NCBI RefSeq assembly: GCF_039534975.1
Contig: NZ_BAAAWH010000001.1
Span: 930,001 to 994,000 of the forward strand
Direction of reading: 5' to 3'
Length of the DNA: 64,000 bases
Source of the DNA: Microbacterium terregens
GTDB taxonomy: Bacteria; Actinomycetota; Actinomycetes; Actinomycetales; Microbacteriaceae
The notes below the pieces were generated by a model that was not told the DNA's origin, did no database searches, and was given only the letters and a program-made list of their open reading frames with translations. A program made the translations under genes and the position numbers. Positions 1 to 64,000 of the stretch are shown here, piece by piece. Position 1 is the first letter of the stretch, and each line of letters opens with the position of its first letter.

Positions 1-1
1 G

Positions 2-856
2 GCGGCGCTCGTTGCGAATCGCATCGTCCCGGTGCTGCTCACCATCCCCCCGCTCGGGACTCCCGGCACGAACCCCGTGACGTTCTCGCCGTCAGGATCG
101 GCGGTCACACGTACCGCGGCGCATCTGCTCATGCAGACACAGATCAATGACTGGCTGCTCACTTGGGGTCGCGCGAACGGTCTCGTCGCGGTTGACCTGA
201 CAACCGTCCTGACGAATCCCGCCGACGCCACGTACCTCACCAATTACTCGTTCGACGGGGTACACGCAATGCCGATCGGTAAGCGCGCAATCGGGAAGGC
301 GCTCGCGACCGCCCTGGAGCCTTACGTGAAGTCCGCCAAGCCAATTCTGGCAACGTCGAACGTTGACACGTCGATCATCAATGCGAACCCGCTCATGTTA
401 ACGAATAATGGCGTGTTGCCGAGCGGCTTCGCGGCGTCGGGCTCCGGGTCGGTGACGAGTATTGTTGAGCCGGTCAGCGGGTTCCGTGGCGAAGCGCTCC
501 GCGTCTCGGGATGGTCCCGCGCTACGGCCCGCATCATCCAGGGTCCGCTGCTCTCCGCTGTAACCGGCGATCGGGTTTCCCTGTCGTTCCGCTACCGCGC
601 GGTCGGCTTGCAGGCGAGGGGGCTCCGACCAAATATCAGCCTCCGTGGCAACGGTGGCACCTTCTCCTACATCATCCAGCAGTGGGTGGAGGCCGACACC
701 GACGGCGATCACGTCGTCTATATGGAGGGTGTGATAACACAGGCGTCGGTAACTCAGATACGCATCTCGATTGAACCTGGCTCGTCGGGAAACTCTGACC
801 CGGGAGCCGGCGACGAGTTTATTATCGGGGAGTTGACCGTACGGAAACTCACCTGA
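2..856 (+). CDS. SGNH/GDSL-type hydrolase, 3' part only
   Basis: The reading frame is open to the left edge, so the N-terminal half, including the nucleophile block, lies outside the window; a GTG at 32 is only an internal candidate. About 95 residues resemble the end of an SGNH hydrolase: a strand reading LLTIPPLG, then VAVDL, then a DGVH motif near residue 80 that matches the catalytic Asp-x-x-His block. The following roughly 165 residues look like an all-beta, jelly-roll-type accessory domain, perhaps carbohydrate-binding. Such enzymes often remove O-acetyl groups from polysaccharides, which suits the adjacent polymerase gene. It converges with that gene, and the two stop codons overlap by a few bases. 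GC content is visibly lower than in the rest of the window. The substrate cannot be told. Confidence 0.6.
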   Translation, partial: AALVANRIVPVLLTIPPLGTPGTNPVTFSPSGSAVTRTAAHLLMQTQINDWLLTWGRANGLVAVDLTTVLTNPADATYLTNYSFDGVHAMPIGKRAIGKALATALEPYVKSAKPILATSNVDTSIINANPLMLTNNGVLPSGFAASGSGSVTSIVEPVSGFRGEALRVSGWSRATARIIQGPLLSAVTGDRVSLSFRYRAVGLQARGLRPNISLRGNGGTFSYIIQQWVEADTDGDHVVYMEGVITQASVTQIRISIEPGSSGNSDPGAGDEFIIGELTVRKLT

Positions 857-2093
857 TCACGGACGCTGCGGTCAGCGCAGGGAGACGCGTTGCATCAGCC
901 GTTCGAGCCGCTCGCGTCTCCCTGATGGCCCAAGCGCACGCAATACATGCCGCAGCGACCGCGACACCCTTGTTCGTCGACCACGGAGAGAACAGGATGT
1001 CCCAAGCGCTCTGAATCGAAACAAGGATTACGACCGCAGACCAACGACCGCGGACCACGATTGCGGAGTAGGCGAAGAATGCGACCAAGAGTGCGGGGAA
1101 CACTGCGGCGAGGATTCCGCCCTCCACCCACGACGAGAAGAACACTGAGTGCAGGGAAATGAAACCGTCCGAGCGCACCCAGTAGCCGAGGTAGGCGGAC
1201 GGTGAGCCGAGTCCGAGAGACTGTGCTATCTGCGAGCCGTGCGCGATGGTGTCGTCGGTGAGGTTCTGCGCGCTGCCCCACCCGGCGATCGGATTCTCGA
1301 GGATCGCTGCGATCGATAGCGGCGGCTCGGTGCGTCCGCCGAGAAGGAGTGGTCCTTCTGCAGACTGCGCCAATGTGCGAGCGCGCACTGCGTCTCCGAA
1401 GACCCCAGCGGTGACCATCTGGGGCAGAATCCACATCAGCGCGGCGAGCCCGGCGAGGCTCGAAACGACGGCTCGGAAAGCGCCGCCCCGGTTCTGCCCC
1501 TTCACGAGAAGAAGGAGTGCCGCAACGAAACAGATCAAGCCGTGTGAACGGAAGTTGAGGAAGATCCCGAGCGCTCCCACGGCGAATAGCGCGAACGCCG
1601 GCCACGCACGTGCCGTACCACGTAGCGAGAGTGCGTACACCGCCACGATCGTGACTGGGAACGCGATCCCGTACTTCCAAAGCCCCTCGAATGTCCCGCG
1701 TCCCTCGTCGATTCCGATCGTCAGGAAGTAGAGGATCGCGCCGGCCGCGAACCACCCGATGAACTGAGCGGATGACCGAAGCGTGATGAGAGACGAAGGT
1801 AGGGCGGCGAGCATCAGCAGGAATACCGCAAGCTGACCCACCGAACCGGACAACACCGGTGTGCCGTTGGCCAGCGACGCGACGACATGGGCAACGATCG
1901 AAACGACAGCCCAGATACCCAGAATCCTCAGCCACGGCATTCGTCCAGGCGCTCGACGGAGCGGGATCAGAAACGGTGCGATCAGCGCCGAGGCCGGGAT
2001 GCCCATCCCGATTGCCGGTACGTTGCTGAGCACGCCCAGCGCGCGGACAAAGGCGGGGCGCTGATGAACGGACAGCGCAGGCTTGTCGCTCAC
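849..2093 (-). CDS. Wzy/O-antigen ligase-like polysaccharide polymerase
   Basis: A protein of 414 residues with about ten hydrophobic segments and one longer loop in the second half, the layout of the Wzy_C / O-antigen ligase superfamily. These integral membrane enzymes join lipid-linked glycan units on the outer face of the cytoplasmic membrane. The start is placed at GTG 2093, which overlaps the TGA of the small upstream gene by 4 bp (GTGA); the ATG at 2129 would lie inside that gene. It ends beside the convergent SGNH hydrolase. A second polymerase of this kind lies at 37140-38444, so this copy probably belongs to a separate glycan locus whose remainder is left of the window. Family assignment rests on topology rather than a sharp motif. 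Confidence 0.65.
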   Translation of the reverse strand: MSDKPALSVHQRPAFVRALGVLSNVPAIGMGIPASALIAPFLIPLRRAPGRMPWLRILGIWAVVSIVAHVVASLANGTPVLSGSVGQLAVFLLMLAALPSSLITLRSSAQFIGWFAAGAILYFLTIGIDEGRGTFEGLWKYGIAFPVTIVAVYALSLRGTARAWPAFALFAVGALGIFLNFRSHGLICFVAALLLLVKGQNRGGAFRAVVSSLAGLAALMWILPQMVTAGVFGDAVRARTLAQSAEGPLLLGGRTEPPLSIAAILENPIAGWGSAQNLTDDTIAHGSQIAQSLGLGSPSAYLGYWVRSDGFISLHSVFFSSWVEGGILAAVFPALLVAFFAYSAIVVRGRWSAVVILVSIQSAWDILFSPWSTNKGVAVAAACIACAWAIRETRAARTADATRLPALTAASVIR

Positions 2094-2257
2094 TGGTAGG
2101 CCGCTGCGATCATCATGCCGACGACGCATGCTACAACGATGAGCATCGCCGAATAGGCAAAGAGACTGCTTGCCTGCTCATGCTCCTTCGATCCGACTTC
2201 ACGCGCACGTTGAGCCCAGGCCGCGAGGCGGTCGGCGGGGGTGCCGCGTGAAGTCAT
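2090..2257 (-). CDS. Small single-pass membrane protein, 55 residues
   Basis: Reading leftward from ATG 2257 gives a 55-codon frame that ends in TGA overlapping the GTG start of the polymerase by 4 bp. The N-terminal 30 residues are polar and charged (DRLAAWAQRAREVGSKEHEQ); the C-terminal third is a hydrophobic helix (SAMLIVVACVVGMMIAAAYQ), predicting a tail-anchored or single-pass protein. The stop-start overlap is the main evidence that it is translated, since it implies coupling with the polymerase. No clear Shine-Dalgarno sequence precedes the ATG. The family is not recognised; a small subunit or regulator of the polymerase is a guess. Confidence 0.5.
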   Translation of the reverse strand: MTSRGTPADRLAAWAQRAREVGSKEHEQASSLFAYSAMLIVVACVVGMMIAAAYQ

Positions 2258-2454
2258 ACCCACGATCGTATCGCGACGCTCGTCGCACCCTCGAACGGCT
2301 CCTATAGACGACAGATTGTTGCATCTTCACGAAGTCAGACGATGCCTGGGTGCGGCGACCCGACCGTCGCTACTTGGCGGCTCGGCGCCGTACTTGTCGC
2401 GCATGCCTCGCTCAACCCCATCGGGGTTGTGCTGCCGCTGGTGTGAGCCGTGTG

Positions 2455-2604
2455 TCAGCGCGACGTGTTGATGATGCTGAAAGCGGCGGTGACTACCAGC
2501 ACCGCGAGGGTCACGAGCAACCTCCACACAGGTACGCCGCCCACCTCGCGCTGCCACCATCGCGGCCTAACGTCGGTCGATCGTCGGCGACGTCGGCTGC
2601 TCAT
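2455..2604 (-). CDS. Possible small basic membrane peptide, 49 residues
   Basis: A frame from ATG 2604 to TGA 2455 encodes an Arg-rich N-terminus followed by a hydrophobic segment (WRLLVTLAVLVVTAAFSII) and a short tail. This positive-inside single-pass pattern is uncommon in chance frames, and it lies in the same orientation as the two genes downstream (2257 and 2093). There is no recognisable ribosome binding site and no homologue is known to me, so it may still be chance coding. Confidence 0.25.
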   Translation of the reverse strand: MSSRRRRRSTDVRPRWWQREVGGVPVWRLLVTLAVLVVTAAFSIINTSR

Positions 2605-3265
2605 CGGGCTGCCCAGGAATCGCGATCTCGAACACTGCCCAGAACGGAGATTCGTGAGACTGACGGTCTGCAATGAACCCAAATGACGAGCCGCAATGGT
2701 GCGGTGCAAAACGACGGCAGGGGGTTCGGGCGGCCTTTCCCTGAACGTGGATAGTACGCACCCGTAGAAACCCCCGATGAGGGGGCAGGCACCGTGCTCC
2801 TAGGGTCAGCCTTAGCCTGAACTCGCGCACGAGACCGCTGCCCCTCGGCGGTCGGCCGATCACCGGTGACGGTCAGGTGCCGTCGGAACTCGCCCAGCCC
2901 CCCAAGCAGGCGTGCCCGGCGGCGCCGCCGCGCCTTCGTGTGCATCGTGTATCGGAAATTGCGCCCGATGACAAGGCCCCCAGGGTGTGTCGGCGGTGCC
3001 CCGTATGGTCGTTCATGCCCAGTCCGAACCGCGGGGATGCCGTCCTCCAAGACGGCTCATGCGGGGAGCGGTCCGGGTAGGTGCCGTCGGACGCTGCCTT
3101 AAATCCCCATGGGCACGTCCGTCGGCACCGGCAACTCGTTCTCTTTGTTGGATTGAGTTGCGTGTGCTGGTGGGGCGGTTCCTCCACAGCATCCGTCGCC
3201 GTGGTGTTGTGCACAAGGCCTCGGAACATACCTCGGAATGTCGGGGGCCGCTGTCACTATGGACT
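2605..3265. other. Intergenic stretch without a supported gene
   Basis: About 660 bases between divergent transcription units. All frames look like chance coding: Arg-rich, Cys-rich, with no hydrophobic or motif pattern. A 13-base direct repeat AGGTGCCGTCGGA occurs near 2876 and 3080, and a CCTCGGAA repeat lies near 3220-3235, just ahead of the HNH gene. No tRNA, terminator or mobile-element end is seen. Confidence 0.5.
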
Positions 3266-4738
3266 ATGGCTTTCTTGTCCGAGCTGCAGGGTCACCTCGA
3301 CTCGCTTGGTGCGCACGTCGGGCGCGACTTCGAGCTGGACGAGCTGCCCGGGTTGCTGCGTTGCGTGGACAGCGAGGCGGCCTTGTCGTTTCTGTCGACG
3401 GCTGCCGCGGTGCACAACGGCGTGGAGAACCTGATGGCAGTCGGCGCGGGAGTCCTCGCCGAGCGATCGACCCGCGATCAGGGTCATTCCGGCGTCGCGG
3501 CTGTGCACGGCCACAGCACTCCGGTCGCGTTGATCCAGTCGATCACCGGGGGGACGAAGGCGGATGCCGCGCGCGCGGTCCGGGTCGGCCAGGCGCTGCT
3601 GGACGGTGAGCCGCCGGTCTCGTCCGAGGCTGATACGACCGAGGCTTTGCCGGTCGCGGTGCCGTGGCACCAGCCGCTGCGGGCGGCGATGCTGGGCGGG
3701 CGCATCACGCCGGCGCAGCACGATGCGATTCGCCGGGGACTGGGGGAGCCGCAGGTGAGTGCTGGCCGGGTTTCGGATGATGCGGCGCGCGAGGTGTGGG
3801 CGTGCGCGGCCGAGCAGCTGCTCGCGGAGATCGACGGGATGCCGGTAGAAGAGCTGCTGCGGCGCGCTCGCCAGGTGCGGGATGCGTTGGATCCGGTCGG
3901 CGCGGAGGAGCGCTTCCAGCGGCGATACGACGGGCGGTCGTTCCGCCGGTGGACCGACGAAGACGGCGTGCGTCGCGGCAGCATCGCGTTCGATGACGAA
4001 GGTGCGGCGTGGGTGGACGCGATGATCGACGCCGCCCTGCGGCCCCGTCGAGGCGGTCCGCGGTTCGTCGACTCGGATGCCGCGGCCGCCGCCGATGCCC
4101 TGCTGAAGGATCCGCGGACGAACGACCAGATCGCGTACGACCTGATGCTGGACGTGTGGCGGGCAGGATCCCTCGCATCGGCGAGCGACGTCTTCGGGGC
4201 GCGGCAGCCGGGCGTTCGCATGGTCGTCGTCAAAGACGCGATCGGCCCGCGCGATGCATTCGGTCGAATGGTCGCGACCGGGCATTTCGAAGACGGCGGC
4301 GACGCGATCCCGGGTTCGGTTATCGATCGCACGCTCTGCACCCTCGGCGCGCAGGAAATCGTCGTGGACCGAGCGGGGAATCCGCTCAAACTCGGGCGCG
4401 AACAGCGCCTTTATTCTGCGCGGCAACGGATCGCATTGGCCGTTCGCGACGGCGGATGCATGTTCCCCGGATGCTGCGTTCCCGCGTCGTATTGCGAAGC
4501 GCACCATTGCGATCACTGGGAGGAGCATGAGGGTCGCACCGACGTGGATCGCGGCATCCTGCTCTGTCGTTTTCATCACATGCTGCTTCATAACAACGGG
4601 TGGCGGATCACGCGCGAGAAACTCGGGCCGTTCATGCTGCATCCGCCGCCGGGGCGGGGTGATCCGGTCGCGCTGAAGACGAAGTCGGCGATCGCGTGGG
4701 CGTGGGATCCGCCACCACCGCTCGAGCGACGCGGGTGA
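3266..4738 (+). CDS. DUF222 domain-containing HNH endonuclease
   Basis: A protein of 490 residues from ATG 3266; the frame stays open upstream but the extra sequence has no family character. The long helical N-terminal and central part is the DUF222 (13E12 repeat) region that actinobacterial members carry. The C-terminal HNH nuclease module spans about residues 398-450, with the Cys pair of CMFPGC, the AHHCDHW segment holding the metal-binding and general-base His residues, and a closing CRFHH...HNNGW. Such genes are multicopy in Microbacteriaceae and mycobacteria, often near mobile sequences, but their cellular role is not established. It stands alone, with a divergent gap upstream and a convergent secreted-protein gene downstream. 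Family is certain; function beyond metal-dependent DNA cleavage is not. Confidence 0.85.
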   Translation: MAFLSELQGHLDSLGAHVGRDFELDELPGLLRCVDSEAALSFLSTAAAVHNGVENLMAVGAGVLAERSTRDQGHSGVAAVHGHSTPVALIQSITGGTKADAARAVRVGQALLDGEPPVSSEADTTEALPVAVPWHQPLRAAMLGGRITPAQHDAIRRGLGEPQVSAGRVSDDAAREVWACAAEQLLAEIDGMPVEELLRRARQVRDALDPVGAEERFQRRYDGRSFRRWTDEDGVRRGSIAFDDEGAAWVDAMIDAALRPRRGGPRFVDSDAAAAADALLKDPRTNDQIAYDLMLDVWRAGSLASASDVFGARQPGVRMVVVKDAIGPRDAFGRMVATGHFEDGGDAIPGSVIDRTLCTLGAQEIVVDRAGNPLKLGREQRLYSARQRIALAVRDGGCMFPGCCVPASYCEAHHCDHWEEHEGRTDVDRGILLCRFHHMLLHNNGWRITREKLGPFMLHPPPGRGDPVALKTKSAIAWAWDPPPPLERRG

Positions 4739-4755
4739 CGCGCGGCGTGAGCGGG

Positions 4756-6711
4756 CTACTTGACCTTCACCTTCACATCGCCACTCGACGTGGCACCGAC
4801 CGCATTCGCGAACACGACCTTGTACGTGTAGTTCCCCTTCGACCGCACCAGGGGCAGCGAGACCGTCTGCGCGTTCGGAGTATTCGCCGTCAACGCCATC
4901 GGCGCCCCCAGCGGCACACCGTTCTGGTAGAACTGCGCGCTGGTGGCATTGGTTCCGCTCGACATGGTCGCCGTCAGCGTGAACGCCCCGTTCTTCGGCG
5001 ACGTCGCCTTCAGCATGACCTTGCCCGGATTGGCATCCTTCACCTTCACCGTGTGCGCAGCCGTCTTCGTCACCCCGGTCGAGTTCTCCAGCTCCGCGGT
5101 GTACTTGTACGTCCCGTTCGCCTTGCCCGAGATCGCGAACACCGCACGCTGCGGATTCGGAGTGCTGCGCGTCAACTCCTGCTCAGCCACCACGACGCCG
5201 TTTTCGAGCAGCCGCACGATGCGCGCGTTCTCGCCCCGTTTGATGTCCATCGTGACGTTGTAGGTGCCGTCCTGCAGGCGCGGGCTGTTGTCATCGCTCA
5301 TCACACCCTTTGCCGGCTTGACCGTCGACCCGTCGTGCAACGGGTACCCCAGCGTGAACGGAGAGAAGCTGCTCGTCACCCCGCACACCCGGCCCGCCTC
5401 GCGGCTCGTGGTGATGTTCGTCCACGTGTAGCCACCCTCGACCGGCTCGTGGTGGTACAGATACGGCGGACCGCCGGGCAGATTCGCGGTGTTGTACGTG
5501 ATGCACACCGTCACCGGCCCGCCCGGCTCGGCAGTGGTATCCAGGTGGTAATACAGCGGCGGGTTCGTCGCCAGCGTGAACTCGTTCGGCGCCGGGCCGG
5601 TCGTACTCACGGCTGCCGTCGTGGTGCCCGCCTCGGTTCCCTCGGGGAACGTGAACGTCAGGTTCGTGGCCCCCACCGCGACGGTGGACTCGGACGCGCC
5701 TTCGGGTGTTCCGACGGATGCCGAGGCCGCTGGCGCCGTCACCTGGAAGTACTCGTAACTTCCCGCCGGCCAGTAGTACTCACCCGGAACCCCCGCCACC
5801 AGCTGGTACTGGCTGTTCAGGGCCGTATCCGCCGGGATCACGAAGGTCGTGTTCAAGGTTCCGTCGGCAGCGACGGTCCCGGTGCCGACGGGAACAGCAT
5901 CCGCCGGCAGAACCCCGCCCATCAGGAAGAAGAAGAAATAGTCCATGTTCGGCGCGAGCCACAGCTCCAACTGCTCACCCGCGGTCAAGCCGCTCGCCGT
6001 CACCGTCGCCGACACCCCCGGAAACAGCTCCGCTCCATCGGCGCCGGCGACCGAGATCTCCTGCCCGATGCCGAACACCGTGTGCTCGTTGCCCTCGTCG
6101 AACCGCACCGGCACGAAGCGACCAGGCGCCGTGTACCGGCCGATCTCGGTCTCGACCGTCGGGTCGGCGGCGGGCGTGCACACCTGCGGGCCCTCCGGAT
6201 CCTCGGGATCTTCGGGCACGCAGACATCCGGCGCCGGAGTCAGCTCGTAGATCACGGCCGTGCGGCCGGAGTACTCGGGGACACCGCTGTCGCCGACCAG
6301 GTACGCCGTCTCGCCGGCCGGGACCGTCAGACGGAAATAGTCCGTGAGCCCGTTGGAGGCCTCTTCTTCGAGCACGCCCCACGTCGCGGGCTCCCACAGC
6401 GGTTCGATCACGCCCTGGGTGGAGGTGTCCGTCCCGAACCCGATGACGACCGGCTCGGCGGAGGCGTTGGTCACGCCGTAGTTCGCCAGCGGCGTCGGAC
6501 CGGACGGCTCACCCGAATCCACGAACGGGTCACCGGACCCGTGTTCGATGTGCACGGTCAGATCCCCGACGGATGCCGGGTAACCCGCCACCGGTGTCCA
6601 CACAACCGGCGGCGGGTCATCCGCCACGGCAGGGGTAGCCGCCCCACCGATGACGACGAGCACGAGAGCAGCCAGTGCGGCCCCCGCCGCACGCATGCGA
6701 GGAACAGCCAT
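4756..6711 (-). CDS. Secreted protein with C-terminal Ig-like repeats
   Basis: A protein of 651 residues starting at ATG 6711, which follows a G-rich ribosome binding site and opens a classical signal peptide (MAVPRMRAAG, a hydrophobic core, then a cleavage site near AVADD). The body is beta-rich and low in Cys. The last roughly 190 residues hold two related Ig-like modules (about 458-555 and 555-651), each with an NGV strand, a TPN turn and a YKYTAE/YTYKVV strand, like the Ig domains attached to secreted actinobacterial glycosidases. No catalytic domain or wall-sorting signal is visible. Probably an extracellular binding protein; the ligand is unknown. The longer frame to 6852 lacks the signal peptide at its start and was rejected. 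Confidence 0.7.
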   Translation of the reverse strand: MAVPRMRAAGAALAALVLVVIGGAATPAVADDPPPVVWTPVAGYPASVGDLTVHIEHGSGDPFVDSGEPSGPTPLANYGVTNASAEPVVIGFGTDTSTQGVIEPLWEPATWGVLEEEASNGLTDYFRLTVPAGETAYLVGDSGVPEYSGRTAVIYELTPAPDVCVPEDPEDPEGPQVCTPAADPTVETEIGRYTAPGRFVPVRFDEGNEHTVFGIGQEISVAGADGAELFPGVSATVTASGLTAGEQLELWLAPNMDYFFFFLMGGVLPADAVPVGTGTVAADGTLNTTFVIPADTALNSQYQLVAGVPGEYYWPAGSYEYFQVTAPAASASVGTPEGASESTVAVGATNLTFTFPEGTEAGTTTAAVSTTGPAPNEFTLATNPPLYYHLDTTAEPGGPVTVCITYNTANLPGGPPYLYHHEPVEGGYTWTNITTSREAGRVCGVTSSFSPFTLGYPLHDGSTVKPAKGVMSDDNSPRLQDGTYNVTMDIKRGENARIVRLLENGVVVAEQELTRSTPNPQRAVFAISGKANGTYKYTAELENSTGVTKTAAHTVKVKDANPGKVMLKATSPKNGAFTLTATMSSGTNATSAQFYQNGVPLGAPMALTANTPNAQTVSLPLVRSKGNYTYKVVFANAVGATSSGDVKVKVK

Positions 6712-6895
6712 GGAACGCCCCCCAGCCTTCCGGTGCACCCCCGCGCACCGGCACCCCCGCAGTGGCTCCAGTGCCACCGTCGAGCACAGCGTGGACCTCA
6801 CGCGCTCAGGTGTCAAGAGGCGAAATTCTTGGCGGGTGTTCGGCCGCGGCATCCGGGCTTACGTGATGGTCTTTACGACCCCCGAGAACGGTCCG

Positions 6896-7075
6896 TCAGG
6901 ACAGGCGCGCGGAAGCCCAGCCGTCGAGCTCGGCCTCGCGCTCGGCATCGCGGCGCAGCATGGTCGACACACGCATCATCGACACGGCGATCGCGAAGGC
7001 GATCAGGACTCCGAGCACAGCAGGTATCACGAGTACGCCTAACCCACATGTCTGGCGAGGACTCTTCGAATCCAT
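6896..7075 (-). CDS. Small membrane protein, 59 residues
   Basis: From ATG 7075 (a second ATG sits at 7078) the frame encodes a short polar start, a hydrophobic stretch of about 22 residues (LGVLVIPAVLGVLIAFAIAV) and a charged C-terminal tail with RRDAEREAELD. One transmembrane helix with an acidic/basic tail is expected. A GAGAG sequence lies upstream. It reads away from rplM and toward the secreted Ig-repeat gene, about 180 bases before the start of that gene. Not recognised; the composition looks coding rather than random. Confidence 0.45.
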   Translation of the reverse strand: MDSKSPRQTCGLGVLVIPAVLGVLIAFAIAVSMMRVSTMLRRDAEREAELDGWASARLS

Positions 7076-7202
7076 CATCGATGCCTGGATCTCTCGTCTT
7101 CCCGCGGACGCGGTGGTACCCGCGTCATCGCGAGACCGTGCTGCGAGACTAGCGGCATCCGCACCCTGCCGGGGCGAAGCCGCTCGCGATCTGACCGCGT
7201 GT

Positions 7203-7231
7203 TTGGCCGCGGCATCCCGATGCCGTAGAAT
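7203..7231 (+). promoter_or_regulatory. Probable promoter of rplM-rpsI
   Basis: TTGGCC at 7203-7208 and TAGAAT at 7226-7231 are separated by exactly 17 bases, a good match to a housekeeping sigma promoter in actinobacteria. It points at rplM, leaving a 5' leader of about 160 bases to the GTG at 7398. That leader (7238-7397) may hold an autoregulatory structure, but none was confirmed by eye. Confidence 0.6.
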
Positions 7232-7397
7232 CGATCCTTGGTGCCTGTGCCCTGCTGGCCTCGCACCGCGAACGTGAGCCCTCCACTGGTGCGTTTGGTC
7301 CGGCCCCCTCGACAAAAGCTCGGGGACCGGGATGGCCAAACCCCCCGGAGCGGGATTCACGAACATCTCCGTTCGAATCAATGAAAGCAGCACTATT

Positions 7398-7844
7398 GTG
7401 ACGCGCACGTACACCCCCAAGGCTGGCGAAGCTCAGCGTGAGTGGCTGGTCATCGACGCCACCGACGTCGTTCTCGGCCGGCTGGCAAGCCACGCGGCAG
7501 CACTGCTCCGCGGCAAGCACAAGGCGACCTTCGCCCCCCACATGGACATGGGCGACTTCGTCATCATCATCAACGCCGGCCAGGTCGCGCTGACGGGGCA
7601 GAAGCTCCAGAAGAAGAAGGCCTACCGTCACTCGGGTTACCCGGGTGGTCTGAAGTCGGTCACGTACGAAGAGCTCCTCGCCAAGAACCCCGAGCGGGCC
7701 GTCGAGAAGGCCGTCCGCGGCATGCTCCCGAAGAACAGCCTGGGTGCGCAGCAGCTCTCCAAGCTCAAGGTCTACCGCGGCGCCGAGCACCCCCACGGTG
7801 CCCAGCAGCCCAAGACCTTCACCCTCGACCAGGTCGCCCAGTAA
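7398..7844 (+). CDS. rplM: 50S ribosomal protein L13
   Basis: A protein of 148 residues, the usual length of bacterial L13, which binds 23S rRNA early in large-subunit assembly. The start is GTG 7398, giving the conserved opening [15 protein letters not shown]; the frame runs back to 7332, but the extra 22 residues are not family-like. Characteristic blocks are [34 protein letters not shown] and KLKVYRG. rpsI follows 30 bases later, the standard rplM-rpsI operon. Expression is expected from the promoter at 7203-7231. Confidence 0.96.
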
Positions 7845-7874
7845 GCGCCTCCCAGACTGACTAAGGACATACTC

Positions 7875-8354
7875 GTGGCGAATCTCGAAGAATCCACCGA
7901 AAGCAACTTCTCGACCGAGACCCCGGCCGACCAGACCGTCGAGGTCGTAGAGCGCCCCGTGCTCAGCGTCCCCGGCGCAGCGGTCGGACGACGCAAGCAG
8001 GCCATCGCCCGCGTGCGACTGATCCCCGGCTCGGGCACCATCACCGTCAACGGCCGCAAGTTCGAGGACTACTTCCCGAACAAGCTCCACCAGCAGCTGA
8101 TCACCGACCCGTTCACGGTTCTCAACCTCACCGGAGCGTACGACGTCATCGCGCGCATCTCGGGTGGCGGCGACTCGGGCCAGGCCGGCGCACTGCGCCT
8201 GGGCATCGCCCGTTCGCTCAACCAGATCGACGAGGAGAACAACCGCCCGACCCTGAAGAAGGCCGGCTTCCTCTCGCGTGACGCCCGCGTCATCGAGCGC
8301 AAGAAGGCCGGTCTCAAGAAGGCCCGCAAGGCTCCTCAGTACTCGAAGCGCTGA
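7875..8354 (+). CDS. rpsI: 30S ribosomal protein S9
   Basis: A protein of 159 residues starting at GTG 7875 behind an AAGGA ribosome binding site at 7863-7867. The first roughly 30 residues are a non-conserved acidic extension common in actinobacterial S9. The conserved part begins with [13 protein letters not shown], continues through the [21 protein letters not shown] block, and ends in the basic tail [12 protein letters not shown], whose C-terminal Lys-Arg reaches the ribosomal P site. It is co-transcribed with rplM, and glmM begins 17 bases after its stop, so the three are probably one unit. Confidence 0.96.
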
Positions 8355-8371
8355 TCGGTCCCCCGTTCCGC

Positions 8372-9730
8372 ATGCCGCTCTTTGGCACGGACGGGGTGCG
8401 GGGGCTGGCCAACGGCCCCCTCACCGCCGATCTCGCTTTGCACCTGGCCCAGGCGACTGCTGTCGTCCTGGGCCAGGGGCGTACCGCCGAGGCCCGCAAG
8501 GCCGCCGGCAAACGCCTCACCGCGGTCGTCGCCCGCGACCCGCGCGTCTCGGGTGAGTTCCTCTCCGCCGCCGTCGCGGCGGGCCTGGCCTCGTCCGGTG
8601 TCGACGTCCTCGACGCGGGCGTGCTGCCCACCCCGGCGACGGCGTATCTGATCGCGGACATCGATGCCGACTTCGGTGTGATGGTCTCGGCATCCCACAA
8701 TCCCGCTCCCGACAACGGCATCAAGATCTTCGCCCGCGGCGGTGTCAAGCTCCCCGACGTGGTCGAGCGACGCATCGAAGCCGCGATGGCGGGGCAGATG
8801 CTGCAGCCCACCGGCGTCGGCGTCGGCCGCATCCGCCGGTTCGCGGATGCCGAGGACCGCTACGTCGTCCACCTGCTCGCGTCCCTGCCGCACTCCTTGG
8901 ACGGGCTGCACGTCGTGCTGGACTGCGCGCATGGCGCGGCATCCGGAGTCTCACCCGAAACGTTCCGCGACGCCGGAGCCCGCGTCACCGTCATCGGCGC
9001 CGACCCGGACGGCATGAACATCAACGACGGCGTCGGCTCGACGCACCTGGATTCGCTGGCCGCGCACGTGGTGCGCGTGGGTGCCGACGTCGGCATCGCG
9101 CACGACGGCGACGCCGACCGGTGCCTGGCCGTGGACTCGCGCGGACGCATCGTCGATGGCGACCAGATCATGGCGATCCTCGCGGTCGCGATGAAGAACC
9201 GCGGGCACCTGGTCGCGGACACGCTGGTGGCGACCGTGATGAGCAACCTCGGACTGCACCGGGCGATGGCCGATCAGGGGATCACGGTCGTCCAGACCGG
9301 GGTCGGTGACCGCTACGTGCTCGAGGCGATGAACGCCGGCGGATACTCCCTCGGAGGCGAGCAGTCCGGCCACGTGATCATGAGCGAGTACGCCACCACC
9401 GGCGACGGGCTGCTGACCGGCCTGCACCTGATGGCCGAGATGGCCCGGTCGGGCCGTTCGTTGGCGCAGCTCGCGTCGGTGATGACCGTGTACCCGCAGG
9501 TGCTGGTGAACGTGCGCGGCGTGGATCGCACGCTGGCCGCGACGGACGCCGGCGTTGCTTCTGCCGTTGCATCAGTCGCCACGGCGCTCGGCGATTCCGG
9601 GCGCGTGCTGCTGCGGCCCTCGGGCACCGAGGAGATGGTGCGCGTCATGGTCGAGGCGTCCTCGGCGGAGGTCGCGTCGGAGTATGCGGAGCAGTTGGCC
9701 GAAGTGGTGCGGGAGCGGCTCGCGCTTTAG
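8372..9730 (+). CDS. glmM: Phosphoglucosamine mutase
   Basis: A protein of 452 residues that interconverts glucosamine-6-phosphate and glucosamine-1-phosphate on the way to UDP-GlcNAc. The catalytic phosphoserine lies in VSASHNP (about Ser108), the magnesium loop is DGDADRC, the sugar-binding loop is GGEQSGH, and the phosphate-binding loop near the C-terminus is RPSGTEE. Length and motif order are normal for bacterial GlmM, and the opening [11 protein letters not shown] is canonical. It closes the rplM-rpsI-glmM cluster, an order common in Gram-positive actinobacteria. Its product supplies peptidoglycan and the glycan loci in this window; glmS lies at 51477. Confidence 0.95.
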
Positions 9731-10167
9731 GGTCTGCGCGTTTCGTCGGGTTTGGTGTCGCGCTTTTCTTCGTTGCGCGCTTTGCACGGGTTTGGGCTTC
9801 GCCGAGTGCACGGGTTCGCGACGAGTGCACGGGTTCGCGATGCGGACAAGTCGTGCGCTCGGCGGGAAGTCGTGCGCTCGGGGTAGGTGGTGCGCGGGGG
9901 CGTAGGTGGTGCGCTCGGGCTTGAGCGATCGTTCGGTCGCCGCTGTCCAGCTCGCGAGAGTGCATGCCCGGCCCGCGCGAGTGCATGCCCGGCCCGCGAG
10001 AGTGCATGCCCGGCCCGCGAGAGTGCATGCCCGGCCCGCGAGAGTGCATGGCTCGCGTGTGAACACCCGCCCACAGCCATGGTGCGCGGAACCCATTGTG
10101 GGAGCGGGCGTAGAGGGTCACTCTGGGGGAATCAGCGATTCTTTCGAGCGCAGGGAAGGACGAGACG
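9731..10167. other. Repeat-filled gap between glmM and the GYD gene
   Basis: No coding frame here looks real. The gap holds two copies of GAGTGCACGGGTTCGCGA near 9814-9840, several TGCGCTCGGG-like words at 9850-9920, the five-unit array at 9951-10050, and a TCTGGGGGAATC word near 10123 ahead of the next gene. Confidence 0.5.
9951..10050 (+). repeat. Array of 21-bp repeats, core GAGAGTGCATG, five copies
   Basis: GAGTGCATG recurs at 9958, 9979, 10000, 10021 and 10042, exactly 21 bases apart, in units reading CCCGCGAGAGTGCATGCCCGG. All copies have one orientation. The same core, often in the opposite orientation as TGCACTCTCG, recurs in three further arrays in this window. Confidence 0.9.
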
Positions 10168-10494
10168 ATGCCGCTCTACCTGACGAGATTCAGCTACACA
10201 CCCGAGACCTGGCAGCGGCTGGCACAGCATCCCGAGGATCGTCGCACGGCGGCGCGGACGTATATCGAGTCCGTCGGCGGACAGCTGCACGGATTCTGGT
10301 ACGCGTTCGGCAGCCACGACGGATACACGCTGTGGGAAGCGCCCGACAACGTGTCGATGGCGGCGGTGGCCCTGGCGATCGGCAGTGGCGGGGCGATGAG
10401 TTCGTTCGAGACGACGGTGCTCCTCAGCGTCGAAGAGACGCTGGAGGCGCTGGGCAAGGTCGCGCAGGTCAAGTACCGCCAGCCCGGGACCTGA
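10168..10494 (+). CDS. GYD domain protein
   Basis: A protein of 108 residues matching the small GYD family, named for a Gly-Tyr-Asp motif. Here the equivalent is SHDGYTLWEAPDN, preceded by VGGQLHGFWYAFG, with a helix ending in GKVAQVKYRQP. Members fold as ferredoxin-like homodimers, and their biochemical role is unknown. It is monocistronic and sits between two repeat arrays. A possible ribosome binding site (AAGGACGAGACG) lies just upstream of ATG 10168. Confidence 0.8.
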   Translation: MPLYLTRFSYTPETWQRLAQHPEDRRTAARTYIESVGGQLHGFWYAFGSHDGYTLWEAPDNVSMAAVALAIGSGGAMSSFETTVLLSVEETLEALGKVAQVKYRQPGT

Positions 10495-10501
10495 CCCGCT
10501 G

Positions 10502-10726
10502 CTCGCGAGGGTGCAGGTCGTTGCTCGCGAGAGTGCATGTTGCTGCTCGCGAGAGTGCGTGTTGTCGGCACGGGACTTGCCAGTTCAGCGCCGGGGACGT
10601 GCACTCTCGGCATCCGGGACATGCACTCTCGGCGTCGGGGACGTGCACTCTCGGCAGCGGGGCAGGCGGGGACATGCACCCTCGGCAGCGGGACGTGCAC
10701 TCTCGGCAGCGGGGACGTGCACTCTG
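10502..10726. repeat. 22-bp-period repeat array with inverted halves
   Basis: Three forward units (CTCGCGAGAGTGCATG type, 22 bases apart at 10502-10560) are followed, across a central spacer, by six reverse units whose TGCACTCTC cores start at 10600, 10622, 10644, 10675, 10696 and 10718. The array fills the gap between the convergent GYD and membrane-protein genes. The head-to-head layout could fold into hairpins, but the constant two-helical-turn spacing suggests a protein-binding array. Confidence 0.9.
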
Positions 10727-10757
10727 GGCAGCAGGGGGCAGCGAGGGGGAGCGGGGG

Positions 10758-11627
10758 TCAAGGACCGGGGGATGCCGCGGCCCGCCGCAACCGCAACTCC
10801 ATCGCGACGTACAGGGCCAGGTAGCCCACGAACGCGATTCCCAGGAGCGCGAGAAACCCCGGGGTCGCCGGACGGTCCCAGTGCAGCGCGTCGCGGCCGG
10901 CGAACAGGGAGCATCCGATCGCGATCAGGCTCACGAGCTGCGCCTGGAACACGATCCGGAACGAGCTCCACCGGGCATCGCGCAGGAACCACAGCGAGAC
11001 CACGCCCGGCAGCGACAGCACCGCGCCGAGCACCCGGGCGGTCAGCGGAGTCACGTCCCAGGCCCAGAACGGGATCACGAACGTCGGGATGACGAACAGC
11101 ACGACGCCGGTCAGCAGCGACGCGACGCCGACGAGGATCAGCAGCACGCGCACCACCATCGGCACCCGGCTGTCGGGAATCTCGGGCTCCCCGTCATCGC
11201 GCCCGCGCTGCAGCCACATCAACCACGCGGTGACGAACGGCGTCGTGATGTACAGCACGAACCAGGTGTAGAACGACAGGTTCTGCGAGAACCGGTCCAG
11301 GTGCAGCAGCGTCGCGATCAGCAGCGCCGCGGTGAAGACGATCACCGGGGGAAACGCCACGACGACTCGGTGCCACCGGCGTGCGCGCACGATCCGCGCG
11401 AAGACCCAGATGCCGCCGACGTATGCCGAGGCCAGCAGATACGCCGTCAGCGGCGGGGTGATCGGCCACGCGAACAGCTCGCCGGTGCGGTCCGGAAACC
11501 CGAACAGCAGGATGACCGCGATGATCAGGAACGGCAGCAGGAGCAGCGCGACGATCCGCGTGATCCGCAGGACCCGGTCATCGCGCGTCCGCTCCGGACG
11601 CGCGCGTTCAGCGTCGGTCCGTGACAC
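10758..11627 (-). CDS. Polytopic membrane protein
   Basis: A protein of 289 residues with about seven hydrophobic segments and short polar loops, among them ITRIVALLLLPFLIIAVILL near the N-terminus. The start is set at GTG 11627, because the frame before it lies inside the STAND ATPase gene; this leaves a 20-base overlap with that gene and a GAGG sequence about 10 bases upstream. No transporter signature, conserved charged pair or enzyme motif stands out. The overlap implies that it is made together with the ATPase and may be its membrane partner. I do not recognise a family. Confidence 0.6.
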   Translation of the reverse strand: MSRTDAERARPERTRDDRVLRITRIVALLLLPFLIIAVILLFGFPDRTGELFAWPITPPLTAYLLASAYVGGIWVFARIVRARRWHRVVVAFPPVIVFTAALLIATLLHLDRFSQNLSFYTWFVLYITTPFVTAWLMWLQRGRDDGEPEIPDSRVPMVVRVLLILVGVASLLTGVVLFVIPTFVIPFWAWDVTPLTARVLGAVLSLPGVVSLWFLRDARWSSFRIVFQAQLVSLIAIGCSLFAGRDALHWDRPATPGFLALLGIAFVGYLALYVAMELRLRRAAASPGP

Positions 11628-14205
11628 GAGCAAGGACCTCGGAGACGGGGAGGGTTGCGCCCTCTTGGATCGCGGCATCCAGAACCGGTCCCTGACCGGA
11701 CTCGCGGAGTGCCTCGACGAGCGGGCCGGAGAAGGCGAGACCTCCGGGATTGACGAAGCCGATGTGCCGCCGCAGGCGCTGCGCGGCGCCAACCAGCAGC
11801 CCGGTCTGCTCGGCGTTGCGCTGCGCCGCGCGGATCGCCGCGAATCCCTCCAGCCCGTACACGATGCCTTCGTCGTGACGCATCGCCAGCGAGGTGTCCA
11901 GGGCCTCGGCGAAGTCCCGCTCGGCACCGTCGATGTCGCCGGCGAGGAACTTCGGCCAGCCGCGGTGGTGCTGCGCGATGACGACGCCCAGCATCTCTCC
12001 CGCCGACGAGGCCAGCGCGAGGCTCTCGTCGAATCGCGCGGCGGCGGCCGGGACATCCTGCGTCACCATGTCCATCCGTCCGAGCGCGACCAGGATCATC
12101 GCCTGCCCCCACCGGTCACCGGCGTCGCGGAACCCGGTGAGGCCCTGCTCGAGGGCTGCGCGACCGGACGCGAGGTCGGGACCGGTCGGGGCGGACAGGT
12201 ACGCCAGGCCGATCGACACCCGCGTCAGGGCGGCGCTCGCCGGCTCACCGGACTTCTCGAACAGCTCGGCCGCGCGCGCCAACCCGGGCAGCACGTCGAC
12301 GCCGGGATCCTGCCAGTACGTCACGGCGCGGGTGAAGTACAGCGCGATCGCCTCGGTGCGCGGGGTCAGCGCGATGCCGTCGCGCTCGGCCTGCTCCAGC
12401 AGCTCGGCCATCCAATCGCGGACGACCCCGAGCAGCCCTCCGATCCACACGTACATGTACAGCGACCACGCGAAGTCGGCCGCTTCGTCCAGGCGCGACG
12501 TGTCGAGCAGGTGACGCATGACTGCGCCGAGGTTCTCGGTCTCGGCATCCAATTCCCGGATCACGGCGAGCTGATCGGCGGTACGCATGCGCACGGACGC
12601 GTCGCGGGCGACGGACATGTAGTGCGCGACCCAGCGATCCCGCGCCGCGTCGACCGCCTCGACCGTCTCGGGAGCCTTCGCGCGCTCGCGCGCGAAGGCG
12701 CGGACCAGCGCCAGCATCCCGAACACCTGCAGGCCGTCGCGCTCGTGCTGCCAGAGCAGGCTCGTGTCGATCAGCGCCTCCATCGCCGCGACCGCTCCGT
12801 CGCCCTCATCATCGCTCGTGCCGAGGACGGCTTCGGCCGCGACGAAGCTGAACGGGCCGGAGAAGACCGAGAGCGACTCGAAGGCCGCGGTCGCCTCTTC
12901 ATCGAGCAGCCGGACGCTCCACTCGATCGTGCTGCGCACGGCGCGCTGCCGTTCGGGCAGGTCGCGCGCGCCGCCGACGAGGAGGCTCAGTGCGGAATCC
13001 AGCCGCTTGAGGATCTCGCGCGGCGGCATCGTCCGCGTGCGCGCGGCGGCCAGTTCGATCGCGAGCGGCACGCCGTCCAGTGCCCTGACGATGCCGGCGA
13101 CGGACGGCGCCTGATCGGGCGTCATCCGGAACGCGGGGTTGATCGCCATGGCCCGCTCGACGAACAGGGCGACGGCGCTGGCGTTGACGGCATCCGTCGG
13201 GGAAGCATCCGGATCGGGAAGGGTCAGCGGACCCAGTTCGAAGGTGCGCTCGGCCCGCACCCGCAGCGGGGACCGGCTGGTCACCAGCAGCTGCAGGGTC
13301 GGCAGCTCGGTGATGAGGCGGACCAGGTCGCCGGTGGCATCGAGCAGGTGCTCCATGTTGTCCACGACCAGCAGCATGTTCCGGCCGCCGAGCGCGGCGA
13401 GGAGCTTGGTGTCGACGCGTTCCTCACCGGTCTCGCGCACGCCGACGGACCGCGCGATCACGCTCAGCACCCGTTCGGGCGAGGTGAGCGTCTCGAGCAT
13501 GACGAAGGCGACCTCGCGCCCGGTCGCCGCCACCGCACCGGCGACCTCGATCGCCAGGCGCGACTTGCCGATGCCGCCGGGGCCCACGATCGTGACCATA
13601 CGCACGCCGGGGGAGTCGAGCATCTGGAGCAGCTGCTGCTGCTCGTCGACGCGTCCCACCAGCTTGGTGAAGGGCGCCGGGATGCCGCGCCCCGACTCCA
13701 GCTGCGCGGCCGCCGGCGCGGCTCGGGATGCGTCGAACCGGTCGGCGAGCAGGGTCGCCAGGTCGGCGACGATCAGCTGCGCGAGCTCGGCGGGCGTCTC
13801 GAAGGTGCGGTACGAGCTGGTGTCGTCGCTGCGGATGCGCCCGAGCAGCTCGGCCAGCTGCGGTTCGCGGTCGGGCGCGGGGCTCTTGATGTAGATGAGG
13901 TGGGGCAGGTCGCCCGAGAGCAGATACTCGTCCTCGAGGCCCGAGACCTGCTCGTCGTCGGCGGTCCACCCGTAGCTCTGCCAGTACAGCCCGACGAAGA
14001 TGTCGCTCTGCGCGAGGTAGGCGCGGTACAGGGACCGGGGCGGGTGTGGCCGGGCCCCCAGTTCGAACATGACCGGGGCCAGATGAAGTGACTCGATCGC
14101 GGCACGGGCGGCCTCGCGTTCGGGCTCCAGTTCTCGGAGAGTGGAGCTCAGGAACACCCGGATGCGCTGGTCGGGCGTGCGGATCGACGACGCATGAGCG
14201 TCCAT
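11608..14205 (-). CDS. DUF4062-STAND ATPase with C-terminal helical repeats
   Basis: A protein of 865 residues. Residues about 14-110 form a DUF4062 domain (RIRVFLSSTLRELEPERE..., SDIFVGLYWQSYGW), a Rossmann-like module found at the N-terminus of signalling ATPases. A STAND/NB-ARC-type NTPase follows, with Walker A GPGGIGKS near residue 208, Walker B LLVVDN near 279 and a TSRSPL sensor region. The remaining roughly 400 residues are Ala/Leu/Glu-rich and TPR-like, as in the AfsR/LuxR-associated ATPases, but no DNA-binding domain is present. Related architectures act as regulators or as conflict and defence sensors. It shares a 20-base overlap with a polytopic membrane protein downstream. The trigger and output are unknown. 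Confidence 0.8.
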   Translation of the reverse strand: MDAHASSIRTPDQRIRVFLSSTLRELEPEREAARAAIESLHLAPVMFELGARPHPPRSLYRAYLAQSDIFVGLYWQSYGWTADDEQVSGLEDEYLLSGDLPHLIYIKSPAPDREPQLAELLGRIRSDDTSSYRTFETPAELAQLIVADLATLLADRFDASRAAPAAAQLESGRGIPAPFTKLVGRVDEQQQLLQMLDSPGVRMVTIVGPGGIGKSRLAIEVAGAVAATGREVAFVMLETLTSPERVLSVIARSVGVRETGEERVDTKLLAALGGRNMLLVVDNMEHLLDATGDLVRLITELPTLQLLVTSRSPLRVRAERTFELGPLTLPDPDASPTDAVNASAVALFVERAMAINPAFRMTPDQAPSVAGIVRALDGVPLAIELAAARTRTMPPREILKRLDSALSLLVGGARDLPERQRAVRSTIEWSVRLLDEEATAAFESLSVFSGPFSFVAAEAVLGTSDDEGDGAVAAMEALIDTSLLWQHERDGLQVFGMLALVRAFARERAKAPETVEAVDAARDRWVAHYMSVARDASVRMRTADQLAVIRELDAETENLGAVMRHLLDTSRLDEAADFAWSLYMYVWIGGLLGVVRDWMAELLEQAERDGIALTPRTEAIALYFTRAVTYWQDPGVDVLPGLARAAELFEKSGEPASAALTRVSIGLAYLSAPTGPDLASGRAALEQGLTGFRDAGDRWGQAMILVALGRMDMVTQDVPAAAARFDESLALASSAGEMLGVVIAQHHRGWPKFLAGDIDGAERDFAEALDTSLAMRHDEGIVYGLEGFAAIRAAQRNAEQTGLLVGAAQRLRRHIGFVNPGGLAFSGPLVEALRESGQGPVLDAAIQEGATLPVSEVLARVTDRR

Positions 14206-14330
14206 ACGTGAAGTGTGGCGCAGGTGGGTCCGATGCGCCAGGGATGTGGCGGGTTGGGGGGCTGGGTTTTCGCGGGGGTGGGTCGGGGGCTTTCGGGGGG
14301 TTGGTTGTGCGGGGGGCTCGGGTCGGCTGG

Positions 14331-14427
14331 GGGCTCGGGTCAGGCGGAGGCTCGGTGTTGCTGGCGGCCCGGTGTTGCGGGCTCGGGTCAGCGGAGGTCG
14401 GTACTGCGGGGGGCTCGGGTCAGGCGG
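14331..14427 (+). repeat. G-rich repeats GGGCTCGGGTCAGGCGG
   Basis: In the 214-base gap between the phosphatase and STAND genes, GGGCTCGGGTCAGGCGG occurs at about 14331 and 14411, with a shorter copy near 14380. The last copy runs into the phosphatase stop codon. The plus strand has many G-runs and could form quadruplexes. No gene is seen in this gap. Confidence 0.7.
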
Positions 14428-15364
14428 CCGGGGTGCTCCACGACAACGACTCGATGTATCGCAGCAGTACGCCCTCGCGCAGCGCCCACGGCGAGACTTC
14501 GAGTTCTTCCACGTTCAGCGCGGTCATCGCCGTGTGCAGGACGACGGCGGCCGCGACGATCTGGAACGTGCGGTCGGGGGTGATCCCCGGCAGCTCCTGC
14601 CGCGCGGACGCGGGGATGCGCGCCAGCCGCGGAATCCATGCGCCGAGCGCGGCGCGAGGCAACAGCATCCGCTCAATGCTGGACCAGCGACCCACCGGAT
14701 ACCCGGCGAGCTTCGCCAGCGACCGGATCGCCTTCGACGAGCCGACGAAGTGGTCGGGGCGCGGCTGCGCGCGGAACGTGTCGAGCTCGGGCGCGAGGAC
14801 CTGCTTCGCGTGGTCCCGGAGGCGCTCGACCGCGGCTTCGCCGGGCGGGTCGTCGGGCAGGAACTGCACGGTCATGCGTCCCGCGCCCAGGAGGACGGAT
14901 GCCGCGGCCGCGGGGACTTCCTCGGACCCCGCCGCGATCTCGAGCGAGCCGCCGCCGACGTCCAGGAGCAGGATCTGCCCGGCCGCCCAGCCGAACCAGC
15001 GCCGCACGGCGAGGTAGGTGAAGTGGGCCTCGGTCTCGCCGGCCAGCACCTGAAGCGGCTGGCCGAGCGCGGCCTCGATGCGGGCGATCACCGCGGCGCC
15101 GTTCTCGGCCTCGCGGACGGCGGAGGTCGCCGTGGCCAGCAGCTCGTCGACCCGCTCGGTCGCGGCGACCGCGCGGGCTTCGCGCACCGCCTGCTCGAGG
15201 GCGACGATGCCCTCTTCGGTGATGGAGCCGTCCGGGTCGAGGTACCGCATGAGCCGCAGAACCGTGCGCTGGCTGGTGGTCGCGAGCGGACGCCCTCCCG
15301 GTCGCACATCGGCAACGAGCAAGTGGACGGTGTTCGAGCCGATATCGAGAACTCCGAGGCGCAC
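14420..15364 (-). CDS. Ppx/GppA family phosphatase
   Basis: A protein of 314 residues of the exopolyphosphatase / pppGpp phosphohydrolase family, an ASKHA-fold enzyme. Diagnostic motifs are DIGSNTVHL at the N-terminus (phosphate-1 loop) and LLDVGGGSLE near residue 130 (phosphate-2 loop), followed by FLPDDPP and SSKAIRSLAKLAG. The short single-domain length matches actinobacterial Ppx1/Ppx2-type proteins; whether polyphosphate or pppGpp is the main substrate cannot be told. GTG 15364 is taken as start, because the frame upstream runs into the repeat array. It is probably alone or leads the STAND operon, 214 bases away. Confidence 0.85.
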   Translation of the reverse strand: MRLGVLDIGSNTVHLLVADVRPGGRPLATTSQRTVLRLMRYLDPDGSITEEGIVALEQAVREARAVAATERVDELLATATSAVREAENGAAVIARIEAALGQPLQVLAGETEAHFTYLAVRRWFGWAAGQILLLDVGGGSLEIAAGSEEVPAAAASVLLGAGRMTVQFLPDDPPGEAAVERLRDHAKQVLAPELDTFRAQPRPDHFVGSSKAIRSLAKLAGYPVGRWSSIERMLLPRAALGAWIPRLARIPASARQELPGITPDRTFQIVAAAVVLHTAMTALNVEELEVSPWALREGVLLRYIESLSWSTPAA

Positions 15365-15420
15365 GGGGGAAAGCGTAGCGCGGCGCGGGGTCGTGTCCGC
15401 GCGGGTTCCCCCCGGCTGCC

Positions 15421-15527
15421 GAGAGTGCATGTTGCGGCTGCCGAGGGTGCGTGTTGCGGCTGCCGAGGGTGCATGTTGCGGCCGTCGAGGGTGCGTGTTG
15501 CGGCTGCCGAGGGTGCGTGTCGCGGCC
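15421..15527 (+). repeat. 22-bp repeat array, left (forward) half, five units
   Basis: The GTGC of the core sits at 15425, 15447, 15469, 15491 and 15513, exactly 22 bases apart, in units like GCCGAGGGTGCGTGTTGCGG. The right half, in opposite orientation, resumes immediately after the IS3 element at 16891. Confidence 0.9.
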
Positions 15528-15553
15528 GTTGAACCGTCCCCGGTTTGATGCCG
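15528..15553 (+). repeat. IS3 left inverted repeat
   Basis: The 26 bases pair with 16864-16889; the outer 18 positions are identical, then three differ, then TGCCG matches again. Confidence 0.88.
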
Positions 15554-15586
15554 TTTCCTTTCGAGTCTGGAAGGAAGATGTTGATC

Positions 15587-15898
15587 ATGCCGAAGAGGAT
15601 TCCGGAGGAGACGAAGCAGCGAGCGATCCGGCTTGTGCTCGATCACCTCGATGAGTACCCGAACCTGACGACTGCGTGCGAGGCGGTTTCGGCGAGGCTC
15701 GGGTTCGGGGCTGAGTCGCTGCGCCGCTGGGTGCGGCAGGCGCAGATCGACGGGGGCGAGCGCCAGGGGGTGTCCTCGAGTGAGTCGGAGCGGATGCGTC
15801 GGCTCGAGCGGGAGAACCGTGAGTTGCGTGAGGCGAACGCGATTCTGCGGGACGCGGCGGTTTTCTTCGCCGGGGAACTCGACCCCCGACGCCGTTGA
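15587..15898 (+). CDS. IS3 orfA, transposase helix-turn-helix subunit
   Basis: Starting at ATG 15587, nine bases after an AAGGAAG ribosome binding site (the ATG at 15578 is too close to it), this gives 103 residues. The N-terminal half is the HTH_Tnp_1 domain (EETKQRAIRLVLDHL ... SLRRWVRQAQ); the C-terminal half is a Leu-zipper-like coiled coil (RMRRLERENRELREANAIL). The TGA overlaps the TTG start of orfB (TTGA), and orfB is in the -1 frame. A TTTTC stretch at 15861-15865 could serve as a slippery site producing the fused transposase, as in other IS3 members. Confidence 0.88.
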   Translation: MPKRIPEETKQRAIRLVLDHLDEYPNLTTACEAVSARLGFGAESLRRWVRQAQIDGGERQGVSSSESERMRRLERENRELREANAILRDAAVFFAGELDPRRR

Positions 15899-16860
15899 TC
15901 CTCGCGTTCATCGAGGATCAACGCGCCAAAGGCCGCTCGGTCGGGTCGATCTGCAAGGTTCTGCGGGAGCAGGGCGTGCCGGTCGCCGAGCGGACCTATC
16001 GGGCATGGAAACGCGCCCAGCCCAGCAACCGGGACCTCGCGGACGCGGTCATCATCGACGCGATCCGAGCCGCCCGGGTGAACGCGAAGGGCGAGCTGAC
16101 GCCGGAGTCGATGTATGGGCGACGGAAGATGACCGCGCTGCTGCGCCGGCAAGACCTCGCCGTGTCGAAGCGGCAAGTTGACCGACTGATGCGACAGCTG
16201 CAGATCAACGGCCTCGTGCGGGGCAAGGGCGTGCGGACCACCATCCCGGACCGTAACGCCGCGAGGGCGCCTGACCTACTGGACCGCGATTTCACCGCCG
16301 CCGCGCCGAACCGGCAGTGGGTCGCTGACTTCACGTATGTGCGGACGTGGGCCGGGTTCGTCTATGTGTCGTTCGTGATCGACTGCTACTCGAGGGCGGT
16401 CGTCGGCTGGCATGCCGCGACCGTGAAGACGACACCGCTGGTGACCACCGCGCTGCGGATGGGACTGTGGCGCCGTGACCGTGCCGGGCACGGAGTGAAG
16501 GACGGGCTGATCCATCACAGCGACGCCGGCTCACAGTTCACGAGCGTGTCGTTCGCCGAGACGCTCGCCCTCGAGGGCATCGCCGCGTCGATCGGATCGA
16601 TCGGTGACGCATACGACAACGCCCTGGCCGAATCGACCATCGGGCTGTTCAAGAACGAGGCGATCCGCGACGGCTCCCCGTTCCGATCCGGGCCGCTGCG
16701 CACGATCGACGACGTCGAATGGGTCACCACCGACTGGGTCGACTGGTACAACGCGAGACGCCTGCACTCGACCATCGGAGACGTCCCGCCCGAAGAGCTC
16801 GAGGCCGCGTACTACGCTGACCTCGAAACGCCATCCCATCCGGTGATGGAACCCGCATAG
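15895..16860 (+). CDS. IS3 orfB, DDE transposase catalytic subunit
   Basis: A protein of 321 residues from TTG 15895. An HTH_21-like region (about residues 40-110) is followed by a retroviral-integrase-type catalytic core. The triad is visible as Asp145 in WVADFTYV, Asp210 in HHSDAGSQF and Glu246 in DNALAESTIGLFKNE, giving the DDE(35) spacing typical of IS3. The closing WYNARRLHSTIG block is the usual C-terminal signature. Nothing is truncated, so the element is probably active. Production as an orfAB fusion by -1 frameshift is likely, with direct TTG initiation as an alternative. Confidence 0.93.
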   Translation: MILAFIEDQRAKGRSVGSICKVLREQGVPVAERTYRAWKRAQPSNRDLADAVIIDAIRAARVNAKGELTPESMYGRRKMTALLRRQDLAVSKRQVDRLMRQLQINGLVRGKGVRTTIPDRNAARAPDLLDRDFTAAAPNRQWVADFTYVRTWAGFVYVSFVIDCYSRAVVGWHAATVKTTPLVTTALRMGLWRRDRAGHGVKDGLIHHSDAGSQFTSVSFAETLALEGIAASIGSIGDAYDNALAESTIGLFKNEAIRDGSPFRSGPLRTIDDVEWVTTDWVDWYNARRLHSTIGDVPPEELEAAYYADLETPSHPVMEPA

Positions 16861-16863
16861 GAG

Positions 16864-16889
16864 CGGCACAGAACCGGGGACGGTTCAAC
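16864..16889 (-). repeat. IS3 right inverted repeat
   Basis: Reverse complement of the left end with three mismatches; it begins three bases after the orfB stop codon. Confidence 0.88.
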
Positions 16890-16890
16890 C

Positions 16891-16995
16891 TGCACCCTCG
16901 CGAACAACGACCCGCACTCTCGGCAGCAGGGACATGCACTCTCGGCGAGCCGGGACGCACACGCGCGCGAGCCGGGACGCACACGCGCGCGAGCC
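16891..16995 (-). repeat. 22-bp repeat array, right (reverse) half, about five units
   Basis: Cores TGCACCCTCG, CGCACTCTCG and TGCACTCTCG start at 16891, 16913 and 16935; two more diverged units (GACGCACACGCGCGCGAGCC) follow near 16956 and 16978. The period of 21-22 bases matches the left half. The array ends just before the coaA ribosome binding site. Confidence 0.85.
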
Positions 16996-17010
16996 GAGCA
17001 CAGGACACCT

Positions 17011-18012
17011 ATGGATACGATGTTCCAGATGCCCGCCGACGACACCGCCCCCGGAACGACCACCTCTGTCTCGAGCCCTGAGACGCCGGGCGGCTTCTCG
17101 CTCTACCGCGAGATCGACCGCGGGGACTGGTCGCGACTGGCCGCGGGAACGCCGCAGCCGCTGTCCGAGACCGAGATCGTGCAGATCCGCGGCATCGGCG
17201 ACATGCTCGACATGGCCGAAGTGCGCGAGGTCTACCTGCCGCTCAGCCGCCTGCTGAGCCTGTACGCGAACGCGACCAAGCGCCTCGGCGCGGACACGAG
17301 CACGTTCCTCGGCGAGCCGGACACGACGACGCCGTTCGTCGTGGCCGTCGCCGGATCCGTCGCCGTCGGCAAGTCCACCATCGCCCGCCTGCTGCGCGAA
17401 CTGATGAGCCGCTGGCCGGGCACTCCGCGGGTCGAGCTCGTCACCACCGACGGGTTCCTCTACCCCAACGCCGAGCTGAAGCGTCGCGGCCTGATGGAGC
17501 GCAAGGGCTTTCCGGAGTCGTACGACCGCCGCGCCCTCGTGAGCTTCCTCACCGATGTGAAGAGCGGGGCGCCCGAGGCGCGTGCCCCGTTCTACTCGCA
17601 CATGCGCTACGACATCGTGCCGGACGCCCACGTCACCGTGCGGCGCCCCGACGTCGTCATCGTCGAGGGACTGAACGTGCTGCAGCCCTCACCCTCGCCG
17701 AGTGACATCGCGGTGAGCGAGCTGTTCGACTTCTCGATCTACGTGGATGCCGAGACCGACCACATCGCGTCCTGGTTCGTGGATCGGTTCCTGGCGCTGC
17801 GCCGCAGCGCGTTCTCGAACCCCAGTTCCTTCTTCAACGTCTTCTCGCACCTGTCCGACGATCAGGCCGTGCAGACGGCGCTCGGGTTCTGGAACGAGAT
17901 CAACCTGCCGAACCTCGAGGAGAACGTGCTGCCCACCAAGCATCAGGCGACGCTGGTGCTCGAGAAGGGCGCGCGGCACACGGTCCAGCGGGTACTGCTG
18001 CGCAAGCTGTGA
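17011..18012 (+). CDS. coaA: Type I pantothenate kinase
   Basis: A protein of 333 residues that phosphorylates pantothenate, the first committed step to coenzyme A. The P-loop GSVAVGKST is at about residues 115-123, followed by ELVTTDGFLYPNAEL, KGFPESYD, the VEGLNVLQP strand and the C-terminal NLPNLEENVLPTKHQATLVL block, all characteristic of CoaA rather than types II or III. The first roughly 45 residues are a variable extension. ATG 17011 is preceded by ACAGGACACC, a weak ribosome binding site; ATG 17020 is an alternative. The upstream gap carries the 22-bp array split by IS3. Confidence 0.94.
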   Translation: MDTMFQMPADDTAPGTTTSVSSPETPGGFSLYREIDRGDWSRLAAGTPQPLSETEIVQIRGIGDMLDMAEVREVYLPLSRLLSLYANATKRLGADTSTFLGEPDTTTPFVVAVAGSVAVGKSTIARLLRELMSRWPGTPRVELVTTDGFLYPNAELKRRGLMERKGFPESYDRRALVSFLTDVKSGAPEARAPFYSHMRYDIVPDAHVTVRRPDVVIVEGLNVLQPSPSPSDIAVSELFDFSIYVDAETDHIASWFVDRFLALRRSAFSNPSSFFNVFSHLSDDQAVQTALGFWNEINLPNLEENVLPTKHQATLVLEKGARHTVQRVLLRKL

Positions 18013-18025
18013 AAGAACAGCCGAA

Positions 18026-18628
18026 TCAGGATGCCGCGCTCAGGATGCCGTCCACCTCGACGTAGCGCTCGCCGGTGTCCGGGCACACCCACGCACCGGC
18101 CTCGGCCACGAGCGGTTTGCCCGCCCGGCCCACCCATCCGATCCGACGGGCGGGGACTCCGACGACGAGCGCGTAGTCGGGCACGTCCTTGGTGACCACC
18201 GCACCGGCCGCCACCAGCGCCCACGCCCCGACCCGCACCGGGGCGACGCATACCGCGCGGGCGCCGATCGAGGCACCGTCGCCGATCTCGACGCCGACCG
18301 GGTGCCAATCCGCGGCGCTCTTGACCGTGAGATCCGGGTTCGCCGCGCGCGGGAACTCATCGTTCGTCAGCACCGCCGCCGGGCCGATGAACACCCCATC
18401 GCCGAGCACCGCCGGCTCGTAGACCAGCGCGTAGTTCTGCAGTTTGCAGGCGTTGCCGATGGTGACTCCGGGTCCGATGTAGGCACCGCGACCGACGTTG
18501 CAGTCCGCGCCCAGAACGGCTCCTTCGCGCACCTGGGCGAGGTGCCACACGCGCGTTCCCGCGCCGAGCGTGGCGGAGTCGGCCACGTCGGCGGACGCGG
18601 CGGCGAAGGGGGCACGCGGGTCGGTCAT
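18026..18628 (-). CDS. Left-handed beta-helix N-acetyltransferase (WbpD/WlbB-like)
   Basis: A protein of 200 residues built of hexapeptide repeats (AYIGPGVTIGNACKLQNYALVY, ASIGARAVCVAPVRVG) with the VWHLAQVREGAVLG opening typical of WbpD/WlbB. That family acetylates the 3-amino group of UDP-2-acetamido-3-amino-glucuronate. An NDEFPRA segment and a GVPARRIGWVGRAG tail also fit. ATG 18628 lies six bases after AGAAGGG; ATG 18634 would touch that site, so 18628 is preferred. It is divergent from the oxidoreductase-aminotransferase operon at 19171, which would supply its substrate. The exact sugar is inferred from context. Confidence 0.78.
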   Translation of the reverse strand: MTDPRAPFAAASADVADSATLGAGTRVWHLAQVREGAVLGADCNVGRGAYIGPGVTIGNACKLQNYALVYEPAVLGDGVFIGPAAVLTNDEFPRAANPDLTVKSAADWHPVGVEIGDGASIGARAVCVAPVRVGAWALVAAGAVVTKDVPDYALVVGVPARRIGWVGRAGKPLVAEAGAWVCPDTGERYVEVDGILSAAS

Positions 18629-18722
18629 CGGCATCCCTTCTCTGAAAGACGGTCGGCGGACGTTGCTGCTCCGCGACCGCATAACGCTATACTGCACCCG
18701 GGGATATTCGACGGCTGCGCTT

Positions 18723-18740
18723 TCTGGGGATCGCGTGGGG
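18723..18740 (+). promoter_or_regulatory. Tandem TGGGGA motif, 11-bp spacing
   Basis: TCTGGGGATCGCGTGGGG: the two GGGG blocks start at 18726 and 18737, one helical turn apart, as in direct-repeat operators of OmpR-type regulators. The binding protein is unknown. Confidence 0.4.
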
Positions 18741-18810
18741 GGTCGTCGGGTAGATAACACCTGCTGGGGCAGGTGGTTCCATGGCGCTGTCGAACGGAGC
18801 CATGGGCAGT

Positions 18811-18836
18811 CTGGGGAAAAATGGGGATTGGGGAAT
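18811..18836 (+). promoter_or_regulatory. Triple TGGGGA motif
   Basis: GGGGA occurs at 18813, 18823 and 18830 (spacing 10 and 7) in CTGGGGAAAAATGGGGATTG and the bases that follow. Same element type as at 18723, 19141 and 48042. Confidence 0.4.
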
Positions 18837-18920
18837 CCGTCGTTCTCAAGGGGACGACGACGTCGACGGCACGGGTCGTGCCCGCCGCGTACTCGCGCGC
18901 CGCTTACACGCGCGCCGCGA

Positions 18921-19075
18921 CGACGTGCACTCTCGCGAGCGGGGACATGCACTCTCGCGAGCGGGGACGTGCGCTCTCGCGAGCGGAGGCACGCGAACGC
19001 GCCGCCGCGACGACGTGCACTGTCGCGGCCGGGGACGTGCACTCTCGCGAGCGGGGACATGCACTCTCGCGAGCC
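18921..19075 (-). repeat. 22-bp repeat array, six clear units in one orientation
   Basis: TGCAC/TGCGC cores start at 18926, 18948, 18970, 19016, 19038 and 19060. Spacing is 22 bases, except for one 46-base interval that holds a decayed unit. Typical unit: GGGGACATGCACTCTCGCGA. Confidence 0.9.
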
Positions 19076-19140
19076 GGGGACGGCGATCCGATCGCGTGCC
19101 GGACAGCATCCGTCGCGGTCGTCGGCGCGAGCTCGCGCAT

Positions 19141-19168
19141 CTGGGGAGATAACGGGGAAGTCGGGGAA
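19141..19168 (+). promoter_or_regulatory. Triple GGGGA motif ahead of the glycan operon
   Basis: GGGG blocks at 19143, 19154 and 19163 (spacing 11 and 9) run up to the GTG start at 19171. The last block, GGGGAATC, lies where a ribosome binding site would be, so the motif may act in RNA, in DNA, or both. Confidence 0.4.
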
Positions 19169-19170
19169 TC

Positions 19171-20238
19171 GTGGACCACAGGATGAACATCGCTGTCGTG
19201 GGGGCCGGCTATTGGGGGCCGAACCTCGCACGCAACTTCCGTACGAACGCGGCATGGAATCTGGCCGCGATCTGCGACCTCGACATCGAGCGCGCACGCG
19301 CCGTCGCCGAGTCGGTCGGCGGGGCTCCGGTCACCGACTCCCTGAGCGACGTGCTGAACGATCCGCTCATCGACGCGGTCGCCATCGCCACCCCGGCGCG
19401 CACGCATCACGCGATCGTGATGGCGGCGCTGGAGGCGGGCAAGCACGTGATCGTCGAGAAGCCGCTCGCCGACAGCCGGACGGCGGGCCTGGAGATGGTC
19501 GAACGCGCCAGCGAGCTGCGCCTGGTCCTGATGGCCGACCACACCTACTGCTACACGCCCGCCGTGCTGAAGATCCGCGAACTGATCGCCGAGGGCTTCC
19601 TCGGCGACGTGCTGTTCGTCGACAGCGTGCGCATCAACCTCGGGCTCATCCAGCCCGACGTGGACGTGTTCTGGGACCTCGCCCCGCACGACCTGTCGAT
19701 CATGGACTTCGTGCTGCCCGGCGGCCTGGACGTGACCAGCGTCTCCGCGCACGGCGCCGACCCGCTCCGCACCGGCAAGTCGTGCGTCGGCTACCTGGCG
19801 ATGCCGCTGGTCGGCGGGGCGATGGCGCACGTGCACGTCAACTGGCTCAGCCCGACGAAGATCCGGCAGATGGTGATCGGCGGCACGAAGCGCACCCTGG
19901 TGTGGGACGACCTGAACCCGCAGCAGCGGGTCAGCGTCTACGACCGCGGCGTCGACATCGCCGAGGTCTCCAAAGCCACCGCGAGCGACGCCCGCGCGGC
20001 GAACATCTCCTACCGCCTCGGCGACACATGGGCGCCGGCCCTGCACGAGGGCGAGGCGCTCGCCGGTGTCGTCACCGAGTTCGCCGCCGCCATCCACGAG
20101 GGCCGCACCGCGCGCACCAGCGGCGGCGCCGGGCTGCGCGTCCTGTCGGTGCTCGAGGCCGCGACGGGCAGCATCAAGGCCGGCGGTGCCCCGCAGTCGA
20201 TGGCCACGGCATCCATGAAGCTGGAGGTGGCCCGATGA
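19171..20238 (+). CDS. Gfo/Idh/MocA-family oxidoreductase (WlbA/WbpB-like)
   Basis: A protein of 355 residues with an N-terminal NAD-binding fold (VVGAGYWGPNLAR) and the EKPLA motif whose Lys is catalytic in this family, followed by WDLAPHDLSIMDFVL with its conserved His. It most resembles WlbA/WbpB-type dehydrogenases, which oxidise C3 of UDP-GlcNAc-uronate before amination. The neighbouring WbpD-like acetyltransferase and WbpE-like aminotransferases support this. GTG 19171 is used because GGGGAATC lies four bases before it; ATG 19183 is the alternative. Its stop overlaps the next start (ATGA). Confidence 0.82.
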   Translation: MDHRMNIAVVGAGYWGPNLARNFRTNAAWNLAAICDLDIERARAVAESVGGAPVTDSLSDVLNDPLIDAVAIATPARTHHAIVMAALEAGKHVIVEKPLADSRTAGLEMVERASELRLVLMADHTYCYTPAVLKIRELIAEGFLGDVLFVDSVRINLGLIQPDVDVFWDLAPHDLSIMDFVLPGGLDVTSVSAHGADPLRTGKSCVGYLAMPLVGGAMAHVHVNWLSPTKIRQMVIGGTKRTLVWDDLNPQQRVSVYDRGVDIAEVSKATASDARAANISYRLGDTWAPALHEGEALAGVVTEFAAAIHEGRTARTSGGAGLRVLSVLEAATGSIKAGGAPQSMATASMKLEVAR

Positions 20239-21227
20239 CGACTCTCGAAGGCGCGGACATCCTCGTCACCGGCGGCGCGGGAACGGTCGGATCGACACTG
20301 GTCGATCAGCTGCTGGATGCCGGCGTCGCGCACGTCGACGTGCTGGACAACCTGGTGCGCGGGCGCGTCGGCAACCTGGAGGGCGCGCTCGCGTCCGGCC
20401 GGGTGACGCTCGTGGACGGCGACATCCGCAACGCGAAGCTGGTCGATGACCTCACGGCGGGCAAGGACGTCGTGTACCACCAGGCGGCGATCCGCATCAC
20501 GCAGTGCGCCGAGGAGCCCCGGCTCGCCCTCGAGGTGCTGGTGGACGGCACCTTCAACGTCGTCGAGTCGGCGGCCAAGCATCGCGTGGGAAAGCTCATC
20601 GCCGCCTCGAGCGCCTCGGTGTTCGGCCTCGCGGAGGAGTTCCCGACTCCGGAACGCCACCACCACCACAACAACGACACCCTGTACGGCGCGGCGAAGT
20701 CCTTCAACGAGGGGCTGATCCGCAGCTTCCGCGCGATGCAGGGGCTGGACTACGTGATCCTGCGGTACTTCAACGTGTACGGCCCTCGCATGGACGTGCA
20801 CGGCCTGTACACCGAGGTGCTGGTGCGCTGGATGGAGCGCATCGCCGATGGCAAGCCACCGCTCATCTTCGGCGACGGCAGGCAGACGATGGATTTCATC
20901 TGCGTCCCCGACATCGCCCGAGCCAATGTGCTCGCGGCACGAAGCGGCACCGTTGACGGCGATTACAACATCGCGAGTGGCACCGAAACCAGCTTGCTGG
21001 AACTTGCGGAGGCACTGCTGCGCGTGATGGGGTCCGAGCTTGGAGTCGAGCACGGACCTGAACGCGCCGTCAACGGTGTCCCCCGGCGGCTCGCCGACAC
21101 GCGCGCCGCCCAGCGGGACCTCGGCTTCGAGGCCACGATCGGCATCGACGAGGGGCTGCGGATGCTCGTGGACTGGTGGCGGCCGCTGCGCGAACAGATC
21201 GCCGCCGGCCGGCTGGTGCGCGCGTGA
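20235..21227 (+). CDS. NAD-dependent nucleotide-sugar epimerase/dehydratase
   Basis: A protein of 330 residues of the extended SDR family. The dinucleotide-binding loop GGAGTVG is at residues 13-19, the catalytic Tyr-x3-Lys is Tyr151/Lys155 in YGAAK, and RYFNVYGPRMD forms the sugar-nucleotide pocket. Overall it is nearest to UDP-GlcNAc or UDP-glucose 4-epimerases. An unusual RHHHHNND run sits just before the catalytic Tyr. ATG 20235 overlaps the preceding stop, and its own stop overlaps the next start (GTGA), so translation is coupled. It would supply an epimerised or oxidised UDP-sugar to the adjacent aminotransferases. Confidence 0.85.
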   Translation: MTTLEGADILVTGGAGTVGSTLVDQLLDAGVAHVDVLDNLVRGRVGNLEGALASGRVTLVDGDIRNAKLVDDLTAGKDVVYHQAAIRITQCAEEPRLALEVLVDGTFNVVESAAKHRVGKLIAASSASVFGLAEEFPTPERHHHHNNDTLYGAAKSFNEGLIRSFRAMQGLDYVILRYFNVYGPRMDVHGLYTEVLVRWMERIADGKPPLIFGDGRQTMDFICVPDIARANVLAARSGTVDGDYNIASGTETSLLELAEALLRVMGSELGVEHGPERAVNGVPRRLADTRAAQRDLGFEATIGIDEGLRMLVDWWRPLREQIAAGRLVRA

Positions 21228-22369
21228 GCGACCGTATCAACGTCATGGTCCCGTGGCTGGGCCAGGAGGAGGCGGATGCCGTCGCCGACGCGATCGCCAG
21301 CGGATGGGTCGCGCAGGGACCACGTGTGCTGCGGTTCGAGCAGGAGTTCGCCGCCGCGATGCAGGCGCCCTACGCCGTGGCGACGACCAGCTGCACCACC
21401 GCGCTGCACCTCGCGCTGCTCGTCGCCGGAGTCGGACCGGGCGACGAAGTGATCGTGCCGTCGTTCTCGTTCATCGCGACCACCAACGCCGTCCGCTACG
21501 TCGGGGCGAACCCTGTGTTCGCGGACGTGGATCCGACGACCGGCAACCTCACGGGTGCCACCGTGGCGGACGTGCTCACCTCGGCCACGAAGGCCGTCAT
21601 CGCCGTCGACCAGGGCGGGGTCCCGGTCGACCTGGACGACATCCGCGCGGTGACCGACCCGGAGGGCGTCCTCGTGGTGGAGGATGCCGCGTGCGGGGCG
21701 GGATCCACGTATAAGGGCCGCCCGGTGGGGGCGGGGGCGGACATCGTGGCGTGGTCGTTCCATCCGCGCAAGCTGCTCACGACCGGGGAGGGCGGCATGA
21801 TCACCACCCGGCGCGAGGGGTGGGCCGCCCGGGCCCGGCACCTGCGCGAGCACGCGATGAGCGTCTCGGCCGCCGACCGGCACCTCGCGGTGCTGCCGGC
21901 CGCCGAGGAGTACACCGAGATGGGCTTCAACTTCCGGATGACCGACCTGCAGGCCGCCGTCGGGATCGTGCAGCTGGGCCGCCTGCCCGAGATCGTGGCG
22001 CGCCGGCGTGCGATCGCCGAGACGTATCAGCGTGCGATCGCGGACATCCCCGGTCTGCGCGCGGTGACCGACCCCGTCTACGGCACCGGCAACTATCAGT
22101 CCTTCTGGGTCGAGGTGCAGCCGGAGTATCCGACCAACCGGGACGGGCTGCTCGAGGCGCTCGCCCACGCGGACATCTCCGCGCGGCGGGGCATCATGGC
22201 CTCGCACCGCCAGGCGCCGTATCGCGGCCTCACACCGCCGCAGGGACTGCCGGTGACCGAACGGCTGCACGATCGCACGCTGATCCTGCCGGTGTATCAC
22301 GCGCTGTCCGGGGCCGACCAGGATCGGGTGATCGCGGTCCTGCGCGAGGTGGGGGGCACGGGAACGTGA
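21224..22369 (+). CDS. DegT/DnrJ/EryC1/StrS-family sugar aminotransferase
   Basis: A protein of 381 residues. The PLP-binding Lys is Lys183 in WSFHPRKLLTTGEGG, preceded by VVEDAACGAGSTYKG, whose Asp contacts the pyridine nitrogen; TTSCTTALHLAL binds the cofactor phosphate. These enzymes transfer an amino group from glutamate to keto-sugar nucleotides. GTG 21224 overlaps the epimerase stop by 4 bp. A second family member lies two genes downstream, so two different amino groups are probably installed, or two different sugars are made. Confidence 0.88.
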   Translation: MSDRINVMVPWLGQEEADAVADAIASGWVAQGPRVLRFEQEFAAAMQAPYAVATTSCTTALHLALLVAGVGPGDEVIVPSFSFIATTNAVRYVGANPVFADVDPTTGNLTGATVADVLTSATKAVIAVDQGGVPVDLDDIRAVTDPEGVLVVEDAACGAGSTYKGRPVGAGADIVAWSFHPRKLLTTGEGGMITTRREGWAARARHLREHAMSVSAADRHLAVLPAAEEYTEMGFNFRMTDLQAAVGIVQLGRLPEIVARRRAIAETYQRAIADIPGLRAVTDPVYGTGNYQSFWVEVQPEYPTNRDGLLEALAHADISARRGIMASHRQAPYRGLTPPQGLPVTERLHDRTLILPVYHALSGADQDRVIAVLREVGGTGT

Positions 22370-22992
22370 GCGAGGGAGTGCTGCTCGTGGGGGCGAGCGG
22401 ACTGGCGCGGGAGGTTCTAACCGCCGGAATGGTCGGAGTCACCGGCATCCTGGACGACGACCTGGATCTGCAGGGCACCGAGATCGCCGGCGTGCCGGTG
22501 GTCGGGCTGACCGGCGATGCGACCCGGCGCGACGAGCAGCTGCTCGTCTGCATCGGGCCCAGCGCGAGCCGTCGCACAGTGGTGCGGCGACTGCTGAAGT
22601 TCGGCGTGCCCGAGCAGCGCTTCGCGACCTACGTGGCGCGCTCCGCGCGGATCGGGCTCAGCAGCACCGTCGGGATCGGCAGCATCGTGCTGGACGGCGT
22701 GGTCGTCACCGCCGACGCGGCCATCGGCCGCCACGTCGTGGTGATGCCGAACTGCACGATCGCCCACGACGGGATTCTCGACGACTTCGCGACCCTCGCC
22801 GCGGGCGTCGCGCTCGGCGGATCCGTGCACATTCGCGAAGCGGCATATATCGGGATGAACGCGTCGATCCGGCAGGGCCTGCAGGTCGGAGGGTCGGCGA
22901 CGGTGGGGATGGGCGCGGCGGTGCTCGAGGACATCCCGGCCGATCAGACCTGGGCCGGTGTGCCCGCGCGGCGGCTGGAGGACGCGCGATGA
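22366..22992 (+). CDS. NeuD/PglD-like sugar O- or N-acyltransferase
   Basis: A protein of 208 residues with the two-part PglD/NeuD layout. A short Rossmann-like N-terminal domain (VLLVGASGLAREVL, ILDDD) is followed by hexapeptide repeats of a left-handed beta-helix ending in AGVPARRL. VMPNCTIAHDGILDDFATLA carries the His expected to act as catalytic base. In this context it probably acetylates the amino group made by the aminotransferase before it. GTG 22366 and its stop both overlap neighbouring genes by 4 bp, so it is translated within the coupled chain. Confidence 0.83.
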   Translation: MSEGVLLVGASGLAREVLTAGMVGVTGILDDDLDLQGTEIAGVPVVGLTGDATRRDEQLLVCIGPSASRRTVVRRLLKFGVPEQRFATYVARSARIGLSSTVGIGSIVLDGVVVTADAAIGRHVVVMPNCTIAHDGILDDFATLAAGVALGGSVHIREAAYIGMNASIRQGLQVGGSATVGMGAAVLEDIPADQTWAGVPARRLEDAR

Positions 22993-24113
22993 CGCCCGTG
23001 CCGTTCCTGGATCTGGCCGCGCAGCAGGCCGAGATCGTCGACGAGGTGCTGCCGGTGTGGCGCGCGCAGCTCGAGTCCGCGAGCTTCATCGGCGGCGCCG
23101 AGGTCGAGGCCTTCGAGCGCGAGTTCGCCGACTACATCGGCGTGACCCACGTCGTCGGCGTCTCCAACGGCACCGACGCGCTCGAGCTGGCCTATCGCGC
23201 GGTCGGCATCGGCCCGGGGGATGAGGTGCTCGTCCCGGCGAACACGTTCATCGCCACCGCCGAGGCGCTCTCCCGCATCGGCGCGGTACCGGTCTTCGTC
23301 GACGTCGACGACGAGTACCTGCTGATGGATGCCGATGCCGTCGAGGCTGCGATCACCGCACGCACCCGCGCGATCGTCCCCGTGCACCTGTTCGGCCAGA
23401 CCGCGCCGATGGATCTGCTCCGGCCGATCGCGCAGCGCCACGACCTGGTGCTGATCGAAGACGCCGCCCAGGCGCAGGGCGCGGCCTCGACGGCGGGACG
23501 CGCGGGCGCGCTGGCGCGCGTCGCGGCGACGAGCTTCTACCCCGGCAAGAACCTCGGTGCGGCCGGGGATGCCGGTGCGGTGCTGACCGATGACGCCGAG
23601 GTCGCGGCGCTCGTGCGCACCCTCGCGGCGCACGGCAGCTCGGTCAAATACGTGCACGACCACGTCGGCGTCAACGCACGTCTCGACGCCGTTCAGGCCG
23701 CGGTGCTGCGATCCAAGCTGCGCCGCCTGGAGCGGTGGAATCAAGCCCGCCGCGCCGCGGCGGGTCGGTACGCGGAGCTCCTGCGCGAGAGCGACGTGCG
23801 GATCCCGACGGTCCGGCCGGGGAACGTCGACGTCTGGCACCTTTACGTGGTGCGCGTCGATGATCGCGACCGTGTTCTGGCTGAGCTCGCCGCGGCGGGC
23901 ATCGGCACCGGCATCCACTATCCGACGCCGGTGCCCCTGACCGAGGCGTACGCGTCGCTCGGCTACCGCCGCGGGCAGTTCCCGGTCGCCGAGGCGGCCG
24001 CCGACAGCATCCTGTCCCTGCCGATGTTCCCGCACCTGACCGAGGGTCAGCAGGACAGGGTCGCCGAGACACTGGTGCACGCGGCCGCCCGGTACGCACC
24101 CGCGGGCAGCTGA
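22989..24113 (+). CDS. Second DegT-family sugar aminotransferase (WbpE-like)
   Basis: A protein of 374 residues. Lys187 in SFYPGKNLGAAGDAG is the PLP-binding residue, VLIEDAAQAQGA holds the ring-binding Asp, and GVSNGTDALELA the phosphate loop. The FYPGKNLG form is typical of 3-keto-sugar aminotransferases such as WbpE and FdtB, whereas the other copy (HPRK) resembles PseC/ArnB-type enzymes. It fits as the partner of the WlbA/WbpB-like oxidoreductase and the WbpD-like acetyltransferase. ATG 22989 overlaps the preceding stop; the next gene starts one base after its TGA. Confidence 0.88.
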   Translation: MTPVPFLDLAAQQAEIVDEVLPVWRAQLESASFIGGAEVEAFEREFADYIGVTHVVGVSNGTDALELAYRAVGIGPGDEVLVPANTFIATAEALSRIGAVPVFVDVDDEYLLMDADAVEAAITARTRAIVPVHLFGQTAPMDLLRPIAQRHDLVLIEDAAQAQGAASTAGRAGALARVAATSFYPGKNLGAAGDAGAVLTDDAEVAALVRTLAAHGSSVKYVHDHVGVNARLDAVQAAVLRSKLRRLERWNQARRAAAGRYAELLRESDVRIPTVRPGNVDVWHLYVVRVDDRDRVLAELAAAGIGTGIHYPTPVPLTEAYASLGYRRGQFPVAEAAADSILSLPMFPHLTEGQQDRVAETLVHAAARYAPAGS

Positions 24114-24114
24114 C

Positions 24115-26352
24115 ATGGACACCCTCGACCGGCTGGTGGTGACAGGAGACGTGCGCGCGTGGCCGGGCCCGAAGCCGCGCATGGCGTTCTTCCGCATGGC
24201 CGACCCCGCGCTGCCGGAGTTCATCGCGGGCCACGCGCGCGACCATGTCCGGTGCCTGGAGCAGTTCTTCGACGTGTCCGTCATCGACGCGAACGCCGAC
24301 TACGACGAGGTGGTCGATCGCCTGCGGCCGGACCTGACGCTGTTCGAATCGGGGGTGTACGCGCGGCGCGGCCGCGCCATCGCGAATACCCACCGTCACC
24401 CGGAGATCCCCAAGGTGGGGCTGCTGAACGCCGATGGATACTGTCCGACCCGGTCGGTGTTCCTCGCCGACATGGATGACTGGGGAGTGGACACGTTCTT
24501 CGCGATCGCGGTCTCGGCCGTCGGCTACACCCCCGACATCGCCGACCGGACATACGCCTGGCCGAACTTCGCCGACCGGAAGATCTTCCACCCCTACCCG
24601 GGCGGCAAGACGCAATCGATCCTGCTGAGCGGGAGCCGGGAGAGCAACTACCCGTGGCGGGTGCGGGTCGACCGGGTGCTGCGCGAGCGGTTCCCGGTGC
24701 GGAGCATGCCGCACACGGGGTGGTTCGACCGCTCCGCGGCCACCGCGATGTCGTCGGGGGAGTCCTATGCGCGCGCGCTCAGCTCGGCGTTGATCGTGCC
24801 GACGTGCGGGACGATCGCCGAGGAGCTCGTGCGCAAGCACCTCGAGATTCCGGCCTCGGGCGCGCTGCTGCTGACCGAGCGCACACCCGCGGTGGAGGCC
24901 GCCGGGTACGTCGACATGGTGAACTGCGTGTTCGCGGACGACGCGGATGTCGCGGACAAGGTGGAGTACCTGCTGGAGCGCCTCGACGTCCTGGCCGACA
25001 TCACCGCCGCCGGCACCCGGCTCGCGCATGATCGGCACTCGATCGAGAACCGGGACCAGCTCCGCCAGTGGTACGAGCTGCGCAAGAGCGCACCGGGGCA
25101 GCAGATCACCCAGCCCGATCCGTTCGGGCTCCTCACCGTCAACGCCGCCGGTGATGCCGAGTCGGTGAGTATCGTCACCCGTCCCGGCGTGGATCGACGC
25201 CTGCTGGCGTCGGCGGTGGCGTCGATCACGGCCGGGCGTCCCGGCGAGGCGGCCGATCGATTTGGACAGGTGCTGAACTTCCACTTCGAGCCCGAGGCGG
25301 CCCTCGGGTTCGCGCGCAGCGCGCTGCACCTGGGACGACCGGATCTGGCCCGGGCGCTGCTGGAGCACTCCACCGCGATCGTCGTCCGCGGACACGGGGC
25401 CTCGCATGCGGATCCGGTCGAGTGGGCCTGGCTGGCTCGCGTCGCGCTCTGCCAGGGAGACCTCGAGCGCGCGCGAGAAGCCGCAGCCGCCTACCCGCAG
25501 GTGCGTCATCCGGAGCTGGATCGCATGCGAGCCGTCGTCGCCCACCTGGTCGGTGCCTCCGTCTCGCCGGCCGACCGACCGCGGCACCGGAGCGTCCATG
25601 CCGGCTATGGCGCGGAGGCGTGGGAGGTGTGGCGGGCCGACCTGGTCCAGGACCTGCTCGCCTGCCGGCGCCCGGCCACCGCGTCGCAGGTTGGAACGAT
25701 GCCGGACCCGTCGGCGGCCGCGCCGCTGCCCGCCGGGCCCGCGGAACCGACCCCCACCGCGTCGCGCGTCCATCGCGCGGTGCGCTCCACCCGGCGCCTG
25801 CTCGGACGGGTCGCGCGCCGTGCGCGACGGGAACTCGCATCGCTGACCGGACGCGAAACCGGTCCCGACCGCTCTTCGATGTTCCAGATCCTCGGCGGGC
25901 GTCGGCTGGACACCGTCCTTCTCCTGATGGTCGCGGACGACACCGCACGGCGGCTGCAGTCCCTCGTCGCACGCGACCCGTCGTCGCTGGAGATCGTCCG
26001 CCTGGGCTCGGCGGTGCGCTCTGCGGACCCCGATCGATTCGTCCCGTGGGGACTTCGATCCGGCGTCGAGGGTTCGGTGCTGCGCTCCCTCCCGCTGTGG
26101 GGCACCTCGATGGTCGTCGCCACGCGAGCGGGCGCGGCGTACCTCCGCGTCCCGGACCTGGCGAACACGGACGTGGTGGTTCTCATCGACGACGACGCAC
26201 CCGAATCCGCGTTCGAGCGGTCGGCGCGAACCGGCGCGGCCTGGGTTCCGGCCGGAGCGGAGACGACGGATCGCTGGAACGAAGCGCTCCCCGGCATCCG
26301 GATCACGGCGTGGGAACGCTCCGCGGCATCCGATTCGCGGGGGAGCGTGTGA
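24115..26352 (+). CDS. CgeB-like glycosyltransferase with TPR-type extension
   Basis: A protein of 745 residues. The first roughly 330 resemble CgeB/YkvP-type GT-B glycosyltransferases: an N-terminal Rossmann-like half, then SALIVPTCGTIAEELVRKHLEIPASG, which corresponds to the nucleotide-sugar binding region, and a CVFADDADVADKVEYLL helix. Residues about 360-480 read as TPR-like helices (ALGFARSALHLGRPDLARALL). The last 250 residues are basic, then alpha/beta, and not recognised. The gene lies between the sugar-nucleotide genes and the flippase. Donor and acceptor are unknown. Confidence 0.65.
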   Translation: MDTLDRLVVTGDVRAWPGPKPRMAFFRMADPALPEFIAGHARDHVRCLEQFFDVSVIDANADYDEVVDRLRPDLTLFESGVYARRGRAIANTHRHPEIPKVGLLNADGYCPTRSVFLADMDDWGVDTFFAIAVSAVGYTPDIADRTYAWPNFADRKIFHPYPGGKTQSILLSGSRESNYPWRVRVDRVLRERFPVRSMPHTGWFDRSAATAMSSGESYARALSSALIVPTCGTIAEELVRKHLEIPASGALLLTERTPAVEAAGYVDMVNCVFADDADVADKVEYLLERLDVLADITAAGTRLAHDRHSIENRDQLRQWYELRKSAPGQQITQPDPFGLLTVNAAGDAESVSIVTRPGVDRRLLASAVASITAGRPGEAADRFGQVLNFHFEPEAALGFARSALHLGRPDLARALLEHSTAIVVRGHGASHADPVEWAWLARVALCQGDLERAREAAAAYPQVRHPELDRMRAVVAHLVGASVSPADRPRHRSVHAGYGAEAWEVWRADLVQDLLACRRPATASQVGTMPDPSAAAPLPAGPAEPTPTASRVHRAVRSTRRLLGRVARRARRELASLTGRETGPDRSSMFQILGGRRLDTVLLLMVADDTARRLQSLVARDPSSLEIVRLGSAVRSADPDRFVPWGLRSGVEGSVLRSLPLWGTSMVVATRAGAAYLRVPDLANTDVVVLIDDDAPESAFERSARTGAAWVPAGAETTDRWNEALPGIRITAWERSAASDSRGSV

Positions 26353-26353
26353 C

Positions 26354-27799
26354 ATGACGGAGTCAGAGCCCACCCTCCGCTCGCGGGCGACCCGCGGTGC
26401 GGCGTGGAGCGGGCTCAGCACGATCGTCCTCCGGCTCGGCGGGCTCGTGGTGGGCATCGTCCTGGCGCGCATCCTGACCCCCGAGCAGTTCGGCGTGTAC
26501 GCGGTCGCGCTCACGGTCCAGTCGATCCTGATCACGGTCGCAGATCTCGGTCTGTCGGCCGACCTGATCAGATCCGACAAGCCCGAACGGATCGCGCCGA
26601 CGGTCGCCAGTCTCGGCCTGCTCAGCGGGGCGGTCATGACGGCGATCACGGTGGCGTCGAGCACCGCGATCGCGGAGCTCCTCGGCAGCCCCGCAGCCGG
26701 GCCGGCCATCGCGGTGCTCTCCTTCACGCTGGTGCTGGCGGGAGCCACCGTCGTCCCGTACGCCATGCTGCAGCGCCGCTTCCAGCAGCGGGAGATGTTC
26801 TTCGTCGGGGTGGCCGACTTCGTCGTCTCGACCACCGTGACCCTCGTGCTGGTGGCGATGGGGCTCGGCGTGCTGGGCCTGGCGATCGGGCGGGTGAGCG
26901 CACAGATCGTATCGTCCGCGATGCAGTTCCGATTCGCGCGCGTCGTTCCGAAGTACCGGATCGATCGTGCCGTCGTCCGTCCGGTGCTGGCCTTCGGCCT
27001 GCCCATCGCGGCCGCCAACCTGCTCTCCTGGGCGTTGCTGAACGTCGACAACATCGTGCTCGTGCGCGTCGCGGGCGCGACGGCCCTCGGCTACTACGTC
27101 CTCGCCTTCAACATCTCGAGCTGGCCGATGAGCGCGTTGTCGCAGGTCGTGCGCTCCATCTCGCTGCCCTACTTCTCGCGCACGGGAAACGGGAGCGAAG
27201 GGCTCTCGTCCGTCGTCGCAGTCGCGTGGGCGGCGGCTCTTCCGGCCGGCGCCGTGCTGGCCGCGCTGAGCGCCCCGCTGATCGAAGTCGTCTACGGGGA
27301 GAAATGGCTCCCCGCCGCGCCGGTCCTGGCCGCGCTCGGCCTCTACGGAAGCCTCCGGGTCGTGTTCGACATCTTCGCGGGCTTCCTCTACGCTCGCGGG
27401 CTGTCCCGACCGGTGCTGTGGGTGCAGATCGTGTGGCTGGTCGTCCTCGTGGTCGGCATGATCTTCGCCACGCAGGCATTCGGCATCGTCGGTGCCGGGT
27501 GGGTGCACGTGGTCGTCGCCGTCGTGGTGATCCTGCCGGCGTACGCCATCGCCCTGAGGACGGCCGGGGTGCGGTTCCGCACGATCCTGGCGGCGGCGTG
27601 GTGGCCGACCGTCGCCGCGATCCCGGCGGTCGGCGTCGCGCTCGCCGCGCGCGTGTTCCTCAGCGACCCGGTGTTCGCCGTGCTGGTCGGGGGCTTCGGC
27701 GCGGTCATCGTCTACCTGCTCGTGGGCTGGCCGTGGCTGCGCGCTCATGTGCGGGCGGTCCGCGGCGGCCGGCGGACGGAGGTGTCGGATGCTGGATGA
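26354..27799 (+). CDS. Wzx-type polysaccharide flippase
   Basis: A protein of 481 residues with about 12-14 hydrophobic segments in the MOP/MATE superfamily pattern. RGAAWSGLSTIVLRLGGLVVGIVL near the start and LTPEQFGVYAVALT are typical of the WzxC/TuaB branch, which moves undecaprenyl-linked glycan units across the cytoplasmic membrane. GEKWLPAAPVLAALG matches the second-half repeat. It is the only flippase in the window and probably serves the nearby polymerase and glycosyltransferases. The next gene begins inside its 3' end, an 11-base overlap. Confidence 0.88.
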   Translation: MTESEPTLRSRATRGAAWSGLSTIVLRLGGLVVGIVLARILTPEQFGVYAVALTVQSILITVADLGLSADLIRSDKPERIAPTVASLGLLSGAVMTAITVASSTAIAELLGSPAAGPAIAVLSFTLVLAGATVVPYAMLQRRFQQREMFFVGVADFVVSTTVTLVLVAMGLGVLGLAIGRVSAQIVSSAMQFRFARVVPKYRIDRAVVRPVLAFGLPIAAANLLSWALLNVDNIVLVRVAGATALGYYVLAFNISSWPMSALSQVVRSISLPYFSRTGNGSEGLSSVVAVAWAAALPAGAVLAALSAPLIEVVYGEKWLPAAPVLAALGLYGSLRVVFDIFAGFLYARGLSRPVLWVQIVWLVVLVVGMIFATQAFGIVGAGWVHVVVAVVVILPAYAIALRTAGVRFRTILAAAWWPTVAAIPAVGVALAARVFLSDPVFAVLVGGFGAVIVYLLVGWPWLRAHVRAVRGGRRTEVSDAG

Positions 27800-28979
27800 G
27801 CGATCGGTGACCGCGGTGCCGGTGTCCGGGACCTGGCAGGACTACGCCGAAGCCCACGCCCTGTCGGGCCGTGCGCTGCGCCTGCTGGCGCTCGCCACGC
27901 CGCCGCTGCCCAGACCGGTCGCCCGCACCCGCGCGCCCCGACTCACGCCTCGGGAGCGGCCCGTGATCTCGGTCGTCATCCCCTGCTACAACTACGCCCG
28001 GTATCTGCCGGATGCCGTCGGCAGCGTCGTGGCGCAGCAGGACGTCGATGTCGAGGTCATCATCGTCGACGACGTCTCCACGGACGACAGCCTCCGGGTG
28101 GCGCGCGGCCTCGCGGCGGCGCACCCCAACGTGCGGGTTCTGGCCAGCGAGCAGAACGGGGGGCACGTCCGCGCCTTCAACGCCGGATGGCAGGTCGCGT
28201 CCGGCGCGTACATCGTGAAACTGGATGCCGATGACCTTCTCGCCGCGGGGGCGCTGGCCCGCGCGGCCGCCCTCTTCGAAGCGCATCCGAACGTCGGCCT
28301 GGTCTACGGCCACCCTCGGCACTTCGACGGTGCACTACCGGCCGGCCGGGTGCGCGAGGTGCGCTGGACGGTGTGGGCCGGACGGGATTGGCTGGCGGAA
28401 CGCTGCCGCCTGGGGGTCAGCGCGATCACGAATCCCGAGATGGTGCTGCGCTCGGCCGTGCTGGTGGAGCTGGGGCCGATGGACCCGGCGCTCCCGTACG
28501 CCCCCGACATGGAGATCGCGATGCGCGTCGCCGCGGTCAGCGACGTCGGGTGGATCGGCGGAGCCGACCAGGCGCTGCACCGGGAACACGGCGCAAGCAT
28601 GAGCGCGACGGACGGCTCCGGCACCCTGGTCGATCTCATCGCCCGTGCGGGGGCTTTCGCCAGCGTGTTCCGGCGGGTCGGGGGGCGGCTTCCCGAGGCC
28701 GCGCGCCTAGGGGACGAAGCGCGCCGCGCCCTGGCCCGTGATGCGCTGCGGTTCGCGTCCGCCGCGCTCGACCGGGGGCGACCGAAAGAGGACTACGCCG
28801 ACCTCCTCGACTTCGCGGCGGGCGTGTGGCCGCCGGCGACGGAGTGGGGCACGTTCCGGCGGGTCGCGCGCGCAACCCCGCCGTCGCGGGCCGCGCGGCT
28901 CGCGGTGCTCGCACGGAGGGCCGGGCGGCGCACCCGCGACCGGCTGTACTACGCGCGGTGGGTGGTCTCCGGTGCCTAG
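27789..28979 (+). CDS. Family 2 glycosyltransferase
   Basis: A protein of 396 residues with a GT-A domain from about residue 57: ISVVIPCYNYARYL, VEVIIVDDVSTDDS, and the DADD metal-binding motif in IVKLDADDLL. The C-terminal 130 residues are helical and not assigned. ATG 27789 is chosen because GGAGG at 27778-27782 lies six bases upstream, inside the flippase gene; the longer frame from 27747 has no such site. It is probably an inverting transferase that adds one sugar to the lipid-linked unit. Specificity is unknown. Confidence 0.86.
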   Translation: MLDERSVTAVPVSGTWQDYAEAHALSGRALRLLALATPPLPRPVARTRAPRLTPRERPVISVVIPCYNYARYLPDAVGSVVAQQDVDVEVIIVDDVSTDDSLRVARGLAAAHPNVRVLASEQNGGHVRAFNAGWQVASGAYIVKLDADDLLAAGALARAAALFEAHPNVGLVYGHPRHFDGALPAGRVREVRWTVWAGRDWLAERCRLGVSAITNPEMVLRSAVLVELGPMDPALPYAPDMEIAMRVAAVSDVGWIGGADQALHREHGASMSATDGSGTLVDLIARAGAFASVFRRVGGRLPEAARLGDEARRALARDALRFASAALDRGRPKEDYADLLDFAAGVWPPATEWGTFRRVARATPPSRAARLAVLARRAGRRTRDRLYYARWVVSGA

Positions 28980-29006
28980 GACGGTTTCTGAAGAGAGTGG
29001 CGGGCC

Positions 29007-30218
29007 ATGGGCAGGGTGAAGGCGGTGATGACGACAGCACGACGCGCCCGCGACGTCGGGCCGCGCGGCGTCGCGCAGCGGGTCGCGTGGCGCGCGTACC
29101 GCGCGACCGGGGCGGCGGACCTCTTCTTCCAGATCGCCGACGAGGACCTGCTCGCCCGCGTCCCGGAAGAGCTGCCGACACCGCTCGTCCGCCCCCGCCG
29201 TGGGCGTCCGCTGACCATCGGCTGGGTCTCCACGGCACCGGCCCCCGGTTCGGGCGGTCACACGACGCTGTTCCGGATGGTGGAGGCGCTGGAGGCGAAC
29301 GGCCATCGGTGCGTCCTGTACTTCTACGACCGGCACGGGCTGGACGTCGCCGCGCTGGCCGCCGTCGTCCGCGAGCACTGGCCGACCGTGCGCGCGGAAG
29401 TCAGAGACGTGCGCGCCGGCATCCGTGGCCTGGATGCCGTCGTCGCCTCGGGGTGGGAATCCGCCCACCTGATCGTTCGATACGGCGATACGCCGATGCG
29501 GCGGCTGTACTTCATCCAGGACTACGAGCCGCACTTCTACGGCCACGGCGCCGAGCACGAGTTCGCGGCGATGACCTACCGGCTGCCATTCCGCCGGATC
29601 GCCCTGGGGGACATGCTGGACGGCATGATCCGTCAGCACACCGGCCTGGCATCGGACGTCGTCCCGTTCGGCTGCGATTCGGCGGCCTACCGACTGCCGT
29701 CCCCGCAGCCGGACCGCCGCGGGGTCGTCTTCTACTCGCGCCCCGACTACGCCCGTCGCGGGTACCAGCTGGCACGCGTCGCGCTGACCCACTTCCACCG
29801 CCTGCACCCCGATCAGGAGATCCACGTCTACGGGGCACCACCCCGGGGACTGGACGTCCCGCATGCGTTCCACGGCCGCCTCACGACCGCGGAGCTGAAC
29901 GACCTCTACGGCCGGACCGTCGCGGGGCTGGCGATGTCCTTCACGAACATCACGCTCGTCGCCGAGGAGATGCTCGCCGCCGGGAACATCCCGGTGGTCA
30001 ACGACATGCCGCTCGCGCACCGGGTGCTGCCCAATCCGCACGTGCGGTGGTCCGAGCCCACCGCGGGCGGCCTCGCCGCCGCGCTCAGCGCGGCCGTGAC
30101 GGCACCCGACATCGACGCGAACGCGATTGCCGCAGCCGCATCGGTCCGCGGGCGATCCTGGCAACCCACCCGTGACGCGGTCACCCGGATCATCGAGGAC
30201 GAGGTGTACGGACCGTGA
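29007..30218 (+). CDS. WsaF-like family 4/1 glycosyltransferase
   Basis: A protein of 403 residues. After a basic N-terminal stretch it shows the WsaF-type pattern: LTIGWVSTAPAPGSGGHTTL, the strongly conserved YFIQDYEPHFYGHGAEHE, a VVFYSRPDYARRGY strand and an LVAEEMLAAGNIPVVND nucleotide-binding helix. WsaF is a beta-1,2-rhamnosyltransferase of S-layer glycan synthesis in Geobacillus, so a rhamnosyl or related transfer is plausible here but not shown. It stands 27 bases after the family 2 transferase, and its stop overlaps the ligase start (GTGA). Confidence 0.8.
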   Translation: MGRVKAVMTTARRARDVGPRGVAQRVAWRAYRATGAADLFFQIADEDLLARVPEELPTPLVRPRRGRPLTIGWVSTAPAPGSGGHTTLFRMVEALEANGHRCVLYFYDRHGLDVAALAAVVREHWPTVRAEVRDVRAGIRGLDAVVASGWESAHLIVRYGDTPMRRLYFIQDYEPHFYGHGAEHEFAAMTYRLPFRRIALGDMLDGMIRQHTGLASDVVPFGCDSAAYRLPSPQPDRRGVVFYSRPDYARRGYQLARVALTHFHRLHPDQEIHVYGAPPRGLDVPHAFHGRLTTAELNDLYGRTVAGLAMSFTNITLVAEEMLAAGNIPVVNDMPLAHRVLPNPHVRWSEPTAGGLAAALSAAVTAPDIDANAIAAAASVRGRSWQPTRDAVTRIIEDEVYGP

Positions 30219-31780
30219 CCGCGCTGCGCTGGAACGTCCACCACCTGCTCGCCCAGGCCGCCGCGGCGACGCCGGATGCGCCGGCGCTGACGTACAAGAG
30301 CGACACCGCCGCCTACGCCGATGTGTGGCGTGCGGTGACCTCGGTCGCCGTGCACCTCCGCGAGCTGGGTCTGGCGCGCGGGGACCGCGTCGCGGTCTAC
30401 CTCGAGAAGCGGATCGAGACCGTCGTGGCCCTGTTCGCGGCATCCGCTGCGGGCGGGGTGTTCGTGCCGATCAACGCCGTCCTCAAATCCGCCCAGGTCG
30501 GCCACATCCTGAGCGACAGCGGGTCGCGCATCCTGATCACCTCCGCGGACCGGCTGGGTCAGCTCGGCGAGCTGCTGCCGCACACCGCGGTCGAGCACGT
30601 GATCGTGATCGGCGCCGCGGACGAGAGCGACCTCGCAGCCGGTTTCCATCCCTGGCGGGGATCGGCCGATACGGCGCACGACCCCGTCGCACCGGCGGCG
30701 ATCGATCTGGACCCCGCCGCGATCCTGTACACCTCGGGCAGCACCGGCAGACCGAAGGGTGTGGTGCTCAGCCACCGCAACCTGCTCGTCGGCGCCGAGA
30801 GCGTGAGCGGCTACCTCGAGAACACCGGCGACGACGTCATCCTCAGCGTGCTGCCGTTGAGCTTCGACGCCGGACTGAGCCAGGTCACCACGGCGTTCGC
30901 GGTCGGCGCGCACGTCATCCTGATGAACTACCTCCTCCCGCGCGAGGTGCCGAAGCTCTGCGCGCAGCACGGGGTGACCGGGATCACGGCGGTCCCCCCG
31001 CTCTGGCTGCAGATCGCGGACGTTCCGTGGCCCGACGCGGCGGTGCAACGCCTGCGCTACTTCGCCAACACAGGGGGACGGATGCCGCGGGCCACACTCG
31101 ATCGGCTGCGCGCGACCTTTCCCGGGGCCGACCCGTACCTGATGTACGGCCTCACCGAGGCGTTCCGCTCCACGTATCTCGATCCGGCCGAAGTCGATCG
31201 TCGACCGGACTCGATCGGCAAGGCCATTCCGAACGCCGAGGTCCTCGTGCTGCGGCCCGATGGCACCCGCTGCGACCCGGGGGAGCCGGGCGAGCTCGTG
31301 CACCGGGGAGCACTGGTGGCGCTGGGCTACTGGAACGACCCGGTGCGCACCGCCGAGCGGTACCGCCTCGTCCACCATCCCGATCAGGAGTGGCGCGCCC
31401 CCGAGATGGCGGTGTGGTCCGGTGACACCGTCGTGGCCGACGACGACGGGTTCCTCTACTTCGTCGGACGCGCCGACGACATGATCAAGACGTCGGGGTA
31501 CCGGGTCAGCCCGACCGAGATCGAGGAGGCGGCGTACAGCACCGGCCTGGTTCGGGATGCTGTCGCCGTGGGTCTGCCGGACGCGGCCCTGGGCCAGAGG
31601 ATCGTTCTGATCGCCACACCCACGCAACCCGAACTCGACGTTCCCGCCCTGACCGCCGCCCTCCGCCGGCTCCTGCCGCTGTACATGGTCCCGTCCCGCA
31701 TCGAGGTCCGTGAAGAGCTGCCCCGCTCGCCGAACGGCAAGTTCGATCGCACCCTTCTGAAGGCCGAGGTATCAGCGTGA
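30215..31780 (+). CDS. AMP-forming acyl/aminoacyl ligase (carrier-protein loading type)
   Basis: A protein of 521 residues of the adenylate-forming superfamily. The P-loop-like A3 motif YTSGSTGRPKG is at residue 172, YGLTEAFRS is the A5 motif, DDDGFLYFVGRADDMIKTSGYRVSP spans A7-A8, and Lys in SPNGKFDR is the A10 catalytic lysine. It closely recalls the exosortase-A-associated acyl-CoA ligase (TIGR03098 type), which sits beside a PLP decarboxylase, a carrier protein and an asparagine-synthetase homologue, the same four genes found here. It probably activates a carboxylate and loads it onto the carrier at 33021. GTG 30215 overlaps the preceding stop. Confidence 0.85.
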   Translation: MTALRWNVHHLLAQAAAATPDAPALTYKSDTAAYADVWRAVTSVAVHLRELGLARGDRVAVYLEKRIETVVALFAASAAGGVFVPINAVLKSAQVGHILSDSGSRILITSADRLGQLGELLPHTAVEHVIVIGAADESDLAAGFHPWRGSADTAHDPVAPAAIDLDPAAILYTSGSTGRPKGVVLSHRNLLVGAESVSGYLENTGDDVILSVLPLSFDAGLSQVTTAFAVGAHVILMNYLLPREVPKLCAQHGVTGITAVPPLWLQIADVPWPDAAVQRLRYFANTGGRMPRATLDRLRATFPGADPYLMYGLTEAFRSTYLDPAEVDRRPDSIGKAIPNAEVLVLRPDGTRCDPGEPGELVHRGALVALGYWNDPVRTAERYRLVHHPDQEWRAPEMAVWSGDTVVADDDGFLYFVGRADDMIKTSGYRVSPTEIEEAAYSTGLVRDAVAVGLPDAALGQRIVLIATPTQPELDVPALTAALRRLLPLYMVPSRIEVREELPRSPNGKFDRTLLKAEVSA

Positions 31781-33003
31781 CACCCCACGACCACGTCGCC
31801 GCGTTCGGCGCGACCGACGGCGAACTGCGGGTGGGCGGTCTGCCGCTCAGCCGGCTGGCCGCCCGCGTCGGGTCCACGCCCTTCTTCGCCTACGACCGCG
31901 GTCTGCTCGACGCGCGGGTGGACACGCTGCGCGCCGCCCTGCCCGCGCGCCTCGAGCTGAGCTATGCGATGAAGGCCAACCCGATGCCCGCCGTCGTGCA
32001 GCACCTCGCCCGACGCGTCGACCGGATCGATGTGGCCTCGGGCCTGGAGATGCAGGCGGCGCTGGATACCGCCATGCGCCCGGACCGGGTGAGCTTCGCC
32101 GGTCCCGGCAAGACACCGGCCGAGATCCGCTCGGCGGTCGCGGCGGGCGTCCTGCTCGAGATCGAGTCGACGACCGAGCTGTCGCGCGTCGTCGCCGCGG
32201 GCGACGACCTCGGCCTGACCCCGACGATCGCCCTCCGCGTCAATCCCGACTTCGCTGTCAAGGGCTCGGGGATGCGCATGGGCGGCGGACCCCAGCAGTT
32301 CGGCATCGACGCCGAAGACGTTCCCGCGGTCCTGCGCGAGATCGCCGCGACCGGTGTGGACGTGCTCGGCTTCCACGTCTTCGCGGGTTCGCAGAACCTC
32401 CACGCGGCGATCATCGCCGAGGCGCAGAGCCGCACCGTCGACCTGGTCAGCGCGCTCGCCGACCACCTCGACCGACCGGTGCGCTATCTGAACCTGGGCG
32501 GAGGATTCGGCATCCCGTACACCGAGAAGGACCAGCCGCTGGACCTGGACGCGGTCGCCGCCGGGCTGCACGAGCTGGTCGACGGGCCGATCGCCGCGCG
32601 CTTCCCCGAAGCGAGCGCTGTGCTCGAGCTCGGACGCTACCTCGTCGGCGAATGCGGGATCTACGTCACCCGGGTGCTGGACCGCAAAGTCTCCCGCGGC
32701 AAGACCTACCTGGTGGTCGACGGGGGGATGCACCACCAGCTGGCAGCCTCGGGGAACTTCGGCCAGGCGATCCGCCGCAACTACCCGGTGGTGGTCGGCA
32801 ATCGCGTGGACACGGCCTCGGGCGAGGCCGTCACCGTGGTGGGATGCCTGTGCACGCCGCTGGACCTGCTCGGCGATGACATCGCGCTGCCGCCGGCCGA
32901 GATCGACGATCTCATCGTGATCTTCCAGGCGGGAGCCTACGGGCTCACCGCCAGTCCCACCGCCTTTCTGGGGCACGCCCCGCCCGCCGAAGTCCTCGTC
33001 TGA
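31777..33003 (+). CDS. PLP-dependent decarboxylase, Orn/DAP/Arg group 2 family
   Basis: A protein of 408 residues with the alanine-racemase-like barrel of this family. Lys66 in LSYAMKANP binds PLP, HVFAGSQN holds the His that stacks on the ring, GGGFGIPY binds the phosphate, and the C-terminal GECGIYV and GAYGL blocks complete the active site. It matches exosortase-A-system-associated decarboxylases (TIGR03099 type) and is related to BtrK, which decarboxylates glutamate while bound to a carrier protein. With the ligase before it and the carrier after it, on-carrier decarboxylation of an amino acid is a reasonable inference. GTG 31777 overlaps the ligase stop. Confidence 0.87.
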   Translation: MTPHDHVAAFGATDGELRVGGLPLSRLAARVGSTPFFAYDRGLLDARVDTLRAALPARLELSYAMKANPMPAVVQHLARRVDRIDVASGLEMQAALDTAMRPDRVSFAGPGKTPAEIRSAVAAGVLLEIESTTELSRVVAAGDDLGLTPTIALRVNPDFAVKGSGMRMGGGPQQFGIDAEDVPAVLREIAATGVDVLGFHVFAGSQNLHAAIIAEAQSRTVDLVSALADHLDRPVRYLNLGGGFGIPYTEKDQPLDLDAVAAGLHELVDGPIAARFPEASAVLELGRYLVGECGIYVTRVLDRKVSRGKTYLVVDGGMHHQLAASGNFGQAIRRNYPVVVGNRVDTASGEAVTVVGCLCTPLDLLGDDIALPPAEIDDLIVIFQAGAYGLTASPTAFLGHAPPAEVLV

Positions 33004-33020
33004 GACCGAAGGAGACCGAC

Positions 33021-33284
33021 ATGACCGAAACCCTGGATGCTGTGCGCACTGTTCTCGTCGAGGCGCTGGAACTGCCGCAGCAGCCCGACGAACTGAGTGC
33101 AGACACGGCGCTGTTCGGCGCGCTCCCGGAGCTGGATTCGTTCGGCGTCGTGGCCCTCGTCGCCGCGATCGAGGAGCGTTTCGACATCACGATCGACGAC
33201 GACGAGTTCGGCGCAGAGCTGTTCGACACCGTCGGCTCGCTCACCGCGTTCGTGGACGCGAAGCGGGCGTCGGCGGTGCGATGA
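33021..33284 (+). CDS. Acyl carrier protein
   Basis: An acidic protein of 87 residues. Ser40 in ELDSFGVVALVAAIEERF is the expected 4'-phosphopantetheine site, and ITIDDDEFGAELFDTVGSL is helix 3 of the ACP fold. A ribosome binding site GAAGGAGA lies eight bases before ATG 33021. It is a dedicated carrier rather than the fatty-acid ACP, judging from its place between the decarboxylase and the amidotransferase-like gene. It needs modification by a phosphopantetheinyl transferase such as AcpS (53546). Its stop overlaps the next start. Confidence 0.9.
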   Translation: MTETLDAVRTVLVEALELPQQPDELSADTALFGALPELDSFGVVALVAAIEERFDITIDDDEFGAELFDTVGSLTAFVDAKRASAVR

Positions 33285-35002
33285 ACTCCGCCGCCCTCGC
33301 CGGCTTCCTCGCCACCACGGCGCGCCCCGTCCCACCGGGCGCGCCCGGTGGGACGCGTGCCACCGGTGGCCCCGTGCAGCTGGATCACCGGGGGTTGCGT
33401 TCCACCGCGGGCTCGAACGCGGTACTGGCGGTCTCGCGGGTGGTGCGGCGGGCGGACGGAAACGTGACGGACCGCGAGGTCGCCGAACTGATGCGCGCTG
33501 ATCCGCACGCCCTCACCCGGCTTCTGCCCCCGTTCGGGGCTGTCGGCGTCGACGAGGGCGGCGTGTCGATGGTCGCGGATTCGCTGGGGTTCCAGCACCT
33601 GTTCCACACCGAGACCGGGAGTGCCGGGAGCGCGGTGCTGTCCAGCTCCGCGCTGCAGGCCGGGTGGGCCGCGTCCGCGCCGCTGGATCGCACGGCCGTC
33701 GGGATCCAGTCGCTGCTCGGCTGGCAGATGGGACAGCGCACGCTGTTCGACGGCATCCGCAAGCTCGACCCGGGCGCGGTCGCCCGCCTCGGCGAGGACG
33801 GGGTGGCGGTCTCCGCATCACGTGCGCGCGCGACAGCCCCGATCGAGCTCACCGACGCGGTGCACGAGGCAGCCGCGCTCCTGCGGGTGTCCCTCAACGC
33901 CCTGCTCGACGATCACCCCGAGGCGGTGCTCCAGCTCACCGGCGGCATGGACTCGCGGCTGCTGCTCAGCGCGATTCCCGAACGCCGGCGGCGTGGGCTC
34001 CGGGCGATGACGCTGGAGGTGCCGGGGACGGGAGACGTCGCGCGGGCGCGGGCGATCACGGCGCGCTACGGCATCCACCATTCCGTGCACGGGCTCACCG
34101 ACGTCGCTGCGGTCACCGCCGCCCAGGCGTGGGAGCTGTGCCGCGCCGACGCCATCCGCCTGGACGGCATGGCCGACCCGGTCGCGCTCGCGGCGCAGCG
34201 GATCGCCGAGCGCGACTTCGACCAGGGCGTGCGGATCTCGGGGCTGGGCGGCGAGATCGCGCGGGGCTTCTACTACGTCGGGCGGACCCGGGACCGGCCG
34301 TACACCCGGAAGGATGCCGAGCAGCTGGCGGCATGGCGGATGTTCGTGAACGAGGCGGTCGAACCGGGCCTGCTCACGGACGAGTTCAGCACGCAGGCGC
34401 GAGAGGCCGCCAACCGGGCGGTCTACGACGCGCTGCGCGCCGGCGGGGACGAGTGGTTCCGGGCGGCCGATGAGCTGTACGTCGGCCATCGCATGCAGCG
34501 CTGGGCGGGCGCCACGGACGTGGCCGTGTCCGACCAGCGCGTGGTCATCAATCCCATGCTCGACCCGGGTTTCCTCGACATCGCCGCGCGACTGCGACCG
34601 CAGGACAAGGCGCACGCCCGATTCCTCGGTGCGCTGCAGATGGAACTGGATCCCGAGCTCGGCGTGATGCCCCTCGATGGACGCCCGCCGCCGTCGGCGT
34701 ACGCGAACCCGGTGCCCTGGCAGCCGGCGCTGGACGCGGTGCGCACCGGTCGCCGGGCAGCGCGCAAGGCTCTGCAGCGGCTGCGTCGAGGCAACCGCCC
34801 GCCGGCCGGCGGATCGATCATGGCGGCGAAGGTCGTCGCGCACTGGCGGGAGAACCCCGGGCTGCTGGATCCCGTCAATGGACTGGACTTCGTGCGCGCC
34901 GACTGGGTGGAGGCGGTGCTCGCGGGACGCGTCGAACCGCGTCCGAGCTCGGTCGCGTTCGTGACCAACCTGATCGTGGTCAGTTCGCCCGACCCCGGGT
35001 AG
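33281..35002 (+). CDS. Asparagine-synthetase-like protein (carrier-module associated)
   Basis: A protein of 573 residues. The ATP-pyrophosphatase motif appears as LTGGMDSRLLL near residues 219-229, corresponding to SGGxDS of AsnB. The preceding roughly 190 residues follow the Ntn-hydrolase half (GAVGVDEGG, SLLGWQMGQRTLFDGIRKLDPG), but there is no N-terminal Cys after the initiator, so glutaminase activity is probably lost. Such homologues form amide bonds with other amines in antibiotic and glycan pathways. ATG 33281 overlaps the carrier stop. It converges with the glycosyltransferase at 34980, overlapping it by 23 bases. The product is unknown. Confidence 0.78.
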   Translation: MNSAALAGFLATTARPVPPGAPGGTRATGGPVQLDHRGLRSTAGSNAVLAVSRVVRRADGNVTDREVAELMRADPHALTRLLPPFGAVGVDEGGVSMVADSLGFQHLFHTETGSAGSAVLSSSALQAGWAASAPLDRTAVGIQSLLGWQMGQRTLFDGIRKLDPGAVARLGEDGVAVSASRARATAPIELTDAVHEAAALLRVSLNALLDDHPEAVLQLTGGMDSRLLLSAIPERRRRGLRAMTLEVPGTGDVARARAITARYGIHHSVHGLTDVAAVTAAQAWELCRADAIRLDGMADPVALAAQRIAERDFDQGVRISGLGGEIARGFYYVGRTRDRPYTRKDAEQLAAWRMFVNEAVEPGLLTDEFSTQAREAANRAVYDALRAGGDEWFRAADELYVGHRMQRWAGATDVAVSDQRVVINPMLDPGFLDIAARLRPQDKAHARFLGALQMELDPELGVMPLDGRPPPSAYANPVPWQPALDAVRTGRRAARKALQRLRRGNRPPAGGSIMAAKVVAHWRENPGLLDPVNGLDFVRADWVEAVLAGRVEPRPSSVAFVTNLIVVSSPDPG

Positions 35003-36209
35003 AGCCCACCGCGGGCGCGGCGATCTCTTCGTACAGCCGGTTCACGCGCTCGAGGCGGTGCGCCCAGAGGTGGGTGCGGGCGGCGCGTTCGCGCGCGGCA
35101 TCCCCCATGCGCTGTCGGAGATCCGGATCCTCGACGAGTGTGCGGATCGCCGCGGCGACGTCGGCTGCCAGCTGGGCGGGGGAGTCCGCGTCGAGCCGGA
35201 ACGCGCAGGAGTCGTCGACGTTCGCGCCGGGCCCGCCGCGGCGGCAGACGATGAGGGGAAGCCCGTACGCCATCGCCTCGAGGCTGACATTCCCGCCGGG
35301 CTCCCGATAGCTCGGGAAGACGAAGACGTCGGCGCGCTCGTAGAAACCGTCCACGTCGTCACGCGGGACCTTGCCGTGGAAGGCGACCCGCGCGCTCAGA
35401 CCGAGCTCGGCGACGAGGGCCTCGCACGCCGCACGGTCGTTGCCGTCGCCGACGACATCGAGGGTCACGTTCAGATCCCGCGTGCGACCGAGGGCCGTGA
35501 CGACGTCGCGGAGCCCCTTGGTGCGCACGATCCTGCCCACGAAGAGGAGTCGCACCGGGCCATCGCGTCGGGAGCGATCCACCGGTGCGGGAACGGAGTG
35601 GACGGCCGTCTCGCTCATGATCTCGAACTGCCGCAGCCGGAGCCCGCTGAGGAAATCCTGCACGTACGGGGCTACGCCGATCACGCACGCGGCCGACTCG
35701 TACGTGCGTCGCAGCAGCGGATCGCGTCGGATCCGCCAGGCGTCGAGGGCGCGCAGCCGTTGCCACCACGGCGTCGCTCCCTCCTCCTCGGTGAACGCCG
35801 GCGGCGAGTCGAGGCTGCCGCCCACCGGGCCGATGAGGAGAGGGATGCCCAGCCCCGCCGCCGGCGACGGGTAGCGCATCGCGACCGGTACCGGCTGATG
35901 GGCGACGTCGAACTGCTCACCCGCAGCCTGTCGCCGCCGGATCCATCGCTGCGCACGGACGTAGAAGGGCAGGTACCCGGGCTGCATCAGGCTGTTGAGC
36001 CGCTCGAATCGGCCCACGCCGGGCGGCTCCTCCCACTCGATGACGCGAACGCCGGGCAGCTGCTGCGCGGAGGGCGTATGGCCGCGCTTGAAGGTCGTCA
36101 ACAGGGTGAGGTCGTGCTCCTCCGAGAGCATCCGCGCCCACTGGAAGGCGACCCACGCTTCTCCGATGTCCTCGCCGTCGCACGCCGGTGCGATCATCAG
36201 GACTTTCAT
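34980..36209 (-). CDS. Family 4 glycosyltransferase (GT-B fold)
   Basis: A protein of 409 residues. The N-terminal half starts MKVLMIAPACDGEDIGEAW and contains GPVGGSL; the C-terminal half has the classical GT4 pattern RLLFVGRIVRTKGLRDVV, VVGDGND, VAFHGKVPRDDV and the FPSYREPGGNVSLEAMAYGLP segment, in which an EP-GGN-SLE form replaces the usual EGFG..LEAMA. It is last in the minus-strand group Wzz-like, polymerase, family 2 transferase, this gene, and starts 22 bases after the transferase stop. It probably adds one sugar to the repeat unit. Confidence 0.87.
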   Translation of the reverse strand: MKVLMIAPACDGEDIGEAWVAFQWARMLSEEHDLTLLTTFKRGHTPSAQQLPGVRVIEWEEPPGVGRFERLNSLMQPGYLPFYVRAQRWIRRRQAAGEQFDVAHQPVPVAMRYPSPAAGLGIPLLIGPVGGSLDSPPAFTEEEGATPWWQRLRALDAWRIRRDPLLRRTYESAACVIGVAPYVQDFLSGLRLRQFEIMSETAVHSVPAPVDRSRRDGPVRLLFVGRIVRTKGLRDVVTALGRTRDLNVTLDVVGDGNDRAACEALVAELGLSARVAFHGKVPRDDVDGFYERADVFVFPSYREPGGNVSLEAMAYGLPLIVCRRGGPGANVDDSCAFRLDADSPAQLAADVAAAIRTLVEDPDLRQRMGDAARERAARTHLWAHRLERVNRLYEEIAAPAVGSTRGRAN

Positions 36210-36231
36210 GCCGGTCGGCCTCTCGGTGGGT

Positions 36232-37143
36232 TCATCTGGGGAGGAGGCTATCGCGTGCTCCGAGCAGCGGCGGCCGCTCTTTCGGATGCAGCAGCGCCCG
36301 CACGGTCGGCCAGGACTTGGCGTGGCCGAGCAGCCCCCGTCGCACCTCGGTCGCGACGGTCAGCCAGAAGTAGACGATCGCCCGGACGGTGCCGGTTCGC
36401 CGGCGGTACAGCCGCACGCGGTTGAGGATCTTCATCGTGTGGGTCGTCGCGCTCTCTCCTGATCCGCCGCCGATGTGCATGGCGCCCGCCGCGGGCGTGT
36501 ACACCGTGGCCCACCCGGCGTCCTTGGCGCGCAGGCTGAAGTCGGTCTCTTCCGAGTAGAGGAAGTACGACTCGTCCATCCCCCCGAGCGCCGCGTAGCG
36601 TGCGCCGTCCACGAGCAGGATCGCGCCCACCGCCCACTCCACCTCGTGCTCGGTCTCGTATTGCTGCGGATCCTCGATGCGTTCGGTGAACATCGGCCTG
36701 CCGGTGAAGCTCAACCCACCCACGCGGCCCATCGTCGGACCCCGCCGCAGCGTCGGTGACAGGCTCCCGTCCTGCTCCCGCACGCGCGGAGCGACCACGG
36801 CGGTCCCCGGCTTGCGCAGCACGGCGTACATCGATGGCACCGAGCCGGGGTCGAGCACGGCGTCGGGGTTGAGGATGAGGATCGCGGAAGCCTGCGGCGA
36901 ATGACGCACGGCGCGGTTCATGCCCGCGGCGTACCCGTCGTTGTGGGAGCGGATCACCGTGCAGTCCGCGCGGCCGTCCAGGATCGCCAGGGTGGCGTCG
37001 GTCGAGCCGTTGTCGACGACGACGACCGAATACGTCAGCTGTCCCATTGCGGCGGGGATGCTGTCCAGCAGCTCGGTGATGTGGTGTTCGCTGTTGAACG
37101 TCACGACGACGGCAGCGATGTCCACGGGCGGCGCGTCGGTCAT
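36232..37143 (-). CDS. Family 2 glycosyltransferase (rhamnosyltransferase-like)
   Basis: A protein of 303 residues with the WbbL/WcaA-like GT-A order: DIAAVVVTFNSEHHI, VVVVDNGSTDAT, ILNPDAVLDPGSV (NPD in place of DxD), then GAILLVDGARYAALGGMDESYFLYSEETDFSLRAKDAGW, the conserved second-half block with catalytic Glu/Asp residues. Similar proteins are rhamnosyl- or galactofuranosyl-transferases. ATG 37143 overlaps the polymerase stop by 4 bp (ATGA), so the two are coupled. Confidence 0.88.
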   Translation of the reverse strand: MTDAPPVDIAAVVVTFNSEHHITELLDSIPAAMGQLTYSVVVVDNGSTDATLAILDGRADCTVIRSHNDGYAAGMNRAVRHSPQASAILILNPDAVLDPGSVPSMYAVLRKPGTAVVAPRVREQDGSLSPTLRRGPTMGRVGGLSFTGRPMFTERIEDPQQYETEHEVEWAVGAILLVDGARYAALGGMDESYFLYSEETDFSLRAKDAGWATVYTPAAGAMHIGGGSGESATTHTMKILNRVRLYRRRTGTVRAIVYFWLTVATEVRRGLLGHAKSWPTVRALLHPKERPPLLGARDSLLPR

Positions 37144-38444
37144 CGCAGGAGCGCCGCCAGACCTGCTTTGGCATCTTCTATCCGGCGGAGCGCGCCGCCC
37201 AGGCCCAGGATCAGGAACAGCGTCCCCATCGTCATCGGGAACGCGAACGCGTCGAACATGAACAGGCACGTGAATCCCGCGCAGACGGCCGCGGCCAGCG
37301 CCACCGCCAGGTCGCGCGACGCCTCGTCGCGCAGCCGAGCCCGAAGCCGGAACAGGGTCACCGCCGCGGTGATCCCCAGCGCGAGGAACGCGAGAGTGCC
37401 GACGATCCCGATCGTCACCAGGAGCAGCAGATACTGGTTGTCGAAGATCCGGTACTTGGGCAGCAGGGTGCCCAAGCCGCGTCCGAACCACGGATCCCGG
37501 GCGATGAAGTCCCCGGCGAACGCGAAGCTGTCGGTGCGCGAGGTGATGCTCGGGTCATCGCCCGCACCGGTGAACAGGCCGACGATGGAGCCGACGAAGC
37601 TCGGCACCAGCACCACCATCGCCAGCACGCCGGCAACCGCCACGGCCAGGACGTATCGCCGTCGGGCGGGTGACCATGCCACCAGGCAGACGAGGACGGC
37701 GACGGCAGCGCCGAGATACGCGGACCGCGACGAGGTGAGCGGGATGATGGCGGCGAGTGCGAGAGCAGGAAGCCACCGCACCACCAGTGGGCGATGATTG
37801 TGGCAGAAGCCGACGTGCAGGGCGATCGGAAGGATCATCGCCAGGATGACGCCGTACTCGATGGGATGCGTCGCGGTCCCGGCCGGGCGAGGGTACCCGC
37901 CGCGGGTGCTGAGGCTGTACGACGGCCCTCCGTTCAGGCCGGGGATCGACAGCTGATCCACCCACAGCTGCCGGGTCGCGATCTGCACCAGACCGAGAAC
38001 CGCGAGGAGTCCGCCGCACACCGCGAAGCGCCAGATGAGCGTGTCGAGGCGGCTTCTCTGATGGATGCCGTCGTGCGTCAGCAGCAGCGTGCCCGACCAC
38101 GACGCGAGAGCGAGCAGCCCGACGTCTGCGGGGCTGATCTCATCCGGGCTGATGGGGCCTGTCATCGCGAGCACATAGGTCACGCCGACGCTGAACAGCA
38201 GGATGCCCAGCGCGATCCGGATGGGCTGAGGCTCGGAGACCGCCCGTCGTGCGGCGCCGACGAAGGTGAGCAGCCAGAGGAGCAGACTCCCCAGACCGAA
38301 GAGCAGGGACGGTGCTCCCGCACTGCCGAGCGGGCCGACGATCAGGCGGGAGGGGAGGAACAACAGCAGCCCGAGGTACAGAGTCAGCCATCCGACCGAG
38401 TCCGTCAGGATCCTCGTCTGCGCGACGGGCAGGAGAGCCGTCAA
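37140..38444 (-). CDS. Wzy/O-antigen ligase-family polymerase
   Basis: A protein of 434 residues with about ten to twelve transmembrane segments and a large periplasm-side loop around ITSRTDSFAFAGDFIARDPWFGRGLGTLL, whose R-x-DSF...GRG pattern is the Wzy_C signature. THPIEYGVILAMILPIALH is the conserved central helix. It presumably polymerises the unit exported by the flippase at 26354. The start is TTG 38444, which overlaps the stop of the Wzz-like gene (TTGA); no better start lies nearby. Its stop overlaps the next gene. Confidence 0.85.
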   Translation of the reverse strand: MTALLPVAQTRILTDSVGWLTLYLGLLLFLPSRLIVGPLGSAGAPSLLFGLGSLLLWLLTFVGAARRAVSEPQPIRIALGILLFSVGVTYVLAMTGPISPDEISPADVGLLALASWSGTLLLTHDGIHQRSRLDTLIWRFAVCGGLLAVLGLVQIATRQLWVDQLSIPGLNGGPSYSLSTRGGYPRPAGTATHPIEYGVILAMILPIALHVGFCHNHRPLVVRWLPALALAAIIPLTSSRSAYLGAAVAVLVCLVAWSPARRRYVLAVAVAGVLAMVVLVPSFVGSIVGLFTGAGDDPSITSRTDSFAFAGDFIARDPWFGRGLGTLLPKYRIFDNQYLLLLVTIGIVGTLAFLALGITAAVTLFRLRARLRDEASRDLAVALAAAVCAGFTCLFMFDAFAFPMTMGTLFLILGLGGALRRIEDAKAGLAALLR

Positions 38445-39211
38445 CTATCCCGTCCCGCCCGGATCTCGATCGGGCCCGTGACCGCGCCCTCGGGTTCCTC
38501 GCTCGGCGCCGGTGCCGTTGGTGCGGGACGACTCCGTCTCCGGCCCCTCGGCGCACGTGGGGGCCGTCGATCGGTGGACGATTCCGCGTCGGCGGGGGCG
38601 GGGGCGCTGCGGCGCATTCTGCGCCGCAGCAGCAGGCCATCCAGCGCGAAGGCGGCGAACCCGGTGACCACCACTCCCACGACGACGGCCGCGATCACGT
38701 TCCGCACCGTGGACGAGGTCTCCCGGGTCGCCTCGGAGTCCACCGCCAACTCCATCGATGTGATGACCGACGACTCCGGCGCATCGACCTCGCCCTGCAG
38801 TCGAGCCAGCTCTTCGGGGATGCGCGTCAGCAGGTGGTCGAGCGTCGACAGCGTCGCCTCGGCCGTCCGGTCGGTCACATCCACCGAGATGACGGGTCCT
38901 CGGGTGGAGTCATCCAGGAGGACTTCGTACTCGGCGGTGCGCGAAAGACGTTCGACCTCGGTATGGGCGGACTCGCTGGCGAAGTACGCGACGACGATGC
39001 TGGCGGGTTGTTCCAGGCCGCTGAGGGCCAGGAACGGGTTGCCCCCCTCCGCGACGGCGTTCGGGCCGGGAAGCAGGAGGACCAGTGCCCGGGCGTTGTA
39101 CTCCGGTGGTGTCACGGAGTAGGCGCTCACAGCGAGCCCGGCGGTCAGAAGAAGTCCGACCAGCACGACGTACCAGCGGCGCGCCAGCGCTTTGACAACA
39201 TCGGCGATCAC
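38441..39211 (-). CDS. Wzz/YveK-like chain-length regulator without kinase domain
   Basis: A protein of 256 residues. A transmembrane helix at about 12-32 (WYVVLVGLLLTAGLAVSAY), a 140-residue external region and a second helix (VIAAVVVGVVVTGFAAFAL) give the Wzz topology; the C-terminal tail is Arg/Pro-rich, with no Walker motifs of a BY-kinase. GTG 39211 follows a strong GGGGAGGAAG ribosome binding site. It leads the minus-strand operon with the polymerase, whose product length it probably controls. A divergent relative starts at 39278. Confidence 0.78.
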   Translation of the reverse strand: MIADVVKALARRWYVVLVGLLLTAGLAVSAYSVTPPEYNARALVLLLPGPNAVAEGGNPFLALSGLEQPASIVVAYFASESAHTEVERLSRTAEYEVLLDDSTRGPVISVDVTDRTAEATLSTLDHLLTRIPEELARLQGEVDAPESSVITSMELAVDSEATRETSSTVRNVIAAVVVGVVVTGFAAFALDGLLLRRRMRRSAPAPADAESSTDRRPPRAPRGRRRSRPAPTAPAPSEEPEGAVTGPIEIRAGRDS

Positions 39212-39277
39212 GGGCTTCCTCCCCCCACGAGCACTCCCCGAAAGCCACGTACAGAGTTAGTCTAATCCGGGGGACGT

Positions 39278-39988
39278 ATGACTTTCTGGGAGCTTTTGCG
39301 AGCGGTTCTCAGGTATTGGCCCATCGTGCTGGCGGGGGCGCTGTGCACCGCCATGGCGGGCGTGGCGATTCTGAGCGACGATGGCGTGTATTTCACGCGT
39401 ACCGAGATCCTGTTCCTCGCTCCGACGAGCCCATCGAACCCGAACGCCCTGCGCACGCAGTCCGAGGACGTCATCGACATGGCCGGCGTGGTGGCCAAGA
39501 GGCTCACCGGCCCGGGCGAAGTGCAGAAGTTCGCCTCCCCGGATGTCACCCTCCTGGGCCTGGGGATTCGAGACGGCTGGTCCCTGCGTCTGCCGGACAC
39601 GGGTGGTCAGTGGGGTACCAACTTCGCGACCCAGCGACTCGTCCTGGACATCGTCGGGCCGACCCTGGAGGCCGTCCGGGAGCGGCAGCAGGACCTGCTG
39701 GAGGGCGTCCGGACCGAGCTGGCTGCGTTGCAGCAGGAGAGGGGCGTCGACGTCTTCAACGAGATCACCTCGCTCGCTGCGCCGGAGACGACCGTGATCA
39801 ATCACGTCGGAGGCAGCCGTCCGCGCGCCCTCGGAATGACCCTGGCGCTGGGCGTGGGCGCGACCATCACCGTGGTCCTGGTGCTCGAGCGGCGTCGTCG
39901 GCGCCGCGAGGTCGAGCGGGGGATGATCACCCGACCTCGACCCGCGGGTGCCTCCGATCGAGCCGATCGGCAGGCGGTCAGACACTGA
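39278..39988 (+). CDS. Second Wzz-like membrane protein
   Basis: A protein of 236 residues with the same two-helix layout as the divergent gene at 38441: YWPIVLAGALCTAMAGVAIL near the start, an external region, then GMTLALGVGATITVVLVLE and a basic tail. The external part includes helix-forming RERQQDLLEGVRTELAALQQERG, as in chain-length regulators. The two genes share a 66-base promoter gap. They may form a mixed oligomer or serve different polymers. It ends at a strong bidirectional hairpin shared with the convergent beta-helix gene. Confidence 0.65.
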   Translation: MTFWELLRAVLRYWPIVLAGALCTAMAGVAILSDDGVYFTRTEILFLAPTSPSNPNALRTQSEDVIDMAGVVAKRLTGPGEVQKFASPDVTLLGLGIRDGWSLRLPDTGGQWGTNFATQRLVLDIVGPTLEAVRERQQDLLEGVRTELAALQQERGVDVFNEITSLAAPETTVINHVGGSRPRALGMTLALGVGATITVVLVLERRRRRREVERGMITRPRPAGASDRADRQAVRH

Positions 39989-39989
39989 T

Positions 39990-40024
39990 GGGTGGTACCC
40001 CTGCACTGCGCAGGGGCACCACCC
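39990..40024. terminator. Bidirectional terminator hairpin between convergent genes
   Basis: GGGTGGTACCCCTGC (39990-40004) pairs with 40010-40024 across a 5-base loop, with a single A/C mismatch. It directly follows the stop of the Wzz-like gene and precedes the stop of the convergent gene. No T-run follows. Confidence 0.75.
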
Positions 40025-40038
40025 AGAACGGACTCGGG

Positions 40039-41616
40039 TCAGTTCGCCGGAGCGACCGCCGTGCCGTCATCGAACAGGTTGTTCGTCCAGACCGCACCGG
40101 GTGCGTTGATGTCGAAGGACGTCACCGGTCCCCAGTATCCGCACACGTACCCGCGGCCGCCTGCACCCATCTCGGTGCCGCGCTGCCACACGTTGTTGGT
40201 GAAACGGATGTCCCGCGTCTGGCCGGAGTACGGCTTGCCCGCGGTGGATCCGCCGTACGTGCAGTACCCGCCCGATCCCGCGATGATCAGGTTGTTGTCG
40301 ATCCGGTTGTTCTGCATCGGATCGAAGTCCGGGTATCCGGTGATCGCGGCGGAGCAGCCGGCATCCGGAGCGAAGTCCGGAGCGTCGCACGCGATGGTGT
40401 TGTGGATCAGGTTGCTGTTCGTGTTGACGCGGATGCCCGACTCGTGGTTGACGCCGGACGTGTCATGCAGCTGGCCGTGGACGTACGAGTCCTGCACCGT
40501 GCAGTTGGCGTAGCAGTTGATCGAGCGGGTTCCGCCGGTCACCTCGACGCGCAGAGCGGTGAAGAACGCATCCCCGATGCCGGTTCCGGCATAGTTGCCC
40601 GCGAAGACCTCGCTGTCGGTGATGGTGAACGAACCGACGTTGTTGTTGTAGTCGGCGTACACCGAGCCGTTGATCTTCGAGTTCTTGATCACGACATCCT
40701 TCGCCAGGATCCGCAGCGAGCAGTTGACCTGCTTGGCGTCGATGACGTACCCGGCGGTCTGAATCGTGCAGGGACCGGTGTAGGCCGTCAGAGCGACCCC
40801 GGCGGGGACCCCGGTCGTTGCAGAGCTGGGGAACGAGCGGCCGAGGGCGACGAACCCGCCGGAGGCCGGGGGTGTCGGCGTGGTCGTCGGCGGCGGAGTC
40901 GGCGTCGGAGTGGCCGTCGGAGTCGGCGTCGGTGTCGCCGTGGGCGTGGGCGTCGCGGTCGGCTTCGGCGTCGCGGTCGGCGTCGGTGTGGCCGTGGGTG
41001 CGGGCGTCGTCGTGGTGCCGGAGGCCTGGTAGACGACATCCACCAGATAGTTCGACCCGGCGAACGTCGAGGTCGGCACCGCGCGCGTGGCGCCGTAGCG
41101 GTAGACGCCGGCACCGGCCTTCAGCGTGAAGCCGTTCTGGTTCTTGGCCGACGAGAGATCGCGGCTGATGGAGGGGTAGCCGCCGTTCGGCGCCTGGTAC
41201 GACACCACATAGGAGGTGCCGCCGGTCAGTGCGACCGGCTTGGTCAGCGGGATGGTGCGCCACCCCGGTGTCGTGCTGGCCTTGAACTTCACGGTTGCCA
41301 GCACGCTGCCCTGTGCCGACCACAGTGTGGCGGTGGTGACGTTCTTCGCGCCACTGCCCTGGTAATACTGCAGGGCGGTGACCGAACCGGACTTGTCCGG
41401 CGAGAACCGCACGCCCAGTTCGACGGCGGCTCTGTCGCGGTCGGCGCCGGAGCTCGGTTTGAGGTCGTCGGCGAAGATGCCTGTCGTGGCGGGAGCGGCC
41501 AGGGCCGGCGCGACCGCCGCACCGGTGAAGGCGAGAGCCAGGGTCGCCACAGCGGCGATCCCCAGCTTCAGCCGATTGGGCAGGGGCGTACGAGGACGTA
41601 GAACATTACGAGGCAT
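40039..41616 (-). CDS. Secreted DUF4082 / right-handed beta-helix protein
   Basis: A protein of 525 residues with a signal peptide (hydrophobic core AAVATLALAFTGAAVAPALA). Residues about 45-185 match DUF4082 (GIFADDLKPSS, VELGVRFSPDKSGSV, GGTSYVVSY), a beta-sandwich common in secreted actinobacterial proteins. A linker of about 45 residues made of TPTPTAT repeats follows. The C-terminal half is rich in Asn turns (KNSKINGSVYADYNNNVG, ESGIRVNTNSN), typical of a right-handed beta-helix, perhaps a glycan lyase or glycan-binding module. ATG 41616 opens the signal peptide, though no ribosome binding site is seen. Confidence 0.75.
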   Translation of the reverse strand: MPRNVLRPRTPLPNRLKLGIAAVATLALAFTGAAVAPALAAPATTGIFADDLKPSSGADRDRAAVELGVRFSPDKSGSVTALQYYQGSGAKNVTTATLWSAQGSVLATVKFKASTTPGWRTIPLTKPVALTGGTSYVVSYQAPNGGYPSISRDLSSAKNQNGFTLKAGAGVYRYGATRAVPTSTFAGSNYLVDVVYQASGTTTTPAPTATPTPTATPKPTATPTPTATPTPTPTATPTPTPPPTTTPTPPASGGFVALGRSFPSSATTGVPAGVALTAYTGPCTIQTAGYVIDAKQVNCSLRILAKDVVIKNSKINGSVYADYNNNVGSFTITDSEVFAGNYAGTGIGDAFFTALRVEVTGGTRSINCYANCTVQDSYVHGQLHDTSGVNHESGIRVNTNSNLIHNTIACDAPDFAPDAGCSAAITGYPDFDPMQNNRIDNNLIIAGSGGYCTYGGSTAGKPYSGQTRDIRFTNNVWQRGTEMGAGGRGYVCGYWGPVTSFDINAPGAVWTNNLFDDGTAVAPAN

Positions 41617-41800
41617 GACAATCCAGGGGGGTTTCGATACGGGGGGTTTCCGTCGGACATTGGGAGTATTCCCCACCAGCCTTGGAATCCAGCCCGGTAT
41701 GAGAGAAGATTCACGGAGTTTTTCCGGCCTTCGGTAGTGTTCGGTGATCCCGGTTCGCGCGATCCGACGCCCCCGGAGACCCATCACGGAGGGCGTGACG

Positions 41801-42253
41801 ATGGCTCGAAGTCCCGGTCCGTTCCGCCTCTTCGTGCTCGTATCCCTCGCGGCGTATGCGGCGCTGGCCGCGGCGATTCTGCTCGCGCCGTTCTCGGTGA
41901 CCGGGGCGCTGGACGCCTTCTCGGAATGGGTGCGCCATGATCTTCAGCTCAGCTGGTTCGGCTCGGGGTGGATCGAGTTCGCCGCCAACGTGGTGCTGTT
42001 CGTGCCCCTCGGTCTGCTTCTGACGCTGCTGTTCCCTCATCCGTGGCAGGGCGTGGTGCTCGCACTCCTGCTGTCGGCCGGTGCCGAGCTCGCGCAGTTC
42101 GTCATCCCGTCGCGCCAGCCCAGTCTGCGTGACGTGCTGGCGAACGTGGCCGGCGCGGCGATCGGCGCGGGGATCGCGTGGCTCTTCGTGCTGCGCAGGC
42201 GACGGACCGCGGCATCCCACACGATGGCCGTGCTCGAGGATCCGGCGCCCTGA
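41801..42253 (+). CDS. VanZ family membrane protein
   Basis: A protein of 150 residues with four hydrophobic segments in the VanZ pattern: LFVLVSLAAYAALAAAILLAPF, then FAANVVLFVPLGLLLTLLFP (the NxxLFxPxG motif), GAELAQFVIPSRQPSLRDVLANVAGAAIGAG (the E-x-x-Q and R-x-x-x-xxD-xxxN signature) and a final helix. ATG 41801 has GGAGGG nine bases upstream. VanZ proteins affect teicoplanin resistance in enterococci, but their general function is not settled. The next gene starts within its stop codon (TGATG). Confidence 0.85.
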   Translation: MARSPGPFRLFVLVSLAAYAALAAAILLAPFSVTGALDAFSEWVRHDLQLSWFGSGWIEFAANVVLFVPLGLLLTLLFPHPWQGVVLALLLSAGAELAQFVIPSRQPSLRDVLANVAGAAIGAGIAWLFVLRRRRTAASHTMAVLEDPAP

Positions 42254-43119
42254 TGGCGAGCGCATCGGTCCAGCTGCGCCCCATCATCGAGGCGGACTTC
42301 GACGCGGTCGCCCTGTTCCTGCGCGAGCAGCTGAACCGTCGCGTGCCGGTGGCGGCATGGAAACGGCTGCTGGCGCCCCCGTGGGCCTCGACAGCGCCGA
42401 ACAGCGGCTTCCAACTGGTGGCCGAAGATCGGATCGTCGGGGTGTACGTCGCGGTCTCCTCCGAACGCGAGGTCGACGGGCGGACGCTGCGCTTCTGCAA
42501 TCTTGCGGCGTTCTGCGTGCGGGAGGACTATCGCAGCCACAGCCTGCGGCTGCTGCGCGCACTCCTGGGGCAGAAGGACGACGTGTTCACGGACTTCTCG
42601 CCGAGCGGCAATGTCATCGCCCTGAACGAACGGCTCGGATTCGTGCGACTCGACACGTCGACGAGGCTGACCGCCAACCTGCCGAGCCCGCCCCGTCGCG
42701 GCGTTCACGTCTCGGAGGATCCGGCCGTCATCGCGGCGGCCCTCACAGGAGAGGATGCCGCGGTCTACCGCGATCATCGCCATGCCGCCGCCGCGCGGCA
42801 CCTCGTGGTCACCGCCGCGAACGAACACGCGTACCTGGTCTTCCGCCGAGACCGCCGCAAGCGACTGCCCGTCTTCGCCACACCGTTGTACGTCGGCGGA
42901 AGCCGCTCGCTGCTGCGCGCGGCGTGGCCGGCGGTGGCGTCGCGCCTGCTGCTGCGGCACGGACTGGCGGCGACCTTGGCCGAGCCGAGGATCCTAGGCT
43001 TCGCCCCGAACCCCGGCCGGTCCCTCTCGTCGCCCCGGGTGAAGATGTTCCGGGGCACGGCCGTTCCGGCCGAGCGGATCGACTACCTCTACAGCGAGCT
43101 GACGCTGCTGGAGTGGTGA
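42253..43119 (+). CDS. GNAT-like acyltransferase
   Basis: A protein of 288 residues whose first 140 follow the GNAT order: VQLRPIIEADFDAVALFLREQ, VGVYVAVSS, LAAFCVREDYRSHSLRLLRALL (the position of motif A) and NVIALNERLGFVRL, which is the usual motif B. The second half is a degenerate alpha/beta region with many Arg residues. ATG 42253 overlaps the VanZ stop, so they are one unit. In glycan loci such proteins often acetylate sugars or lipid-linked intermediates, but the substrate here is unknown. Confidence 0.6.
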   Translation: MASASVQLRPIIEADFDAVALFLREQLNRRVPVAAWKRLLAPPWASTAPNSGFQLVAEDRIVGVYVAVSSEREVDGRTLRFCNLAAFCVREDYRSHSLRLLRALLGQKDDVFTDFSPSGNVIALNERLGFVRLDTSTRLTANLPSPPRRGVHVSEDPAVIAAALTGEDAAVYRDHRHAAAARHLVVTAANEHAYLVFRRDRRKRLPVFATPLYVGGSRSLLRAAWPAVASRLLLRHGLAATLAEPRILGFAPNPGRSLSSPRVKMFRGTAVPAERIDYLYSELTLLEW

Positions 43120-43132
43120 GCGTCCGCTGCCG

Positions 43133-43786
43133 CTAGCGCCACCGTTTGATCGCGCTCTTGAGCACGCTCTGCGCGTCGCTGAGGCCCGGGCGGCGCAGAA
43201 TCAGGGCGCGGATCGACTCGCGCGTGTCTTCGGCGGTGACGCTGTAGCGGGCCTGGAACCACGAGTTCGGCCGCGCCGGGAACCGGTCACTGCTGTACAC
43301 GCCGGCGTACCCGCTGAGTTTGAGCTGGTTGATGACCCTGCGGTCGTACTGACCCAGGGGCAGCGCGGCCTCGTCGACCGGTCCCCGGCTCGCTTCGCCG
43401 AGCGCTGCCCGCGCCTCGACCAGCTCGCGTGCCGCCACCTCGTCGGACATGCCGCGCCACGAGATGTGCGACCAGCCGTGGTTGCCGACCTGCATGCCCG
43501 CGGTGCGCAGGATCCGCAGGTCGCCCGGCGACAGACTCGCCGGGTCGTCGAGCCGCCCGGCGAGCGCGAAGAACGTGCCGGTCAGGCCGCGGTCCTCCAT
43601 GGCGGGGAGTGCGACCGCGGCATCCGAGATGTTTCCGTCGTCGAAACTGAGCCGGACGTTCGTGTGTGTCGCGATCTCGTCCAGCATCCGCAGGAAGTGG
43701 GTCTCGCGCACCCAGTACTGTGACTCGCCCTCTTCGCGTTCGCGGGTGCACACACCGATGCCGTGGAAGCAGATGTTCTTGATCAC
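43133..43786 (-). CDS. Polysaccharide deacetylase (NodB homology)
   Basis: A protein of 217 residues. The metal-binding DD is in RLSFDDGNISD and the paired His residues in VGNHGWSHISW, the NodB signature; LPLGQYDRRVINQL and the LKLSGYAGVYSSDRF strand complete the barrel. No signal peptide is evident, so it may act on a cytoplasmic lipid-linked sugar. GTG 43786 overlaps the stop of the preceding glycosyltransferase (GTGA). It is the last gene of the minus-strand operon from 47931 and converges with the GNAT gene. Confidence 0.87.
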   Translation of the reverse strand: MIKNICFHGIGVCTREREEGESQYWVRETHFLRMLDEIATHTNVRLSFDDGNISDAAVALPAMEDRGLTGTFFALAGRLDDPASLSPGDLRILRTAGMQVGNHGWSHISWRGMSDEVAARELVEARAALGEASRGPVDEAALPLGQYDRRVINQLKLSGYAGVYSSDRFPARPNSWFQARYSVTAEDTRESIRALILRRPGLSDAQSVLKSAIKRWR

Positions 43787-44706
43787 GGACTGATTCCGTG
43801 CGCCAGCGCAGGAGCACGTTCGCGCGTGCTGGTGTCCTGCCCCCAGCCCGCGCCGGCGCTCGCCGTCTGCCGGGCCCGCCGCGCGGCGACCATCGTGATC
43901 GAGAAGTACGCCACCGCGCCGGGCCAGAGCCGCGGATGCGGCAGAGCGACGCGCAGCCACGCCCAGCGATCGGTGGGGCGCACTGCGAGTGCGATCTGCC
44001 CGGTCGCCGCCGCGGCGCGCATCTCGGCGTTGCCGCGCCTGACCCGGACGAGACGGTTCATCAGATCCCGCGTCTTGTACGGTGCCTCGACGAGCACGGC
44101 GACCTCGCTCACCTCCGCCTTCTCCGCCGGTTCGAATTGGGAGTCGAGGAAGAGATCGTCCGCGACCAGGGCCGGGAACGCGCCGAAACGCGAGCGGCCG
44201 GCCTCGGAGACCACGATCATCCCGCGCCCGAACAGGCCGTCGCGGAACGCGGGCAGGCGTTCGTTGATGGAGAAGTAGGCCCGCACCGGCCACGGCCGCC
44301 CCGCGGTGTTCAGGCGCCGTCGCGGGACGACGGCGAGAGCCTGGGGCGTCCGGTCGAGCGCGGCCACGAGCCTCGCGATCGCGTCGTCCGGCGGGACGAT
44401 GTCGGCGTCGAGGTAGACGCGGGGGTACGACGACGCCACCGCATCGCCCGCGTTCAGCGCGCCGGCCTTGCCGGGTGCCGGACGGTCGATCACCGTGACG
44501 CCGTAGCTCTGTGCGACCTCTGCGGTCCGATCGCGGCAGCCGTTCGCGACGACGATGATCTGATCGCCGCAGACGTCCTGCCGGAGGAGCGCGTTCAGAC
44601 AGGCGCCGATGATGCGCTCCTCGTTGTGCGCGGCGATCACGAACGTCGGTCGCGTGGGCGCCGAGGCGGCGGTGCCTGCCGTCGTGCGCGCGTCTGCCCC
44701 GGACAT
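43783..44706 (-). CDS. Family 2 glycosyltransferase
   Basis: A protein of 307 residues. GT-A motifs are FVIAAHNEERIIGACLNALL, IIVVANGCRDRTAEVA, APGKAGALNAGD and YLDADIVPP, where DAD is the metal-binding DxD. VADDLFLDSQF supplies the second acidic motif. The opening resembles dolichol-phosphate-mannose-synthase-like and SpsA-like transferases. It starts three bases after the stop of the family 4 transferase and overlaps the deacetylase start. Confidence 0.88.
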   Translation of the reverse strand: MSGADARTTAGTAASAPTRPTFVIAAHNEERIIGACLNALLRQDVCGDQIIVVANGCRDRTAEVAQSYGVTVIDRPAPGKAGALNAGDAVASSYPRVYLDADIVPPDDAIARLVAALDRTPQALAVVPRRRLNTAGRPWPVRAYFSINERLPAFRDGLFGRGMIVVSEAGRSRFGAFPALVADDLFLDSQFEPAEKAEVSEVAVLVEAPYKTRDLMNRLVRVRRGNAEMRAAAATGQIALAVRPTDRWAWLRVALPHPRLWPGAVAYFSITMVAARRARQTASAGAGWGQDTSTRERAPALAHGISP

Positions 44707-44709
44707 GAG

Positions 44710-46143
44710 TCAGAACGCGCCCTCTGCCCGAGCCAGGGCGCTGACACGGGCCGTCGCCGGGACGGGCGCCACCGGCTGCACGGGCGCAGCCCGCTCGGCA
44801 TCCCGAGCCAGAAGGTAGGCATCGAACGCGGCCGCGTCCTCGAGCTCGACGAAGCGGCGCCCCTGCGCGTCGAAGATCGGGTCCTCGAATGTCTCGGGAA
44901 CGGCGGGCGCGTCCAGATGGTGTCCGGTGATCGTGTCGTAGACGCCGACGTACGCCTCGGCCTGAGGGCGCCAGTCCATCAGCTGTGTGGCGCGGAGCCG
45001 GGCCGCGCGTCCGAGGTGCACGCGCAGGTCGCGGTCGTCGATCAGTCGCTCGACCTGGTCGGCGAACGCGGCGACGTCGCCGGACGGGGCGTAGAGCACG
45101 GTGTCGGCTCCCGAGACCTGCGTCTCGACGAGGTCGAACGCGACCGACGGCAGCGCGTAAGCCATGTACTCCATCGTCTTGTTCATCGTCGAGACGTCGT
45201 TCAGCGGCGTCTTCAGGTCCGGGCAGAGCCCGATGTCGCCGCGGCTGAGGTACTCCGCCATCTGCACGCGGTCCACGCGGCCGGTGAAGGTCACGTGATC
45301 GTGCAGCCGCAGCGCCCGCGCCTCTGCCTTGAGGTCCTCGAGGCAGTCCCCGAAGCCGAGCAGGGTCGCGGTGACGTTATGGCGTCCGCGACGGTGCACG
45401 AGCTCATCCACGACGTGCAGCGCCTGGTCGACGCCGTCCTGCGGACCCATGATCCCGACGTAGACGAGGTTGATGCCGTCCGCGGCGCGCGGGTTCTCGG
45501 GGTAGATGGGGCGCATCTGCTGCGTATCCGGTCCGCTGCGCACCACGGTGACCTCGGACGCGTCCCGACCGCCGCGACGGACGGCGATCGCCTTGTAGGA
45601 CTCGTTCGTCGAGATGATGTGGTCGGCCGCGCGGAACGAGCGGCGCTCGAGCCACAGCAGCGCCCGGTACTCCAGCTTCTTGAGGCGGCCGCGGGGCTCT
45701 CCGAAGCGGGACCGGAACAGCTCGGGGTTCAGATCGTGGTGGTCGAACACGAACCGGACGCCGGCCACGCGCCACAGCAGGGCGAGGAGCCAATACGTGT
45801 CCGGCGGGTTGCAGGCCTGGATCACGTCGAAGCGGCCCGCCCGGCGCACCCGCAGGCTGAGCCACGCGGTGCGCACCCAGCTGTAGGCGAACTCCCACGC
45901 GAATCCGCCCAGCCCCTCGGCTTCGGGCGCCGGGGCGTACTTGTAGATGTCGACGCCATCGAGGTGCTCGCGAGCCGCGTCACCGGGACCCTTCGGGCAG
46001 ATCACGCTGACCCGATAGCCCCGGGAAACGAGAGCCTGACACTCCAGCCACACCCGTCGATCCAGCGGGACAGGAAGGTTCTGGACGATGATCAGGACGT
46101 GCGGGCGCCGCGTGGACGAACCGCCTCGGGTGTTCTGGAACAT
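44710..46143 (-). CDS. Family 4 glycosyltransferase
   Basis: A protein of 477 residues (479 if the first ATG, 46149, is used). ATG 46143 is preferred because AAGAAGG lies six bases upstream and touches the earlier ATG. The fold is GT-B: HVLIIVQNLPVPLDRRVWLECQAL, VIQACNPPDTYWLLALL, FVFDHHDLNPELF, then VYVGIMGPQDGVDQAL, TGRVDRVQMAEYLSRGDIGL and STMNKTMEYMAYALPSV with the nucleotide-binding Glu. These features place it near WcaL/PelF-like transferases of exopolysaccharide operons. About 45 C-terminal residues are Ala/Pro-rich and disordered. Confidence 0.88.
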   Translation of the reverse strand: MFQNTRGGSSTRRPHVLIIVQNLPVPLDRRVWLECQALVSRGYRVSVICPKGPGDAAREHLDGVDIYKYAPAPEAEGLGGFAWEFAYSWVRTAWLSLRVRRAGRFDVIQACNPPDTYWLLALLWRVAGVRFVFDHHDLNPELFRSRFGEPRGRLKKLEYRALLWLERRSFRAADHIISTNESYKAIAVRRGGRDASEVTVVRSGPDTQQMRPIYPENPRAADGINLVYVGIMGPQDGVDQALHVVDELVHRRGRHNVTATLLGFGDCLEDLKAEARALRLHDHVTFTGRVDRVQMAEYLSRGDIGLCPDLKTPLNDVSTMNKTMEYMAYALPSVAFDLVETQVSGADTVLYAPSGDVAAFADQVERLIDDRDLRVHLGRAARLRATQLMDWRPQAEAYVGVYDTITGHHLDAPAVPETFEDPIFDAQGRRFVELEDAAAFDAYLLARDAERAAPVQPVAPVPATARVSALARAEGAF

Positions 46144-46350
46144 GCTCATCCTTCTTCTCGGGAGCGGGAACGGACGCAGAGGTGTGCTCGACCCGAGGGA
46201 CCCACGGCCGCGGCAGCCGGCGCCTGAGCGCCGAAGCGAGCGGGCCGGCCGGGGATCGGGGGTTCGCAGCCGTGGATCCGGTCTCGGTGTGATGGGGATG
46301 TGCGCGATGGTGGTGCCGGAGTCAGAGGATGGGTGCGCGCAGTCATGGCA

Positions 46351-47931
46351 TCAGTACGCGCCCCGAGGACGGACCATCACCCGGGCGGTGCGCCAGATGA
46401 TCATCAGATCCGTCATGACCGACCAGTTCTCGACGTAGTGCAGATCGAGGCGGACGCTCTGCTCCCAGGACAGATCGCTCCTGCCGCTGATCTGCCAGAG
46501 GCCCGTGATGCCCGGTTTGATGTACAGGCGGCGGAAGACGGGACCGTCGTACCCGCCCACCTCGCTGGGCAGCGGCGGGCGCGGACCGACGACGCTCATG
46601 TCGCCGCGCAGGACGTTCCAGAACTGCGGAAGCTCGTCCAGCGACAAACGGCGCAGCACCGCACCGACGCGCGTCACGCGCGGGTCATGGTGCAGCTTGA
46701 ACAGGGGACCCGCACCCTCGTTGTCCGCGAGCAGAGCGGACAGCTCCTGCTCGGCCGACGCGCGCATCGTCCGGAACTTGAGGATGTCGAACTCCTGGCC
46801 GTTCAAGCCGACCCGCCGCTGCCGGAAGAACACGCGGCCGGGGGAGTCCAGCGTCACCAGCAGGGCGATCAGCGGAGTGATCAGCGCGATCGGCACCAGA
46901 GCGACGCCGGCGACGAGGATGTCGAGAGCGCGCTTGTACGCGTGCTGCGCTCCCTCGAACGAAGGGATCCGCACCTGCACCAGGGGGAGCCCCTCCACCT
47001 GGCGCAACGAGATCCGCGGCCCCGCGACATCGGTGAGCCTGCTGGAGAGCACCAGATCGGCGGCGGTCCCCTCCAGCTGCCAGCTGAGGCGCCGCGTGTA
47101 CTCGGCGTCCGCCAACTGGCTCGCCACGATGATCGTGTCGGCGCCGACCTGGCGCGCTGCCTCGGCGACGGTCTCAGGCGTACCCACCACCGGGTAGACC
47201 CCGGTCGGAACGATCACGTCGGATCCGACGGGCACCTCATCCAGCGCGGTTCCCACGACCTGGTAGCCGCGCTGGTCGTCGCGCTCGAGCGTGGAGATGA
47301 CGTGCTCGATGTCGGCGCGCCGGCCGACCACGAGAGCCCGGGACACGTAGTTGCCGCCCCGTCGCTGCGCGATCAGCCAGCGCCGCCAGCCGCGGCGGGC
47401 GATCAGCAGGGCGAGCAGACCCACGGGCAGGGCGAGAATGAGCTGATAACGAAGCCCCTGCCACTGGAGCACGATGAACGCCATCGCAAGCACTCCGAAG
47501 GCAAGGCCGGTGGCGTGGGCGACGAGTTTGTACTCGGTGCTCCCCGCGCCGGTGACCCGGGCCGAGCGGGTCTGGAAGGCCCACAGCATCACCGTCCACG
47601 CGACAGCGGCCGCCAGCGGCAGCCGGCAGATGACCCACGGGTCCTCGATGAGCACCTGCGGACCTGTGGCGATCAGCTGCAGGAGCGCGGCGCCCGCGGT
47701 GACGGCGACGATCACCGCGGTATCGGTCGCGATCAAGCGCCAGCGGTAGCGGCGCTCTTCGAGGCGGCGACGTTCGAGAGCCGGCGTGACCTGCCTGGCT
47801 GCGGCTTGAACCGCCGGCGAGCGGGTGAGTGCGGCGTCCGGACCGACGCGGTCGGACGGCGCTTTCGGGCGAACCGGCAGCTCCGGGACAGGCGTTATCC
47901 ACGGTGCGGCACCGACCCGGACGGTGGTCAT
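46351..47931 (-). CDS. Priming polyprenyl-phosphate sugar-1-phosphate transferase
   Basis: A protein of 526 residues. Four to five N-terminal membrane segments and a CoA-binding-like domain (YVSRALVVGRRADIEHVISTL) precede a membrane helix (ALDILVAGVALVPIALITPL) and the catalytic Bac_transf domain: VFFRQRRVGLNGQEFDILKFRTM, RRLSLDELPQFWNVLRGDMSVVGPRP and KPGITGLWQISGRSDL. This is the WbaP/WcaJ-type layout of enzymes that start glycan synthesis on undecaprenyl phosphate at the membrane. It leads the minus-strand operon 47931-43133. Its leader holds a strong stem-loop and three TGGGGA motifs. Confidence 0.93.
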   Translation of the reverse strand: MTTVRVGAAPWITPVPELPVRPKAPSDRVGPDAALTRSPAVQAAARQVTPALERRRLEERRYRWRLIATDTAVIVAVTAGAALLQLIATGPQVLIEDPWVICRLPLAAAVAWTVMLWAFQTRSARVTGAGSTEYKLVAHATGLAFGVLAMAFIVLQWQGLRYQLILALPVGLLALLIARRGWRRWLIAQRRGGNYVSRALVVGRRADIEHVISTLERDDQRGYQVVGTALDEVPVGSDVIVPTGVYPVVGTPETVAEAARQVGADTIIVASQLADAEYTRRLSWQLEGTAADLVLSSRLTDVAGPRISLRQVEGLPLVQVRIPSFEGAQHAYKRALDILVAGVALVPIALITPLIALLVTLDSPGRVFFRQRRVGLNGQEFDILKFRTMRASAEQELSALLADNEGAGPLFKLHHDPRVTRVGAVLRRLSLDELPQFWNVLRGDMSVVGPRPPLPSEVGGYDGPVFRRLYIKPGITGLWQISGRSDLSWEQSVRLDLHYVENWSVMTDLMIIWRTARVMVRPRGAY

Positions 47932-47970
47932 CTGCGCGCCCCGAATCGGCGCGCGCGAACAGGCTGATGA

Positions 47971-48028
47971 CGTACCCGTGCATCATCGAAAATGCGCAAC
48001 CGCGCACCTCCAACGGTGCACGGGTACG
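47971..48028 (-). promoter_or_regulatory. Nested stem-loop in the leader of the priming transferase
   Basis: On the minus strand CGTACCCGTGCA (48028-48017) pairs perfectly with 47982-47971, a 12-bp stem enclosing 34 bases. Inside, GTGCGC (48007-48002) pairs with GCGCAT (47997-47992) around a 4-base loop. The structure ends 39 bases before the ATG at 47931. It could be a cis-regulatory RNA or a large protein-binding palindrome. Confidence 0.5.
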
Positions 48029-48041
48029 CCAATTGACGTCT

Positions 48042-48072
48042 CCCCATGACGTACATTCCCCAGTGTTTCCCC
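48042..48072 (-). promoter_or_regulatory. Triple TGGGGA motif upstream of the priming transferase
   Basis: On the minus strand GGGGA blocks lie at 48072, 48061 and 48045, in TCTGGGGAAACACTGGGG and, 16 bases on, ATGGGGAGA. The first spacing is 11 bases, as at 18726/18737 and 19143/19154. A lone 22-bp-family core TGCACTCTCGG lies nearby at 48165. Confidence 0.4.
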
Positions 48073-48397
48073 AGATGCGGGCCCCATACCCGCGCGCACA
48101 TCGAAGAGAAGACCTCGTGCCCGACCCCAGATCGGGAGGTCCTACACTGCCGACCCCTCGGCAGTGCACTCTCGGCATCTTGCGATGTCGGATGTGCGGT
48201 TCGAAGCATAGCCCCAAGACCGGCGATCTGTCCCGACTTTTTTCTCACGGGCGGCGTGTCGGGCGTCGTTCCGCGGATCTCGGGCGCCTGGGCGTGCGGC
48301 TCGGGACGGTTCCGGATGCCGAATCCGCGGCCGCGGCATCCGCCCTGTTCCTTCGCACGGGGTCCAGGGGCTATGATGCGAATCGCGAGCACTCCGC
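48073..48397. other. Divergent intergenic stretch
   Basis: About 325 bases between the priming transferase and the LAVTG protein. It contains one TGCACTCTCGG core (48165), a GGCAGTG/CACTGCC inverted pair near 48145-48168, and no convincing gene. Promoters for both directions are expected here. Confidence 0.4.
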
Positions 48398-48398
48398 T

Positions 48399-48458
48399 GG
48401 GGAGTTGAGAGCTCGCCGAATCCCGCCGGGGAGCGGGATTCGATAACGCCTTCTGGGG
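48399..48458 (+). promoter_or_regulatory. Hairpin and CTGGGGA motifs ahead of the LAVTG gene
   Basis: GGGGA occurs at 48399, 48428 and 48455. The middle copy sits in the loop of a perfect 8-bp stem, GAATCCCG (48418-48425) with CGGGATTC (48434-48441). The last copy, GGGGAGG, is also the ribosome binding site of ATG 48470. Confidence 0.45.
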
Positions 48459-48469
48459 AGGCATTGCGC

Positions 48470-49054
48470 ATGCGTACATGGGGGACGCTGCTGGTCGCCG
48501 CCGCGCTCATCGCGGCACCGACGGCAGCTCATGCTGATTCGGCCGACAACTACACTCCGGTGGATCCGTCGGGGGCGACGCTGGCCGGCTCGGTAGTGAC
48601 CGGCGAGTGCCGCAACGCCGAGCTCTGGCTGGCGTACACCGTCACGATCACCGATCCGGACGACGTGGCGGCCTCGACGGGTGTGGCGACGCTCGTGATC
48701 GATGTTCCCGGGCGTTCCGTGCCCGTGACACTCGGGCCGCTGACCGACGGGTCTGTCGCAGGCAGCATGCGGTTGCCCGCTGCCGCCGGCGCCGAGCTGC
48801 GCCGGGTCGCGGGCGGGGGCACCGCGGCCACCACCGTGAACGCGACGATCCAGGTGCAGCCGGCGTCCGTGCCGGCGCTGGCGTACCCGATCACGCTTCC
48901 CGCCTGCGGCGCCGCGCCGGCCAGTACGGTCGGCGCTCTCGCCGTGACCGGAACCAGCGGGCTGACGCCCGTCGTCGGACTCGCCGGTGGGGCGCTCATC
49001 GCCCTCGGGTCGGTCTTCGCCCTGCTGCGCCTGCGCTCGCGTCGGCCGCACTGA
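48470..49054 (+). CDS. Wall-anchored surface protein with LAVTG sorting signal
   Basis: A protein of 194 residues from ATG 48470, eight bases after GGGGAGG. It has a signal peptide (TLLVAAALIAAPTAAHADS), a mature region of about 130 residues with many Ala, Val and Thr, and a C-terminal sorting signal: LAVTG, a hydrophobic helix (VVGLAGGALIALGSVFALL) and the tail RLRSRRPH. LAxTG is recognised by class E sortases of high-GC actinobacteria. Two Cys residues could form a disulfide. No homologue is recognised. The DUF4012 gene starts six bases after its stop, so they form one operon. Confidence 0.7.
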   Translation: MRTWGTLLVAAALIAAPTAAHADSADNYTPVDPSGATLAGSVVTGECRNAELWLAYTVTITDPDDVAASTGVATLVIDVPGRSVPVTLGPLTDGSVAGSMRLPAAAGAELRRVAGGGTAATTVNATIQVQPASVPALAYPITLPACGAAPASTVGALAVTGTSGLTPVVGLAGGALIALGSVFALLRLRSRRPH

Positions 49055-49060
49055 TCGGTC

Positions 49061-50809
49061 GTGTCTTCCGTCGCCGTGCGGCGACGCCGCCGCCGCGTCC
49101 TGTGGGGGGTCGGCGGCGGCGTCCTCGCCCTCGCGGTCGTCGCGACCGGCTGGGTGGGCCTGCGCGCCTGGCAGGCGTCGCAAGAGCTCACAGCGCTGGC
49201 GCCGATGGTCGCCGAGGCGCAGGCCGCGGCATCCGCCCGGGACTCCGAGCGCATCGGTGAGCTGCTGATCGACATCGGTGCGCACGCCGACCGCGCCGCC
49301 GAGCTGTCCTCGACACCGATCTGGCGCGCGGTCGAGGTCGTGCCCGGGCTGGGCCCGAATCTCGAGGCGCTGCGGGCCGTGTCCGAACAACTGTCCTCGG
49401 TCGCGGACGCAGTGGCCGAACCCGCTCAGACGCTGCTGGCGATGGAGCCGGCCGCGCTCGACGTGGGATCGCTGCGCGCCCAGGAGAAGCCGCTCGCGGC
49501 GGCGGCGTCGGCGCTCGCGACGGCACGCGACACGCTGAACGCGATCCAGACCGACCGGCTGCTCGCGCCCCTGGCCCGGGGTGTGACCGAGCTGACGCCG
49601 GTCATCGACGCGCTCGCCTCCGCTACAGACGGGCTCGCCGATGCTGCCGCCGTGCTGCCGGGTCTTGCGGGGGCGGACGGGCCCCGCACGATCCTGGTGA
49701 TGCTGCAGAACTCTGCGGAGCTGCGCACCGGGGGTGGGATCACCGGCACTTTCGCCGAGATCCGGGCCGAGGACGGAGAGTTCACGCTGGTGCGGCAGGT
49801 GGATTCGTCGCAGTTCGAGCACCTCGCGGCGCCGATCGTGCCGCTGCCTGCCGCGACGGTCGCGCTGTACGGCGACGTCGTCGGGCGCTTCGTGCAGAAC
49901 GCCACGATGCCGGCCGACTTCGCGCTCTCGGCCCAGCTCGCGCTGGCGTGGTGGGAACGAAGCCAGGGCACGACGCCCGACGCGATCATCGCCGTCGATC
50001 CGCTCGTCGTGAAGGCGCTGATCGCCGCGACCGGACCGGTCGCGCTGACCGACGGGTCCACTCTGGACGCGGACGGACTCGTGCAGCGCCTGCTGGTGGA
50101 CCCGTATCTGCACCTGGACTCCGATGCGCAGACCGCGTTGCAGCGTGAGGTCACGGCATCCGTCGTCGCCGCACTGGTCGCGCGCGTGGATCCGGTGGTC
50201 TGGGCGGCGGCCCTCGCCGACCCTGTCGCGGCTGGACGCGTGTCGGTCTGGAGCGCGGTGTCCGCCGAACAGCGGGTCCTGGCCGCAACGGCGGTGGGCG
50301 GGCCGCTGGCCCGCCTTGACGCGGCCGGTCCCTCGGCCTACGGCGTCTTTCTCAACGACGCCACCGGCGGAAAGATGGACTCGCACCTCGGCGTCGCGTT
50401 GAGTGCGGAGAATTCGTGTGCGGGAGAGTCCGTCGTGACGGTCACGCTGTCGCACACGGCCGACGCGGCGGCGGTGGCGGCCTACCCGATGAGCATGACC
50501 GGCGGTGGCCTGTGGGGAACGGGCGCCGGCGACATCGGCACGACCGTGACCGTCGCGGCTCCTGTCGGCTCGGTGTTCGGGGGAGCCACGGGTGAAGAGG
50601 GGCGACTCCCCTCGGTCGACGTCGTCGCGGACGGGCACCCGTCCACCGCGGTGCGAGTGAACATCTCGCCCGGCCAGACCGAGAGCGTCCAGTTCCGTTT
50701 CACGCAGACCCGGGCTTCCTCGCCTGTGCCGGCGCCGGTGCTCGTGCACACGCCGACCCTGACGCCGGTGGAATCGCAGACCCCGGACAGCACCCGACCC
50801 TGTGCCTAG
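49061..50809 (+). CDS. DUF4012 domain membrane-anchored protein
   Basis: A protein of 582 residues. The short basic N-terminus (VRRRRRRV) and one membrane helix (WGVGGGVLALAVVATGWVGL) anchor a large external region. Its centre has the DUF4012 pattern: ILVMLQNSAELRTGGGITGTFAEI, DSSQFEHL, DAIIAVDPLVVKALIAATGPV. DUF4012 proteins are common near exopolysaccharide genes of actinobacteria, and related folds are thought to bind or modify surface glycans, but no activity is proven. GTG 49061 follows the LAVTG gene closely. Transcription probably ends at the hairpin at 50949-50982. Confidence 0.85.
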   Translation: MSSVAVRRRRRRVLWGVGGGVLALAVVATGWVGLRAWQASQELTALAPMVAEAQAAASARDSERIGELLIDIGAHADRAAELSSTPIWRAVEVVPGLGPNLEALRAVSEQLSSVADAVAEPAQTLLAMEPAALDVGSLRAQEKPLAAAASALATARDTLNAIQTDRLLAPLARGVTELTPVIDALASATDGLADAAAVLPGLAGADGPRTILVMLQNSAELRTGGGITGTFAEIRAEDGEFTLVRQVDSSQFEHLAAPIVPLPAATVALYGDVVGRFVQNATMPADFALSAQLALAWWERSQGTTPDAIIAVDPLVVKALIAATGPVALTDGSTLDADGLVQRLLVDPYLHLDSDAQTALQREVTASVVAALVARVDPVVWAAALADPVAAGRVSVWSAVSAEQRVLAATAVGGPLARLDAAGPSAYGVFLNDATGGKMDSHLGVALSAENSCAGESVVTVTLSHTADAAAVAAYPMSMTGGGLWGTGAGDIGTTVTVAAPVGSVFGGATGEEGRLPSVDVVADGHPSTAVRVNISPGQTESVQFRFTQTRASSPVPAPVLVHTPTLTPVESQTPDSTRPCA

Positions 50810-50855
50810 TGCCCATTCGGGTTGGCCACGCACAGGGTCAGGGTCCGCGAGGTCT

Positions 50856-50907
50856 CCCCAGATCACTCGCGAAAGGTCGACAGAAAGAGCCAGATCGAAG
50901 CTTCCCC
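50856..50907 (-). promoter_or_regulatory. Two CTGGGGA motifs between DUF4012 and glmS
   Basis: On the minus strand TCTGGGGAGACC (CCCC at 50856-50859) and TCTGGGGAAGC (CCCC at 50904-50907), both with the TCT prefix of the copies at 18723 and 48072, are spaced 48 bases apart. Confidence 0.3.
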
Positions 50908-50948
50908 AGAGGCATAAGTCTGCCAGCGCAAGACACACTACACCGGAA

Positions 50949-50982
50949 TCCGTGTCCACCAAATGGGGGACACGGACTTTTT
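50949..50982 (+). terminator. Intrinsic terminator
   Basis: TCCGTGTCC (50949-50957) and GGACACGGA (50968-50976) form a perfect 9-bp stem with a 10-base loop, followed by CTTTTT. It ends the 48470-50809 operon and insulates glmS. Confidence 0.88.
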
Positions 50983-51290
50983 GCGCGAATTGTTCTTCCG
51001 GCGGGTTTTTTCCCGTGGGCGCGCCGGAAAATCGGGTCAACGGACCGCGCGTTCAGCCCGATATGCTCAAAACGCCTCCGTTCGTGCTTCCCCGACTGTC
51101 CCCAGCAGTACCGCGGTTCGCTCCCCAGCGATGCCGCTTCGGGCAGGCTTTTCGGGGGAAGTGGGCCCCCTCGCAGTTTCGTTCCTCACGGACCGGCCGA
51201 GGGGGCCTGCGCCTTCTGCCGCCCGGACCCCGGTGGTGCGACCGGCCGGACCCGGCTTGCGCGGCTGGCTTGGCGTGTTCGGTGGTTCGG
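50983..51290. other. glmS upstream region, no gene
   Basis: Chance coding only. It contains three more TGGGGA copies on the minus strand: CCCC at 51090-51093 and 51100-51103, ten bases apart, and CCCC at 51123-51126. No glmS ribozyme-like structure was recognised. Confidence 0.4.
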
Positions 51291-51430
51291 GCGCGGCATC
51301 CGTGTCCTGGGCGCGGCATTCGTGTCCTGGGTGCGGCATTCGTGTCCTGGGCGCGGCATCCGTGTCCTGGGCGCGGCATTCGTGTCCCGGGCGCGGCATT
51401 CGTGTCCTGGGCGCGGCATCCGTGTCCTGG
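51291..51430 (+). repeat. Seven exact-length 20-bp tandem repeats upstream of glmS
   Basis: The unit GCGCGGCATCCGTGTCCTGG repeats seven times without gaps, with only C/T or C/G changes between copies. The array ends 34 bases before the -10 box of glmS. Twenty bases is about two helical turns. Unrelated in sequence to the 22-bp TGCACTCTCG family. Confidence 0.95.
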
Positions 51431-51463
51431 GCCGCTGCTCAGGATGCACGCACCGCGCGACCG

Positions 51464-51479
51464 TAGGATTGGGCGCATG
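51464..51479 (+). promoter_or_regulatory. glmS: -10 box and probable leaderless start of glmS
   Basis: TAGGAT (51464-51469) lies seven bases before the ATG at 51477, which has no ribosome binding site. This is the arrangement of leaderless actinobacterial transcripts that begin at the start codon. A clear -35 is not seen. Confidence 0.6.
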
Positions 51480-53330
51480 TGTGGAATCGTCGGATACGTG
51501 GGCCCTCGCGACAGCCAGGCCATCCTTCTCGCCGGACTCGCGCGGCTCGAGTACCGGGGCTATGACTCCGCCGGTGTCGCGGTCATCGACGGCGACGGCG
51601 GGCTCGGGATGCGCAAGCGCGCCGGCAAGCTCAAGGTGCTGCGCGACGACCTCGGCGAGCACCCGCTCGCGGACGGGCGCACCGGCATCGGCCACACCCG
51701 GTGGGCGACCCACGGCGGACCCACCGACACCAACGCGCACCCGCACCTGGCCGACAACGACAAGCTCGCCGTCATCCACAACGGGATCATCGAGAACTTC
51801 TCCGAGATCAAGGCCGAGCTGGTCGCCGAAGGGTTCGAGTTCCGCAGCCAGACCGACACCGAGGCCGCGGCCGTGCTGCTCGGTCGCGAGTATCAGGCCG
51901 CCGGCGGAGACCTCGTCGCCGCGTTCCGCGCCGTCGTCAGCCGCCTCGAGGGCGCATTCACGCTGCTCGCGATGCACGAGGACCACCCCGGTCTCGTCGT
52001 GGGCGCCCGCCGCAACTCCCCGCTGGTGATCGGACTCGGTGAGGGCGAGAACTTCCTCGGCTCCGATGTCGCCGCGTTCGTCGAGCACACCCGCAACGCG
52101 CTCGCCATCGGGCAGGACCAGATCGTCGCGATCACACCCGAGGGCGTCTCGGTCACCGACTTCTTCGGCAACGCGGTCGAGGTCGAGCCGTTCGAAGTGC
52201 TGTGGGATGCTTCGGCCGCAGACAAGGGCGGCTGGACCAGCTTCATGGCCAAGGAGATCAGCGAAGAGCCCGAAGCCGTGCTCAAGACGGTCCTCGGACG
52301 CACCCGCGGCGGCCAGGTGGTCATCCCGGAGCTGGATGGGATGGACGACCTGTTCGCCGGCATCCAGCGCATCATCGTCGTCGCCTGCGGGACCGCCGCC
52401 TACGCCGGTGCGGTGGGCAAGTACGCGATCGAGCAGTGGGCGCGCGTCCCGGTGGACGTCGAGCTCGCGCACGAGTTCCGCTACCGCAATCCGGTGATCG
52501 GCCCGGACACCCTGGTCGTCTCGATCAGCCAGTCCGGCGAGACGATGGACACGCTGATGGCCGTCAAGTACGCCCGCGAGCACGGCGCCAAGACGCTGTC
52601 GATCTGCAACACGCAGGGTGCGACCATTCCCCGCGAGTCGGACGCGATCGTCTACACGCACGCCGGACCCGAGGTCGCGGTCGCCTCGACCAAGGCGTTC
52701 GTCGCGCAGATCACCGCCCTCTATCTGTTCGGGCTGCACCTCGGACGCATCCGCGGCACGGTCGATGCCGAGGCCGCTGCCGGTTACGTCGCCGAGCTCG
52801 AGGCGATCCCCGACAAGATCCGCCGCATCCTGGCGGAGGAGCAGGAGCGCATCGAGCAGCTCGCGCACTGGATGGCCGACACCCGCTCCGTGCTGTTCCT
52901 CGGCCGCCACGTCGGCTACCCGATCGCGATGGAGGGTGCGCTCAAGCTCAAGGAGCTCGCCTACATCCACGCCGAGGGCTTCGCCGCGGGCGAGCTCAAG
53001 CACGGGCCGATCGCGCTCATCGAGGCCGGCCAGCCGGTGTTCGTCATCGTGCCGTCGCCCCGCGCGTCCGCCGAACTGCACAAGAAGGTCGTCTCGAACA
53101 TCGAGGAGATCCGTGCGCGCGGCGCCCGCGTGATCGCGATCGCCGAAGAGGGCGACGCTGCCGTGCTGCCGCACGCCGACGAGGTGCTGCGCATCCCGAT
53201 CGCCGGACCGCTCTTCGAGCCGCTGCTGGCCGTCGTGCCGCTGCACATCTTCGCGATGGGCCTGGCCACGGCGAAGGGACTGGACGTGGATCAGCCCCGC
53301 AACCTGGCGAAGTCCGTCACGGTCGAGTAG
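51477..53330 (+). CDS. glmS: Glutamine--fructose-6-phosphate aminotransferase (isomerizing)
   Basis: A protein of 617 residues that makes glucosamine-6-phosphate, the entry to UDP-GlcNAc. MCGIVGYVG gives the N-terminal Cys nucleophile of the class II glutaminase domain, supported by HTRWATHGGP and NHN-type HNGIIENF. Two SIS isomerase domains follow: VVACGTAAYAG with SISQSGETMDT, and SVLFLGRHVGYPIAMEGALKLKEL with the EGFAAGELKHGP loop. The end KSVTVE is canonical. With glmM (8372) it supplies wall and glycan precursors. It is monocistronic or leads the acpS unit about 215 bases downstream. Confidence 0.96.
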   Translation: MCGIVGYVGPRDSQAILLAGLARLEYRGYDSAGVAVIDGDGGLGMRKRAGKLKVLRDDLGEHPLADGRTGIGHTRWATHGGPTDTNAHPHLADNDKLAVIHNGIIENFSEIKAELVAEGFEFRSQTDTEAAAVLLGREYQAAGGDLVAAFRAVVSRLEGAFTLLAMHEDHPGLVVGARRNSPLVIGLGEGENFLGSDVAAFVEHTRNALAIGQDQIVAITPEGVSVTDFFGNAVEVEPFEVLWDASAADKGGWTSFMAKEISEEPEAVLKTVLGRTRGGQVVIPELDGMDDLFAGIQRIIVVACGTAAYAGAVGKYAIEQWARVPVDVELAHEFRYRNPVIGPDTLVVSISQSGETMDTLMAVKYAREHGAKTLSICNTQGATIPRESDAIVYTHAGPEVAVASTKAFVAQITALYLFGLHLGRIRGTVDAEAAAGYVAELEAIPDKIRRILAEEQERIEQLAHWMADTRSVLFLGRHVGYPIAMEGALKLKELAYIHAEGFAAGELKHGPIALIEAGQPVFVIVPSPRASAELHKKVVSNIEEIRARGARVIAIAEEGDAAVLPHADEVLRIPIAGPLFEPLLAVVPLHIFAMGLATAKGLDVDQPRNLAKSVTVE

Positions 53331-53370
53331 GGGCTCGGGTCTCGCCGCCCGTTGCGGCCTGGGAGACCGG

Positions 53371-53513
53371 GTGCCCGCGGCGGACGGCGGTGGCGGGTGT
53401 CCGCGGGCTACGGCGGTACGGGGTGTCCGTGGCGGACGGCCGGTAGATGGATGCCGCGGCGGACGGCGGTACGGGGTGTCCGTGGCGGACGGCGGTGGCG
53501 CGATGCCGCGGGC
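53371..53513 (+). repeat. About 26-bp tandem repeats upstream of acpS
   Basis: Five to six imperfect units of the type GTGTCCGTGGCGGACGGCGG plus a few bases begin at 53371, 53397, 53423, 53451, 53476 and 53502, and run into the -10 region of acpS. The gap between glmS and acpS contains little else. Confidence 0.85.
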
Positions 53514-53519
53514 TAAAGT
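53514..53519 (+). promoter_or_regulatory. -10 box of the acpS operon
   Basis: TAAAGT fits the actinobacterial TANNNT pattern and lies 26 bases before the GTG at 53546, leaving a short leader with a weak GAAAAG ribosome binding site. Confidence 0.5.
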
Positions 53520-53545
53520 GGCGGGGTGCTGAAAAGACGTCGACC

Positions 53546-54751
53546 GTGATCGTCGGGATCGGCGTCGACCTCGTCGACATCGCCCGGTTCGAGCGGACGG
53601 TGGAGCGCACGCCGCGCCTGCTGGACCGCCTCTTCTCGCCCGCGGAGCAGACGCGCTCCCCACGCTCGCTTGCCGCGCGCTACGCCGCGAAGGAGGCGCT
53701 CATCAAGGCCCTCGGCGGTTCGGACGGCGTCCACTGGACCGAGATCGAGATCACGCCGGAGGCCTCCGGTCGGCCCTGGTTCACCCTGACCGGCTCGACC
53801 GCCGCGGTCATCGCCGCGCGCGGCATCACCGGGCTGCACCTGTCGATGTCGCACGATGCCGGCTTCGCGACCGCGTTCGTCGTCGCGGAATCCTCGGGTG
53901 ATGCCGCGGCCCCCAGCGCGGCGAACCCTCCTGTGGCAGCTCGCGCTGCGGCGGGTCCGTATGCCGAGGCCAGCGCTGCCGCGGCACCCGATTCGAGTGG
54001 CGTTGTGGTCTCTGCTGTCGCGGCAGGTGATTCGTCTCGCGGCCCGTCCTCAAACGCGGGCCACGACGCCGAACCCGGGCCGCGAGCCGCGGACGCGGCG
54101 CGGACGTCGGATGCGGGCGCCGGTGGTGTCGCTGGTCCGGATGCCGCGGCCAGCGCTGCCGCGGCATCCGATTCGAGTGGCGTTGTGGCCTCTGCTGTCG
54201 CGGCGGGCGATTCGTCTCGCGACCCGCTCACAAACGCGGGCCACGATGCCGAACCGGGGCCGCGAGCCGCGCACGCGACGCGGACGCCGGATGCGGGCGC
54301 GGGTGGTGTCGCTGGTCCGGATGCCGTGGCCAGCGCTGTCGCGGCATCCGATTCGTCTCGCGGCCCGTCCTCAAACGCGGGCCGCGACGCCGAACCCGGG
54401 CCGCGACCCGCGCACGACGGGCCGCGCGACGCCCGACCCGGCACCGACGAAGCGGTCGCCGCAACGCCGGTCGCGGGTCCGGATGCCGGGGCCAACGCTG
54501 TCGCGGCAGGCGATTCGTCTCGCGGCCCGCTCACAAACGCGGGCCACGACGCGGAACCCGGGCCGCGAGACGCGCAGCACGGGCCGCCCGCCGCGCACGC
54601 CGACCCGCGACCCGCGCACGCCGACTCGCGACCCGCGCACGCGGACCCGCGACCCGCGCACGCCGACCCGCGACCGCCCGCGCAGCCCGACACGCGACCC
54701 GCGCAGCCCGACACCCGGGCCGCGCGCTACGACACGGAGACGCCCGCATGA
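53546..54751 (+). CDS. acpS: Holo-ACP synthase with a long repetitive C-terminal tail
   Basis: A protein of 401 residues from GTG 53546. Residues 1-118 are a normal AcpS: VIVGIGVDLVDIARFER with the metal-binding Asp, RYAAKEALIKALGG with the catalytic Glu, and LHLSMSHDAGFATAFVV. It transfers 4'-phosphopantetheine from CoA to acyl carrier proteins. The remaining roughly 280 residues are far beyond family length: about four imperfect repeats of roughly 55 residues (DSSRGPxSNAGHDAEPGPR, GAGGVAGPDA) and then PAHADPR units, probably disordered. The frame stays open through every repeat and ends in an ATGA overlap with alr. Known carrier substrates in the window include 33021. Confidence 0.85.
   Translation: MIVGIGVDLVDIARFERTVERTPRLLDRLFSPAEQTRSPRSLAARYAAKEALIKALGGSDGVHWTEIEITPEASGRPWFTLTGSTAAVIAARGITGLHLSMSHDAGFATAFVVAESSGDAAAPSAANPPVAARAAAGPYAEASAAAAPDSSGVVVSAVAAGDSSRGPSSNAGHDAEPGPRAADAARTSDAGAGGVAGPDAAASAAAASDSSGVVASAVAAGDSSRDPLTNAGHDAEPGPRAAHATRTPDAGAGGVAGPDAVASAVAASDSSRGPSSNAGRDAEPGPRPAHDGPRDARPGTDEAVAATPVAGPDAGANAVAAGDSSRGPLTNAGHDAEPGPRDAQHGPPAAHADPRPAHADSRPAHADPRPAHADPRPPAQPDTRPAQPDTRAARYDTETPA
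53926..54740 (+). repeat. Tandem repeats inside the acpS tail
   Basis: Roughly 160-185-bp units, each containing GATTCGTCTCGCGGCCCG or GACCCG, a CAAACGCGGGCCACGACGCC-like block and GGTCCGGATGCC, recur four times. They are followed by a 15-bp CCGCGCACGCCGACCCGCGA-type repeat at about 54590-54680. Confidence 0.85.
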
Positions 54752-55872
54752 CCCGCCTGCCCGCCGGCGTGCTGCGCGAGGCGACGATCGACGTCGGTGC
54801 GATCACGGCGAACGTCCGGCACCTGCGGCGGCTCACGGATTCCGAGATCATCGCCGTCGTCAAAGCCGACGGCTACGGTCACGGGGCCGTGCGTTCCGCG
54901 GTCGCCGCACTCGAGGGCGGTGCCAGCCGCCTGGGCGTGGCCGACATCGGCGAGGCGCTCGCACTCCGCCGCGGCGGCATCATGGCCCCGATCCTCGCGT
55001 GGCTGCACGCCCCGGGCACCTCGTTCGTCGAGGCGGCATCCGCCGGTGTCGAGCTGGGCGTATCGAACTTCGCGCAGCTGCTGCAGGCGGCGGCCGCGGC
55101 ATCCGCTGATCGTGCCGTCGGGGTGCACCTCAAACTGGAGACCGGGCTGGGGCGCAACGGGATCGCGCCCGAGGACTTCCGTGTTCTCTTCGCCGAGGCG
55201 GCGCGCCTCGAGCGCATCGGCAAGCTGCGCGTGATCGGGCTGTTCAGTCACCTCTCCAATGCCTCGGCCGACGACGACCGGGCGGCGCTGCGGCTGTTTC
55301 AGGAGGGGGTGGGGATCGCGGCATCCGCGGGGCTCGCCCCACCGCTGCACCACATCGCCGCGACGCACGCCGCGATCGCGCTGCCCGAGGCGCGGCTCGG
55401 CTGCGTGCGCATCGGGATCGGGCTCTACGGGCTGTCGCCGTTCGCGGGGCGGTCCTCGGCCGAACTCGGCCTGCGCCCCGCCATGACCCTGCGCGCCCCC
55501 GTCGCCGCGGTACGACGCGTGCCCGCCGGGCAGGGCGTCTCGTACGGGTACGACTACCGCACCGACCGCGAGACGACTCTCGCGCTGGTGCCGCTCGGCT
55601 ACGCGGACGGCGTTCCGCGGCAGGCGTCAGGGGTCGGTCCGGTCGCGATCGGCGGCACGCGGTTCCGCGTCGCCGGACGCATCGCGATGGACCAGTTCGT
55701 CGTCGACGTCGGCGATGCCGAGGTGGCGGTCGGGGACGAGGCGATCCTCTTCGGCGACCCCACGCTCGGCGCCCCCGCCGCCGACGACTGGGCCGAGGCC
55801 GCCGGCACGATCAACTACGAGATCGTCACGCGCATCGGGCCGCGCGTCGCTCGCCGGCAGGTGTCGGCATGA
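54748..55872 (+). CDS. alr: Alanine racemase
   Basis: A protein of 374 residues that makes D-alanine for peptidoglycan. PLP binds Lys39 in IAVVKADGYGHGA, HLKLETGLGRNG follows, and VSYGYDYRTDRETTLALVPLGYADG carries the second catalytic Tyr region. The C-terminal beta-domain has GRIAMDQFVVDVGD. Length is normal. ATG 54748 overlaps the acpS stop by 4 bp, and its own stop overlaps tsaE. Alr and TsaE adjacency is widespread in actinobacteria. Confidence 0.96.
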   Translation: MTRLPAGVLREATIDVGAITANVRHLRRLTDSEIIAVVKADGYGHGAVRSAVAALEGGASRLGVADIGEALALRRGGIMAPILAWLHAPGTSFVEAASAGVELGVSNFAQLLQAAAAASADRAVGVHLKLETGLGRNGIAPEDFRVLFAEAARLERIGKLRVIGLFSHLSNASADDDRAALRLFQEGVGIAASAGLAPPLHHIAATHAAIALPEARLGCVRIGIGLYGLSPFAGRSSAELGLRPAMTLRAPVAAVRRVPAGQGVSYGYDYRTDRETTLALVPLGYADGVPRQASGVGPVAIGGTRFRVAGRIAMDQFVVDVGDAEVAVGDEAILFGDPTLGAPAADDWAEAAGTINYEIVTRIGPRVARRQVSA

Positions 55873-56372
55873 GCGGGCTGGATCCGCTCGTCGGGCGGTA
55901 CGAGATCGCCAGTCCTGACGACATGGAGGCGTTCGGCGAACGCATCGGCCGGATGCTGTCGCCCGGGGATCTGGTCGTTCTGACCGGCGCGCTCGGGGCG
56001 GGCAAGACGACCCTGACGCGCGGGATCGCCGCCGGGTTGGGCGTGCGTGGACCGGTGCAGAGCCCGACGTTCGTGATCGCGCGGACGCATCCGTCGCTGG
56101 TCGGAGGGGCGCCGCTCGTCCACGTGGACGCCTACCGGCTCGGTTCGGCCCTCGAGCTGGACGACCTCGACATCGACGTGGACCGATCGGTCGTCATCGT
56201 TGAGTGGGGCGGCGGCATGGTCGACGGCCTACGGGACGAGTGGTGGGAGATCGAACTCGAACGCGAGCTCGGCGGCCGCGGAGCCGACACGATGTGCGGC
56301 GACCCGTCTCGCGCGGCGCAAGAGCTCGACGCCGACGCGCCGCGGGTCGTGACGGTGTCGCGCAGGGCGTAG
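55869..56372 (+). CDS. tsaE: tRNA threonylcarbamoyladenosine synthesis ATPase TsaE
   Basis: A protein of 167 residues. The P-loop GALGAGKTTLTRG is at residues 40-52, PVQSPTFVIARTH is the switch-like segment, HVDAYRLGSALELDDLDID carries the conserved Asp, and VVIVEWGG is the final strand. TsaE is an ATPase that works with TsaB and TsaD to make t6A37 in ANN-decoding tRNAs. ATG 55869 overlaps the alr stop. The partners tsaB and tsaD follow, although a 209-base gap with its own promoter-like sequence intervenes. Confidence 0.95.
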   Translation: MSGLDPLVGRYEIASPDDMEAFGERIGRMLSPGDLVVLTGALGAGKTTLTRGIAAGLGVRGPVQSPTFVIARTHPSLVGGAPLVHVDAYRLGSALELDDLDIDVDRSVVIVEWGGGMVDGLRDEWWEIELERELGGRGADTMCGDPSRAAQELDADAPRVVTVSRRA

Positions 56373-56375
56373 CGC

Positions 56376-56554
56376 CGCCGCCCGATCCCGGGCGCTGAGC
56401 CCCCTTACTCGCCGGCCGCGGTCGGGGGCCCGATCGCCCCACGCCGCCCGCGGCGCCGGCCTGATCGCCCGGTCGATGAGCCCGGCCGCGCGCCGCGCGT
56501 GGTGCGGTGTCGCGCCGCCCGCGCTGCGCCGCCCGATCCCGGGCGCTGAGCCCC
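56376..56554. repeat. 27-base direct repeat flanking the tsaE-tsaB gap
   Basis: The 27-base word containing CGATCCCGGGCGCTGAG occurs at 56376-56402 and again at 56528-56554, 152 bases apart. Its centre (CCCGGG) is palindromic. No gene is seen in the 209-base gap. Confidence 0.8.
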
Positions 56555-56569
56555 CCGCCGCTCGCCGAC

Positions 56570-56584
56570 TACCCTGGAAACGTG
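56570..56584 (+). promoter_or_regulatory. tsaB: -10 box with probable leaderless start of tsaB
   Basis: TACCCT (56570-56575) lies six bases before GTG 56582, which lacks a ribosome binding site, as for glmS. This supports the GTG as the true start. Confidence 0.5.
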
Positions 56585-57241
56585 ATCCTCGCCATCGACA
56601 CCTCCGTCGGCACCGCCGTCGCGGTGGCCGAAGACGACGGGGTGGTTCTCGCGGAGAGTTCCAGTGAGAACCCGCTCGGCCACGCCGAGGTCATCGGCGG
56701 GATGCTGCAATCGACGCTGGCTGCGGCATCCGTCTCACCCGAATCCTCCGCCGAGGCGCTCACGCACGTCGCCGCCGGCATGGGCCCGGGTCCCTTCACG
56801 GGCTTGCGGGTCGGGATCGCGGCCGCGCGGGCTTTCGCTCTGGGGCGCGGCATCCCGGTCGTGCCCGTCGTCAGTCACGACGCCGTCGCGCTGGAGATCT
56901 ACCTGGCCGGCGCCCTCAGCGATACCGAGGTCCCCCGGTTCGCCGTCGTCACCGACGCGCGCCGCCGCGAGTTCGCGTTCACCGTGTACGAGGGGATCGA
57001 CGACGATGGGCTCCCGGTGCGCGCCACCGAGCCCGCGCTGATCCCGCGCGGGGATCTGGACGGGCGGCTGGTCGAGCTGGGCGCGGAGCGCCGCGATGCG
57101 GCAGCGGTATCCGCCGCGATGATCGCGATCGTGGCGGGCCGCGCGGTGGCCGCGGCACGCGTCGGCACCTCGACCGAGCCCCTCTATCTGCGCTCGCCCG
57201 ACGTCACGATGCCGCACGGACCGAAGCGGGTCACGGCATGA
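56582..57241 (+). CDS. tsaB: tRNA threonylcarbamoyladenosine synthesis protein TsaB
   Basis: A protein of 219 residues. The start at GTG 56582 gives the canonical opening [15 protein letters not shown]; the open frame upstream is part of the repeat region. [23 protein letters not shown] is the ASKHA-fold signature, and [16 protein letters not shown] follows. TsaB is the inactive homologue that pairs with TsaD in t6A synthesis. Its stop overlaps rimI (ATGA), the usual tsaB-rimI-tsaD order. Confidence 0.95.
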
Positions 57242-57726
57242 CGATGCGCGCGGCGACACTGGACGACCTGGACGCGATCATGGCGCTGGAGCGTGCGTCG
57301 TTTCCGAGCGACGCCTGGTCGGAGGCGATGATGCGCGAGGAGCTCGCGTCGCCGCACGGCTGGTACGTCGTGGTCGAGGAGGCGGGCCGGGTCATCGGAT
57401 ACGGCGGGCTGCGCGCGGTCGGCGGCGCGACGGATGCCGACATCCAGACGATCGCGCTGGCCGAAGGATTCCGCGGCAAGGGCCGCGGGCGAACGCTGCT
57501 GACCGCACTGCTGGACGAGGCCGCGCGCCGCGGGATGCGGGACGTGTTCCTCGAGGTACGCGCCGACAACCCCGTCGCACAGGCGCTGTACGTGTCGGAG
57601 GGCTTCGCCGAGGTGGGGCGCCGGCCGCGGTATTACCAGCCCGACGACGTCGATGCACTCGTCATGCGCGTCAATATCGCGGGATGGATCGCACGCAATA
57701 CGTCGGATCCGGAGGTGTGCACGTGA
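57238..57726 (+). CDS. rimI: Ribosomal protein S18 alanine N-acetyltransferase-like protein
   Basis: A GNAT protein of 162 residues: [60 protein letters not shown] (acetyl-CoA-binding motif A) and [30 protein letters not shown], which is the RimI motif B with its catalytic Tyr. RimI acetylates the N-terminal Ala of S18, but actinobacterial members act on several N-termini. ATG 57238 overlaps tsaB and the stop overlaps tsaD. Confidence 0.93.
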
Positions 57727-58817
57727 TCGATCCCCGACTTTTGACGATGAACCGCGTCGAACCCCTCGTCCTGGGCATCGAGACCAGCTGCGACGAGACC
57801 GGCATCGGCATCGTGCGCGGCCGCACGCTGCTGAGCAACACGATCGCCTCCAGCATGGACGAGCACGCGCGCTACGGCGGCGTCGTCCCCGAGGTCGCCG
57901 CGCGCGCCCACCTGGAGGCGCTCACCCCCTCGATCGAGGCGGCCCTGGCCGAGGCATCCGTGTCCCTCAACGATCTGGACGCGATCGCGGTGACCTCCGG
58001 CCCCGGCCTCGCCGGAGCCCTGATGGTCGGCATCGGCGCCGCGAAGGCGCTCGCCGTCTCGCTCGGCAAGCCGCTGTACGCGGTCAACCACCTGGTCGGG
58101 CACATCGCCGCCGACATCCTCGACGCCGACGCCCCGGCGCTCGAATACCCCACGGTGGCACTGCTGGTCAGCGGCGGGCACACTTCGCTCCTGCTCGTGC
58201 GCGACCTCACCTCGGACGTCGAGCTGCTCGGCGAGACCATGGACGATGCCGCCGGCGAAGCGTTCGACAAGATCGCGCGGCTGCTCGGACTGCCGTACCC
58301 CGGCGGGCCGGAGATCGATCGGGCCGCTTCGTCGGGTGACCCGCGCGCCATCCCGTTCCCGCGCGGCCTGTCGCGGGCGAGCGACATGGCCACGCACCGC
58401 TACGACTTCTCGTTCTCGGGGCTCAAGACCGCTGTCGCCCGCTGGACCGAACAGCGCGAGGCGCTCGGCGAGCCGATCCCGATCGCGGACGTCGCGGCAT
58501 CCTTCCGCGAGGCCGTCGTCGACGTGCTCGTCACCAAAGCCCTCGCCGCGTGCGCCGACCACGGTGTTCCGCGTCTGCTGCTGGGCGGCGGCGTCATCGC
58601 GAACCGCCGGCTGCGCGAGGTCGCGACCGAACGAGCGGATGCCGCGGGCGTCGCCCTGCGCATCCCGCCCCTGTCGCTCTGCACCGACAACGGCGCGATG
58701 ATCGCGGCCCTCGCCGCACAGCTGATCATGGCCGGCAACGAGCCCTCTGCCTGGGGTTTCGGCGCGGATTCGACCCTGCCGGTCACCGAGATCCAGGTCG
58801 CTGAGGAGGCCGCATGA
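57723..58817 (+). CDS. tsaD: tRNA threonylcarbamoyltransferase TsaD
   Basis: A protein of 364 residues from GTG 57723, whose GTGA overlaps the rimI stop; ATG 57747 is a possible alternative. [15 protein letters not shown] opens the ASKHA fold, His123 and His127 in [11 protein letters not shown] bind the metal, [13 protein letters not shown] binds phosphate, and [17 protein letters not shown] with CTDNGAMIA ends the protein. It transfers the threonylcarbamoyl group to A37 of tRNA. With tsaE and tsaB it completes the late t6A machinery; tsaC is not in the window. Confidence 0.96.
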
Positions 58818-59674
58818 GCGACGCACGGGACGACCAGGCTCCGGATGCCGCGACCGCGAGTCCGCGGGACGCCGGCGTGGGTGCGGCCGCCGCGGATTCC
58901 GGTGTCGAGCCGAGTCCCCCGCCGAGGCGGCCGCTGCGACGGGCCGGACGGGAAGCGAGAGCGCGTCCCGAGGAGGGTTCCGGCATCGCCGATCCTCCCG
59001 TCGCGCCCGGCACTCGTGCCGCCGAGGCAGCGCAGCCCCCGCCGCCGCTCCTGCGCGCGGCTCCACCGCTGCCCCCGACACCGCTGCCCCCGGCACCGCT
59101 GCCCGCGACACCGCTCCCCCCGACACCGTCTACGACCCCGCAGACCGCCGCCGCTCACCCGGCACTGGACCCCGCCGCCGCCCACGCAGCGCTCGAACCC
59201 GCCGCCGCTCACCCGGCGCTCGACCCCGCGGCATCCCGCCCCGCACTGACGCCCGCGGCCGTCGAGCCCCCCTCGCCGGACGTGGCGCGCGTCGAGGCGG
59301 AGTCGGCGCTTCCCGGCATGCACCGCGGTGGCTTCGAGCGCTGGCCCACCGCACCGGTCGGCGTCGCACCGATCGTGACCGCGCCGGATCTCGATGCTCC
59401 GGTGCAGTGGGCCGTTGCCGAGCCGGCGGCACCGTCGCGCGGCATGGCGGCGTGGGCGATGGTGTTCGCGGTCATCGCGCTCATCGTGTCGATGTTCGTC
59501 GGCTGGGGCTTTCCGCTCGGCCTGGCCGCGATCGTGACGGCGATCATCGCCCTGCGGCGTCCGCTCGAGAGCCGGGCGGTGGCGGTCTGGGCCCTCATGC
59601 TCGGCGTCGTCTCGGTGGTGTACAGCGCGGGCTGGCTGTTCTTCGCCGCGACGCGCCTGGGCCTCTTCGGCTGA
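58814..59674 (+). CDS. Proline/alanine-rich protein with C-terminal DUF4190-like membrane domain
   Basis: A protein of 286 residues. The first 200 are low complexity ([26 protein letters not shown] repeats), cytosolic and probably disordered. The last 80 hold two to three membrane helices: [40 protein letters not shown] has the G-x-AIVLG-like spacing of DUF4190, then [20 protein letters not shown]. Function is unknown. ATG 58814 overlaps the tsaD stop, so it is the last gene of that operon. The DNA around its stop codon is duplicated in the following gap. Confidence 0.65.
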
Positions 59675-59838
59675 CGGCTGACGCGGCTGACGCCAGCCGA
59701 CGCGCCTCTTCGGCTGACGCGCTTGACGCGGTACGCGGCTGACACGGCGACTTGGCTGACGCGGGCTGACGCGCGTCTATTGGGCGGCCGCCTGCTGACG
59801 CCGGACTATTGGGCGGACGCCTCCGACCCGGCTGACGC
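59661..59838 (+). repeat. GGCTGACGC repeats after the DUF4190-like gene
   Basis: GCCTCTTCGGCTGACG, which includes the stop codon of the gene, recurs at about 59704. GGCTGACGC or GGCTGACAC words occur about eight times to 59838, and TATTGGGCGG occurs twice near 59778 and 59807. The array lies between convergent genes. Confidence 0.8.
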
Positions 59839-59876
59839 CGCCATCCCACAGCCCCCGCCGCACAAACCGGTTGAAG

Positions 59877-61079
59877 CTACTCGACCACCCGGTCCGCGAG
59901 GATCGCGATCCGCTTGGATCCGACCCGCGTCAGGATGAGGGTCGCCGACCCGTCGCCGCGGAGCTTCAGCTGCTTGCGGCAGGCGGCCGGGTCGATGTCG
60001 ACGCCGCGCTTCTTGATCTCGAGCCGCCCGATCCCGCGATCGCGCAGCGCGCGGGACAGCGCCCGCACCTCGGTCGGCAGCACCTCGCGCACGCGGAAGC
60101 TCGCGACGAACGGACTGGTCAGCGCCGCGTCCGAGGTCAGGTAGGCGATCTGATCCGACAGCATGCCGGCATCCAGCGCCCGCGCGACGTCGCCGATCAG
60201 ACGCGCGCGGATCACCGAGCCGTCCGGCTCGTGCACGAAGGCGCCGAGCGGCCGGACGGGTTCGTCCGCGGCATCCGTCGCCGAGGTCAGCTCCCACGCC
60301 GCGTCGCCGCGCAGCACGAGAGCGGCGCGGCGCACGCCCTCACGAGCGAGGATGCCGGACCACAGCACGAGCTCGACCGTGGATCCGTCCGCGCTGACCC
60401 ACTGCGCTTCGACGCCGTCGGGGATCATCCCGCGGTCCAGGCCCGGGCCCAGCTTGATCCCGGTCGGGAGCCGCGCTGCCAGCTCGAACGCCCAGTCCAG
60501 CGCGGGGGAGTAGTCCTCGGGGCGCACGCGCGCGGTCTCGGAGTGCCCCGACGTGCGGCGGGCGGGATCCAGCCACACGCCGACATCGGATGCCGCGTCC
60601 CCCGGTGCCAGTGCCTCGGCCGTGCCGTGGCGGACGGTGACGGCATCCCCGAACGGGGCGAGGTTGTACGCGGCGATCGCGGCGGTCACCTCGTCGGCTT
60701 CGACCGCGTCGACCCGCAGGCCGAGCGCGGCGAAGCCGAGAGCGTCGCCGCCGATCCCGCAGCCCAGGTCCGCGACAGTGGTGATGCCGGCCGCGCGGAA
60801 CCTGCCGGCATGCCCGGCCGCGACCGCGAGACGGGTGGCCTGCTCCAGACCCGCCCGGGTGAACAGCATCCGATCGGCGAAGTCGCCGAACTTCGCGCGA
60901 GCCCGCACGCGCAGCCGCGCCTGGCCGACGACGGCGGAGACCAGTTCGGGGGAGTGCCCCGCCTTGCGCAGCCTCGACACCGTGCGGGCGACGTCTTCGG
61001 TGGAATCGACGGCGTCGGTGGAGTCCAGCAGCCGCAGCCCCTCGGGGGTGAGCAGTGCCGTCAACTCGGTGAGATCCAC
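59877..61079 (-). CDS. SAM-dependent methyltransferase with THUMP-like domain
   Basis: A protein of 400 residues. An N-terminal helical region (LTALLTPEGLRLLD) is followed by a class I methyltransferase core: VADLGCGIGGDALGFAALG is the SAM-binding loop, VDAVEADEVTAAIA the acidic ribose contact, and VWLDPARRTSG the D-P-A-R catalytic motif. The C-terminal GIGRLEIKKRGVDIDPAACRKQLKLRG is the THUMP-like domain of actinobacterial members. The fold suggests an RNA or protein methyltransferase, substrate not established. GTG 61079 gives the conserved start. It is divergent from the iniB-like gene. Confidence 0.85.
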   Translation of the reverse strand: MDLTELTALLTPEGLRLLDSTDAVDSTEDVARTVSRLRKAGHSPELVSAVVGQARLRVRARAKFGDFADRMLFTRAGLEQATRLAVAAGHAGRFRAAGITTVADLGCGIGGDALGFAALGLRVDAVEADEVTAAIAAYNLAPFGDAVTVRHGTAEALAPGDAASDVGVWLDPARRTSGHSETARVRPEDYSPALDWAFELAARLPTGIKLGPGLDRGMIPDGVEAQWVSADGSTVELVLWSGILAREGVRRAALVLRGDAAWELTSATDAADEPVRPLGAFVHEPDGSVIRARLIGDVARALDAGMLSDQIAYLTSDAALTSPFVASFRVREVLPTEVRALSRALRDRGIGRLEIKKRGVDIDPAACRKQLKLRGDGSATLILTRVGSKRIAILADRVVE

Positions 61080-61167
61080 CCGGCAAGCCTACGTTCGTGC
61101 GGGGTCGCGGCACGGCGCGGGATCCGGACGGGGGTTCGGGGGTGGATGCCGGTACCCCTACTCGAAC

Positions 61168-61202
61168 ACCCACCCCCCTCCCGAATCCCCAGGGGGGTGG
61201 GT
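61168..61202. promoter_or_regulatory. 12-bp inverted repeat upstream of the Asn/Asp-repeat gene
   Basis: ACCCACCCCCCT (61168-61179) is perfectly complementary to AGGGGGGTGGGT (61191-61202), with CCCGAATCCCC between them. It lies about 100 bases before ATG 61300 in a divergent gap. The loop contains another CTGGGGATTCGGG-type word on the minus strand. Operator or leader hairpin. Confidence 0.5.
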
Positions 61203-61299
61203 CTCAGGCGCGGGGGGCATCCCCGATGTGGCGGGCCGTCGGAAAGCCCAAACTCTAACTAATACGCCGCCGGGCAACTTTCGAACAAAGGAAAAAATC

Positions 61300-62403
61300 A
61301 TGGCTGCTGACGATAACGTCAACGTTCTGGGACTCCAGACCAACATCGACGACTCGGTCGAGGTCAACGACAACGTCGTGGGCAACGACGACAACAACAT
61401 CGGTAACGACGACAACGTGGTCGGCAACGACGACAACAACATCGGTAACGACGACAACGTGGTCGGCAACGACGACAACAACATCGGTAACGACGTTCTG
61501 TCGCACAACACCGACAACACGGACAACACGAACAACTCGACCAACATCGCCACGGCGGTCGCTGACTCGGGCAACGAGGCCAACGGGAACTTCTCGGGCA
61601 ACCTCTCGGGTAACGACAACTCGGACAACTCGGACAACTCCGACAACTCCGACAACTCCGACAACTCCGACAACTCGGACAACTCGGTCAACACCGACGC
61701 CTCGGTGAACGGCATCGCCAACAACTCCGACAACTCCGAGACCGACAACTCGGTTGACAACTCGGTGAACGGCATCGCCAACAACTCCGACAACTCGGAG
61801 AGCTACACCAACTCGTTCAACACCCAGATCCTCAACGACAACTCGGTATCGGCTGGCATCCGCCAGTACAACACCGGCTTCGGTGACTTCAACCTGGGTG
61901 GCCTGGGCGGCGCGGGCCTCGGCGGTGGCGACTTCACGTTGGCGCTCGACAACCGCAGCACCATCGTCGACCAGTCCGTCAACCAGAACATCGACACCGG
62001 TGGCGGCTTCGCCAGCGGCAACGTGATCCAGGGCTTCGAGAATGAGGCACAGACGGCATCGGGCGACCAGGCTGTCGCCGCCGGTGACGACGCGAACGTC
62101 GACAACTCGGTCACGAACATCGAGGTCGGCGACGTGTGGATCGGCAACGAGTGGAACACCACGTCGATCAGCGACTCCTTCCAGGACAACTCGGTCAACA
62201 CCGACGCCTCCACGAACACGCTGATCAACGACTCGTTCAAGGACTTCTCGGACAACTACGACGTTGACGTCGAGGTCGAGGACTCGTTCAACGACGAGTG
62301 GTCTTCGGAGGTCGACATCGACACCGAGCTCGAGTGGGAGAACAGCGGCAACTTCTTCAGCCCCGGCAGCGCTGCCACCGGTGGCGAGAACCTCGACTTC
62401 TAA
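61300..62403 (+). CDS. Asn/Asp/Ser-repeat protein, iniB-like position
   Basis: A protein of 367 residues from ATG 61300, behind an AAAGGA ribosome binding site at 61287-61292. It is very acidic and almost free of Lys and Cys. Residues about 28-65 hold three copies of a 14-residue unit (GNDDNNIGNDDNVV); residues 107-130 repeat NSD; later come NGIANNSDNSE copies, then a Gly/Leu-rich segment and a SFQDNSVNTDAS region. Such repeats suggest a beta-helical or amyloid-like fold. There is no signal peptide, sorting signal or membrane helix. A dynamin-like gene follows, as iniA follows the Gly/Asn-rich iniB in mycobacteria; homology to IniB is not proven. Confidence 0.65.
   Translation: MAADDNVNVLGLQTNIDDSVEVNDNVVGNDDNNIGNDDNVVGNDDNNIGNDDNVVGNDDNNIGNDVLSHNTDNTDNTNNSTNIATAVADSGNEANGNFSGNLSGNDNSDNSDNSDNSDNSDNSDNSDNSVNTDASVNGIANNSDNSETDNSVDNSVNGIANNSDNSESYTNSFNTQILNDNSVSAGIRQYNTGFGDFNLGGLGGAGLGGGDFTLALDNRSTIVDQSVNQNIDTGGGFASGNVIQGFENEAQTASGDQAVAAGDDANVDNSVTNIEVGDVWIGNEWNTTSISDSFQDNSVNTDASTNTLINDSFKDFSDNYDVDVEVEDSFNDEWSSEVDIDTELEWENSGNFFSPGSAATGGENLDF
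61381..61494 (+). repeat. 42-bp perfect coding repeat
   Basis: The 42-base unit beginning GGCAACGACGACAACAACAT starts at 61381, 61423 and 61465, with the third copy incomplete. A 9-base AACTCGGAC/AACTCCGAC repeat runs at about 61617-61690. Near-perfect repeats mark a site open to slippage. Confidence 0.9.
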
Positions 62404-62435
62404 GCGAAATCGGGTCGAAGAAACCGACACACCGA

Positions 62436-62469
62436 CTTGCCCGGCCACCCTCAGGGGTGGCCGGGCAAG
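62436..62469. terminator. Strong hairpin after the Asn/Asp-repeat gene
   Basis: CTTGCCCGGCCACCC (62436-62450) pairs perfectly with 62455-62469 around a 4-base loop TCAG; no long T-run follows. It may terminate most transcription before the dynamin-like gene or set the ratio of the two products. Confidence 0.8.
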
Positions 62470-62578
62470 CGGCGTTTGACCGCGTATTCATCATCAAGCA
62501 TTTCCCCTCGACCGGACTGCGGTATCGCCCGATGGCGTAGCGTTGTACGGTACGGGGGACGACCAACGGGGGCTGGTT

Positions 62579-64000
62579 TTGGCAGAGAGCAAAGAAGTTC
62601 AGCGCGCGGCCGACAAGGGGAACGACGCCGCCTCACCGCAGAACACTTCGGCTGCGCCGACGAATGGCGCACCGGCGAAGCGGCACGTTGCGGCCGCGCA
62701 GAAGAATGCAGCCGCCGCACAGAAGAAGAACGGCGCAGCCGTTCAGCAGCAGCCGCAGACGACCAAGATCGAAGCGCTGGTCCGGGTCATCGGAAACGTC
62801 GGCAAACTGGCGGCGTCCTCAGGACGCGAAGACCTCGCGGCACGTATGGATCAGACGCAGGAGCGACTGCGCGATCCGAACGTACGTGTCATCGTGGTCG
62901 GCGAGTTCAAGAAGGGCAAGAGCAAGCTCATCAACGCGCTGGTCAACGCGCCGGCATGCCCGGTCGACGATGACGTGGCGACGAGCGTTCCCACCTCGGT
63001 CGGCTACGCCGAGACGGCCTCCGCCGCCATTCTGGTCCACCACGAGAGCGGCGCGCCCGGCAATATCGAACGGCAGGAAGTCGCACTCGAGGACCTGAGT
63101 GATCTCGTCTCCGAAAAGGGCAACCCGAGCAACGAGCGCAAGATCATCTCCGCTGAAGTCCTGCTGCCGCGCGAGATCCTCAAGGGCGGCCTGCGGATCG
63201 TCGATTCGCCCGGCGTCGGCGGCCTTGACTCGTCGAACTCGCTGACCACGCTGGCTGCCCTCTCATCGGCGCACGCCGTGCTGCTCGTCTCGGATGCCTC
63301 GCAGGAGTACACCGAGCCGGAGATCCAATTCCTCAAGCACGCGATGCGCGTCTCGCCCAACGTCGCTGCGGTCCTGGCGAAAACCGACCTCTACCCCGAC
63401 TGGCGACAGATCGAGCGCATCGATCGCTCGCACCTGGGGAATGTCGGCGAAGTGCCGATGTTCACGGTCTCGAGCGACCTCAGGATGATGGCAGCAGAGC
63501 TGCAGGACCGCGAACTCAACGACGAGTCCGGGTTCCCGGCGCTCGTCGCCCACCTCCGCCGCGAGGTCCTCGAACGCGCCGAGGTGATCCACGAGCGCGC
63601 CGCCGTGCACGATCTCGCCTCGGTCGTCGATCAGCTCACGATGTCGCTGCGCTCCGAACTGAACGCGCTCGAGCATCCCGAAGACACCCCGCGGATGATC
63701 GCGGAACTCGAGGACGCGAAGGCGCGGGCGGACGAGTTCCGCGGCCGCTCGTCGCGCTGGCAGGTCACGCTGAGCGACGGCGTGGCGGACCTGATCTCCG
63801 ACATGGAGCACGATCTGCGTGACCGCCTGCGCAAGGTGCAGCGCGAAGCGGAGAAGTCCATCGACGAGGGGGATCCCGGTCCGATATGGGACCAGATCAC
63901 CGAATGGCTCGACCAGCGCGTCGCTGCCGCCGTCTCCGAGACGTTCGTCTGGACGGACGAGCGCTCACGGTGGCTCTCCGAAGAGGTCGCCGAGCTGTTC
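62579..64000 (+). CDS. Dynamin-like GTPase (IniA/IniC type), 3' end outside the window
   Basis: The frame runs from TTG 62579, eight bases after GGGGG, to the right edge without a stop: 474 residues visible. About 70 residues rich in Ala, Gln, Lys and Asn come first. The GTPase domain has G1 GEFKKGKSKL (residues 108-117), G2 DVATSVPTS, G3 DSPGVGG (Asp209) and G4 AKTD (residues 267-270). A long helical region (RGRSSRWQVTLSDGVADLI) begins the stalk. Bacterial dynamin-like proteins remodel membranes, and IniA protects mycobacteria under wall stress. The position after an Asn-rich protein strengthens the IniA comparison. Confidence 0.85.
   Translation, partial: MAESKEVQRAADKGNDAASPQNTSAAPTNGAPAKRHVAAAQKNAAAAQKKNGAAVQQQPQTTKIEALVRVIGNVGKLAASSGREDLAARMDQTQERLRDPNVRVIVVGEFKKGKSKLINALVNAPACPVDDDVATSVPTSVGYAETASAAILVHHESGAPGNIERQEVALEDLSDLVSEKGNPSNERKIISAEVLLPREILKGGLRIVDSPGVGGLDSSNSLTTLAALSSAHAVLLVSDASQEYTEPEIQFLKHAMRVSPNVAAVLAKTDLYPDWRQIERIDRSHLGNVGEVPMFTVSSDLRMMAAELQDRELNDESGFPALVAHLRREVLERAEVIHERAAVHDLASVVDQLTMSLRSELNALEHPEDTPRMIAELEDAKARADEFRGRSSRWQVTLSDGVADLISDMEHDLRDRLRKVQREAEKSIDEGDPGPIWDQITEWLDQRVAAAVSETFVWTDERSRWLSEEVAELF

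Follow-up and report, generated by a model that had tools for sequence, protein, structure and literature searches.

Oriented repeat arrays in Microbacterium and a candidate partner protein with AbiEi-like and Vsr-like parts

The window analysed here, a stretch of 64,000 nucleotides from Microbacterium terregens (genome G000), carries arrays of a short oriented repeat in four gaps between genes. A preliminary description of this DNA had reported about 28 units in these gaps, and our scan for the core CGAGRGTGC, with one mismatch allowed, counted 28 (F5, F3, R6, F5, R3 and R6), where F denotes a core on the + strand and R a core on the - strand. We call these class-1 units. The arrays are real: the one-mismatch pattern matches 29 times in the window as against 6.9 ± 2.6 times in dinucleotide shuffles, with 0 of 100 shuffles reaching 29, so the core is commoner than composition predicts. 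The features of the locus are as follows, with the class-1 arrays taken from the core scan.

9803..9880, no strand assigned: class-2 element, four 10-bp sites in 78 bp, two F then two R, arranged CGAGTGCACG-9-CGAGTGCACG-20-CGTGCGCTCG-9-CGTGCGCTCG
9955..10047, + strand: class-1 array of 5 F units, period 21, 3' of a gene that we take to be phosphoglucosamine-mutase-like (glmM)
10506..10558, + strand: class-1 array of 3 F units, immediately 3' of a GYD-domain gene
10601..10727, - strand: class-1 array of 6 R units opposing the F arm at 10506..10558, in a convergent gap
15420..15516, + strand: class-1 array of 5 F units forming the left arm of an F-R pair; the flanking genes are presumed to be ppx-like and coaA-like
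15530..16887, + strand: IS3-type insertion sequence with ends TGAACCGTCC...GGACGGTTCA, transposase ORF 15895-16860, Pfam rve and HTH_21 matches
16892..16944, - strand: class-1 array of 3 R units, right arm, with two more, degenerate units reaching about 16995
18927..19069, - strand: class-1 array of 6 R units, in a divergent gap

The spacing of 21 or 22 bases first described holds throughout the arrays except for one step of 31 and one of 46 bases. The array at 15421-16995 had been given as five forward units, an IS3 and five reverse units; the forward arm and the insertion are borne out, but the reverse arm consists of three clear units and two degenerate ones. The insertion sits between the two arms, and in the relative G174 the same gap holds F3 and R5 without it. 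A lone core had also been noted at 48165, and its position is indeed solitary. However, because it is isolated and further single cores occur elsewhere in the window, we take it to be a chance match and not a member of an array.

Other repeats lie in the window as well. At 51289-51432 a 20-bp unit (GGGCGCGGCATTCGTGTCCT) is repeated in tandem about seven times, with a similar period but without the class-1 core, nested repeats of 9, 21, 42 and 60 bp occupy 61367-61799, and about two copies of a 180-bp repeat with 91% matches are found at 53954-54355. Two genes from the convergent array, a gene with DUF4062 and NB-ARC/AAA-type ATPase parts (11608-14205) may encode a defence or regulator protein.

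The 78-bp element at 9803-9880 was absent from the preliminary description and shares its gap with the array at 9955-10047. Its unit, CGAGYGCACG, recurs with a 19-bp period in a rigid layout of two F sites, 20 bp and two R sites. Among 21 such elements fetched, 19 measure 78 bp and two measure 79 bp, under a pattern that allowed 72-84 bp. Spaced pairs of the class-2 unit occur, among the matches listed, in 36 of 198 sampled genomes of the genus, some of them by one pair only, and the inner-pair pattern occurs in 6 of 297 genomes of the order, four of the six belonging to the genus. In the loci scanned, F-then-R matches within 60 bp number 55, as against three R-then-F, with several matches per element. 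The linkers show no covariation, and pairing is about as frequent as column composition predicts. In three draft genomes (G060, G077 and G143), four class-2 pairs are no more than about 110 bases from the end of a contig, which hints that these repeats break assemblies.

The whole-genome core search proposed in the preliminary description shows that class-1 units are dispersed. Exact TGCACTCTCG occurs 61 times in the 3.57 Mb of G000, compared with four occurrences of the same pattern reversed, and a looser spaced-pair pattern gives 91 matches against 14. Apart from a few lone cores, the copies cluster at ten places on contig C1, between 180 kb and 3403 kb. Among the matches listed, 6 of the 198 genus genomes hold class-1 arrays in number, although these six are not phylogenetically independent (G000 groups with G174, and G086 with G051, on the protein tree described below). 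The largest number, at least 259 spaced pairs, is found in G121. Another 14 of the 198 genomes have one to three matches among those listed, two of them adjacent in G112, and the rest of the 297 sampled genomes of the order have at most three each. The core and its F-R order also appear, among the matches listed, in two Intrasporangium genomes and M. lacus; other named genomes have arrays or chance matches. Tandem 21-22 bp arrays containing CGAGAGTGC are also present in metagenome-assembled genomes of Prevotellaceae and Bacteroidaceae (L092, L108 and similar loci), those of Prevotellaceae additionally holding a GAGTGCGCACTC palindrome, and we suspect that these Bacteroidota arrays share the class-1 core by chance.

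This distribution bears on the earlier suggestion of plasmid iterons, parS-like arrays or another segregation, anchoring or nucleoid site. The oriented 21-22 bp spacing would suit such a role, as would the position of all ten places, which, on a 3.5-Mb contig closed to a circle, would be no farther than about 0.89 Mb from dnaA. Nevertheless, the arrays are patchy within the genus, the copies in G121 are spread along the chromosome, some arrays lie inside coding genes, and a 271-bp query (window 9790-10060) found no match in phage or plasmid collections. An iteron array would be expected at an origin with a Rep gene; the nearest of the ten places is about 177 kb from dnaA, and no Rep gene was recognised among the listed flanking genes, inspected by eye and in part scanned against Pfam. 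We therefore consider a segregation, replication or nucleoid site very improbable.

The polarity of the arrays is fixed. In the pooled fetched loci of the six class-1 genomes, all 43 gaps with both arms have F followed by R, so that CGAG is outermost, and a further 15 gaps carry F only and 15 carry R only. Flanking genes differ in orientation, as originally reported, with arrays at convergent, tandem and divergent gaps alike, and the F-then-R order is independent of that orientation. A relaxed scan of the fetched loci printed no R-then-F junction within 150 bp. The CIRCE operator of HrcA, GCACTC-N9-GAGTGC, has the inverted R-then-F order, and an identity with it was rejected on the order of the 43 gaps and on the junction scan. 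A replication-strand polarity, with + arrays only beyond 0.9 Mb, was likewise rejected, since F-R pairs occur all along.

The geometry at the centres of these pairs is also restricted. In G121, 21 of 35 junctions have a centre of 8 bp (10 junctions) or 19 bp (11 junctions), and of the remaining 14, five arise artefactually where relaxed cores overlap; in Intrasporangium, 4 of 7 junctions have 8 or 19 bp of different sequence, one of them depending on a relaxed core. These spacers lend mild help to the earlier argument that units two helical turns apart present their cores on the same face of the DNA. However, strict two-turn phasing is not a rule of the family, because the related 78-bp element has a 19-bp period.

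Linker sequences indicate how the arms grow. Linker identity is 0.54 between the arms of one gap, as against 0.58 for F-R pairs between gaps, and it reaches 0.73 for adjacent F units. Because arms of the same gap are unlike and neighbouring F units alike, local tandem duplication appears to lengthen arms, and no long hairpin is maintained. Such duplication could be taken to mean that the arrays are neutral minisatellites produced by slippage, their likeness being due to chance or to local duplication only. Yet slippage does not give the same core, a fixed polarity, a linker consensus that holds species-wide across dispersed places or a clade-specific partner gene, and this explanation is highly unlikely.

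Alternatively, the repeats might act in RNA at the 3' ends of genes, as bidirectional terminators or mRNA stabilisers, with any protein link a side issue. F arms often lie 3' of + genes, and R arms before the stop of - genes, in both cases at a distance of at most a few tens of bases. Convergent gaps are enriched in G121, making up 19 of 38 array gaps but 12 of 58 background gaps at least 80 bp long (Fisher p 0.004), while divergent gaps (6 of 38 versus 17 of 58, p 0.15) do not differ significantly; genes were called by our own codon-usage script, and individual calls may be wrong. Some elements also fold better than shuffled sequences, namely one class-2 element (z -8.2) and class-1 arrays of other species (Leucobacter, z -6.0, and two near -2.9). 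The class-1 arrays of G000, however, fold no better than shuffles (z 0.7, 0.2 and -1.4), F and R linkers are mismatched, arrays also occur in divergent gaps and within ORFs, and an RNA role would leave unexplained the link between motif and protein clade shown below. The window has no Rfam match at gathering thresholds. A primary role in RNA is thus improbable, whereas a side effect on gene 3' ends, such as termination or insulation, is possible, as is a regulatory role.

Sixteen array clusters lie outside clear gaps, and some of these may be gene-call artefacts. Several intragenic arrays translate in frame as seven-residue repeats, and three enzymes are interrupted in this way, the insertions being absent from solved homologues in the alignments shown. 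A copper ATPase carries an in-frame insertion (residues 482 to 541 of the query align with 458 to 466 of 3j09), a GH20 hexosaminidase carries another (88 to 135 opposite 67 to 73 of 7bwg), and a maltooligosyl trehalose synthase has two arrays inserted relative to 6lcu. The comparison of gaps in related species that the preliminary description called for covered the ppx-coaA gap: apart from G174, class-1 arrays are absent there from all 29 other coaA loci fetched, in 21 of which ppx adjoins coaA, and one of the 29, in G018, has an F-R pair on the opposite side of coaA. The presence of arrays in many gaps and inside enzyme genes makes them look selfish. A selfish repeat was among the possibilities raised at first, and it fits best when joined with another of them, a dedicated protein.

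A candidate for that protein is encoded about 70 kb before the window (C1:858,933-859,871; 313 aa). Its gene is flanked by class-1 arrays, F on the left and R on the right, and we singled it out because arrays bracket the gene or its orthologue in four genomes (G000, G174, G086 and G051). The N-terminal part resembles AbiEi, and it is fused to a C-terminal domain whose fold is predicted to be like that of the nucleases Vsr and I-Bth0305I; the nuclease-like residues are invariant. Pfam and NCBIfam give the protein no name. No AbiEii partner was found among nine neighbouring proteins scanned at five loci. In four genomes a small MT0933-antitoxin-like gene (L035:2872-3090 and orthologues) adjoins the class-1 partner gene, with arrays between or around them.

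Homologues were sought in 28 genomes of our choosing, six with class-1 arrays and 22 others, six of which have class-2 elements in number. The close clade of the partner is present in 6 of 6 class-1 genomes and in 0 of the 22 others. Best matches in the class-1 genomes have 48-100% identity; outside them the best, in G013, reaches 47% on a sister branch with a different motif, and none of the others exceeds 42%. The top homologue of five class-1 genomes lies between class-1 F units and R units, one kind to each side, except that in G121 R units occur on the F side too; in G018 the flanking units share GTGCACTCG with that genome's class-1 unit. Class-2 elements or sites adjoin paralogues in G000, G174, G029, G127, G075 and G047, and one paralogue clade pairs with the rigid 78-bp element. 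Among the 35 loci available, none showed a partner gene from Intrasporangium. Neighbouring genes are conserved within most clades, from which we conclude that the partner gene is mainly inherited vertically; the class-1 gene of G121 is an exception, lying elsewhere beside an IMP dehydrogenase gene. G121 also has nineteen extra DnaA-domain matches, mostly in near-identical groups of 273-280 aa, which we guess are IstB-type genes of expanded insertion sequences.

The repeat motif follows the protein clade in all but two cases. An unbiased search for 9-mers common to both 350-bp flanks separated 44 homologues from 35 control genes (p 5e-12), although the controls were few and their flanks may be less intergenic; two class-1 loci, in G086 and G051, reach a score of just 2, and part of their arrays lies farther out. 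Fifteen motifs were derived from the scans. When at least four copies in total and at least one per side are required, 33 of 45 homologue loci are flanked on both sides by their own motif, compared with 0 of 28 coaA control loci. Because the flanks supplied these motifs and were then used to count them, the coaA control, the protein tree and clusters away from the gene serve as guards. The motifs include CGAGATGGT, CGAGTCAA, CGAGACTGC, CGAGAGAAC, CGAGCGGGC, GAGTATTCG, GAGTGGCCA and a GGGGCG group, and the table of motif by locus is nearly block diagonal.

The protein tree takes in 45 of the 61 listed matches. Under labels given by hand, each of the six motifs shared by at least two loci is monophyletic on it; some of these labels (L323, L327, L351 and L357) were settled after the first tree, and the loci of a 41-bp GGGCGCGTA repeat were merged into the GGGGCG group. 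Mechanical labels, available for 34 of 46 loci, leave GGGGCG (9 loci), CGAGCGGGC (3), CGAGAGAAC (2) and class 2 (5, among labelled tips) monophyletic, and the distance between loci of the same motif is 1.04; the null averages 2.34, and none of 5000 shuffles gave so low a value. Protein clade and motif are thus coupled, with two exceptions. Class 1 is not monophyletic, as L320, a distant paralogue in G121 (C1:1,797,300-1,802,400), is flanked by elements with the class-1 9-bp core at a 19-bp period, and L331 and L342 both carry CGAGACCCC.

Eight other motifs were tested in stretches of three genomes, and six of them also cluster away from the gene. Matches against the reversed control were 20 to 2 for CGAGATGGT, 9 to 0 for CGAGTCAA, 10 to 3 for AGCCGCATA, 12 to 7 for GAGTGGCCA, 13 to 3 and 6 to 5 for GGGCGCGTA, and 19 to 0 in one 200-kb stretch and 0 to 0 in another for GAGTATTCG; GAGACGAAT (2 to 0) and CGAGAGAAC (4 to 0) formed no clusters in the stretches tested. 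Mixed-orientation clusters of these further motifs run F first, L348 having two such elements in a row, although the strand named F was set by us once per motif, so the first cluster of each is no test. At L339 and L345, the nuclease-like gene is flanked by GGGCGCGTA with a 41-bp period in direct, not inverted, order, and in G025 the 41-bp-period motif is present also away from that gene.

One way to account for this association is that the sites are operators of an AbiEi-type regulator, whose gene autoregulates through its flanking sites while dispersed copies form a regulon or help to lay out the chromosome. The AbiEi-like N-terminal part and the sites adjoining the gene agree with this, and the four 10-bp sites of fixed geometry with non-covarying linkers suggest protein-bound DNA. 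Also in its favour, the centre spacers, 8 or 19 bp, differ by 11 bp. Against it stand the position of sites on both sides of the gene, the arrays elsewhere in gaps that are often convergent (as in G121) or inside enzyme genes, and the invariance of the nuclease-like residues, and we regard this explanation as unlikely. The arrays are instead probably non-autonomous copies of an oriented repeat family partnered by the chromosomal AbiEi-like and Vsr/homing-endonuclease-like gene. The dedicated DNA-binding protein first proposed thus has a candidate, bracketed by F and R arrays. The coupling of protein clade and repeat, dispersal, F-then-R polarity, in-frame insertion and tandem growth are direct observations, and we infer that the partner protein binds, cuts and spreads its motif. 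In such a mechanism, the N-terminal domain would recognise the motif, the nuclease-like domain would nick or cut at or near its sites, repair copying would insert repeats and tandem duplication would lengthen the arrays. Descent of every arm from a two-armed element that had CGAG at its outer ends would account for the fixed polarity.

More tentatively, these systems may form a new class of selfish repeat-nuclease pairs, an AbiEi-plus-Vsr-like family with a readable protein-to-motif code, in which each paralogue would cut or nick its own oriented half-sites and so spread polarity-locked units, as many as hundreds of them, across intergenic sequence and even, in frame, into conserved enzymes. 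It looks like a partnership of repeat and enzyme of a new sort, and no connection of such repeats with these motifs, or with proteins of AbiEi, Vsr or DUF559 type, was seen in what could be consulted of the open-licence PMC literature. The system offers an explanation for odd seven-residue repeats in enzyme genes and for unexplained oriented arrays in high-GC genomes. Moreover, about a dozen motifs, several of them matched to protein clades, constitute a natural data set for decoding how the domain reads DNA.

Several known systems share parts of this arrangement. AbiE toxin-antitoxin systems have the AbiEi-like domain, but here no AbiEii is among the nine neighbours scanned at five loci, and a nuclease-like C-terminal domain is found instead. 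I-Bth0305I (EDxHD) and Vsr resemble the predicted C-terminal fold, whereas the present protein adds an AbiEi-like N-terminal part and sits in ordinary intergenic loci between arrays. Selfish behaviour has been proposed for COG4636 (PMC551604), which is another family, of PD-(D/E)XK type. The BrickBuilt MITE of Porphyromonas gingivalis, in the available part of its report, comprises 19 intergenic elements of 23-nt tandem units, with a leader and a tail with terminal repeats and no dedicated protein in that description (PMC4596501). Its short tandem intergenic units are similar, but their sequence is unrelated, and identity with BrickBuilt was rejected for that reason. Rickettsia palindromic elements insert in frame into protein genes, as class-1 arrays do, but differ in unit size, sequence and the nuclease-like partner. 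Enterobacterial BIMEs are mosaics of inverted units enriched at 3' ends and in convergent gaps, a likeness that does not extend to core, tag or partner, and the arms here are polarity-locked arrays.

The closest resemblance is to REP/REPIN sequences and their RAYT genes. In both, short inverted units with a short motif at the outer end are dispersed, for the most part between genes, and repeats flank a protein gene; RAYT genes, too, are largely vertical and chromosomal. Insertion sequences are seen to land in REP sequences (PMC1525189, in the part available), as the IS3-type element does in the window. The REP palindrome tag is GTAG or CGTC in the accessible text of PMC3733652, whereas the class-1 consensus starts with CGAG, in part by construction because the core was the search key; CGAG is the outer tag in many of the motif families. 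RepRanger, in what is available of PMC12306157, makes no mention of Microbacterium or of tandem arrays. The Y1 (HUH) RAYT transposase (PF01797) was found in 0 of the 28 genomes and in 5 of 14 control genomes; the partner here is the AbiEi-like and Vsr-like protein, and the arms grow into long oriented tandem arrays. To our knowledge, Y1 transposases are so far the only proteins with which REP-type repeats have been paired. The existence of another such family, unrelated to these and with its own repeats, would show a different route to dispersed palindromes. Dispersed inverted units and a protein gene flanked by them, as in REP and RAYT, are present here with a different protein, and we read this system as REP/RAYT-like but built on an unrelated enzyme.
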